Source of the DNA: an uncultured Pirellulaceae bacterium
GTDB lineage: Bacteria > Planctomycetota > Planctomycetia > Pirellulales > Pirellulaceae
Assembly (NCBI GenBank): GCA_938091115.1
Contig: CALKNI010000120.1
Location: 1 to 40,289, forward strand
Direction of reading: 5' to 3'
Length of the DNA: 40,289 nt
Positions 1 to 40,289 of this stretch are shown here, piece by piece; position 1 is the first letter of the stretch; each line of letters begins with the position of its first letter. Both the position numbers and the translations under genes were made by a program. Below the pieces are notes generated by a model that had not been told where the DNA came from, made no database searches, and saw only the letters and a program-made list of their open reading frames with translations.

Positions 1-1214
1 TTATCAGCCTCAAAGTGTTGATCATAGACTCCGTAATCATGATACGCAATTTTTTTCGCTAGGCGATAGGCCCAACTTCGCTCGGGAATTGGTTTTAAGC
101 TCGGGGAATACTGGGATGGATGTGGTTGTGTTGCACGCAATTCAGCGATGGCTGACTTTCGTGCAGTTGAGTCCTTTGCCCCGTGTTTTTCAGCGAGGGA
201 TTCAATTAAGTCGGGACGTTCAAGGACAATACAGCCACGCGTATTTTTGGCGGCTGTCTTTCTAAAGTCAGTTAAGAACTCAGATTCATTAAACACCTGA
301 TCGAGCGGCCGTTCATCGTGAATCGATTCCTTCGCGAATTGAATAATTGGGCAAGGTTCAATGTCGCCCCAGGGGTTAATGTGATGGGTGAATCCAGTAG
401 CTGCAGGACAGAGAGCTTTTCCGTCTGCGTCGTAATAGGCATCGATGACAATGATAGGTTTTTTGCATCGCATGTCGACTACGAATTGTCTTGCTGTCCG
501 TTGTTGTTCGGGGGTCAGTGCTAATTCTGGAGCGGGATCAGGCCCCATTGGACGGTAAACGTGATACCAGGTGTAAAGGACGCCCATCTCAATCAGGCGG
601 TCGACCCACTCTTCACGGAGGAGTTCTTCAAAGTTAGTTTGACATAAACTCGTGCAAACACCTGTCATGACTTTGTTGTTTAAGCAGTTTTGCAATCCAT
701 TCATCGTTGCCGAGAGTACACCTGACTTACCTCGTCGCTGATCGCTAATAATTTCCGTGCCTTCGACACTGATCAAAGGCGTCACATTGCCACAGCGACG
801 TAATCGTTTAGCGACTTCATCGGTAATGAAATGTCCGTTGGTGAACACTTGAAAGTAAACGTCTGGGTGCGCCTCAAGAATTTCAAATAATTCTTTGTGC
901 ATGAATGGCTCGCCCCCAAGCAATCCGAAAAATGAGTTCCCCTGTTTCTTGGCTGAACCGATCATGCGGTTCATGGCCTCAACATCAATCTTGCTCTGTT
1001 TCGATGCGACATCGACCCAGCAACCGGTGCATCGCAAATTGCAACTGTTGATGATCGAGATGTAGAGGTAGGGTGGGAAGAACTTACCGTTTTTTAAACG
1101 CTTTTTGTGTTTTTGCACGCTTCGCCAACCTTTGAATCCCATGTTCCATACCAGTTTCCAAAGCAGCCGTTTGTCCGTTTCGAGCAACATACGTTTGGCT
1201 AATCGAAGATACAT
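1..1214 (-). CDS. Radical SAM protein with SPASM-like C-terminal cysteines (3' end cut by window edge)
   Basis: About 404 residues are visible and the C-terminus lies beyond base 1. Residues 58-65 read CNLRCTGC, the C-x3-C-x2-C motif that binds the [4Fe-4S] cluster used to cleave S-adenosylmethionine. It is preceded by a beta strand (PYLYISIINS) and followed by GGEP at about residues 100-103, a typical second radical SAM motif. Further on, cysteines in ALCPAATGFTHHINPWGDIE, PCPIIQ and TRGCIVLERP look like an auxiliary-cluster region of SPASM type. The ATG at 1214 follows a weak GGA; a second ATG lies at about 1190. The frame stays open upstream to about 1323 but offers no better start. The gene lies downstream of the glycosyltransferase on the same strand. 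The substrate cannot be told from sequence. Confidence 0.85.
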   Translation of the reverse strand, partial: MYLRLAKRMLLETDKRLLWKLVWNMGFKGWRSVQKHKKRLKNGKFFPPYLYISIINSCNLRCTGCWVDVASKQSKIDVEAMNRMIGSAKKQGNSFFGLLGGEPFMHKELFEILEAHPDVYFQVFTNGHFITDEVAKRLRRCGNVTPLISVEGTEIISDQRRGKSGVLSATMNGLQNCLNNKVMTGVCTSLCQTNFEELLREEWVDRLIEMGVLYTWYHVYRPMGPDPAPELALTPEQQRTARQFVVDMRCKKPIIVIDAYYDADGKALCPAATGFTHHINPWGDIEPCPIIQFAKESIHDERPLDQVFNESEFLTDFRKTAAKNTRGCIVLERPDLIESLAEKHGAKDSTARKSAIAELRATQPHPSQYSPSLKPIPERSWAYRLAKKIAYHDYGVYDQHFEAD

Positions 1215-1501
1215 TTTCTGTTCCGTTGGAAATTCAGTTTGTTGCCGTCCTACCAGTTTATTGGGAAAGCAAAAGGGAAGGATGAAAGATTGAGAGCTAG
1301 CTAAGCAAATCAAACCAGTTGATCAAAGTTTGCTTGGTCTAGTCCAGTATAACCGGCATTGGAAAGTTTCACACTCACTACGGAGCTCTGTCCTAGCTGG
1401 GAAAACCGCATCATGGTGGGATATTTCACCGATCATCGGCAAGTTAGTAACCGATTTGCTCGAAAGTTGATTTGAATTGCTGCCGATGAGGAGCGTTTCT
1501 C

Positions 1502-2458
1502 TTAGGCGGCGCGACGCGAGGTCGACAACTCTGAGGCCTCGGAGGGCGAGGCTTGAAATGGTAGTTCCAAAGGGAGCAGCGATTGGTTGTGTGCGGCGAG
1601 TTTTGCCAAATAGTCACCCTGTTCACGGTCTTCTCGTCGATGCAATACCGCTGATACTCGACCGCCTGCTTGTCTGAGTCGCCATGGTTGAAGCGGGGCA
1701 CTGAGGAAGTCCCAAGCGATTAACGAAGCAGTCCGCAAAACCGAACCGCCATCGATGCCTTGACGGCGATACGTTCGCTGGGCTGATCGACCGTGCGGTA
1801 ATTTCTGTTCGCAGGTGATGAGCCCCATTCGTTCTATTTCCAAATTGGTTTCCGGACTGAAGTGGGTTCCCATCCCGATTGTTCGAAGGCTCATCGCAAT
1901 TTCTTGATCGAGAAAGACTGAACTGAGGTTTTCAGAAATAGGATGAATTTGCTCAACAGCCGATCGACGATAGAACGCCGCCCATGACGTCGGACCAAGG
2001 GGAGAGACACGTTTCAATTTGGCGGGAGTCGTCCGCCACCGTGCCCCTGCCATCTTCCTTTGGAAACCAATTCCAGTCTCGACGCCAGCAGTAACTATTT
2101 TGTGAGGCTCGATAGGAGTGGTGATCAGTGGGGAGACGCTGGCAATATTAGGTTTCTTAAATGCGTCTTGGACCGTCGATTCCCAATCCGAGGGCAGTTC
2201 AATTCCGGGGCGGATAAACGCTAGGAGATCGCCAGTAGAAAGGCTGACGCCGCGATTAAACATCGCAATCAAATCAGAACTCTGCTCAGTGGATGCGAAA
2301 GTAATTTCGTCGCTTAACCCGTGGGGATCCTGGTAGGTTCCATCATGAATGACAAGTATTTCGCTATTGGGTGACCGATTTCGTAAAATCGAGGCGAGCG
2401 TTTGATCGAATAAGCGTTCGTCACCCATCAGTGGGATAATGATAGAAAACCGTGGCAT
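1502..2458 (-). CDS. Family 2 glycosyltransferase
   Basis: 318 residues with a GT-A fold N-terminus. It opens with MPRFSIIIPLMGDE, a Rossmann-like first strand, followed by EILVIHDGTYQD and a region with FNRGVSLSTGDLLAFIRPGI, which matches the pattern of GT2 enzymes in which an N-x-G helix is followed by G-x-x-L/I-x-F. The usual D-x-D is replaced here by IRPG, so metal binding and activity may be altered. A conserved-looking block, FLDQEIAMSLRTIGMG, comes later and resembles the acceptor-side E-D/D-x-E region. The protein probably acts in the cytoplasm on surface polysaccharide; donor and acceptor are unknown. The radical SAM gene lies downstream on the same strand after 287 bases. Confidence 0.75.
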   Translation of the reverse strand: MPRFSIIIPLMGDERLFDQTLASILRNRSPNSEILVIHDGTYQDPHGLSDEITFASTEQSSDLIAMFNRGVSLSTGDLLAFIRPGIELPSDWESTVQDAFKKPNIASVSPLITTPIEPHKIVTAGVETGIGFQRKMAGARWRTTPAKLKRVSPLGPTSWAAFYRRSAVEQIHPISENLSSVFLDQEIAMSLRTIGMGTHFSPETNLEIERMGLITCEQKLPHGRSAQRTYRRQGIDGGSVLRTASLIAWDFLSAPLQPWRLRQAGGRVSAVLHRREDREQGDYLAKLAAHNQSLLPLELPFQASPSEASELSTSRRAA

Positions 2459-2618
2459 TTTTTAGCCCTGAGTCAGGTTCTAGGGGGCGAATGAACATCG
2501 CGTCGTAAGCGAGAAGCAAGCATCTGATTGCTGTCATCGGGTCCTAACGCAAAGGAAATCGAAAAAAAATATTTAGATTCGGATTGCCGCATTGATAGCA
2601 CCGATTTTATTACGGAAT

Positions 2619-3617
2619 TTAGGGTTTTCGTTGAAGTTTAAAGTTTTGGGATTTGGCTAGAGCGGTTCGTAATTTTTGGGTGACTAGCAAACCAAAAATA
2701 ATAAGAAATCCTCCTAACATTTGGATGCCGGTAATTTTTTCATGAAGCGGGGAGAGCCACGCGGCTGCTAAAGCGATCAGAGGTACCAGATTTTGGAAAA
2801 CAGAGGCGTGCGAAGCTCCCAGTTTATGAACCCCGTAATTCCACATGGCATACGCGAGGCCCGTTGAAAAGATCCCCGAATATCCAATGCAGAATAAAAT
2901 CGAAGGTTGATTAAGGTCGCGAAATCCATCGGTCTGGACAAACCATGCCATTAAGTAGTGAATCGGAAGAGTGCCAACGGTCGCGTAGAACGCTAATTGA
3001 ATGGGTGTAATCGATTTCATTAAGGGGCGACTGATAATTACTCCCGTCGACCATGCAAGTGCTGCAATAAGAATGATTACGTTGCCGATCAGATTTTCAT
3101 TTGAGAAATCGATGCCACCGCTCTGGAGAGTTATGACGAGCGTGCCGACGAAGGTAATTGCCAATCCGATCCATATTTTTTTTAAGTTCTCACCGAGAAA
3201 AATGAAGGCAAGCAATGCGGTCCACATCGGAATCGATGACATGATCAATGCCGAGTCACCCGCGGTTGTACGATCCATACCGATCGCGAATAAAATTTGA
3301 TAGAAGCCACCTGAGAGCAGGCCAAAGGCGATGACGACTCCCCATTTTTTTGCAGAAGAGTTAGGTGGTTTTGGATTTAGGGTCGGCTCAAATTCAATGT
3401 TTCGGCGCCGGTGCTCTAGCCAAACACAGACTCCGAGGGTCATTGCAGAGAGAGAGAGTCGAACTGAATTGAACGCAAATGGATCGATCATCGAGATCCC
3501 CATTTTCATCACCGCCATATTGATACCCCAAATCAGGGCAACAAGTAACAAACTGATGTCGGCCAGTCGGTTGGATGGCGTTCGAAATGGCTCAGAGTTT
3601 TTGATGACAGATCTCAA
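2619..3617 (-). CDS. EamA/DMT-superfamily transporter (drug/metabolite exporter type)
   Basis: 332 residues with about ten hydrophobic segments arranged as two similar five-helix halves, which is the hallmark of the EamA (DUF6) family of inner-membrane carriers. The first helix contains LLLVALIWGINMAVMKMG, typical of EamA N-termini (W-G-x-N-x-x-x-x-K). The end of half one carries FIFLGENLKKIW, and half two ends LSPLHEKITGIQMLGGFLII, both matching the family's F-L-G/L-x-E-x-x-x-x-Q pattern before a last helix. The start is a TTG at 3617; no ATG occurs before residue 34, which lies inside helix 1. The substrate is unknown. The gene is divergent from thyA. Confidence 0.85.
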   Translation of the reverse strand: MRSVIKNSEPFRTPSNRLADISLLLVALIWGINMAVMKMGISMIDPFAFNSVRLSLSAMTLGVCVWLEHRRRNIEFEPTLNPKPPNSSAKKWGVVIAFGLLSGGFYQILFAIGMDRTTAGDSALIMSSIPMWTALLAFIFLGENLKKIWIGLAITFVGTLVITLQSGGIDFSNENLIGNVIILIAALAWSTGVIISRPLMKSITPIQLAFYATVGTLPIHYLMAWFVQTDGFRDLNQPSILFCIGYSGIFSTGLAYAMWNYGVHKLGASHASVFQNLVPLIALAAAWLSPLHEKITGIQMLGGFLIIFGLLVTQKLRTALAKSQNFKLQRKP

Positions 3618-3854
3618 TGGATGACGCGGGGGAAGGTTCGTTCAGCAATGGCGGAGATCCCTTTGGACTTCGAAATAGTTAGGAATTTCTACGCTGAATG
3701 ATCATAGAGCCTCGGTGGGATTCCTCGTAGGAGGCAAGCAAATACAGCAGAAGGTCTTTAAAATTTTGAAATAATGGGTGTTTTCAGGCAGTGCGTCAGT
3801 TTAGAGGGAATTGCCGGGCTTGAATCCTTCAACTTCAAACCATACAAAATGGTG

Positions 3855-4649
3855 ATGCAACAATACTTAGACCTTCTTCGACATATTCTTGACCACGGAG
3901 TTGAGAAAACCGATCGCACCGGAACCGGAACGAAAAGCGTTTTTGGCTACCAGATGCGTTTCGATCTACGGGATTCATTCCCGATGGTCACTACGAAAAA
4001 ACTGCATTTTAAGAGTATTATTCACGAACTTCTTTGGTTTTTAAGCGGTGATACGAATGTCCGCTATTTACAGGAAAACGGCGTTCGAATCTGGAATGAA
4101 TGGGCGGATGAAAATGGTGAACTGGGGCCAGTCTATGGATCGCAGTGGCGAAGTTGGCAAGGGGCGGACGGAAAGACCGTTGATCAAATTGCGGAAGTAA
4201 TTCATGAGATTCAAAATAATCCAGACTCGCGGCGTTTGATCGTGAGTGCCTGGAATGTGGCTGAAATTCCAAAAATGCAATTACCCCCCTGCCATGCTTT
4301 TTTTCAGTTTTATGTAGCCAACGGTGAACTGTCTTGTCAGCTTTATCAACGAAGTGCAGATGTCTTTCTGGGAGTGCCGTTTAATATTGGCTCTTATGCA
4401 GCATTGACTTGCATGGTGGCACAGGTTACCGGGTTAAAAGCTGGTGATTTTGTACACACACTTGGAGACGCCCATCTCTATTCGAATCATCTTGAGCAAG
4501 TGGATTTGCAGTTGTCTCGTGAGCCCAAGCAGTTGCCAAAAATTTCGATCAATGAAAATGTAAAATCAATCTTTGATTTTAAGTTTGAGGATTTTGAGCT
4601 GTTGAATTATGAAGCTCATCCTCATATCAAGGGTAAGGTTGCGGTTTAA
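3855..4649 (+). CDS. thyA: Thymidylate synthase
   Basis: Converts dUMP to dTMP using 5,10-methylenetetrahydrofolate and releases dihydrofolate. The protein is 264 residues from the ATG at 3855, the same length as the E. coli enzyme, and it aligns throughout. Visible motifs include the DRTGTGT phosphate-binding loop, GPVYGSQWR, the catalytic cysteine in [12 protein letters not shown], the dUMP-binding [18 protein letters not shown], and HLYSNH. The frame is open upstream to 3774 and another ATG lies at 3849, but the sequence before 3855 has no family similarity. folA follows immediately and regenerates the folate cofactor, so the two are very probably co-transcribed. Confidence 0.97.
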
Positions 4650-4688
4650 TTGCGTTCAGCGATTGCAGAATCGAAATGGGTAGGGTCG

Positions 4689-5177
4689 ATGAATAAATTA
4701 GCAATGATCGTGGCGGCGTCCGAGAATAAAGTGATCGGAGTCAACGGAGATCTGCCGTGGCGGTTGTCTGCCGATTTGAAGCGATTCAAACGCCTGACGA
4801 TGGGTCATCACATTATTATGGGACGAAAAACCTACGACTCCATTGGTCGACTGTTGCCCGGGCGAACCACGGTCATCGTAACCCGCCAATCTGATTTTGT
4901 TTGCGCTGGTGCATTGATCGCAAATTCAATTGAGGAAGCAATTGCCTTGTGCGGAGAAGACGACCTGCCGTTTGTAACAGGTGGCGCGGAAATTTACCGG
5001 CTTGCGATTCCGTTTGTTAGCGAACTCCACCTCACCCGCGTGCACACTGAAATCGATGGTGACACGAAATTGCCCGAAATTGAGTGGGCTGATTGGAATC
5101 TTGTCGAAGAATCCTGTTTTCAAAAAGATGAAAAGAATAGTTTCGATTATTCTTTTCAGACATTCACAAGATCTTAA
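4689..5177 (+). CDS. folA: Dihydrofolate reductase
   Basis: Reduces dihydrofolate, the product of ThyA, to tetrahydrofolate with NADPH. From the ATG at 4689 the protein has 162 residues (E. coli 159). It shows IVAASENKVIGVNGDLPW (N-terminal strand and Met20-like loop), the acidic substrate-binding residue in LSADLKRFK, MGRKTYDSIG for NADPH, LPGRTTVIVTR, and VTGGAEIYRLAIP with the G-G motif. A TTG directly abutting the thyA stop codon at 4650 is in the same frame and would add 13 residues. The ATG fits the family better and follows a G-rich stretch. Forms a two-gene unit with thyA. Confidence 0.96.
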   Translation: MNKLAMIVAASENKVIGVNGDLPWRLSADLKRFKRLTMGHHIIMGRKTYDSIGRLLPGRTTVIVTRQSDFVCAGALIANSIEEAIALCGEDDLPFVTGGAEIYRLAIPFVSELHLTRVHTEIDGDTKLPEIEWADWNLVEESCFQKDEKNSFDYSFQTFTRS

Positions 5178-5398
5178 CTCTGGTAGTTGCAGGATTTTGG
5201 CAAGATTGGACGCCACTATTCAGGTCAATCTATGAGTCAATTGGTGAACGAATTCACCTTCACGATTGAATCGCCTCCGCCCTACCGTTTTCCCGGTTAA
5301 TCAGCATCTGAGAATTCACTTTGAGTACAATGGATGGCGACCCACAAGTTGGGTTGATTGTTGCCGAAAAATTATTTTACTTGATTTGGTTATTCACC

Positions 5399-8300
5399 AT
5401 GCTTCTACACTTTACGTTTGTTTTGGCCACGGCTCTGGGGCTTGTTTTTAGTTTTGGTGATTTGGCGCAGGCACAGCCAACTGTTAAGGGGGATGCTCAA
5501 CAGTCTTTTTTCGAATCTTTGTCGTTTCGATCTTTAGGTCCCTATCGCGGCGGGCGATCGGCAGCAACTTCGGGAGTTGCTGATAATCCGATGCTGTATT
5601 ACATGGGAGCTGCGGGAGGGGGAGTCTGGAAGACTGAGGACGCCGGGTCAAGTTGGGAGAACATTTCAGATGGGTTTTTTGGAGGATCCATCGGTGCGAT
5701 TGCCGTCTCCCCTTCTAATCCGAATGTAATTTATGTGGGTGGTGGTGAGGTCACCGTCCGCGGAAATGTTTCTCATGGCAATGGCGTTTGGAAATCTCTC
5801 GATGGCGGCAAGTCTTGGAAACAGATGGGTCTGGAAGACTCCCGTCGTATTCCTCGCATTCGTATCCATCCGACTAATCCAGATGTCGTCTATGCAGCAG
5901 TCCTCGGGCATTTGTTTGGAGCGAATCAGGAACGCGGAGTTTTTAAGAGTGTCGATGGTGGCACGACTTGGAAGCGAGTCTTATTTGTCAATGAAGAGGT
6001 TGGCGCAGTTGATTTGATAATGGATCCACAGAGTTCAAATGTTCTCTTCGCTACTACTTGGAAGATTAAGCGAACACCTTTCAGTCTCGAAAGCGGCGGC
6101 GAGGGTTCAGGTATTTGGAAGAGTATCGACAGCGGAGATACGTGGGCGGAGATAACTCGCAACGATGGACTGCCAGAGGGAACGGTAGGAATCTGTGGTG
6201 TGGCCGTCTCGCCAGTTGATTCCAATCGCGTGTGGGCAATGGTAGAGGCCCAAGATGGTGGTCTTTTTCGAAGCGATAACGGAGGTGAATCCTGGATTCG
6301 CGTAAATGACGAGCGTAAATTGCGGCAACGAGCTTGGTATTACACCCGAGTCTATGCCGGGCCAGAGAATATTGATGAAGTGTATGTCTTGAATGTTCGA
6401 TTTTGGAGATCTAGCGACGCGGGGAAGTCGTTTGATTCGATTTCAACTCCTCATGGTGATCATCATGATTTGTGGATCGCCCCCAATGATCCCCAACGCA
6501 TGGCAGTAGCGGATGACGGGGGTGTGCAGATCTCTATGAACCGAGGAAAAACTTGGTCGACTTATGAAAATCAACCGACTGCCCAGTTTTATCGCGTCAC
6601 TACCGATAATCATTTTCCGTATCGAATTTATGGTGCCCAGCAGGACAATTCTACGGTACGTCTGTTGAGCCGGACGGGTGGGCGAAGTATCGGGGAGCGA
6701 GACTGGATGCCGACGGCAGGTGGTGAGAGTGGATTTATTGCGCCTGATCCAAAGGACCCGGAGATTGTGTATGGCGGTTCTTACGGCGGTTATTTGACTC
6801 GGGTCAACCATCGAACGCAGGAGACTCGCAATATTCACGTTTGGCCAGACAATCCAATGGGGCACGGGGCGGGTGACGGCAAGTACCGGTTTCAGTGGAA
6901 TTTTCCGATCTTCTTTTCGAGGCATGATTCAAAAGTGCTGTATACCGCTGGCAACGTGTTGTTTAAGACAACCAATGGTGGGGATAGCTGGAAGAGAATC
7001 AGTGGTGATTTAACGAGGAACGATCCGTCCAAGTTGGGTTCGTCTGGGGGGCCAATTACCCAAGACAACACAAGTGTCGAGTATTACTGCACGATTTTTT
7101 CGGCGTGCGAATCCGCAATCGAGAAAGATGTTTTGTGGGCAGGTTCGGATGATGGGCTATTGCACGTGACGCGTGATGGCGGAAAGAAATGGAAAAATGT
7201 TACACCGCCTGAATTGCCAGAGTGGTCTCAGATCAATTCGATTGAACCGCACCCCACGTTGCCGGGCGGCCTTTATTTGGCCGCTACTCGATATAAGCTC
7301 GATGACTTTAAACCGTACCTGTTTAAGACCGAAGACTACGGTCAGTCCTGGACGGCAATCAGTGACGGAATAGACCGTCAAGCGTTCACTCGTGTGGTCC
7401 GAGCCGATCCAGCTCGAAGGGGATTGTTGTATGCCGGAACCGAATCGGGGCTCTACATTTCATTTGATGACGGCAATTATTGGAGTCCGTTCCAGTGTAA
7501 TTTGCCGATCGTTCCCATCACTGATCTCGCTGTTAAAAACGGAGATTTGATCGTAGCAACACAGGGTCGGTCATTTTGGTTGATGGATGACCTTAGTCCT
7601 ATTCATCAATGGACGCCCGAGTTAATCGACAAAGAGATGCAGTTGTTCGAGTCGCGGCCAACCTTTCGAATGCGTGGCGGTGGTAGCAAGTCTCCAGGAA
7701 GAACCGCTGGTCAGAATGCCCTCGCAGGAGTGCCGATTCGGTTTTATGTCAAAGATGTGCCGAACGGGAAAACGCAAACGGAACTGCAATTGCTCGCTCC
7801 CTCTGGTGATGTAATTCAGACCTTTAGTACGAAGCCAGATCTTGATCGCAAACAAAAGAAGCTCAACATGGTGGCGGGGTTCAATGAACTGCGATGGGAT
7901 ATGAGGTATCCCGACGCCGAAACATTCGAGGGCCTGGTACTTTGGGGTGGTGGTACGAGAGGCCCCATCGCTGTTCCCGGGATCTACCAAGCGAAATTAA
8001 CCGTCTCAAAACCTGTTTCGGATGAAGGAGTGTCGACTTCGACTGAAAATATTATTTTCAGTCAGACCATCGATTTCAAAATTGAGAAAGATCCAAGGTC
8101 ATCGGCCACGCCTGGTGATTTTCAGGCTCAATTCAAGTTTTTGATTGGGGTACGTGACAAACTGAGTGAGATTCATCTGGCAATTAAAAGTACACGCGAT
8201 ATTCGTGAACAGTTGAAGGGTCTCCGCGATAGGCTAGAAAAAGCAGGGGGTAACGAGGAGCTGGTGGAGAAAGCCAAAAATCTAGATCGTGAGCTTTTGG

Positions 8301-8578
8301 AGGTTGAGCAAGCGCTTTACCAAACAAAAAACGAAAGCCCTCAAGATCCGCTGAACTACCCGATTCGGCTCAATAACCGCTTAAGTGGTCTCGTTGGCGT
8401 CGTCAGTAACGGTGACAATCGGCCAACCCGACAGTCGATTGCGGTTCGTAATGAGTTGATCGAAGAGATCGACGGGTTGTTAACGACACAAAAAGAGGTT
8501 CTCGACCAGGGAATCAAGAAATTTAACGAGGCTGTGCGCAAGGCGAGCATCCCCGCCATTTTTACCAAGGTACCGTAG
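5399..8578 (+). CDS. Large secreted BNR/Asp-box beta-propeller protein (sortilin/VPS10-like)
   Basis: About 1059 residues. A signal peptide is visible (MLLHFTFVLATALGLVFSF, likely cleaved near AQAQ), so the protein is exported. The first two thirds carry at least ten Asp-box motifs of the S/T-x-D-x-G-x-x-W type, for example TEDAGSSW, SLDGGKSW, SVDGGTTW, SIDSGDTW, SDNGGESW, TTNGGDSW, TRDGGKKW and TEDYGQSW, which form bladed beta-propellers as in sialidases and sortilin. A beta-rich region follows (about residues 750-890), and then a charged coiled coil (about 920-1000). No sialidase arginine triad or FRIP motif was recognised, so enzyme activity is doubtful. The frame is open from TTG 5321 and ATG 5330; 5399 was chosen because it gives a compact signal peptide. 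Function unknown. Confidence 0.85.
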   Translation: MLLHFTFVLATALGLVFSFGDLAQAQPTVKGDAQQSFFESLSFRSLGPYRGGRSAATSGVADNPMLYYMGAAGGGVWKTEDAGSSWENISDGFFGGSIGAIAVSPSNPNVIYVGGGEVTVRGNVSHGNGVWKSLDGGKSWKQMGLEDSRRIPRIRIHPTNPDVVYAAVLGHLFGANQERGVFKSVDGGTTWKRVLFVNEEVGAVDLIMDPQSSNVLFATTWKIKRTPFSLESGGEGSGIWKSIDSGDTWAEITRNDGLPEGTVGICGVAVSPVDSNRVWAMVEAQDGGLFRSDNGGESWIRVNDERKLRQRAWYYTRVYAGPENIDEVYVLNVRFWRSSDAGKSFDSISTPHGDHHDLWIAPNDPQRMAVADDGGVQISMNRGKTWSTYENQPTAQFYRVTTDNHFPYRIYGAQQDNSTVRLLSRTGGRSIGERDWMPTAGGESGFIAPDPKDPEIVYGGSYGGYLTRVNHRTQETRNIHVWPDNPMGHGAGDGKYRFQWNFPIFFSRHDSKVLYTAGNVLFKTTNGGDSWKRISGDLTRNDPSKLGSSGGPITQDNTSVEYYCTIFSACESAIEKDVLWAGSDDGLLHVTRDGGKKWKNVTPPELPEWSQINSIEPHPTLPGGLYLAATRYKLDDFKPYLFKTEDYGQSWTAISDGIDRQAFTRVVRADPARRGLLYAGTESGLYISFDDGNYWSPFQCNLPIVPITDLAVKNGDLIVATQGRSFWLMDDLSPIHQWTPELIDKEMQLFESRPTFRMRGGGSKSPGRTAGQNALAGVPIRFYVKDVPNGKTQTELQLLAPSGDVIQTFSTKPDLDRKQKKLNMVAGFNELRWDMRYPDAETFEGLVLWGGGTRGPIAVPGIYQAKLTVSKPVSDEGVSTSTENIIFSQTIDFKIEKDPRSSATPGDFQAQFKFLIGVRDKLSEIHLAIKSTRDIREQLKGLRDRLEKAGGNEELVEKAKNLDRELLEVEQALYQTKNESPQDPLNYPIRLNNRLSGLVGVVSNGDNRPTRQSIAVRNELIEEIDGLLTTQKEVLDQGIKKFNEAVRKASIPAIFTKVP

Positions 8579-9012
8579 GCTGGTTGCGATCAAAGAACGT
8601 TTGCTCCGATATTTACGGTTGTTTTGCAACCTGAGGGCGTTCAACTGCTCCCCTCTGTAGGACTTTCGAATTGGGAAACGTTGCTGAGCTTTCGGAAGGC
8701 GAACTAAGAGCAATTTTAAGCGGGATACCGGAATTGCATGAATTGCCCAACAATTTAGTGTATTTACGACGTTTCCGAGAATTCTCAAGCGTTTCGCGCT
8801 AGGGAGACCCTGCGGGTGGTGCGAAGTCCGCCGATTGAGGTGAAGATTAGAGAGAACAGTAATCTGACGCGTTTCCATAATTCACCATCTATTCTCGATG
8901 AATTTTCGGCTCAGAAGTGATTTGGATTTGTTCGAAATTCTCGATCGCTCTACAATTGGGGGAATCACAATCCCGGGAGTAAACCTCTTGTGCAATCAAT
9001 AAAAATTTCGAA
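8579..9012 (+). other. Intergenic region, 434 bases
   Basis: No convincing gene. A small inverted repeat (GGTTG, five-base loop, CAACC) lies about 45 bases after the stop of the BNR protein but lacks a T run. A promoter-like pair for hpf occurs near the right end. Frames that look open here on the minus strand run antisense into the BNR gene and have no coding character. Confidence 0.5.
8928..8956 (+). promoter_or_regulatory. Possible sigma-70 promoter upstream of hpf
   Basis: TTGTTC at 8928-8933 and TACAAT at 8951-8956 are separated by 17 bases. The -10 is a 5/6 match and the -35 is weak. It would give an hpf leader of about 50 bases. This is pattern recognition only. Confidence 0.35.
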
Positions 9013-9357
9013 ATGGGGGTCAGGGTGGAAATCAAAGTTACTGCTAGACATGGCAACATGAGTGACGAGATTCAGGAAACTATGAGAGCAAAAGTTTCTA
9101 AACTCCCTAAATTTTTTGATCGGACGACAGCGATACAAGTGTTGGTGGATTTGGATCACATTGATTCTCCCAAAGTTGAGATCATTGTTTCGGCAGAAGA
9201 GACTAATGATTTCTTTGCCTCCGACACTGGTTCAAACGTGCTTGTCGCTTTAGACAGCGCGGTCTCCAAGATGGAACAACAGTTAAAAAAACATAAAGAA
9301 AAACTTATTAGTCATCGTGGGCGAGATCACAAGATTCCAGAGGAATCGGCAGAATAA
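9013..9357 (+). CDS. hpf: Ribosome hibernation promoting factor, short HPF/RaiA family
   Basis: 114 residues with the beta-alpha-beta-beta-beta-alpha pattern of the S30AE/HPF family. It opens VEIKVTARHGNMSDEIQETM, followed by VSKLPKFFDRTTAIQVLVDL, and ends in a basic helix (MEQQLKKHKEKLISHRGR). These basic residues bind the decoding region of the 30S subunit. It lacks the C-terminal dimerisation domain of long HPF, so it is of the short form. It is followed at 59 bases by a PtsN-type EIIA and then HPr, an order like the rpoN-hpf-ptsN-npr cluster of proteobacteria. The ATG at 9013 is the only good start; a GTG lies 12 bases further in. Confidence 0.92.
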   Translation: MGVRVEIKVTARHGNMSDEIQETMRAKVSKLPKFFDRTTAIQVLVDLDHIDSPKVEIIVSAEETNDFFASDTGSNVLVALDSAVSKMEQQLKKHKEKLISHRGRDHKIPEESAE

Positions 9358-9416
9358 AAATTGCTTGAAGTGAACTTATCGTCTGCAAGGCAACAAACAT
9401 ACAAAAGGAACCATTT

Positions 9417-9893
9417 ATGAAGTTTTCTGATTTCGTAAGAAGTGAAGCGATCAGAGCGGAGTTGACGTCTTCTGATAAAGAGGGAGTTGTCCGTGAGTTA
9501 GTCGCCAGCTTGGTCGAATCTGGTCAGCTTGGCGGAGATGATCAAGAAGCGATCGTCCAAGCTGTCTTGAAACGAGAGGAACTGGGGAGCACGGGAATCG
9601 GTCGAGGAATTGCCGTTCCCCATACGAAGCACCCGAGTGTTACTCAACCGGTTGGTACGTGTGGTGTAAGTGCGACAGGGGTGGATTTTCAAAGTCTCGA
9701 TGGAGAACAAGTTCATCTCTTTTTCATGCTGATCTCTCCCCCTGACCAGCCCAGTGATCATCTCAAAGCTTTGGAATATGTTTCCAAGCATTTGCAAGAT
9801 GAAACTTTTTGCCGATTCCTTAAGCAGTCGCGGACTTCTGGGGATATCCAGCAGATACTGGAAGAAGCTGATAACAATCAGTTTGCTTCCTAA
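9417..9893 (+). CDS. ptsN: PTS EIIA component, PtsN/fructose type
   Basis: 158 residues of the EIIA fructose/nitrogen family. The phosphorylatable histidine is His69 in STGIGRGIAVPHTKHP, which matches the family signature around G-I-A-x-P-H. The C-terminal half has VHLFFMLISPPDQPSDHLKAL, a typical strand followed by an H-L-x-x-L helix. AAGGAACC lies just upstream of the ATG, one of the clearer ribosome-binding sites in the window. No EIIB or EIIC transport domain is fused or nearby, which argues for a regulatory rather than sugar-transporting role. It sits between hpf and HPr, 47 bases before the latter. Confidence 0.92.
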   Translation: MKFSDFVRSEAIRAELTSSDKEGVVRELVASLVESGQLGGDDQEAIVQAVLKREELGSTGIGRGIAVPHTKHPSVTQPVGTCGVSATGVDFQSLDGEQVHLFFMLISPPDQPSDHLKALEYVSKHLQDETFCRFLKQSRTSGDIQQILEEADNNQFAS

Positions 9894-9940
9894 ATTTTTT
9901 TGCAAACTATTGATTCAACCTTAAATGGCTCAAATTACAG

Positions 9941-10246
9941 ATGTCGGAACAGTTTCAATCAGCGACCGTTACAATTAGTAATCCTCAGGGGTTGCACATG
10001 CGCCCTGCGTATTTGTTTGTTTCAACCGCCTCGAAGTATGACTGTAAGATTGAAGTAGTCAAAGATGATATCCGGGTAGATGGCAAAAGCGTGTTGGATA
10101 TTTTGACTCTCGGCGCAACCCAGGGAACAAGGGTTCAATTGGAAGCGACCGGAGCGGATGCTCAGCAGGCTGTCTCAGCCTTGGAAGAACTGGTGGTGGC
10201 GGGATTTTCTGCTACAGCAGATTCAGGAGACACAGGTAGTGGTTAG
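9941..10246 (+). CDS. HPr-family phosphocarrier protein
   Basis: 101 residues, slightly longer than the usual 85-90 because of a Gly/Ser/Asp tail. The active-site histidine is His19 in NPQGLHMRPAYLF, matching the G-L-H-x-R-P-A signature. The regulatory-serine position is also kept: Ser50 in GKSVLDILTLG, equivalent to Ser46 of classical HPr. It would carry phosphate from enzyme I to EIIA proteins such as the adjacent PtsN. Enzyme I (ptsI) is not in the window. A serine at position 50 means control by an HPr kinase is possible, but no such kinase is seen here. Confidence 0.93.
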   Translation: MSEQFQSATVTISNPQGLHMRPAYLFVSTASKYDCKIEVVKDDIRVDGKSVLDILTLGATQGTRVQLEATGADAQQAVSALEELVVAGFSATADSGDTGSG

Positions 10247-10973
10247 ACTGGATTGGCATGCTTAAGCGAAGCAAATCGAATTTGTTTCAATCGAGTTTGC
10301 CTCAATCCAATTTGTTTTGATCGCATTGTTTTTAAAACTGGGTGTCACTGAAATCTTAAATTTGAGCGAGAGTTGGATCGAGTTTGCGTTGATCTGAAGA
10401 GGAATGCAAGTTCGATGATTACCAATGCATTAAAGATTAAGTTCTCTATGCCTGCCGCATTGCCGGCGGTTGTGAGTTCTTTGCGTCACGGTATTGTTGC
10501 CGATTCGACGCCTAATCTTTTTGCCTGGTATTTTGCGAGTTTCCAGTGTCAAATGCCTCGATGCACGATTAAGCAAGCACCGGTATTCGATGTGGAGCGA
10601 GTCTTTAGGTCTATTATTCAAATTCGATTCCCTAACCGCGCGTTATGTGGGATCGAGTTTCTAGTTAATCGTTGGAGTGATCAACGTTTGCGAGGGAATG
10701 ACTTCGCCCTTCGTTTTAAAGATCCGGGTGCGGCTGAAGTCAGACGTTCCAGTTCCAGCAAAAAAAGTCACAAACTTGGGTATTGGGGTAACGCCATCGG
10801 TTCGCAAACGGCGATTCGGCAGGCAATGTCAAATGTTACCGGCCTTCCTGAAGTAGGAACGGTTTGCCCATCGCTGCCAAACCATGGCAGTCAAAAAAAT
10901 CAAATCCACGCGATTCGATTGTTTGAGTCCTGTTTAGGTTCTCCAATCAATTGCCAGCAAAGAATGAATTCAA
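10247..10973 (+). other. 727-base stretch before RNase E/G: long leader or unrecognised gene
   Basis: No family was recognised. The left end holds a 15-base imperfect tandem repeat. A frame is open on the plus strand from a TTG at 10373 to 11035, but it runs 62 bases into the RNase E/G gene and its translation resembles no family I know. A small hairpin (CTGCCA, five bases, TGGCAG) lies at 10874-10890. A long structured leader would fit with the known autoregulation of E. coli rne through its 5' UTR, but that is inference. Confidence 0.4.
10275..10334 (+). repeat. 15-base imperfect tandem repeat, about four units
   Basis: Units start at 10275, 10290, 10305 and 10320 with the form ATCGAATTTGTTTCA, ATCGAGTTTGCCTCA, ATCCAATTTGTTTTG and a 14-base ATCGCATTGTTTTT. 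A fifth separate copy, ATCGAGTTTGCGTTG, is at 10377-10391. They lie between the HPr stop and RNase E/G. Confidence 0.75.
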
Positions 10974-12581
10974 ATGAAAAAAACAATGCTTATCAATGCG
11001 TCGCAAGCCGAGGAAAACCGGATTGCGATTGTTGAAAATGATCGGCTCGAGGAACTTTATGTAGAAAGAGAAAGCCAGGAAAATTTCGTTGGCAATGTCT
11101 ACAAAGGAAAAGTCGTCAATCTAGAGCCAACCATTCAGGCCGTTTTCGTAGATTTCGGTGTTGGCCGAAATGGTTTCCTGCACATCAGTGATGTAGAACC
11201 CCGTTATTTTAAGCAAGGGGGATACGATCCGGATGAGATGATGCGGAAGGAGAAAGAAGCTGCGGCGGCAGCGAATGCCAATGGCAGAGGGCGGCGACCG
11301 CCATCGCACGGTGGATTCCGACCACGTGTAAAGCCTCCGATTCAGGAGATTTTTAAACGTGGCGATGAGGTTCTCGTTCAGGTGATCAAAGAGGGAATTG
11401 GCAATAAGGGGCCAACGCTTTCAACTTACATTAGCATTCCTGGGCGTTATCTCGTATTGATGCCGGCACTCGGCCGGATTGGAGTCTCCCGCAAAATTGA
11501 GGATGAAGAGGAGCGGAAACGCCTGCGAGAATATTTGTATGACCTGAAGCCGCCTAAGGGACTCGGGTTTATTGTGAGAACTGCAGGTGCAGGACGAACG
11601 CGGCGGGAACTTTCCCGTGACCTCGCCTATCTCTTGCGGCTTTGGAAGGTGATTTCAAAACGGGTCGTCAGTATGCCTGCTCCGATTGATATCTATGAAG
11701 AAAGCGACATGATCATTCGCACGATTCGGGATATCCTGACTTCGGATATTGATACCATTATGATCGATAGTGAAGATGCTTACGAACGAGCTAAAGAGTT
11801 TTTGAAACTGGTGATGCCGCGGCATTCGAATAAATTGCAGTTGTACTCTGGCAATGATCCTCTGTTTCATCAATACAAGGTCGAACAGGAGATCGCGAAA
11901 ATCCATGCTCGTGAAGTGCCATTGCCGGACGGTGGTTCAATTGTGATTGACCAGACGGAAGCTTTAGTTGCGATTGATGTAAACAGCGGTAGTTTTCGTA
12001 CCGATGATTCGGCAGAAGAGTCTGCCTATCGTTTGAATATGGCGGCGGCGAAAGAAATTTCCCGTCAATTGCGACTACGGGATCTTGGTGGCGTGATCGT
12101 AAACGACTTTATCGACATGCGTCGAGACAAGCATCGGCGGGGTGTTGAACGGACGTTGCGAGATTCCATGAAGCGAGATCGTGCACGGACGAAGATTTTG
12201 CGAATCAGTCCCTTCGGATTGATTGAAATGACTCGCCAGCGAATCAAGCCGGGACTGAAGCGAAGCCTCTATCAGGAGTGTCCCTGCTGTAACGGACGCG
12301 GAAATGTAAAAACGGAAGAGAGTATGGCTCTCGATGTATTACGGATGCTGATGTTGGCGACAGAAAACAAGAACGTTGCTAGTATTTCGGTTCGGGTCAA
12401 CGAAAAGGTGGCGTCTTATTTGAACAACCAAAAGCGTAAAGAACTTGCCGAATTAGAGGGTCGCGGTACGCTCGATATCCGAATCGTCGGTAGCGAAACG
12501 GTTTTTCCAGAGCATCTTGAACTGGAATGCCGGGATGCGAATGAGCGTGAAGTCGCTGTTTCATTACTGTCTAAGAAGTAG
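10974..12581 (+). CDS. rng: Ribonuclease E/G family endoribonuclease
   Basis: 535 residues, close to RNase G rather than full-length RNase E (which has a long C-terminal scaffold). The N-terminal S1 domain (about residues 36-145) is interrupted by a low-complexity Ala/Gly/Arg insert at about 92-120. The catalytic magnesium ligands are visible as Asp335 in VAIDVNSG and Asp378 in VNDFIDM, and the zinc-link cysteines as CPCC at 436-439, needed for dimerisation in this family. It cleaves single-stranded A/U-rich RNA in rRNA maturation and mRNA decay. The ATG at 10974 begins a typical MKKTMLINAS terminus. A strong terminator follows the stop. The long upstream region may contain regulatory RNA. 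Confidence 0.95.
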   Translation: MKKTMLINASQAEENRIAIVENDRLEELYVERESQENFVGNVYKGKVVNLEPTIQAVFVDFGVGRNGFLHISDVEPRYFKQGGYDPDEMMRKEKEAAAAANANGRGRRPPSHGGFRPRVKPPIQEIFKRGDEVLVQVIKEGIGNKGPTLSTYISIPGRYLVLMPALGRIGVSRKIEDEEERKRLREYLYDLKPPKGLGFIVRTAGAGRTRRELSRDLAYLLRLWKVISKRVVSMPAPIDIYEESDMIIRTIRDILTSDIDTIMIDSEDAYERAKEFLKLVMPRHSNKLQLYSGNDPLFHQYKVEQEIAKIHAREVPLPDGGSIVIDQTEALVAIDVNSGSFRTDDSAEESAYRLNMAAAKEISRQLRLRDLGGVIVNDFIDMRRDKHRRGVERTLRDSMKRDRARTKILRISPFGLIEMTRQRIKPGLKRSLYQECPCCNGRGNVKTEESMALDVLRMLMLATENKNVASISVRVNEKVASYLNNQKRKELAELEGRGTLDIRIVGSETVFPEHLELECRDANEREVAVSLLSKK

Positions 12582-12605
12582 ACGGCTCTTTACTTGTCCA
12601 ATTGA

Positions 12606-12646
12606 AAAAGCCAACGCCCCGAGAGATTCTCGGGGCTTTTTTTTTG
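12606..12646 (+). terminator. Rho-independent terminator after RNase E/G, possibly bidirectional
   Basis: A 9-base-pair stem, GCCCCGAGA / TCTCGGGGC, with a three-base loop (12616-12636) is followed directly by nine T residues. On the other strand the same stem is followed by GTTGGCTTTTT, so it may also end transcription of the convergent M16 peptidase gene. Confidence 0.92.
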
Positions 12647-12693
12647 GCAATCGTAAGTGAGTTTCTTAGTCGTGAGCCAACGCTTCGCATGGC

Positions 12694-15444
12694 TTAGTCT
12701 TTGAAATCACCTGCTCGAATGATGATCAATTGAGACGGGTTGATATGCTTTTTGAACGCCGTTCGAATGTTTTCGGAAGTCAACTTTGCGATGTTTGCTT
12801 CCCGCGTTTTGGTGTAGTCAAAGGTGCGTCCAAATTCTAAATTTGACATCATGCTTGCCGCAATCGATCGGTCGGAGGAGCGTGATACTTTTTGACGCTC
12901 CAACCATGCTTTTTGAGCATCGACGACCTCTGCGGTGGTAGGCCCCTTGTTGATAAATCGCGTCAATTCCTCAATGGCTGCCGCCTCGACAGCATCCATA
13001 TTGTTGGGATTGGTGATTGCGGTGATCGTGAATCGACTGTCATTGCCCCGTGATGGAATCGAGATGGAAGAACTGACGCCATAGGAGAGTCCTTCTTTTT
13101 GCCGAATTCGATTTCCAAGTCTGGAAGAAAGTGTACTTCCTCCCAGAATATAATTCCCTAAGGTCAGTGCTTCGTTCTCGACGTCAGATTCTGTCATCGG
13201 GAAAGCCAGTCCTGCTGTAAATGTCGCATTCGCTTTATCAGGAGTGACTATTTTAATCCGCTGGCCTTGTCGGTTTGATTTGACCTCGCGTTCAATAGGT
13301 TGATACTCAGTATCCGAATTCCATCCATTGAGAATCCCTGCGAGCGATTGAAGTAGGGGAGCTTCATCAAATTCACCGACGATCGCTACTTCACCTCTGG
13401 CAGAGGAAAGCTGAGACTGATAGACCTCCTTTAAATCATCGAGGCTTAATTGGTCAATCCGATCGAGTGATTCCTCAGGGGTGGGAACGTACCGGATATC
13501 GTCATCAGCGTATCCAGAGAGCGATCTGGATAGTTGGTTCGAGGCTAACATCTGCGGCTCACCCGTGAATCGTTTCATTATCATTGACGATCGGGATTTC
13601 ATTTGCTCAAAATCTTCCTCGGGAAAGACTGGTTCGCGGAGAATTTTGCCTAGCAGTTCGATTGCCGGGACAATCGAACTGCGCTTGGCTTGAACTGAAA
13701 AAGTAAGCCCCCCTGCCCCGCCACCTGTTCCCCCGCGCCTGCCTCGACCGGAGCTGATTCGGACTCCCATCTCAGCCATTTTTGCTTCAAGTGCCTGGCG
13801 GTTCATTGACTTGGTACCACTGAGCAACATTCGGGGAATCATGCCCGCCGCGGTTGTTTTATCGCGGAGAGAATCCTGATTTCCGTAGTGCAAGGTAAGG
13901 GTCATGTTGACTGTTTCGCCGCGGTTTTTCTTGGGAAGCATGCCGACTTTCAATCCATCCATGTCGATTGAGTTTACGCGAGCGTTGAGGTTCTCCGGGC
14001 TGGGATCGAATTCTTCGCCACCTGTCATCGCGGTGCCTCCTCGGTAGTCTTTGACCATGGCCGCGATCGAATCCACCGCTGGGATTTCCATTCGTTTGGG
14101 TTCATCGGTGGGAAGAAATACGCCAACGGTCCGATTGTGCGGAGGGAAGTAGGTTTTGGCGACTCGTTGTACATCTTCCGGTGTCACGGCTTGAAGCCGA
14201 TCCCTTTGAAGAAAAAGCAACCGCCAATCACCCAATGACGCTGCGCTGCTGAGAGAGGAGGCGATGCGACTGGCGTCATTCATTAGTCTTTCTGAACTCC
14301 GTTGCTCGCGAATTTTTGCGCGATTAACGGCAGCAGGATCAAATTTTTCCGAACCTAATCGGTCGATGGTTTCCAGCATGGCCGCTTTGGCCTGAATGAA
14401 GTTGTTCTCAGTCGGTTGGAGTGAGAACATAAACAGGCCGGGGTCATGAGCGGTGTCAGCACGCCCCGATGCGCTAGTAGCGAGCTGGGGTTCGACTAGC
14501 TTTTCTTCCAACAAACCGACTTTACTTTCAGACATTACACTCCCGAGGATGCGTAGCGGTGCCCAGTCTGGATGTGCTGCTGCTGGCATGTGGTAGGCAG
14601 CCAATAGTGATTCGACTTTGCCAACGCGTCGCAATGTTACGTTTCGTTCTCCGTCTTGGGCAGGTTCTTCGGTGTAGGTTGATCGTAAATTGCGTTTGGG
14701 CCTAGGGATCGCACCAAAATACTCTTGAACCAAGGCAAGCGCTTTCGATTCTTTAAATTTCCCTGTGATGATCAGAACAATATTGTCGGGTTGGTAGTAA
14801 TTTCGATAAAAGGCCCGCAGACTGTCGATTGGCACTCTTTCGATGTCGGAACGATTACCAATAGTTGTTTTTCCGTAATTGTGCCACTCGTAAGCAGCCG
14901 CCATAACACGGCGGGCGAGAACGCCTTGAGGACTGTTTTCACTCCGCTCGAATTCATTTCGTACGACAGTAAATTCGGATTGAAGATCCTCGTGTCTAAC
15001 GAAACTGTTTACTAACCGATCCGATTCGAGATTTATGGCAAACTCCAGGTTTTCATCGTTGGCCGGTAATGTTTCATAATAATTGGTACGATCGCGATTT
15101 GTCGTGCCATTGAAACTGGCGCCGTGGTCTCGAAGCGCTGTTGGAATGTCCTGAAAGGTCGGTGTGCCTTTGAAAACCATATGCTCTAAGAGGTGAGCCA
15201 TTCCTGCTTCGCCATAGCCTTCGTGCCGAGAACCGACTAACACCGTCATGTTGACTGTGATTGTCGGTTTGGACGATTCAGGAAACAGCAGAACTCGCGC
15301 GCCATTGGCTAATTTGTATTCAGTGACGCCTTCGACGGATGCGACTTTTTGAGGGGCTTGAGTCGCTTGGGGTGCGGCTGAAAGTTCTGCGGCGACAAAT
15401 GCCAGCGAGACGCTGATTAATAATGCGAAACGGCAATGGCTCAT
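12694..15444 (-). CDS. Secreted M16 (pitrilysin/insulinase) zinc metallopeptidase, fused double unit
   Basis: 916 residues with a signal peptide (MSHCRFALLISVSLAFVAAE, cleaved near SAAP). The inverted zinc motif HLLEH is at residues 84-88, with the distal ligand Glu164 in RNEFERSE, so the N-terminal unit should be active. It is followed by an M16C domain. A second M16 pair follows (from about residue 500), in which the zinc site has been replaced (around AAGMIPRMLLSG). It still carries the later SYGVSSS region expected for the substrate-binding R/Y segment. This is the usual active/inactive arrangement seen in PqqL-like proteins. The frame is open to 15591, but the added 49 residues precede the signal peptide, so 15444 is preferred. 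Confidence 0.9.
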   Translation of the reverse strand: MSHCRFALLISVSLAFVAAELSAAPQATQAPQKVASVEGVTEYKLANGARVLLFPESSKPTITVNMTVLVGSRHEGYGEAGMAHLLEHMVFKGTPTFQDIPTALRDHGASFNGTTNRDRTNYYETLPANDENLEFAINLESDRLVNSFVRHEDLQSEFTVVRNEFERSENSPQGVLARRVMAAAYEWHNYGKTTIGNRSDIERVPIDSLRAFYRNYYQPDNIVLIITGKFKESKALALVQEYFGAIPRPKRNLRSTYTEEPAQDGERNVTLRRVGKVESLLAAYHMPAAAHPDWAPLRILGSVMSESKVGLLEEKLVEPQLATSASGRADTAHDPGLFMFSLQPTENNFIQAKAAMLETIDRLGSEKFDPAAVNRAKIREQRSSERLMNDASRIASSLSSAASLGDWRLLFLQRDRLQAVTPEDVQRVAKTYFPPHNRTVGVFLPTDEPKRMEIPAVDSIAAMVKDYRGGTAMTGGEEFDPSPENLNARVNSIDMDGLKVGMLPKKNRGETVNMTLTLHYGNQDSLRDKTTAAGMIPRMLLSGTKSMNRQALEAKMAEMGVRISSGRGRRGGTGGGAGGLTFSVQAKRSSIVPAIELLGKILREPVFPEEDFEQMKSRSSMIMKRFTGEPQMLASNQLSRSLSGYADDDIRYVPTPEESLDRIDQLSLDDLKEVYQSQLSSARGEVAIVGEFDEAPLLQSLAGILNGWNSDTEYQPIEREVKSNRQGQRIKIVTPDKANATFTAGLAFPMTESDVENEALTLGNYILGGSTLSSRLGNRIRQKEGLSYGVSSSISIPSRGNDSRFTITAITNPNNMDAVEAAAIEELTRFINKGPTTAEVVDAQKAWLERQKVSRSSDRSIAASMMSNLEFGRTFDYTKTREANIAKLTSENIRTAFKKHINPSQLIIIRAGDFKD

Positions 15445-15587
15445 TTTGACTCCAAATAAGTGGGCTAACCTAACGCAACGAGAAAGGTCGAAATTGTACG
15501 CCAAGAGATCAAGCATCTCAAATCGGTTATTTTCGATGTCGAAGGTGGTGAGTCGCCGAAGGGGGAATGGCATGCCCAAATTAGCGC

Positions 15588-15623
15588 ACAAAAAAAGGGC
15601 GTAGCAAAAAATGCTACGCCCTT
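15588..15623 (-). terminator. Rho-independent terminator of the RTX-like gene
   Basis: A perfect 10-base-pair stem, GGGCGTAGCA / TGCTACGCCC (15597-15621), with a five-base loop. On the minus strand it is followed by a run of seven or more T residues (complement of 15588-15596). It lies 25 bases after the stop at 15649. Confidence 0.88.
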
Positions 15624-15648
15624 GTTCATTTGAGAGATCTCTATGTGA

Positions 15649-18090
15649 TTAGAAAATCTCGAGTTTTGTGAACAGCTCATCGACTTTGTTCATCTTGTTT
15701 AACAGTCTGACCTTGTCGGCATCTGCCGCAGGATCATTGTCAAAGTAAAGGAACCAACTTGTCGCCCAGTCTTTATCAGGGTTAAAGGTACTGTCGTTGG
15801 CGGCAAATTCAGCGGTTTTTAAGTACCACCAATTGTTGTCTCCCGACACTTCGTAGAACTCAATTGGACTTGGGAAAGTGTCAGTCCAGCCACTTAAGAT
15901 TCGCCATTGAGCCCACCAAGAGGAATCGTTTGGTAAAACGCTCGGAACAGCATCTGGCCCCGCCCAAGTGTAGGCCATGACCTGTGGAAGCCCCTGAATG
16001 ATCTCGTCATTTTCGAAAGTATCAAATTCGTCCCATTCACCAATGGTGATTTGCCGTTGAAGTACGGTGACAGGAACGATTTGTCCGGTATTCGGATCCA
16101 AAACCTGTTTTGTGACACTTACTAGTGCATTTGTTCCAACTTCGGTGGCCGAGGCGACCGCAAAGTCCTTGATGAAGACCATTGGCTCATCGGTCATCGT
16201 GCCTTTGAGTAACGCAGTATTTTGAGTTCGATTAACCAGCATTTGGAAACTGTCGTCAAGGATCTCAACTTCAAGATTGGTCCAGGTGACGTTGCCGTTT
16301 CGAATTTCTACTTCGGCATCTTCGCCGAGTGCGTCGGCAACATAGTCATAACTTGAAAACAGGAATCGATCTTTTCCATCATTGCCGAAAAGAATGTCCT
16401 GTGTGTTGACATTGATTCCGCCAAACAAGCCGTCATCGCCACTCTGGCCGACAAGGGTGTCCGCTCCTGCCTCGCCGTATAGATTATCATCCCCGTCGCC
16501 TCCGAAGAGGTTGTCATCTCCATCACCTCCGTGAAGATTATCATCTCCAACGCCGGCGTTGAGTTTATCGACACCTTGGTTGCCGTACATGTCGTCGTTG
16601 TCTTGCTGACCGTAAAGAAGATCATCGCCTGCGCCACCAACGATTGTGTCGTCTCCAGTACCGCCGAAGATTATGTCGTCGTCATTCTGGCCATTGAGGA
16701 TGTCGGCACCTTCATTTCCGATCAGTGTATCGTTACCATCGGCACCGTAGATCGCGTCATCTCCATCGCCACCGTAAGCAACGTCATCTCCCCCGTTACC
16801 GAAGATTAGATCATTTCCAAAGTTTCCAAAGAGGATGTCTGCATCAGCACCTCCTGAAATGGTATCGTCTCCGTCTTCACCATAAATTCGATCGAGACCG
16901 TTATCGCCGAAGAGAACGTCTGCTCCAGTGCCGCCGAACAGCAGGTCATTTCCGTCTCCGCCAAGGGCTTGGTCGTCGTCTGCCCCACCGACCAGAACAT
17001 CGTCGCCTGCTTCACCGTTGATGAAATCGTCTCCAGCACCTCCGTCCAGATAATCGATTCCAACACCACCGACGATAACGTCGTCGCCTCCATTTCCAAT
17101 GCCACTGTCGTCGCCGGCTTCACCGTTGATGAAATCGTTTCCATCGCCGCCATAGCCTCTATCGTTGTCATCGCCACCCATTAAGCGATCCGCTCCGCTA
17201 GAGCCGATCATGGTATCTGCACCGGCACCACCAAAAATTAGATCATCGCCATCATGCCCGACGATCGTATCGTCTCCGCCTTCTCCGTATAACACGTCTG
17301 CATCATCATTTCCATAAATGTTGTCTGCCCCGTCTCCTCCAAGAATGACGTCCTCACCGATATCGCCAAAGAGGTTGTCATTGCCGTCATTCCCTTCGAT
17401 GTAATCGTCGCCGTTTTGCCCAAAAAGGTCGTCTGAGCCTGCTTCACCTTTGATGATGTCGTCACCATCGTTTCCGTAAACGTCGTCATCTCCATCACCA
17501 GCGTAAATGACGTCATCACCTGCTTCGCCAATGATTAAATCGTTTCCAGCTTCACCGTAAAGGTTATCTGCTCCGGTAAAGCCATAGAGAAAGTCATTCC
17601 CTTCGCCACCGAGAATTGTGTCATCTCCTTCGTTTCCATGAAGTCCATCGCTACCGCCAAACCCTCGAAGGGTGTCGTTGTCTGCTCCACCGTACAAATT
17701 GTCGCTGGCCGAACCTCCATTTAGCTCATCGGTTCCGGCTTCACCATATGCGACTGAAGGGAAACCAGTCAGATTGGTAAAAGTATCGTTTCCGTCTCCA
17801 CCAAAGAAATTAATTTCAGTTAGAGCAGCGATGCTCGTGTCTAAAGTGAAATCGGAGGTGTTGCTCAGTTGAAAGGTGACTACATCTCCGGTCTGAGAAA
17901 CTAGGGCGATATCGTCGGTGGCGTCAGCCTGCATCGTTACGATATCAGTTGTGGGGTTGTAAGTGATACTCGCGAGCAGGTGTCGAGCTTCCAGATTTTG
18001 GTACTTCAATCCCTGGTCCCGTGTCGATTTTTTGACCGATGCGCGAGGCAATTGAAACAACTCAGATAGGTTTGCTACAAATCGAAGCAT
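15649..18090 (-). CDS. RTX-like acidic repeat protein with planctomycete LEPR-XLL-type N-terminus
   Basis: 813 residues from the ATG at 18090. The N-terminus contains LEARHLLAS at residues 33-41, matching the LEPR-XLL motif found near the start of many secreted planctomycete proteins. About 470 residues (roughly 100-575) are an almost unbroken series of nine-residue Gly/Asp repeats of the G-G-D-G-D-D-x-I/L-Y/F type, known to bind calcium in a parallel beta-roll. A Trp-rich C-terminal region of about 240 residues follows with no recognised domain. No type I secretion genes lie nearby. The frame extends upstream to 18186, but that part has no similarity and would precede the LEPR-type start. 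It probably acts at the cell surface or outside the cell; the ligand is unknown. Confidence 0.85.
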   Translation of the reverse strand: MLRFVANLSELFQLPRASVKKSTRDQGLKYQNLEARHLLASITYNPTTDIVTMQADATDDIALVSQTGDVVTFQLSNTSDFTLDTSIAALTEINFFGGDGNDTFTNLTGFPSVAYGEAGTDELNGGSASDNLYGGADNDTLRGFGGSDGLHGNEGDDTILGGEGNDFLYGFTGADNLYGEAGNDLIIGEAGDDVIYAGDGDDDVYGNDGDDIIKGEAGSDDLFGQNGDDYIEGNDGNDNLFGDIGEDVILGGDGADNIYGNDDADVLYGEGGDDTIVGHDGDDLIFGGAGADTMIGSSGADRLMGGDDNDRGYGGDGNDFINGEAGDDSGIGNGGDDVIVGGVGIDYLDGGAGDDFINGEAGDDVLVGGADDDQALGGDGNDLLFGGTGADVLFGDNGLDRIYGEDGDDTISGGADADILFGNFGNDLIFGNGGDDVAYGGDGDDAIYGADGNDTLIGNEGADILNGQNDDDIIFGGTGDDTIVGGAGDDLLYGQQDNDDMYGNQGVDKLNAGVGDDNLHGGDGDDNLFGGDGDDNLYGEAGADTLVGQSGDDGLFGGINVNTQDILFGNDGKDRFLFSSYDYVADALGEDAEVEIRNGNVTWTNLEVEILDDSFQMLVNRTQNTALLKGTMTDEPMVFIKDFAVASATEVGTNALVSVTKQVLDPNTGQIVPVTVLQRQITIGEWDEFDTFENDEIIQGLPQVMAYTWAGPDAVPSVLPNDSSWWAQWRILSGWTDTFPSPIEFYEVSGDNNWWYLKTAEFAANDSTFNPDKDWATSWFLYFDNDPAADADKVRLLNKMNKVDELFTKLEIF
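16370..17795 (-). repeat. Coding tandem repeats for calcium-binding nonapeptides
   Basis: Degenerate 27-base units encode GG-x-G-x-D-x-x-x nonapeptides, such as GGDGDDNLF and GGAGDDLLY. On the plus strand they appear as recurring CCATCACCTCCG / CCGTCGCCTCCG-like blocks. Other frames stay open through this region because of the repetition. Confidence 0.85.
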
Positions 18091-18535
18091 TGTGGTGATC
18101 CCAGGCAAAATTGAACTCGGTGGAATGCAAGGTAAACCGATAATACCTTGATATTCCGTTGTAATTAGCGGTGCCCATCCATGCAAATAATACCCTGATT
18201 TTCCAAAGTTTTTCGTTCTTATTTGGTGAAGATCTTAGGGTTACGCCGATTCCCGACGCAATTTTGAATGTGTGACTCAGATCCGTATCAAGGGGCGGGC
18301 CGTATCAGCGGCTACCTAACTACATCTACAGAGTCCGGGCATTTGATATTTACTTCGGCAATTTAGTTCCCGCTAGCGGTTGGAAATTTACGATAATCCT
18401 CAAAGTTCTCCAAATCTAACACGGATAGCTGCCGATTCCTGAAAGGTATGAGGGTCGCGCAGAGTTTTGCGCCAAAATTGCAGCTAAATACCCCAGCGAG
18501 CGACGTTTTCACTCCGCTTGCGCACTGAGGTGATC
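18091..18535. other. Divergent intergenic region, 445 bases
   Basis: Lies between the RTX-like gene (minus) and the PVC cytochrome c gene (plus), so it must hold promoters for both. I see no confident -35/-10 pair, no repeat and no gene in it. Confidence 0.5.
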
Positions 18536-21500
18536 ATGGAAGATCGCGGAAGAATTAAACGAAAATCATCTCATTGGCGACTTGTAGGTCGGAGTGTTGC
18601 TCTCGTCATAGGTACTTTTAGCTTTCTGTTTTTACAGGGATCGTCGATTTTCGCTGACCAGCCGGAGTGGATTTGGTCCCCTAAACAGAGTAGCGCTGAG
18701 GATCTCAAAAACCTAGGCGAATGTTATTTCCGCAAAAAGTTCACTCTGATCCAGCCGGAAGACGCAGAAATGGAATTTGCTGCCGGCGATGAATTTGAGA
18801 TCTATATCAATGGAAAATTAGCTACCCGGGGACAATCCTTCGGTCAATCGACGGAAATGAATATCGCCGGTTATTTGCAACCCGGTGTCAATTTAATCGC
18901 AGCACGTGTCAGACATCACGATGGCGATCAAGTCGGTTTGGCTCTTCGCATCCGTGTCAAAGAAAAAGGAGAAATGCGGTGGCGGCGGTTGCTTACCGAT
19001 GCATCCTGGAAAACGCGAAGTGCCGCTCCGCGCAACTGGAAGACGACTGGAGCTAGCGACATTGGTTGGCTTAAAGCAACAATGCTAAGCGGCAGCAAAC
19101 TGGAGGCCAGCATCGAGCCGGCCGAGGATGTTGCTTCTGATTCCACCACTCCTTCACCGGTTGCAAGTAATGCAAATGATTTTGGTATACCGTTACCAGT
19201 AGATCCAGTGGAAGAGGCCGCTCCGCCGAGCAAGAAGATTTTGCTCGACAAGGAAAGCTTGGACACCCTTGCAGAGGTCGCTGATTCAGTGGTTGCGAAA
19301 TCGGATAGCGGTTTCGTCAAAAAGACCGCAGGGCAACGTCAATTCGAAATCCCTTATGGGTTTGAAGTGGAATCTGTTTTGGCGAGCGAAGAGACTGGTT
19401 CGTTAGCGGCAATGGAATTCAATGAATTTGGATCCCTGTTGTTGTCGCAAGAAGGTGGGCCGCTATTGATTGCCGATCCAACTAAATCCGAGCGTGATCC
19501 AGAGAGAATTCGAGTTTATTGTGACGAAGTCAAGAATTGCCAGGGCATTCTTCCGCTCAACGGCGAGGTGTTTGTAACGTGCGAAGGTCCCGAGGGAAAC
19601 GGTCTCTATCGTCTAGCTGACCAAGATAAAAATGGTTTTCTTGAAGTCCAGCAAAAGCTTGTTAGTTTTCAAGGTGAAAGTTTGGAGCACGGTGCTCACG
19701 GACTGCGACTGGGTCCCGACGGTATGCTTTATGTGATTATTGGAAATGGAAGTCAGCTTATTGGAACCTCGGATAGCAAAAGTCCTTATCAATTTTTCTA
19801 TGAGGGAGACTTAATCCCTCGTTTTAAGGATCCAGGTGGGCATGCTTTTGGGGTCGCCGCCCCCGGAGGGACAATCATTCGCGTGTCTTTAGACGGTACT
19901 CGAAAAGAGACTGTGGCGGGTGGAATTCAAAATGCCTATGACTTTGCATTTAATGCCTGGGGTGATTTGTTTTTTCAAGATAGTGATATGGAATCCGATA
20001 TCGGTTCCAACTGGTATCGTCCGACGATGGTTTTTCACGTTCCCGATGGAGCGGAATTTGGTTGGCGGAGTGGATGGTCAAAATTCCCGCAGTATTACGT
20101 TGATCAAATGCCTGCTATTTGTGAAACGGGTCGAGGCTCACCTACCGGTGCAGTTTTTTATCAACACACTCAATTTCCAGAATCTCACCAGAACGCGATG
20201 TTTTTTGCCGACTGGTCGGAGGGACGGATATTGATGCTTCAAGCTAAGGCCACGGGGGCAGGTTATACGGGTCAAGCAGAAACATTTTTGAGAGGTCGCC
20301 CATTGAATGTGGTTGACCTCTCGGTTGGATTGGATGGAAGTCTCTATTTCTGTACAGGAGGTCGCGGAACCAAGGGCGGAGTTTACCGCGTGTTTTCGAC
20401 TTCTGATAAATTAGAACCCCTCGCAGAGGCATCCGCAATTGCCAAAGCGATCGCTCAGCCGCAGCCAATGGCGGCTTGGTCAAGGCAAAAGGTGGCGCAG
20501 TTAAAGATCGAGTTGGGCGATCAGTGGAACCCTGAGATTGAATCAGTCGCGGTTGATAAAACGGAAACATTGAAAAATCGGATCCGAGCAATGCAGCTCA
20601 TGGTATTTTTTGGTCCCGTCCCTTCCGATGAGCTGTTGATTCAATTGAGTGAAGAGAAAGACGAGCTGATTCGCGGTCAAGTCGCACGCTTATGTGGGCT
20701 AAAAGAGGGTCGGGATATTGAAGTGCTTCTTGGGAACTTACTTGCCGACACTTCTCCAGCGGTAAGGCGGAAGGCGGGGGAGTCGTGGATGAGAATGGAG
20801 GCCTTTCCTCCTCTTCCACCGGTCTACGCGATGCTTGGTTCGCTGGATCGTGCTGAAGCGCTGGTGGCGAGACGGATTCTCGAGAAGATTCCGGCAGAGC
20901 AATGGGAAAACGAGATTATCAATTCGGATGAACTCAGATTATTTATTCAGGGATCGGTCGCCCTAATGACGGCGTCTCCGTCACTCGAACGAGCCTATCA
21001 GGTTCTAGCGAAGGCTAGCCAATGGATGGAAGGATTTGTCAATGATCACGACTTTGTTGATTTGTTGCGTACGATGGAGTTGGCGTTGGTTCGTGGACAG
21101 GTAAACCCCAAACTAATTGGTGGGTTTGCTGATCGAATCGGTAGTGAGTTTCCCAGTGAAAATTCGCTGATTAATCGTGAGTTAATTCGCCTGCTGGCAT
21201 TCTTGCAAGTTGAGCGGCTCGATGGCCGGATGCTTGGGTTTCTTTCGAATGAGTCGGTGGAGGTGAATGACAAGGTTCACCTCGCCTTACAACTGCATGC
21301 GGCGGGCGAGAGACTTGAGCCCGCTTTACGGTTGGCGATGATCGCAACCCTCGAGGAGGCTGTCCGTGACAGCCGCGGTGCCGGGAACAGGCTGTACGTG
21401 CAAAAAGCTGTAAAAATTCTTGCCCAGACAATTACCGACGACCAGTTGGCTAAGGTGTTTGAAAATGGACATCAGTGGCCCAATGCTGCGATTGCCGGTT

Positions 21501-22582
21501 TTTACAAATTGCCGGAGTCCCTCGATCCGGAATCTGTACAGATGATCGTGGAGCTCGATCGGAACTTGAAAGCAATCGAAACCTCCAGCTATGTAACGGA
21601 CCAGGTGCGGCTTGGCGTGATAGCAGCGTTAGGACGGAGCGGTGATCCGGATTCAATGGAGTACCTTCGTATTCTCTGGCAAGAGGAGCCATCTCGCCGT
21701 AATGATGTTGCCATTGGATTGGCTCAACAACCGGGAGATGAGAATTGGGCTTATCTGGTCAGTAGCCTTCCGGCCCTTGACGATTTGACTGGCGTAGAAG
21801 TCATTCAAACGCTGGCGGGAGTTGCTCGGCGTCCGCGCGAACCGCGACATTACCGGAATCTAATTATAGCTGGCTATCGAATGCGAGGTCAGGATGACGG
21901 TGCGACCGCGCGTTTGTTAGAGCACTGGGCAGGTAAGAAAATTGATTCTAAAGGTGACGATTGGGAGTCAGTCATGAGGGCTTGGGGCGAGTGGTTCCGA
22001 CAGACCTGGCCTGCTGAGACTCCCGTGTCGGTTCGTGATGATGATCGCGCTGCCGGAAAGTATTCGGTGAGCCAGTTGTTAGCGTCGATCGAAGGAATGT
22101 CGGCTGGGAATCAGCTGATCGGAGGTGCAGTTTTTGAGAAAGCTCAGTGTATCAATTGCCACCAATTCCGGGGGCGCGGGAAAATGATGGGGCCGGACTT
22201 GACGGGGCTAGGCAATCGGTTTTCTCTTCGAGAGTCTATCGAGTCTACCGTTCATCCATCCAAGACCATTTCAAATCGATATCAAGCCAAAAATATTTTG
22301 ACAGTTGATGGACGTGCCTTGAGGGGCATCGCCCGTCTCCAGGCCGATGAATCTTACTCGGTTTGGCTTGAAAATGGACGTTCTATTACGCTTGCCTCAA
22401 GTGACGTGGAAGAACTCAAAGAAAGCAAACAGTCTACGATGCCCGAAGGATTGCTGGATGACTTAACAATTGCAGAGATTAATGACTTGTTTGCCTATCT
22501 CCTGGAGCCTCGAATCGATACGGTCGACACGACTGAAATGCCGAAAATTTCCGAGGCCGCGCCTGCTAAATCTGTGAAATAG
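18536..22582 (+). CDS. PVC-type membrane-bound dehydrogenase/cytochrome c protein with HEAT repeats
   Basis: 1348 residues. The order is: a hydrophobic export segment (about residues 25-47); a beta-sandwich similar to the sugar-binding N-terminal domains of rhamnosidases (about 48-160; PEWIWSP, EFEIYINGKLATRG); a variable linker; a six-bladed propeller of the Pirellula/Verrucomicrobia dehydrogenase type (about 255-620; HGAHGLRLGPDGMLYVIIG, GSPTGAVFYQ); a helical HEAT-like region (about 640-1170); and a C-terminal heme c domain with QCINCH at about 1203-1208 and a likely methionine ligand in STMPEG. Such proteins are thought to pass electrons in the periplasm; the substrate is unproven. The start follows TGAGGTGATC, a fair ribosome-binding site; a TTG at 18518 is an alternative. 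Confidence 0.9.
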   Translation: MEDRGRIKRKSSHWRLVGRSVALVIGTFSFLFLQGSSIFADQPEWIWSPKQSSAEDLKNLGECYFRKKFTLIQPEDAEMEFAAGDEFEIYINGKLATRGQSFGQSTEMNIAGYLQPGVNLIAARVRHHDGDQVGLALRIRVKEKGEMRWRRLLTDASWKTRSAAPRNWKTTGASDIGWLKATMLSGSKLEASIEPAEDVASDSTTPSPVASNANDFGIPLPVDPVEEAAPPSKKILLDKESLDTLAEVADSVVAKSDSGFVKKTAGQRQFEIPYGFEVESVLASEETGSLAAMEFNEFGSLLLSQEGGPLLIADPTKSERDPERIRVYCDEVKNCQGILPLNGEVFVTCEGPEGNGLYRLADQDKNGFLEVQQKLVSFQGESLEHGAHGLRLGPDGMLYVIIGNGSQLIGTSDSKSPYQFFYEGDLIPRFKDPGGHAFGVAAPGGTIIRVSLDGTRKETVAGGIQNAYDFAFNAWGDLFFQDSDMESDIGSNWYRPTMVFHVPDGAEFGWRSGWSKFPQYYVDQMPAICETGRGSPTGAVFYQHTQFPESHQNAMFFADWSEGRILMLQAKATGAGYTGQAETFLRGRPLNVVDLSVGLDGSLYFCTGGRGTKGGVYRVFSTSDKLEPLAEASAIAKAIAQPQPMAAWSRQKVAQLKIELGDQWNPEIESVAVDKTETLKNRIRAMQLMVFFGPVPSDELLIQLSEEKDELIRGQVARLCGLKEGRDIEVLLGNLLADTSPAVRRKAGESWMRMEAFPPLPPVYAMLGSLDRAEALVARRILEKIPAEQWENEIINSDELRLFIQGSVALMTASPSLERAYQVLAKASQWMEGFVNDHDFVDLLRTMELALVRGQVNPKLIGGFADRIGSEFPSENSLINRELIRLLAFLQVERLDGRMLGFLSNESVEVNDKVHLALQLHAAGERLEPALRLAMIATLEEAVRDSRGAGNRLYVQKAVKILAQTITDDQLAKVFENGHQWPNAAIAGFYKLPESLDPESVQMIVELDRNLKAIETSSYVTDQVRLGVIAALGRSGDPDSMEYLRILWQEEPSRRNDVAIGLAQQPGDENWAYLVSSLPALDDLTGVEVIQTLAGVARRPREPRHYRNLIIAGYRMRGQDDGATARLLEHWAGKKIDSKGDDWESVMRAWGEWFRQTWPAETPVSVRDDDRAAGKYSVSQLLASIEGMSAGNQLIGGAVFEKAQCINCHQFRGRGKMMGPDLTGLGNRFSLRESIESTVHPSKTISNRYQAKNILTVDGRALRGIARLQADESYSVWLENGRSITLASSDVEELKESKQSTMPEGLLDDLTIAEINDLFAYLLEPRIDTVDTTEMPKISEAAPAKSVK

Positions 22583-22727
22583 ATTTGCGACTTTGCCATC
22601 TCTTTCGAAATACCTCGAAATCCGAGCTTGATTTAACCGGTTGGTCCTTTTTTTATGTGTGTTGTTCTGGAAAATCATTAACCTGCTAGACTGCGGATGG
22701 TTAACAATTACAGACCTGGGCCAAATA

Positions 22728-23120
22728 ATGTCAGACCAAGAAACATCCACTGATTCGAACACTTCCGTTTCTGACTTGCGAGAGCTAGTGCGGGAGTTTG
22801 TCGAAGAGCGGAATTGGAAGAAATTTCACTCACCAAAAAATTTAAGTATGGCCTTAGCGATCGAGGCTGGGGAACTGATGGAACATTTTCAGTGGATAAC
22901 GACTGCTGAATCGAGAGAGCTAGACGAAGAAAAAAAAGCTGAGGTTGGAGAAGAGTTGGCTGATGTCCTCTGTTATTCATTGGCGATTGCAAATGAAATG
23001 GGGATTGAGATTGCCTCTACTTTGAAGAACAAGATGGTGAAAAACCGACAAAAGTATCCTGTCGAAGAAATTCTTGGTCGGTTTGGGCACGATGATCCCC
23101 GCCCGATCAGTAAAGATTAA
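22728..23120 (+). CDS. MazG-like nucleotide pyrophosphohydrolase
   Basis: 130 residues of the all-alpha NTP pyrophosphatase superfamily, closest in look to the small MazG-like/RS21-C6 group. The metal-binding E-x-x-E and E-x-x-D pairs are visible in IEAGELMEHFQW and EELADVLCYSLAIANEMG. NLSMALAIEAGEL and NRQKYP are typical of the group. It would hydrolyse a non-canonical or deoxy-NTP to the monophosphate, cleaning the nucleotide pool. ATG at 22728 was chosen; the frame is open to 22641, but those residues are hydrophobic and not family-like. The gene is 145 bases after the cytochrome c gene and convergent with the symporter. Confidence 0.9.
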   Translation: MSDQETSTDSNTSVSDLRELVREFVEERNWKKFHSPKNLSMALAIEAGELMEHFQWITTAESRELDEEKKAEVGEELADVLCYSLAIANEMGIEIASTLKNKMVKNRQKYPVEEILGRFGHDDPRPISKD

Positions 23121-23173
23121 GGTCGAATCGCAGGGCCGTCCAGATTCCGTGGGAGAACAAAACGTTGATCGGT

Positions 23174-24514
23174 TTAGACTTCTGCCTCATTTCTAAACAC
23201 ATCTTCGTTTAGTTCGCCTTCCCATTTAGCAACGGTGCAAGCGACAGCAATATCGCCAGAAACGTTTGTGAGTGTTCGCATCATATCGAGGAGGCGATCG
23301 AACGGGAATATAAAGGCGATGATCAAGAGGGATTGTTCGGCGGAGATTCCGACGACACTCAAAACGGTTGCCGCCAACAGTAAGCCTGCCGAGGGAATCC
23401 CAGCTGCGCCGATAGAAACCAGTGTCGCTGTCATGGCAACCATCACGTACTGCGACATATCCAATTGGAGTCCATCAGCTTGAGCTGCAAAGAGTGCGAC
23501 GAGTCCAAGGTAAATCGCTGTGCCGTCCATGTTGATCGTAGCACCGAGAGGCAGCACCGAACCGGCAACTGATTTGTCGACTCCTAAATTAGTCTCCGCA
23601 CATGAGATCGTAACAGGAAGCGTCGCGCTGGAAGAGGCGGTCGAAAATGCGACTCCCTGAGCGTCCGCGATACCTCGAAAGAATTGCTTGAGCGGCAGGC
23701 CAAGAAACAGCCGGATAATCATGAATCCGTAAACAAATATGATCTGAAAAATGCAGGCGGCGTACAATGCAATTGCCAGCCACAGCAAGTTGCTCAAAAC
23801 TTCAATACCTTTGGTAGCCATCACCCAAGCCATTAGCGCGCAGACGCCGTAGGGGGCCAATTCCATAACCATCATTGTGATTCGCATCACAACTTCTGCT
23901 GCCGAATCAAAAAACTGACGAACAGGATCAGCTGCTTTTCCAACAAATAAAATCCCGATCCCGATCATCAGTGAGAAGAAGATGGTGGGCAGTACTTGGC
24001 CATCTGAAAGGGCCGCGACTGGATTGCTGGGAATGATATCGAGCAACCGGTCGACGAAACCGCCCGCCTGTTCTGCAGCTGCCATTTTTCCGGTGACCGA
24101 AGCAAGGTCTTCCGCAGAGGCGGTATTGTATTCAACGCCGACTCCCGGTTTGATGAGCGTGCCCATCGCCAAACCCAGGCTAACCGCAAACAGGGTCGTT
24201 AACATGTAAAGGCCGATGGTACGGGCGCCCAGTGAACCCAGTTTTTTCGGATCTCCCATGGCAGTCACTCCGGAGACCAAGGTGGTAACGATCAACGGAA
24301 TGATCAGCATTTTGATCAATCGGACGAAAGCATCACCGAAGGGTTTGAACCACGTGTCGCCAATGTTACCGGCTCGTTCGAACCCAGAGAGTGTGGTCTC
24401 TGCGTTGACGGATTCCGGGGTGCCGTAACGGACGGTGAGCCCGAGTCCTAGACCGAGGATCAGACCGACTAATACCCGTTTCCAAAGCGTTAACGCCTGC
24501 CATGATTTAAACAT
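23174..24514 (-). CDS. Dicarboxylate/amino acid:cation symporter (DAACS, GltP/DctA type)
   Basis: 446 residues with about eight membrane segments and two re-entrant loops, as in the glutamate transporter family. Signature sequences include FVRLIKMLIIPLIVTTLVSG, STASSSATLPVTISCAE (the serine-rich first hairpin), VLPLGATINMDGTAIY (the cation- and substrate-binding N-M-D-G-T motif) and SIGAAGIPSAGLLL (the second hairpin). It carries out sodium- or proton-driven uptake of C4-dicarboxylates or glutamate/aspartate. The inserted segment at about residues 130-160 (NTASAEDLASVTGKMAAAEQ) is common in this branch. The gene stands alone on the minus strand. Confidence 0.93.
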   Translation of the reverse strand: MFKSWQALTLWKRVLVGLILGLGLGLTVRYGTPESVNAETTLSGFERAGNIGDTWFKPFGDAFVRLIKMLIIPLIVTTLVSGVTAMGDPKKLGSLGARTIGLYMLTTLFAVSLGLAMGTLIKPGVGVEYNTASAEDLASVTGKMAAAEQAGGFVDRLLDIIPSNPVAALSDGQVLPTIFFSLMIGIGILFVGKAADPVRQFFDSAAEVVMRITMMVMELAPYGVCALMAWVMATKGIEVLSNLLWLAIALYAACIFQIIFVYGFMIIRLFLGLPLKQFFRGIADAQGVAFSTASSSATLPVTISCAETNLGVDKSVAGSVLPLGATINMDGTAIYLGLVALFAAQADGLQLDMSQYVMVAMTATLVSIGAAGIPSAGLLLAATVLSVVGISAEQSLLIIAFIFPFDRLLDMMRTLTNVSGDIAVACTVAKWEGELNEDVFRNEAEV

Positions 24515-24617
24515 GTTTTCTCGGGGAATGAGTGTGCCAACTGTTGTTTAATTTGGTCTGTTCGCCAAATTCAAAACACAGTTTAAACAAAGTTGAGGCA
24601 AGAGTCATCTACGGGAG

Positions 24618-26483
24618 TCATTGGCCAAAATTATAAAATTCACTCACTGTTTCTGTGGGAACAGTTTCCCCTGCTGAGAGTTCTAGATTGATCGTCCTAG
24701 GAGTTTCCGTGGTTTTAATGAAAAATAGCCATTTTGATTCTGGTCTCATCGGTTCATCCGTTTGAACAAATGGGGCGCGAATGTAGGTGGAAGTCCCCTC
24801 GAGCCGCACGAGAATCTCGTCACTCGCCAATTGGATTTGGATAAATTCACCGTAGATCGGAAGATGTTGATTTGGTTTCTGCAATGCGGATTCAGCGAAC
24901 GATCTATTCATTTGTTTCAATGCAGATTGGTCGTCGCCGGAAAACAGAATCGCGCGTTGATTAAGAGCAGTTTCAAGTTGGGTCAGTTGTTTTATTACCT
25001 GTTTGCCCATTTCGGTTGAGGGTTCCTTTTTCACTTGTTTTTTGAGCTCGGTATAAGCGGTTATCAAGGACTGGAACGTTTCAAATTCAGTTTCGTTTTT
25101 CGGAATCCAGTCGAATTGTTTGCACGCTTCGGTTAGCTGGTTTAGCTTCACTACCGCTTCACGTAGCGGATTATCATCGCTGACAGAGATGAAATCTGAG
25201 GTTTCTGAAAGAGGAGAAAGTTCTTTAAGCGGTTTGATTTCTCCATTCGCATTTTCCCTCAACGCATTGGCTGAATTGGCGGGTACAAAAAAATTATCTT
25301 CATCGATCCGAAAAGAAAGCAAGGCAGCGAGACCGCCATCAATTTTGAATAACGGAGTGCCTGGCAGACCAAGCGTCGAGGTTTTGGCGGAGAACCAAAC
25401 CAAGTCAGTGTTTTTCAATTTCATCCTGTCGGCCGTTGCTTGCGCTACACGGCTGAGGGAGTTGAGCGTTCCCCGCGATTGAATTCGTGTTTCGAGGCCT
25501 CCGTAAAGGTTGTCCAGAGATGGCGGCGCACATTGCAGCAAGAATTCGCTTTTTACGACGTTGTTTCGAGTGATCGGATCGACGGTTGTGAACGCGACAA
25601 CGAAACGCCGGTTCACCGACAAAATAACAAGGTCTTCTTCTTTATTGACTGCGATATATCCACGTACTAGGTCGTTCAGTAATTCGGTTTCGCCAAGATA
25701 CTGGATTGTTTTCAGGCTGGATGAGACTTCGATTTTTGAAGCTCCTTTTACGGTGCTGTAGTTCGTCAACACCCAGCCGCGTGAATCGATAATGGTGCCA
25801 ACTGCATCGTGCGTGCCTTTGCCGTCGTAAACTTTGAGGCTGAGCAGATTGGGCTGAACTGCCTCCCAGCAATTTTGGGCGGACTTGGGGTCGAGTTGTA
25901 CGAACTGTTGGTCGGGGATATTTTTGGGGATCTGTTGCTTAAGTGTTTTCGGGGGTAATTTCGGTGCACTGGTTAAGGCTTCTTCTTTCGGTTCAATCAA
26001 TAGATTTGGGGCAGAAGTGGGTTCTGTGTCCGATACGGAGCTTTCAACTTGTTTTGCAACTTTGTCCTGCCTCATTTGCTTGACCAGCAGACCAGTCAAA
26101 ATTCCGATGGCGATGGTCAGAACCGCCGTAGTAATTAATGTCGAAATAAACCTCCGTTTTCTTCTTTTTCTTAATTGGAGTGCAAGTCTGTATTTGTTAG
26201 TCGATTGCGAAGTTTGGTTGGCCTGAGTTTCGGTTTTTCCAAGTGGATTTTGAACCACATCAGAAATAGCTTGAGAAGGAGGCTTGCCGGTAGCATTGGG
26301 AACCGAGAGACGATCCGGGTCCGTGGTTTGTTTTTTTTCGGTTGTGAGCGGTGGAGAAACTTTGGCGGCGGTTGAAAATTGAAATTTGCGGGAACAACTT
26401 GGGCAGATGACCTTTTTGTCAGGAGGCAGTTCCGGTGTGGTGATGTGCTGCTCGCAAATGGGACATTCAATATTAAGTTGCAT
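24618..26483 (-). CDS. Zinc-ribbon membrane protein with a degenerate trypsin-like domain
   Basis: 621 residues. The N-terminus has two CxxC pairs (Cys7/Cys10 and Cys27/Cys30), a zinc ribbon of the kind planctomycetes place before membrane proteins. A Lys/Arg-rich stretch leads into one transmembrane helix (about 112-134). Residues 205-400 look like an HtrA/trypsin-like fold: GTIIDSRGWVLTNYSTVKG, EEDLVILSV, and GLPGTPLF. The Asp of the triad is kept (Asp284), but the His position in the usual T-N-x-H-V is Ser243, and the Ser position in the usual G-N-S-G-G-P is Pro374. It is therefore probably not a protease. The C-terminal 200 residues are helical, then beta-rich. Its role is unknown; binding or scaffolding is a guess. 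Confidence 0.8.
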   Translation of the reverse strand: MQLNIECPICEQHITTPELPPDKKVICPSCSRKFQFSTAAKVSPPLTTEKKQTTDPDRLSVPNATGKPPSQAISDVVQNPLGKTETQANQTSQSTNKYRLALQLRKRRKRRFISTLITTAVLTIAIGILTGLLVKQMRQDKVAKQVESSVSDTEPTSAPNLLIEPKEEALTSAPKLPPKTLKQQIPKNIPDQQFVQLDPKSAQNCWEAVQPNLLSLKVYDGKGTHDAVGTIIDSRGWVLTNYSTVKGASKIEVSSSLKTIQYLGETELLNDLVRGYIAVNKEEDLVILSVNRRFVVAFTTVDPITRNNVVKSEFLLQCAPPSLDNLYGGLETRIQSRGTLNSLSRVAQATADRMKLKNTDLVWFSAKTSTLGLPGTPLFKIDGGLAALLSFRIDEDNFFVPANSANALRENANGEIKPLKELSPLSETSDFISVSDDNPLREAVVKLNQLTEACKQFDWIPKNETEFETFQSLITAYTELKKQVKKEPSTEMGKQVIKQLTQLETALNQRAILFSGDDQSALKQMNRSFAESALQKPNQHLPIYGEFIQIQLASDEILVRLEGTSTYIRAPFVQTDEPMRPESKWLFFIKTTETPRTINLELSAGETVPTETVSEFYNFGQ

Positions 26484-26585
26484 CAGATTCGAACTTTCGA
26501 GTTCAGTCTTTGAAAGGTTTTTTAAATCGAAAATGAAAAGTAATTAACACGGTCGGCTTTTCGTTGCTTGAATCAAATTCCCCTG

Positions 26586-27239
26586 TCAAGCTTTGTGGGT
26601 AACTTTGGGAGATCGCCGGCGCGGATAACAGGTCTGGCAAATTTCACATTTTGTGCCGTCGCACCCACGTGCTGAACAAAACTCCCGTCCGTAGAAGATG
26701 ATTTGTAAGTGTAGGTCATTCCATCTGGATTCGGGAAATAACTTTTTTAAATCAAGCTCAGTTTGTTTAACATTCTTACCGCTGGTGAGTCCCCACCGTT
26801 GCGCGAGTCGGTGGATGTGGGTGTCTACAGGAAATGCTGGTACTTCAAACGCTTGAGCCATCACGACGCTTGCCGTCTTGTGGCCAACTCCCGGTAAATC
26901 TTCAAGTGCTTCGAAGTCGGCAGGAACTTCTGAATCGTATTCATTAACCAAAATTTTGGAAAGTTCCGAGATCGCTTTTGACTTTTTAGGTGAGAGTCCG
27001 CAGGGGCGAATAATGTTGAGGATTTTCTCAACGGGTACCTTTGCCATTTTGACCGGAGTATCAGCAAGTTGAAATAGCGCAGGGGTGACTTGGTTGACTC
27101 TTTCGTCGGTACATTGAGCGCTCAGTAATACGGCGATCAAGAGCGTAAAGGGGTCATGGTGATCTAATGGGACTGGAGGGTTCGGGTAGAGTTCTTCGAG
27201 TCTTTGCTGAATAAACTCAACCCGTTCGCTTTTTATCAT
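26586..27239 (-). CDS. nth: Endonuclease III (DNA glycosylase/AP lyase)
   Basis: 217 residues of the HhH-GPD family, which removes oxidised pyrimidines and cuts the abasic site. The helix-hairpin-helix LEDLPGVGHKTASVV contains catalytic Lys121, and PVDTHIHRLAQR contains catalytic Asp139. LLSAQCTDERVN near the start is the family's usual S-A-Q-x-T-D motif. The C-terminal cluster region differs from the standard C-x6-C-x2-C-x5-C: here cysteines are at 188, 193, 198, 201 and 204. Four of them could still bind a [4Fe-4S] cluster, but the spacing is unusual. The gene sits alone between the zinc-ribbon protein and the cyclophilin group, all on the minus strand. Confidence 0.95.
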   Translation of the reverse strand: MIKSERVEFIQQRLEELYPNPPVPLDHHDPFTLLIAVLLSAQCTDERVNQVTPALFQLADTPVKMAKVPVEKILNIIRPCGLSPKKSKAISELSKILVNEYDSEVPADFEALEDLPGVGHKTASVVMAQAFEVPAFPVDTHIHRLAQRWGLTSGKNVKQTELDLKKLFPESRWNDLHLQIIFYGREFCSARGCDGTKCEICQTCYPRRRSPKVTHKA

Positions 27240-27334
27240 GTTGGATTTCTCGATCAGACTTCAGTCGCCTCACCTCGCGGCGAACTTTCTAAAACCAAAA
27301 AAGGTTCACGCTAAGGCGTTCGAATAATATTCCG

Positions 27335-28447
27335 CTATTCTCCGTCAGCACTCGATTCTGTTTTTACTTTGTTGGGTTTGTAGTCGTGCTCCCGTTTTCG
27401 GATAACTTCCGCGGTAATAATTTTATCCTTTTCGACACCTTCAATCGGCTGTTCGGCCACCGGCGTTGAAGTGTGAGTTTTTTTGATTGCGGCTAAGACA
27501 TCCATTCCTTTGATAATGCGTCCGAAGCAAGTGTGCCGTCCGTCAAGCATGTCGGTTCGGGAAAACGTGAGAAAGAACTGTGCTCCTCCCGTATTGGTTC
27601 CGGCGTGTGCCATGCTAATGCAATTAGTAAAATGCAGTCTTTTTTCAGGCGAATTACACTCGCATGGAATAGCATAGCCCGGCCCATCGCCATCGACTTC
27701 AACTCCCCCCTGAAGTTTGAATCCACCGCCTTGAGCCATGAAGCCATCGATTACCCGGTGAAATAGCCTGTCCTTGTAATAACCAGCCTCGACGAGGCTA
27801 ATGAAATTGCCAACGGTGTCCGGCGCCTCATTCTCGTAGAGTTCGATGATGATGTCTCCTTGCGTGGTGGCGAGTCGAACCCGCGGTAGATCGTTCTGCT
27901 TCGCTTCGGCGTGTCTAAGTAGGAGTTCATCGAATAGCTCGCGTGCGGGGATGGAAAGTCGTTCCGAGCGAGATGCCATGACGAAATACTCAGGGTTGAT
28001 ATTTTGGCTGATGAGGGTGTCGCCGAGTTGGAGTACTCTGGCGTCCCGGCCGAACTGAGCATCATTCAACATAATGCCTAGTAAGGTTCTAGTGGCTTCA
28101 GAGTCGTTCGGTTTCGCCACCATCTGAGCTTTTGCCTGAGTCTCAAGTTTTATGATCAGCGCTTCTGCCTGTGTCAATAATTCGGTGTACTCTACAATCA
28201 ACTTTTCGCGGTCTTGAGGTTCTGACGGAGGCGTTTCAGTTGCTTTTGCAGTGTTGGGTGCGGTCGATTTCAATTCCGCCTCTTTTGCAGAAATTTTTCC
28301 ATCGAGCGTCTGCCATTGTTGGAGAAGTTCCTTCAGCGTGGTTGCATCCTCTTGGCTTTGCAGGAGGGCGAAACTCGGCATCGGCAGGAAACCAATGACA
28401 AAGAAGAGGAGGATCAAAGAAATTGAAAAAGATCTTGAAGGGTTCAC
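27335..28447 (-). CDS. Secreted cyclophilin-type peptidyl-prolyl isomerase, copy 1 (active site mostly intact)
   Basis: 370 residues from GTG 28447, which follows GGAG at a good distance; a TTG at 28459 is possible. A signal peptide (SFSISLILLFFVIGFLPMPS) is followed by a helical region (about 35-185) and then a cyclophilin domain (about 190-350). The catalytic arginine is present in LFHRVIDGFMAQGG, as are the Gln and Phe of GAQFFLTF and the Leu and His of MLDGRH, so it is likely to catalyse proline isomerisation in the periplasm. The C-terminus ends with RKREHDYKPNK, a signature shared with the next two genes. It is the last of three tandem homologues in transcription order. Confidence 0.92.
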   Translation of the reverse strand: MNPSRSFSISLILLFFVIGFLPMPSFALLQSQEDATTLKELLQQWQTLDGKISAKEAELKSTAPNTAKATETPPSEPQDREKLIVEYTELLTQAEALIIKLETQAKAQMVAKPNDSEATRTLLGIMLNDAQFGRDARVLQLGDTLISQNINPEYFVMASRSERLSIPARELFDELLLRHAEAKQNDLPRVRLATTQGDIIIELYENEAPDTVGNFISLVEAGYYKDRLFHRVIDGFMAQGGGFKLQGGVEVDGDGPGYAIPCECNSPEKRLHFTNCISMAHAGTNTGGAQFFLTFSRTDMLDGRHTCFGRIIKGMDVLAAIKKTHTSTPVAEQPIEGVEKDKIITAEVIRKREHDYKPNKVKTESSADGE

Positions 28448-28595
28448 CAGAGACTCCAATAGAATTTGAAGGTCACTGAATAAGCAGATATCAACTCTGC
28501 TTTCAGTTACTGTTCAGCGGTTGTTTCTAATCGATCATTGTAGCGAGTTATCACTAAACAGTTGAAGATTACTTCGATTCTGAATTACCAGTTAC

Positions 28596-29840
28596 TCAGT
28601 TTTTTTCTGTTATTTTTGTCGGCAGATAATCATGGTCCCGCTTTCGGGAGACCGTTGCCGTTAAGATTTTTGAATAGTTACCTTGTTTACCAGGATTCAT
28701 TGTTAATGACCCGGTGCCAGTGATTCGGTTGAGTCGCCGGACAGCGTCCATCCCAGAAATTACGCGGCCGAATACCGTTTTTTTGCCGTCAAAATTCTTA
28801 TTCCGTTGATAAGAAATGAAAAATTGAGAACCACCGGTGTCGACTCCTGAGTTTGCCATGCTCAACGTCCCTGAGAAATGGTGTCGGATATTATCTCCTT
28901 CAGTTTCACACGGTATTTTGTAACCAGCGTCGCCCGTTCCTCGGTCATTTTTGCATCCAGTTTGCGCGAGCCGTCCCGGAAGAACTAGAAAGAAGTTCAT
29001 TTGGTCATAGAACTTGTTTTCGACTAAATGAATAAAGTTTCCTACGGTTTTGGGAGCTTCATTTTCAAATAGTTCGACAATAATTTCACCTTCGCTGGTT
29101 TCAAATGTAACGCGCGGCAAATCGTTAGAATCCGCTTCCCGCTGGCGTATCTCTTGTTCACGATTCCACTTGGAGACGGAATCATTGAATTCATTTCGGA
29201 TCGCTGATCGCAGGGCAACCTTTTGATCCTCAATTCGTTTGAGCATCACTTCGGCATCGGAATAATTTTCGGTTGCATTTGCCGCCAAAAAACCTTGATA
29301 AGCGATGTCTTCTTGGCGAAGCGTAGCTGAAAGCTCACTCCCCTGATCGATTTTAGTTAGCATCAGCTTAGCAACTTCTAAAGCGCTTTCAGGATCGAAA
29401 TTGGAGCCGCTTCTCGAAAGATCTATTTTTTTCGAGATGATATTAAAAACGGTTTGACAGACACGTGGGCTAGGATTGGCGGACTGTTGAAAAGAAAGCA
29501 GCGCTGCTTCGTCGAGTTGGCTTTTAAGCTGCCTGTTTTTCTCCTTTAACAGGTCGATCTTTGCCATGTGTTCAATCTGCCGTTTTGGGAATCCAATCGG
29601 GCTGGAGCTGAAAAGGCGGGTAATCGCAATTTCGTTTTGGTTATATTGCTCGAGAACCTCTGCGAACGTCAGCGAGTCGTCTTTGGATCGAGATTCCAAC
29701 AGCGAAGTTTTATTAACTGCGGAACCGGGGTTGGACGTCGGTGGTGGAGCAAAGTTTTCCTGCGCAACTAATGGTAGGCAAGAAACCATTGCGATTGTAA
29801 TCGCCAGCAGTAAAACATTTCGGTAAAGCATGAGCATCAT
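28596..29840 (-). CDS. Secreted cyclophilin-like protein, copy 2 (catalytic arginine lost)
   Basis: 414 residues. It has a signal peptide (MLYRNVLLLAITIAMVSCLP), a helical N-terminal region of about 200 residues, and a cyclophilin domain from about residue 242. The fold-defining parts are kept (EGEIIVELFENEAPKTVGNF, DTGGSQFFISY, DGKKTVFGRVISGMD). The segment that should read F-H-R-x-I-x-x-F-M-x-Q-G-G is FFLVLPGRLAQTG, so the catalytic Arg is Leu285 and the hydrophobic Phe/Met are changed. Isomerase activity is probably weak or absent, while peptide binding may remain. The C-terminus has RKRDHDYLPTK. It lies between two paralogs, 30 bases after the stop of copy 3. Confidence 0.88.
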   Translation of the reverse strand: MMLMLYRNVLLLAITIAMVSCLPLVAQENFAPPPTSNPGSAVNKTSLLESRSKDDSLTFAEVLEQYNQNEIAITRLFSSSPIGFPKRQIEHMAKIDLLKEKNRQLKSQLDEAALLSFQQSANPSPRVCQTVFNIISKKIDLSRSGSNFDPESALEVAKLMLTKIDQGSELSATLRQEDIAYQGFLAANATENYSDAEVMLKRIEDQKVALRSAIRNEFNDSVSKWNREQEIRQREADSNDLPRVTFETSEGEIIVELFENEAPKTVGNFIHLVENKFYDQMNFFLVLPGRLAQTGCKNDRGTGDAGYKIPCETEGDNIRHHFSGTLSMANSGVDTGGSQFFISYQRNKNFDGKKTVFGRVISGMDAVRRLNRITGTGSLTMNPGKQGNYSKILTATVSRKRDHDYLPTKITEKN

Positions 29841-29870
29841 ATCAGCAAATCCTACGAATGTTCGTAACCC

Positions 29871-31061
29871 TTATTTCTTGTCTTTGACTCTATTGGGTTC
29901 GTACTCGTGGTCTCTTAAATTAGTGATTGTGATAGACTCAATGATGTCTGGGACAGCGTCCTTAATAAACTCTTCTTTGTCCTCTTCTTCGTTTACTTGA
30001 AACGTCTCCTGAATATTGTCGAGAATACTCATGTCAGAGATCACTCGCCCAAAGACGGTGCTCTTGCCGTCGAGATTGGGGCCGGGAACGAGCATGATCC
30101 GAAATTCAGCAGCCGCCGTATTAGGTTCGTTATTTTTGGTAACCATAGCGACAGATCCCCGAAAGTGATGCCGAGAATCGGATCTTTGGTGCTCGTCGTA
30201 GATTGTATATCCAACCGGTTGAGGTCGACTCATTGTCATGAGTCCCGCATCAGCAATAAGGTTTCTTAGAACGTGGTGAAAAATCATGCCATCATAAATT
30301 CCAGTTTGGACGAGGCTGACAAAGTTCCCAACTGTTTCCGGCGCTTGATTCTCAAACAGTTCAATCACGATTTCACCGCGATTGGTTTTGATGATCGCTT
30401 GTGGTAATGGCTCTCCCTGGGCGTCCGAAGCACGTAGGGCTAGTTCTCGTTCATAACCAGTCACGAGTTTGTCCATTGAGTTGCCATACAACGCACCTTC
30501 AGGAACACCAAGTTGTTCGGCTTGTTCTTTGTTGGCCTGATAGTACTGTTGAGCAAAAGCGAAATCATTGTTCAGGATTGAGACACGCCCCATGAGATTG
30601 TAGAGGTCTTTGTTGTCGGGGTACAGTTTAAGTAGTTTTTTGGTCGTTAGATAACATTTTGCGAGTTGTCCCTGAGCGATGAGATCTTGATTCATCATCG
30701 AAACAATTTCATTCACCTGGTTGCCCGGGTTGTCGGTTTCAAAAAACAAGGCGAATGAGGCTTCACGGACTCGTTTATAAGCAGTTTGAGCGATGACTGC
30801 TTCCGCTTTCCACTTGCTGCGATATACATGGGCAACGGTGCTCTTGTTTTCGTAGAACTCGTGTCCGGTTTTCTTAATCGCTTTGATGGCGTCCTTTAAT
30901 TCGAGAATAGCGGCGTCGAATTCGGCTCGCATTTCTTCAATGCTCTGCGGAGAATTATTTTCTAATTCCTGACCGGTGGATACCGTCGTTAGAACCGTTG
31001 CCGTGATGATTAAGCAAGTCTTAGTCAGCCAAATGGAAATCAGATTAGGAAATCGAAGCAT
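29871..31061 (-). CDS. Secreted cyclophilin-like protein, copy 3 (most degenerate active site)
   Basis: 396 residues with a signal peptide (MLRFPNLISIWLTKTCLIIT), a helical N-terminal region that looks partly TPR-like (about 120-180; LYNLMGRVSILNNDFAFAQQ), and a cyclophilin fold from about residue 220. IKTNRGEIVIELFENQAPET and DGKSTVFGRVISDM identify the family. The catalytic segment reads FHHVLRNLIADAG (Arg to His263, Gln to Asp) and the usual Q-F-F is EFR, so at least three catalytic positions are lost. The C-terminus LRDHEYEPNR matches the other two copies. First of the three in transcription order; 200 bases upstream is rsmD on the other strand. Confidence 0.87.
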   Translation of the reverse strand: MLRFPNLISIWLTKTCLIITATVLTTVSTGQELENNSPQSIEEMRAEFDAAILELKDAIKAIKKTGHEFYENKSTVAHVYRSKWKAEAVIAQTAYKRVREASFALFFETDNPGNQVNEIVSMMNQDLIAQGQLAKCYLTTKKLLKLYPDNKDLYNLMGRVSILNNDFAFAQQYYQANKEQAEQLGVPEGALYGNSMDKLVTGYERELALRASDAQGEPLPQAIIKTNRGEIVIELFENQAPETVGNFVSLVQTGIYDGMIFHHVLRNLIADAGLMTMSRPQPVGYTIYDEHQRSDSRHHFRGSVAMVTKNNEPNTAAAEFRIMLVPGPNLDGKSTVFGRVISDMSILDNIQETFQVNEEEDKEEFIKDAVPDIIESITITNLRDHEYEPNRVKDKK

Positions 31062-31261
31062 AATTTTAGTTGCTCTAATTATGTGGGATTAGCAAATATC
31101 GCGGCGGTCAACTGGACTTGGACGGTGAACGGGTTACAGAATTGGTAAACCCGCGAATCAAACTCCGGTTTTCGACTGGTATTTCAGGTATATCAATCAT
31201 AGTATAGCGGTTCGAGATGTTTTAGACCGTATTCCAGACTTTCCCTTAAAAGAAAACTTCG

Positions 31262-31939
31262 ATGCCAAGGTTCAAGCGCGGAAAAAATCTGGCGAAATGG
31301 AATTCCAATCGCGCTGAGGCCGGGCACGGGAAGTTAAGAATTGTCGGTGGTTCCTTTCGGGGGAGATTAATCGATTATTCCGGTGATCCGGTGACGCGTC
31401 CAATGAAAGACCACACACGCGAAGCCGTTTTTAACCTCGTTGGCGGCTGGGTCAAAGACAAAACAGTTTTTGACTTATTCGCGGGCACTGGAGCGATGGG
31501 ATTGGAAGCGCTCAGTCGCGGTGCCTCTAAATGTATCTTTGTGGAGCGCCACTTCCCTACTGTACGAATTATTCGAGAAAATGTTCTTAGTCTCGATCCA
31601 GATCTACCCGCGGACGTGAATTCATCGGATACATTTTTCTGGGTGAGGCAATTTTTGAAGAACCCCGAGTTGTGGCCGTCCGAGCCGTGGGTGGTATTTT
31701 GCTGCCCTCCCTACGCACTCTACGTTGAAAAGCCAACGGAAATTGTTGGGATGGTGGAGAGCTTGATGAAGATTGCGCCTCCGGAGAGTGTGTTTGTGGT
31801 TGAATCTGACAGCCGCTTTGATCCTGAACTGCTGCCAGAGCCTCAGTCATGGTTTGTCCGCAAGTACTCCCCGGCGCTTGTTGCTGTAAGGCGAGAGCGT
31901 GAATCGGGCAGTAACGATGCGATAGATGAAACGAGCTAG
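31262..31939 (+). CDS. rsmD: 16S rRNA (guanine966-N2)-methyltransferase family protein
   Basis: 225 residues of the RsmD/YhhF family. The N-terminal signature LRIVGGSFRGRLI leads into TRPMKDHTREAVFNLV, the family's R-P-T-x-x-R-V-R-E-x-x-F-N block. FDLFAGTGAMGLEALSRGA is SAM-binding motif I, followed by FVERH. Motif IV is CCPPYALY where RsmD usually has D-P-P-F/Y; the Asp-to-Cys change is notable because that residue contacts the target amine. The function would be methylation of G966 in 16S rRNA. The ATG at 31262 gives about 25 residues of basic leader before the family region, so the true start could be further in. Confidence 0.88.
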   Translation: MPRFKRGKNLAKWNSNRAEAGHGKLRIVGGSFRGRLIDYSGDPVTRPMKDHTREAVFNLVGGWVKDKTVFDLFAGTGAMGLEALSRGASKCIFVERHFPTVRIIRENVLSLDPDLPADVNSSDTFFWVRQFLKNPELWPSEPWVVFCCPPYALYVEKPTEIVGMVESLMKIAPPESVFVVESDSRFDPELLPEPQSWFVRKYSPALVAVRRERESGSNDAIDETS

Positions 31940-32162
31940 GAGCGACTCATTCAGACTCTGTTGTTGACTACCGAGCATTTTTTGCCTGAACTTCCCAGAT
32001 AATCGACAAAGTTTTAATGTTTCGATTCGGTTGAAGGGAATTCCCTATTTTCTTTAGGGATTACAGTTTGACTTTGTCAGACTGAGTCTCCGATGAGCTA
32101 AATAGCCCATTTCATACCGTCCAGTACAGTCTAGCCGCTGGTTTCTCGGAGATCATTGTTCG

Positions 32163-34436
32163 ATGCCCACACGAATCGCAAGGAATGCGTTTCTCGGTCT
32201 TTTGCTTGCCATTGCTTCAATGTATAGCAATGGCTTGGCACAGCAGACTGCTCAGCATGCCCATTTCAATGATGGCACGGCATCGTTGTCGAACCAAAGT
32301 GGACCGGTTTGGGTGACGTTTCAAAGTGATCTAAAGGATTACCGTCCCTCCGCAAATGCGTTAATTCAGCAAATTGAATCACTGGATTCAATTCCCGAAT
32401 TAGATTCGTGGTCAACGGAGACGCTCGCCATTCTTGAGCAGTTGTCCAAAGAGGAGTTGAGTTGCGATCAGACGCGTGTTCTTTATGAACAATTGGAATC
32501 GCAAGCGAACATCGCGAGGGAACTTTCAGAGGTTGTTCGAGAACGTTGCGAAAATTCTCCAGAGACGCAATACGATTATTGTGATGTTGCTCGACTTACC
32601 TATCGAATCAAACGCCGGCTTGCGATTTGGAATTCGATTTTGGATTCGAAAGTCGGACATGAGGCCACTCAACAACCGGTAACCCACTCATTCGGAACGC
32701 GGGTCGATTCACAGCAGAGGTTGCTGGATGATCTTGCTGCCAGCAAAATTGATCCAGTTTGGCGTGATTATTTGATGTTGGACTCACTGGAGTCGGTGAT
32801 TGCGACCGCATCGCCTGAGTCTTCTAAAATCAGGACTGCCGCCCGCGAGGTTTTAGCTCGGATTTATTCCCCCGTTCTGGATAAAGAGCAGGCGAATTAT
32901 GTGAAAAGCGTGATTAACCCCTGCTCGCTTCAGTTGTTAAAGGGTATTGCAAGGTTGCCATTTGATGAAATGGAACTGCTTCGTCGAATCGAAAACTATG
33001 AATCAAATCCGTCTTCTTTGACTGGTTATTATTTGAATGACCAATATCAAAATTTATTATGGTCTGAAAAGCCAGGTGAGGTCGCAATGGCGAGAGCGAT
33101 TGAGACCCACTACCGAAACGCGAATATTCGTTTGGCTTTTTCTGAGCGTCTAATAAATCGGTTGCTTCCTAAGCTTCCTGAAATCGAGCAACCGGTAGAT
33201 CAAAATTTCAAGGGCGCTCGTGTCCTTGGACAGAGCCGCGTGTCGAACCAGCTCCGTGTGAATTTGATTCCTGATGATTCGCAAATTCAATTGAATTTAG
33301 AAACTCGAGGCGATGTTCAGTCGGACACTGTGGCAAATACAAAAATCTTTCGGGTAACCAATCTCGGCAGGGCTAATTTCGAGGTCTTCCAAAATATAAT
33401 AATCAACGAGGAAGGCATCGAAGCGGTCGGCGACCCCTATGCTCGATCGAAAGCAAACCAGTTGGTAGTTGCGGTAGAATCTGGTTTGGACAACCATCCA
33501 ATTCTCGGCGGACTGGCTCGAAAGATTGCAAAAAATAATTTGAAGCGAGATGCATCAGAAACCGACCGCATGTACAAACGGACGGTGGAATCGTCCGTAG
33601 AGGAGCAGATGCGAACTCAGGTTAGCGAACAGTTACAGACGGTTCGCGAATTGGCCTACACAAAATTGTTCCAGCCATTGTTTGGAATGGATCTGGAGCC
33701 GGAGCCTAAGCAGCTGGCGACAACTGAGGACCAAATGGTGGTGCGTTACCGAATCGGGGGACGCGATCAAATGGCCGCGAATACAGCGAGGCCGCCGGAC
33801 GGTGCGGGCAGCTTAATGAGTTTCCAGTTGCACCAATCCGCCGTCAATAATGCAATTTCTCGCATCGGCCTCAATGGCAGGCAGTTTACAGTTGATGAGC
33901 TTACTGAGCACCTGCGAGGTTTCGTTGGCGCCGAGGGCTCTGCGGAGCCGCAGGCGAAAAGTGACCAACACGCCGAAGTCGGATTTGCTTATTTTGATCC
34001 AATCTTGGTTGAGTTTCAGGAGGACCAGTTACGGGTAACTCTCAATCTGAAATCATTGAAGATTGGTGAGAAGGGGAAAGTTTGGAAGAACGTCTCGCTC
34101 ACTGCGGCCTATCGATTTGTCAGAGATGGCATGAAGATTCAATTGCAGCAAAACGACGACGGTACTCGTATTCGTGGGAAGCGGCTTAAGTTTGGTGATA
34201 AAGCGGCGATCAGTACCGTCATGAAAGTGCTGTTTAAGAAAGAGTACTCTGTCGCATCGCTTCCCGACAAGATAGCTCAGCGGATTGATACAAGCCAGCT
34301 TGAGATTTCCCAACTCTCTGTCTCAGATGGTTGGCTTGCCGTTTCAGTTGACGACCAAGAATTCAATATTGCGCAAGAAACGGTCCTGGATGTTTTGCGA
34401 ACCAGCACTAATCGAAAATTGATCAACCGTCGTTAA
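32163..34436 (+). CDS. Large secreted protein of unknown function
   Basis: 757 residues. A signal peptide is clear (IARNAFLGLLLAIASMYSNG, cleavage near LAQQ). The first half is mainly helical and polar. A beta-rich stretch begins at about residue 340 with LRVNLIPDDSQIQLNLETRG and continues to FEVFQNIIINEEGIEAVGDP; it is followed by a charged helical part (about 440-510) and another beta-rich C-terminus. The alternating hydrophobic strands recall lipid- or envelope-binding proteins, but I recognise no family and would not assign one. Conserved cysteines are few. It is convergent with the lipoprotein gene, 29 bases away. Confidence 0.75.
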   Translation: MPTRIARNAFLGLLLAIASMYSNGLAQQTAQHAHFNDGTASLSNQSGPVWVTFQSDLKDYRPSANALIQQIESLDSIPELDSWSTETLAILEQLSKEELSCDQTRVLYEQLESQANIARELSEVVRERCENSPETQYDYCDVARLTYRIKRRLAIWNSILDSKVGHEATQQPVTHSFGTRVDSQQRLLDDLAASKIDPVWRDYLMLDSLESVIATASPESSKIRTAAREVLARIYSPVLDKEQANYVKSVINPCSLQLLKGIARLPFDEMELLRRIENYESNPSSLTGYYLNDQYQNLLWSEKPGEVAMARAIETHYRNANIRLAFSERLINRLLPKLPEIEQPVDQNFKGARVLGQSRVSNQLRVNLIPDDSQIQLNLETRGDVQSDTVANTKIFRVTNLGRANFEVFQNIIINEEGIEAVGDPYARSKANQLVVAVESGLDNHPILGGLARKIAKNNLKRDASETDRMYKRTVESSVEEQMRTQVSEQLQTVRELAYTKLFQPLFGMDLEPEPKQLATTEDQMVVRYRIGGRDQMAANTARPPDGAGSLMSFQLHQSAVNNAISRIGLNGRQFTVDELTEHLRGFVGAEGSAEPQAKSDQHAEVGFAYFDPILVEFQEDQLRVTLNLKSLKIGEKGKVWKNVSLTAAYRFVRDGMKIQLQQNDDGTRIRGKRLKFGDKAAISTVMKVLFKKEYSVASLPDKIAQRIDTSQLEISQLSVSDGWLAVSVDDQEFNIAQETVLDVLRTSTNRKLINRR

Positions 34437-34465
34437 GGCCTCGTTGCAGTTTCCCAAGCGGCCCT

Positions 34466-35446
34466 TTAATTGCGAACGGGACTCCAAGTCGGCTTGGCAG
34501 GAATCACCGGTGGTGGGTTCTTGGTTTTCGGTTCCTTAATCTTAGCTGGTTGTTTTTTACTTATTGTCCAGGCCTTGTCAGAAGTTGGTTTTGAAACTTC
34601 GGGAGCCTGCTCGACTACATCGGGTTCACCGGAGGCAGGAAGCCAGCGAGGATCTTCACGCGTCCAGCGGCGAATTGCTGAACTGTCCGCAGAATATTCA
34701 GCGTCAGGTGGAGTAATCTTGAGTTGATGCTTTGTTTTCAAAGTGCGACCGTCAGGTGTCACGAGCCGTACATGTAAATCCAAAGAGCCGTTGATAGGAA
34801 TAGACTGCTCCCAGGGAAGGTGCAACAGGATTCCTCTTTCGCCTGATGGATTCTTCGCAAAGAATAACTTTGTTTCCTCAGGAACAAACTTCCATAGCCC
34901 GATTCTTTGGCGTTCGGGGGTTGCTGTTGGGTCGATCAAGCTGACCGTAAGTTCGCCATCGGAGTGGACTGTTTCTCCCGATTCGTCTTGAGGGGTAATG
35001 AAGATTTCGACACCTTCATCGCCGTCGATTTTGTCGAGATTGATGCCAATGGTCGGTGGCGAGTATACGGAGATAGAGTCGGCTTTTTTCATCCTGAGTG
35101 CAGGCTCGGGTGGTGCCAACGTGGGGATTTCGGCGTTGTACGCGACCTGCCCAATGGTGGCGCTGTCACGTCGGGGTTGGGTGGAATCGCTTTGGTCCAT
35201 TTTGCCCCCCCCCTGCATTTCCTCTGATGGGCGTTTATCTGTTTCAGATTTTTGGTTATTTAATTGGTCTTGCAGTTCCGAGTTTTCCTGCCTCAAACGC
35301 TGTAGGTCTGCTTCATTGATAAAGGAGTATTCTTCCCAATCAAGAATTTCCTGTCTCAGCTCAACAATTTCCTTTTGGGTGGACGGGTTGGACCGACAGC
35401 CAATTGCTAAAAGTGAACAGCTTATTGCCAAGAAAAACAGGCGCAT
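34466..35446 (-). CDS. Lipoprotein with N-terminal coiled coil, function unknown
   Basis: 326 residues from ATG 35446; a GTG lies one codon upstream. The N-terminus is a lipoprotein signal with lipobox LLAIGC (Cys17), so it is probably anchored in a membrane. Residues about 25-65 form a coiled coil (EIVELRQEILDWEEYSFI, LRQENSELQDQLNN). The middle (about 125-245) is beta-rich and looks Ig-like or fibronectin-like (SISVYSPPTIGINLDKI, SLDLHVRLVTPDGRTLKT). The C-terminal tail is rich in Pro and Lys. No family was recognised. It stands on the minus strand, 190 bases beyond the OsmC gene. Confidence 0.75.
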   Translation of the reverse strand: MRLFFLAISCSLLAIGCRSNPSTQKEIVELRQEILDWEEYSFINEADLQRLRQENSELQDQLNNQKSETDKRPSEEMQGGGKMDQSDSTQPRRDSATIGQVAYNAEIPTLAPPEPALRMKKADSISVYSPPTIGINLDKIDGDEGVEIFITPQDESGETVHSDGELTVSLIDPTATPERQRIGLWKFVPEETKLFFAKNPSGERGILLHLPWEQSIPINGSLDLHVRLVTPDGRTLKTKHQLKITPPDAEYSADSSAIRRWTREDPRWLPASGEPDVVEQAPEVSKPTSDKAWTISKKQPAKIKEPKTKNPPPVIPAKPTWSPVRN

Positions 35447-35637
35447 CACTAAAATGCCTTATGAGAGAGAAATCAAAAGATTGTCTTTAGATGATTTCTT
35501 CGAGTGGCATCAATCCCAATTCGTGTCTAAGCTACTATTGGCAGAACTTAATACGAGACTGCTTGTCCGATAACAGCTAGCACAACGCCTAACCTCGGCC
35601 CCATTTAGTAAAGGCAGCGGCTGCTTTCCTGTTGTGA

Positions 35638-36063
35638 CTAACCCACTTTGACTTGAATTTCGAGTGAGGCTGCAAAATTCAAGGAGTTAGTAATGAAGCA
35701 GGCGTGCTCGGCCTTTTCTAATAGACGTTCCGCCCGGCTGGCGTCTGCGTCGGCGGGAATTGTCAAATTTGCGAGGATTTTCATTTCGGTAAATTGCATT
35801 CCCCGGTCGACTTTATCAAGTGTCCCAGTGACATCGCATTGCAGTTCAGTCCACGAAAATCGTGAGGCGGTGGCGATGGCTTTAAACGACAACGTGAAAC
35901 AGTCGGCGACTGCAGCGACAAGCAGGTCTTCGGGAGACCATTCGTTGCCGGAGCCACCGAATTCGGTAGGTGGTCCGGATACCAACGTGGGAAGCCCGTC
36001 GGCGATTAAGTCGACAAGTTGTTCCGGTGTTGCAGAAGCACTGACTGAATACTCGTGCGCCAT
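35638..36063 (-). CDS. OsmC/Ohr-family protein
   Basis: 141 residues of the OsmC-like family of small thiol peroxidases. Family landmarks are GGSGNEWSPEDLLVAAVADC (the first active cysteine, on the central helix) and ekAEHACFITNSL (the second cysteine). These two cysteines reduce organic hydroperoxides in Ohr/OsmC. The opening MAHEYSVSASA is a typical first strand. It ends a run of four genes on the minus strand and its start lies 13 bases from the end of clpP, so it is probably part of that transcript. Confidence 0.9.
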   Translation of the reverse strand: MAHEYSVSASATPEQLVDLIADGLPTLVSGPPTEFGGSGNEWSPEDLLVAAVADCFTLSFKAIATASRFSWTELQCDVTGTLDKVDRGMQFTEMKILANLTIPADADASRAERLLEKAEHACFITNSLNFAASLEIQVKVG

Positions 36064-36076
36064 GGGGGTCTTCGCT

Positions 36077-36670
36077 TTACTGGGTTTCGCCGAGGCTTGT
36101 TACGACCTGATCGATCAAGTTGAATTCCTGCGCTTCCTCGGCAGTCATGAAGTTATCACGATCTGTATTGGCTTCGATTTCTTCAAGTGTTTTACCTGTG
36201 TGTTTTACTTGAAGAAGGTTGAGCCGTTCTTTGACCCGACGAAGTTCCTTTCGGTGGATCATGATTTCTTCCGCGGTGCCCTGCATTCCAGCAAGTGGTT
36301 GGTGAATCATGATGCTTGCGTTAGGCAACGCGTATCGCTTGCCGGCGGTTCCGGCGGTCAACAGCATTGCGCCCATCGATGCGGCTTGGCCGAGGCAATA
36401 GGTTGCGACGTCACATGAGATGAATTGCATCGTATCATAGATTGCGAGTCCCGCTGTGACACTTCCACCAGGCGAGTTGATGTAGAGGTGGATGTCTTTT
36501 TTAGGGTCTTCCGATTGCAGGAACAGCATTTGTGCAACCAACGAATTCGCCAGGTCGGCGGTTACCTGTTGGCCGAGAAAAATGATGCGGTCCCTCAAAA
36601 GTCGACTGTAAATGTCGTAAACCCGTTCTTCGCGACCTGAATTATCGACCACGTAGGGAACGTATGACAT
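36077..36670 (-). CDS. clpP: ATP-dependent Clp protease proteolytic subunit ClpP
   Basis: 197 residues, standard ClpP length. The catalytic triad is complete: Ser98 in GQAASMGA, His123 in [10 protein letters not shown] and Asp172 in NTDRDNF. The N-terminal [20 protein letters not shown] matches the axial loop and first helix of E. coli ClpP (G-x-x-E-R-x-Y-D-I-x-S-R-L-L). It forms the tetradecameric chamber that degrades proteins fed by ClpX or ClpA, neither of which is in the window. The gene follows a second clpP by 134 bases and precedes osmC by 13. It is the more canonical of the two paralogs. Confidence 0.96.
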
Positions 36671-36804
36671 AATCTTCTACTCCGATTGACCGTTTGAATA
36701 TAAATGAAAATAAAAATTTGCTGTGTGTGCCGACGTTAACTCGTCACGATCGTCCAAGGTATTGAAAAAACTCATTGGCCGACTGGTTTTAAATTATTTT
36801 GAAA

Positions 36805-37458
36805 TTAATCTTCGTCTTCGTCTTCGGTGGCTTTGCGAATCGTAATTTCGTCAACCACTCCGTAAGCTTTGGCCTCTTCGGCGGTAAGGAAAAAGTCGCG
36901 ATCAGTATCCTCGGCAATTTTCTCAACCGTTTGCCCCGTGTGCTTGGCCAAAATTTCGTTGAGTACAGTTCGGTTGCGAAGGATTTCGTCGGCCTGAATT
37001 TCAATGTCGCTCACCTGGCCTCCAACACCTCCGTGAGGCTGGTGAATCATAACTCTCGAGTTGGGCAAGCAGAATCGCTGGCCTTTTGTTCCACCGGCGA
37101 GCAATACCGCCGCGCCGCTGGCTGCCTGGCCAACGCAAAATGTTGCTACCGGGCAAGACATGATTTGCATTACGTCATAGATTGCCATGGTGGCAATGAC
37201 GTCGCCTCCGGGAGAGTTAAGATAAAAGTTGATGGGCTTTTTCTTGTTTTCGCTTTGCAGGTAAAGCAATTTCATGACTAATTCATTGGCATTCCCTGTG
37301 TGGATCTCGCCCTGTAGGAATACGATTCTGTTTTCCAGCAGCAGATCGCCGAGTGTCATTTGGCGTTGGCGTTGGTACGAGGCTGTGGAGTATGAATTTT
37401 GTATTTCGGAAAGTGGATCCCGCATAACTGATCCTGTGGTTGAACCGAAGTTACTCAT
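36805..37458 (-). CDS. clpP: Second ClpP paralog with acidic C-terminal tail
   Basis: 217 residues from the ATG at 37458; the frame is open to a TTG at 37494 and another ATG lies at 37425. The triad is present: Ser114 in CVGQAASGAAV, His139 in VMIHQPHGG and Asp188 in DTDRDFF. Compared with the neighbouring copy, the residue after the serine is Gly instead of Met, the N-terminus is longer and Gln/Arg-rich (SYQRQRQMTLGDLLL), and the C-terminus ends in an acidic TEDEDED. The axial-loop sequence differs from the other copy, which suggests different partner binding. The gene lies between tig and the canonical clpP and may form mixed rings with the latter. Confidence 0.94.
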   Translation of the reverse strand: MSNFGSTTGSVMRDPLSEIQNSYSTASYQRQRQMTLGDLLLENRIVFLQGEIHTGNANELVMKLLYLQSENKKKPINFYLNSPGGDVIATMAIYDVMQIMSCPVATFCVGQAASGAAVLLAGGTKGQRFCLPNSRVMIHQPHGGVGGQVSDIEIQADEILRNRTVLNEILAKHTGQTVEKIAEDTDRDFFLTAEEAKAYGVVDEITIRKATEDEDED

Positions 37459-37807
37459 GACTGATCCGTTTTTAGTTTGTGAAATGCCGTTCAAGACAAA
37501 GTCCTTTACAAGCGTAATGATTGGATTGCGTGGTTCCGGCTAAAGACACTGATGAATCAGTTCTAGATCTGAATCAGTTTTGGTTCTTAGATCTGGTTTT
37601 TTCTCTTAACCGAACATTTAAGCTATCGAGAATCTAAAACGGAGACAAGGTGAGATACGGTTTCGGTGGACACACTCTTGGCATTTACCGGATATTTTAG
37701 GGACACTCTCACGGTGTGACCGAATTGAGAATTCGAACCCAAGGGAATACGGGACAAAGAAAGGTTTGGTTCATCGCTGTGGCACCGGATTTTGGCTCAA
37801 TAACGAG

Positions 37808-37835
37808 CCAATGGATGCCACTTGGCATCCATTGG
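37808..37835. repeat. Perfect 13-base inverted repeat with two-base spacer
   Basis: CCAATGGATGCCA (37808-37820), CT, TGGCATCCATTGG (37823-37835). It could form a very stable RNA hairpin or be a symmetrical protein-binding site. A smaller stem, TGGCTC / GAGCCA (37793-37798 with 37805-37810), shares three bases with it, so the two structures exclude each other. Confidence 0.85.
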
Positions 37836-37879
37836 GAGTCTTTCAATCAATCGGGCATTCCAGGGGAGCCCTGCCACAT

Positions 37880-37895
37880 CGCTGTGTAAACAGCG
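37880..37895. repeat. Small inverted repeat after the tig stop
   Basis: CGCTGT (37880-37885), GTAA, ACAGCG (37890-37895). It lies about ten bases downstream of the tig stop on the minus strand and has no T run. It could stabilise the end of the tig message. Confidence 0.55.
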
Positions 37896-37903
37896 GACTG
37901 GCG

Positions 37904-39364
37904 TTAGTCTTTTTTCATACCGGGAATAGGCTCAGCGTCCCCGCCTTCGTATTTAGCTTCTGGGATGCTTCCTTTGCGACCAGCAGCAAAATAGGTCAAC
38001 GCTGAAGAGTCAGCTTTTTCATCGGTTTCGTAATCTGTGCCTTTAAAGTTTGCGCTCTCTGTGATGAGATCAATTACTTTTCGCTCGATGATCATATTTC
38101 GCAGCGAGTCCATCTGGCCAGCTCTCTCAAGTTGGGCACGAACTCTTCGCGGTGAATCGTTTTGCTGCATCGCGATTCGGGCGATTTCAATTTCGTAATC
38201 TTGCGGTTCGTCTTCGACAGATTCCTGTTCAGCGATTCGCTCAAGAATAAAGTGCTCTTTCAGCAACGTTTCGGTTTTCTCAAGAATGTTTTTCCGAAGC
38301 GTGTTTTCACGAGCAACGAGTTCCTGTTCTGAGAATCCGCTGGATCGCATTTCCATAACGGCGCGATCAAGCTCACGGCCCGATTGGCGGCGTAGAAGAT
38401 CCGGCGGCAATTCCCAGTCGGCTGATTCGGTAAGAACTTTGCTGATTTGATCTCGAATGGTCTCGCGTTGAGCATACTGAAGTCGTTCTTCCATCGATGA
38501 GCGGACGAGCTCTTTCAGTTTCTCAACCGATTCAAGACCGAGTTGGGTAGCGATTTCTTCGGGGTTTTTACTTTCGACTCGTTTAACATCGAGCACCTCG
38601 AATTCAACTTCGACTGTCTTTCCACGAAGGTCTTCATTTTCAGCGTGCTCGCTGATTTCGACGTTGGCGGTTTTTTTGTCTTCAGCCTTGGTGCCAATCA
38701 TCAACTTGTCAAAGTCTTCGATCGTGGCGTCAGACAGACTGAGCGTTGGTCGAACTTGAATCAGTTGTTCTTCATTGGTGTTGAGTTCTTCGCCTTCGAA
38801 TCGACTTGCAATGTTGCAAACGATGTGGTCGCCGGCCTGAACAGCTTCGTCGACGGGAGCTAAATCGGAGAACTGCTGTGATAGATTGCCGATGTGGGTA
38901 TCGATATCTTCATCTGTGAATTCACGTTCAGGTCTCTCAAGGGAGAGGCCTTTCCATTCAGGAAGATCGAATTCTGGCCGCACCTCAATGTTGAATTCAT
39001 AAGTCAGATCACCTTCTTCCGGGATCACGACTTGCTCGAAATCAAGATCCGGTTCACTGATCGCAGAGAAATCCTGTGAGTCGCTTACCTGAGACAGGCT
39101 ATCCATCAGGATCGAGCCTTTAACTTGTCCAGTGAGTTGTTTGCGAAATTTTTTCTCGACCAATTGGCGAGGTGCTTTACCGACGCGGAATCCGGGGACT
39201 TCAGCACGGGGTACAAGTTCGTCGAACTGCTTGTCGAAATACTTTTCGATGTCCGAGCGTGGAACCGTGACAGTGACGTGACGTTCGCAAGCACTTGTTT
39301 CTTTGACCTCAACGGCAAGATCCAGTTTCTCTTTTTCTTCAGTTTCGATGGTCTCAGTATTCAC
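37904..39364 (-). CDS. tig: Trigger factor, ribosome-associated chaperone
   Basis: 486 residues from the GTG at 39364, which follows AAGGAAAAG at a good distance; the frame is open to a TTG at 39427. The ribosome-binding signature appears in EVPGFRVGKAPRQLVEKKF. A middle domain (about 165-265) sits where the FKBP-like isomerase lies, but its usual I-P-G-F-E-x-x-L-x-G segment is IEDFDKLMIGT, so isomerase activity is probably reduced. The C-terminal half is helical, as in the chaperone arms (SSMEERLQYAQRETIRDQI, ILEKTETLLKEHFILERIAE). The C-terminus carries an extra tail rich in Gly, Lys and Asp. Its position upstream of clpP is common among bacteria. Confidence 0.93.
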   Translation of the reverse strand: MNTETIETEEKEKLDLAVEVKETSACERHVTVTVPRSDIEKYFDKQFDELVPRAEVPGFRVGKAPRQLVEKKFRKQLTGQVKGSILMDSLSQVSDSQDFSAISEPDLDFEQVVIPEEGDLTYEFNIEVRPEFDLPEWKGLSLERPEREFTDEDIDTHIGNLSQQFSDLAPVDEAVQAGDHIVCNIASRFEGEELNTNEEQLIQVRPTLSLSDATIEDFDKLMIGTKAEDKKTANVEISEHAENEDLRGKTVEVEFEVLDVKRVESKNPEEIATQLGLESVEKLKELVRSSMEERLQYAQRETIRDQISKVLTESADWELPPDLLRRQSGRELDRAVMEMRSSGFSEQELVARENTLRKNILEKTETLLKEHFILERIAEQESVEDEPQDYEIEIARIAMQQNDSPRRVRAQLERAGQMDSLRNMIIERKVIDLITESANFKGTDYETDEKADSSALTYFAAGRKGSIPEAKYEGGDAEPIPGMKKD

Positions 39365-39787
<423 letters not shown>

Positions 39788-39807
39788 ATTAATCCATTCC
39801 AGTTGAT

Positions 39808-39830
39808 TTTGGATCCTTGAGGGATCCAAA
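39808..39830. repeat. Leader hairpin before tRNA-Gly
   Basis: TTTGGATCC (39808-39816), five-base loop, GGATCCAAA (39822-39830): a perfect 9-base-pair stem between the predicted promoter and the tRNA 5' end. It would lie in the precursor leader and could influence RNase P or endonuclease processing, which is inference. Confidence 0.7.
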
Positions 39831-39844
39831 TTCTGCAAGCCCGG

Positions 39845-39872
39845 ATTATACGTGGGAAAATGAGTGCTGCAA
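39845..39872 (-). promoter_or_regulatory. Likely sigma-70 promoter of tRNA-Gly
   Basis: On the minus strand TTGCAG (complement of 39867-39872) and TATAAT (complement of 39845-39850) are 16 bases apart. The -10 is a perfect consensus. Transcription would begin about 50 bases before the tRNA. Confidence 0.7.
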
Positions 39873-40289
39873 GTGCTACCGTGTCCCACGCCATCAAATG
39901 GTTCGAAGGCCATTTATTTCATGACTTTCGGCTTTTATTTTGACGATCATCCAGCCTTAGGCACCAAATAAACTCGGATTTTTCCAAGTTTGTTGTTTTC
40001 TTCCTTTTGAAGCCTACTTGCGCATCTTAGGTTAATTTTTTTGACGGCTGGAACTTGCTGGTAATAAAGTGCAAGCCGAGGGCGAAGAATCTGGAGATTC
40101 GTCATTTGATCCTCGCCTCGAATCCCTTATGATGTCCATTGCTCCAATATTCCGTTTTAATGGAGCGCTGAATGCCTGTGCGGTTTTTTAGCAAATCAGC
40201 CGTGGAAAATATTCTTAACTACTCGAAGGAATGTTCTTCGCCATCCCAAAAACCGTTTTAGGAATTCCCCAAGACAGTGCGTTTTTGAT
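39873..40289. other. Gene-free right end, 417 bases
   Basis: I see no gene, RNA or repeat of note. A short palindrome (GAATCTGGAGATTC) lies at about 40086-40099. The adjacent gene must lie beyond the window. Confidence 0.5.

Follow-up and report, generated by a model that had tools for sequence, protein, structure and literature searches.

In human cyclophilins, Arg55 is described as invariant and catalytic, and PPIL4, in which this residue is missing, showed no activity in the same report (PMC2911226). Pseudo-cyclophilins are already described in eukaryotes, with PPIL4 (PMC2911226) and CYP38 (PMC7959726) as examples. The cyclophilin domains of human PPIL4, PPIL2, PPIL6 and SDCCAG10 are reported to be without measurable isomerase activity, and such inactive domains are proposed to act as proline-binding modules (PMC2911226). 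These four proteins differ from the locus described here in being eukaryotic and encoded by single genes. None of them is known to have a helical, export-type N-terminal half of this kind.

CYP38 of Arabidopsis and TLP40 of spinach, located in the thylakoid lumen, resemble the proteins considered here in the order of an N-terminal helical bundle and a C-terminal cyclophilin domain without PPIase activity, and are needed for photosystem II assembly (PMC7959726). CYP38 differs in that it retains four conserved residues, R290, F294, Q372 and F374 (PMC7959726), and is not part of an array. It was not among the matches listed; these were filled by the cyclophilin domain, so nothing follows for the helical half.

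AquaCyp293 and AquaCyp300 of marine Alphaproteobacteria also combine a cyclophilin with an extra domain, form paralogues of unequal activity and are discussed as periplasmic; in their case, however, the extra domain is NIC, a domain of mixed alpha-beta type, and each of the two is active (PMC4898713). SurA, the parvulin-type envelope chaperone, is comparable in joining a chaperone core to PPIase modules; its chaperoning reportedly does not require these modules as long as the background is otherwise unmodified (PMC8573040). It differs in being a parvulin rather than a cyclophilin and a single polypeptide, and no homology is claimed. Search listings of the open-access literature showed no paper describing these planctomycete cyclophilins or bacterial cyclophilin pseudoenzymes.

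Three adjacent genes for helical-cyclophilin proteins

The window, a stretch of 40,289 nucleotides, comes from a marine planctomycete of the genus Mariniblastus. Three adjacent minus-strand open reading frames, termed copies 1, 2 and 3 and separated by 136 bases (copies 1 and 2) and 30 bases (copies 2 and 3), encode predicted exported proteins with a helical N-terminal half and a cyclophilin domain:

26586..27239, minus strand: nth-like gene (HhH-GPD), flanks copy 1 in relatives as well; listed solely as context
27335..28459, minus strand: copy 1 gene, predicted exported helical-cyclophilin protein, 374 aa, TTG start
27368..27394, minus strand: copy 1 C-terminal motif REHDYKPNK, from sequence
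27440..27880, minus strand: copy 1 cyclophilin domain (PF00160), E 4.5e-39 and 1.5e-38 in two scans
27896..28336, minus strand: copy 1 helical N-terminal half, with the helices of the model lying within residues 42-188; hhalign
28596..29840, minus strand: copy 2 gene, predicted exported helical-cyclophilin protein, 414 aa
28614..28640, minus strand: copy 2 C-terminal motif RDHDYLPTK, from sequence
28710..29111, minus strand: copy 2 cyclophilin domain (PF00160), E 5.4e-37 and 2.1e-36 in two scans
29127..29666, minus strand: copy 2 helical N-terminal half, with the helices of the model lying within residues 59-238; hhalign
29871..31061, minus strand: copy 3 gene, predicted exported helical-cyclophilin protein, 396 aa
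29889..29915, minus strand: copy 3 C-terminal motif RDHEYEPNR, from sequence
29982..30392, minus strand: copy 3 cyclophilin domain (PF00160), E 3.6e-34 and 8.7e-34 in two scans
30408..30944, minus strand: copy 3 N-terminal half, hhalign; 8 of 19 orthologues match TPR_19
31262..31939, plus strand: rsmD-like methyltransferase gene (Cons_hypoth95), divergently oriented, flanks copy 3 in relatives as well; listed solely as context

An earlier note on this DNA had described three tandem cyclophilin genes with a helical N-terminal region, which is confirmed by the open reading frames, the Pfam matches and the helical homology. All three copies match Pro_isomerase (PF00160) with 117-133 bits, against a curated cut-off of 21.7. 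Copies 1 and 2 were modelled with AlphaFold2; in both models a helical half precedes the cyclophilin barrel, and they match solved cyclophilins with best E-values of 7.5e-14 and 1.7e-12, respectively. The best PDB sequence match of both copies is the Geobacillus kaustophilus cyclophilin 2mvz, which differs in being a single domain with FHR and QFF intact in the alignment. The export of the proteins, also claimed in that note, is likely from the N-terminal hydrophobic stretch, which in each protein reads by eye as a signal peptide. Promoter and terminator scans of the array stayed at chance level, leaving spacing and gene order as the evidence for an operon. PHROGs gave no match, and none of the 107 matching plasmid records covers 80% of copy 2.

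The N-terminal halves of copies 1, 2 and 3 match a profile of related proteins from outside the genus (hhalign, E 2e-22, 7e-20 and 2e-25), and the direct similarity between copies 1 and 2 is weak (4e-4). Judged by this common profile, the three halves are homologous, as had been proposed. TPR_19 is matched by 8 of the 19 copy 3 members and 3 of the 20 copy 2 members (E up to 0.1, best 4e-6); the window copies give TPR matches (E 0.03 or less) that do not reach the curated cut-off. The motif R-x-H-D/E-Y-x-P-N/T-K/R occurs in all three proteins as stated previously, although they do not end in it, as it is followed by a further 10, 5 and 5 residues in copies 1, 2 and 3. Within Mariniblastus, the loose pattern R-x(1,2)-[HN]-x-[YH] recovers this motif in 26/26 copy 1, 24/25 copy 2 and 23/25 copy 3 sequences.

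Orthology and age of the copies

The triplet recurs in relatives, as the earlier note had anticipated. The order nth-1-2-3-rsmD lies on a single contig in 22 of the 28 Mariniblastus genomes; in one genome (G013), copy 1 is found on another contig than copies 2 and 3. In the sister genus, three copies are present in 4/4 loci (a fifth genome, G103, was left out), with nth and rsmD flanking three of them and rsmD alone found in one. Many other relatives have one copy only.

Copies 1, 2 and 3 fall into separate clades (support 99/97, 100/99 and 100/99), and each copy, as judged by the tree, forms its own orthologous series. The duplication claimed before is supported. In three other genera (g13, g18 and g66), the copy on the nth side clusters with copy 1; therefore the duplication is older than the genus, and a triplication confined to it is rejected. 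On the 138-row tree rooted on E. coli, copy 3 branches outside the others, and with these long branches the deep placement of copies 2 and 3 is uncertain. The dead single copies of eight genera form a clade of their own (100/99), apart from copy 2, so one old dead lineage for all dead copies is not supported. In the same tree, the branch uniting copy 2 of both genera receives 89/99. A separate tree, used for the age of the dead middle copy, was built by a quick method.

Recurrent loss of Arg55 under purifying selection

The active-site motifs of all three copies read as described in the earlier note, namely FHRVIDGFMAQG / AQFFL in copy 1, FFLVLPGRLAQT / SQFFI in copy 2 and FHHVLRNLIADA / AEFRI in copy 3. 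The pocket of copy 1 is complete, with R235, F240, M241, Q243 and F296 at the positions of R55, F60, M61, Q63 and F113 (human CypA numbering, as throughout), and by its residues copy 1 would be a catalytic cyclophilin (PPIase). The position of Trp121 is occupied by Met, and the residue at this position affects cyclophilin activity (PMC2911226); therefore even copy 1 may be weak. Within Mariniblastus, 23 of 26 copy 1 sequences keep Arg55, the loss being confined to one clade in which copy 3 is intact.

The other two copies are pseudoenzyme-like, as had been claimed, with Arg55 replaced by Leu in copy 2 and His in copy 3. Copy 3 of the window has H263 for Arg55, D271 for Gln63 and E319/R321 for Q111/F113, and further losses, F60L and H126S, come to light; Arg55 is kept in 12/25 copy 3 sequences of the genus. 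In copy 2, L285 takes the Arg55 position, and F60R (R290) and H126K add to the losses seen before. None of the 25 Mariniblastus or four sister-genus copy 2 sequences has Arg55, and Phe60 is present in one of the 25. By the tree, the dead middle copy predates the genus. Copies 2 and 3 might still be isomerases of altered or narrow specificity with a rearranged site. Such behavior is known from AquaCyp300, which has other site residues and, at 12-120-fold lower activity on four of five peptides, is still reported as active (PMC4898713), and window copy 2 retains Q63 and F113. However, position 55 of copy 2 holds L, Q, V, Y, K or W across the genus, and position 60 holds R, E, K, Q, L, T, N and once F, which looks like lost constraint rather than a new catalytic site and makes altered specificity improbable.

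The earlier note had placed the copies in a clean progression, with an enzyme at one end and a likely pseudoenzyme at the other. Such a stepwise history is rejected on the trees, since the losses differ by lineage within separate orthologous series, and what looks like a progression consists of separate losses. The site was lost independently in copy 2 before the split of Mariniblastus and its sister genus, in copy 3 in some Mariniblastus lineages only and in copy 1 in one clade. Arg55 changes state at least eight times on the 138-row tree. A selected set of 19 long copies from other Pirellulaceae includes 14 that lack it, and 41/45 single-hit loci outside Mariniblastus keep it. Where all three copies could be read, 24/24 genomes have at least one copy with Arg55 and 22/24 at least one complete pocket. 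The remaining two, G015 and G025, have no complete pocket in any copy, with Arg55 of copy 1 present in both; G025 is probably the cultured type strain M. fucicola (FC18).

Purifying selection acts on all three genes, including the dead cyclophilin domains. The dN/dS values (some of them with dS >1) are 0.060-0.106, 0.083-0.187 and 0.056-0.119 for copies 1, 2 and 3, compared with 0.100-0.177 for the adjacent trypsin-like gene, and the dead cyclophilin domains alone give 0.044-0.147 in two pairs split by domain. Copies 2 and 3, which combine a lost catalytic residue with purifying selection, are candidate pseudoenzymes, and the pseudogene reading is rejected on dN/dS. The repeated losses of pocket residues would fit decaying redundant duplicates. 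Against this stand the open frames, free of stop codons and frame shifts in the relatives compared, the dN/dS, which stays far below 1 throughout, the age of the dead middle copy and the presence of copy 2 in 25 of the 28 genomes, the other three being cut by contig ends (G004, G027) or without the whole region including rsmD (G002); decay is therefore very improbable.

A putative non-catalytic role of the array

The repeated loss of the site while the proteins stay conserved suggests a role other than catalysis. We lean towards a long-conserved array of predicted exported helical (perhaps TPR-type) cyclophilins that are maintained because they bind, by way of helical half and tail, with an isomerase-like site in at least one copy; catalysis would be dispensable for the function they share. 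The helical half and the R-x-H-x-Y-x-P tail, kept in live and dead copies, would carry the main non-catalytic job, most likely the holding or docking of client proteins in envelope folding or assembly. One or two of the three would in addition be active as isomerases. The middle copy would act as a dedicated pseudo-cyclophilin, its barrel serving as a binding module with conserved residues of its own; Q345 (95%) and I342 (100%) are conserved in the copy 2 series (n=20).

The three proteins could also assemble at their helical halves into one hetero-oligomeric envelope chaperone, an idea that goes back to the earlier note; one or two of its arms would be catalytic, and the middle arm would be obligatory but dead. 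The fixed gene order and the co-conservation of all three copies agree with this, and helical domains dimerise the envelope PPIases FkpA and Mip, AquaCyp300 being a dimer as well (PMC4898713). The outer copies are without Arg55 together in 0/24 genomes; however, this non-overlap falls short of significance (at tip level, P is about 0.08, and the sole copy 1 loss is a single clade), and reciprocal loss was dropped as proof of a complex. As copy 1 of G013 lies on a separate contig and a single copy suffices in many relatives, such a complex is rather unlikely.

Also rather doubtful is a further reading, in which the essential function of the long Pirellulaceae envelope cyclophilins would be non-catalytic, many lineages having given up catalysis independently of one another. 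The obligatory dead paralogue that stands between live ones in Mariniblastus and its sister genus would then be a dedicated subunit of a heteromeric envelope chaperone, binding clients or acting as a scaffold. Such a chaperone would be the bacterial cyclophilin equivalent of those that combine live with dead PPIase modules. In this bacterial family the catalytic Arg has been lost several times independently, live paralogues lie next to dead ones, and one member is probably a cultured type strain (M. fucicola FC18). The family makes an old question testable, namely whether cyclophilins are kept for isomerase activity or for binding.

Beyond the array, the window's genome holds five more PF00160 matches, and parvulins are present in 28/28 Mariniblastus genomes. 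Therefore, the array need not supply isomerase activity, and its role as a parvulin replacement was dropped on account of these parvulins.

The cyclophilin array, its distribution and its neighbours

Three adjacent genes of the window encode long cyclophilins, in which an export signal, putative and assigned by eye, is followed by an N-terminal half made of helices and then by a cyclophilin domain:

Copy 1, 27335-28459, minus strand, helical cyclophilin with putative export signal
Copy 2, 28596-29840, minus strand, helical cyclophilin with putative export signal
Copy 3, 29871-31061, minus strand, helical cyclophilin with putative export signal

An nth-like gene borders the array at the copy 1 side, and a divergent rsmD-like gene at the copy 3 side. 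The genome (4.19 Mb in 232 contigs, the window being contig 120) holds eight PF00160 matches, five of them outside the array. Past rsmD, an exported-looking 757-aa protein with no Pfam match is encoded on the plus strand (32163-34436), and many other genomes also have a relative of it close to rsmD. Downstream of nth and in the same orientation is the gene for a 621-aa protein (24618-26483, minus strand) with a zinc-ribbon-like CxxC start at the N-terminus. By eye the protein also has a probable membrane helix, and a trypsin-like domain is weakly matched (Trypsin_2, under the cut-off).

Relatives were found in 80/80 genomes searched, counting the window's own, and stretches were fetched from 77 of the other 79 (none from G002 and G038). 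The recurrence of the triplet in related genomes, anticipated by the earlier note, was observed: in the genus Mariniblastus the three copies lie on a single contig in 22 of 28 genomes (the third copy of G014 being clipped by the contig end), with nth past copy 1 in 22/22 and rsmD past copy 3 in 21/22 of these. The sister genus g56 has three copies at all 4 loci read, which come from 4 of the 5 genomes in that genus. The array region is clipped by contig ends in G004, G021 and G027, and is wholly absent from G002 together with rsmD, while the three copies of G012 are spread over two contigs, which fits a contig break. In G013 (L051/L052), copy 1 is found on another contig, apart from copies 2-3 and from nth; its pocket is kept despite this natural break of the array. 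A family-wide search returned relatives in 234/241 genomes. In another genome, G039, a highly divergent long cyclophilin with FFLV and without Arg55 adjoins rsmD (L117, 6300-7592), and two further long copies occupy a separate contig (L077).

The N-terminal half is common to all three copies, as the earlier note had supposed. Each N-terminal profile matches that of the outside-genus halves (hhalign E 2.3e-22, 6.7e-20 and 2.1e-25 for copies 1, 2 and 3), which was built from 55 of 60 proteins, five being omitted because the domain start was not recognised. Direct matches between the copies are weaker (2e-11 for copies 2-3, 3.5e-6 for 1-3 and 4.2e-4 for 1-2). The AlphaFold2 models of copies 1 and 2 (pLDDT 81.5 and 79.7) predict a long helical hairpin and additional helices, followed by the barrel. 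Degenerate TPR_19 matches (E up to 0.1) occur in 8/19 copy-3 and 3/20 copy-2 orthologues.

Loss of the catalytic site

The active-site residues, in human CypA numbering, follow the residue list in PMC2911226. Copy 1 has R55, F60, M61, Q63, Q111, F113 and H126; copy 2 has L55, R60, L61, Q63, Q111, F113 and K126; copy 3 has H55, L60, I61, D63, E111, R113 and S126. The active-site residues given by the earlier note are correct, and the loss in fact exceeds its account. Isomerase activity of copy 1 is likely, though uncertain, because Met occupies the position of Trp121 (read from the motif).

The whole pocket was defined as R55, F60, M/L/I/V61, Q63 and F/Y113, and the outside-genus rows are best-match loci rather than all cyclophilins of each genome.

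Table. Loci keeping Arg55 and the whole pocket
Mariniblastus copy 1: Arg55 23/26; pocket 21/26
Mariniblastus copy 2: Arg55 0/25; pocket 0/25
Mariniblastus copy 3: Arg55 12/25; pocket 10/25
Outside genus, single-hit: Arg55 41/45; pocket 39/45
Outside genus, multi-copy: Arg55 14/15; pocket 13/15

By manual count, rsmD lies within the same stretch in 31/45 of the single-hit loci. Where all three copies could be read (24 Mariniblastus genomes), 13 keep Arg55 in copy 1 alone, 8 in copies 1 and 3, and 3 in copy 3 alone. Absence from both outer copies together was seen in 0/24 (P 0.08 at tip level); this non-overlap was rejected as evidence, because the copy-1 loss is a single clade.

A wider sample of Pirellulaceae (20 genomes, 13 genera) is biased, since the genomes were hand-picked and most had weak scores; the long copy, read in 19/20, lacks Arg55 in 14 (mostly with Gln instead) and keeps it in 5. 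Short cyclophilins read in the same sample have FHR, Gln63 and QFF in 11/11. Single copies without Arg55, here called dead, form their own clade across eight genera (100/99). The long cyclophilins at L232, L234-L238, L240-L245 and L247, from many other Pirellulaceae, each share the signature F-x-QV, LLALT, SSQFAI, or similar, with Arg55 replaced by Gln or Leu; in several of these genomes a short intact cyclophilin was read at another site.

History of the loss and selection

In a mixture-model tree of a chosen subset of 66 rows, each copy falls into a clade of its own (99/97 for copy 1, 100/99 for copy 2 and for copy 3). In g56, Arg55 is kept in copies 1 and 3 (4/4 each) and absent from the middle copy (4/4), and the middle copies of both genera group together (SH-aLRT 100 in a quick tree; 89/99 in a more thorough tree built from a different set of rows). 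The dead middle copy of G044, in genus g18, groups with an intact relative in G251 of the same genus (100/92); therefore, Arg55 was lost at least twice in middle copies. The Arg55 state must have changed at least 8 times on a 138-row tree and at least 7 times on one of 64 rows. A genome of another genus, g66 (G131; L212, 6560-10313), carries three tandem long cyclophilins, all with FHR, Gln63 and QFF, possibly a picture of the array prior to any loss.

Pairwise Nei-Gojobori dN/dS between the window and five close relatives (several dS values are above 1 and rough) is 0.060-0.106 for copy 1, 0.083-0.187 for copy 2 and 0.056-0.119 for copy 3, next to 0.029-0.043 for nth, 0.037-0.073 for rsmD and 0.100-0.177 for the trypsin-like gene. 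The cyclophilin domains alone (two pairs split) give 0.044-0.147 for copy 2 and 0.048-0.094 for copy 3. By these low ratios, those of the dead domains included, the dead copies are functional genes. Conservation particular to copy 2 is seen near its former site, at I342 (100%) and Q345 (95%; n=20, six near-duplicate loci excluded), where the commonest residues outside are L (45%) and V (30%). A loose pattern recovers the C-terminal R-x-H-x-Y motif in 26/26, 24/25 and 23/25 of copies 1, 2 and 3 in the genus and in 40/45 single-hit loci outside it.

Binding as the candidate function

Conservation in live and dead copies alike extends over the helical half, the core of the barrel and the tail at the C-terminus, and the residues repeatedly lost are those of the proline pocket together with the catalytic Arg. 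The simplest reading is that the family would be retained for a binding role in the envelope, and that some of its members would also act as isomerases. Precedents are SurA, whose chaperoning does not need its PPIase domains (PMC8573040), and CYP38, an assembly factor of helical-cyclophilin make-up without PPIase activity (PMC7959726). A heteromer of copies 1-3 is an attractive, putative extension of the binding reading. Among the open-access papers that were searched, none listed deals with the planctomycete family. Already known are individual dead cyclophilins of eukaryotes (PMC2911226, PMC7959726) and the bacterial AquaCyp pair, with unequal but real activities (PMC4898713).
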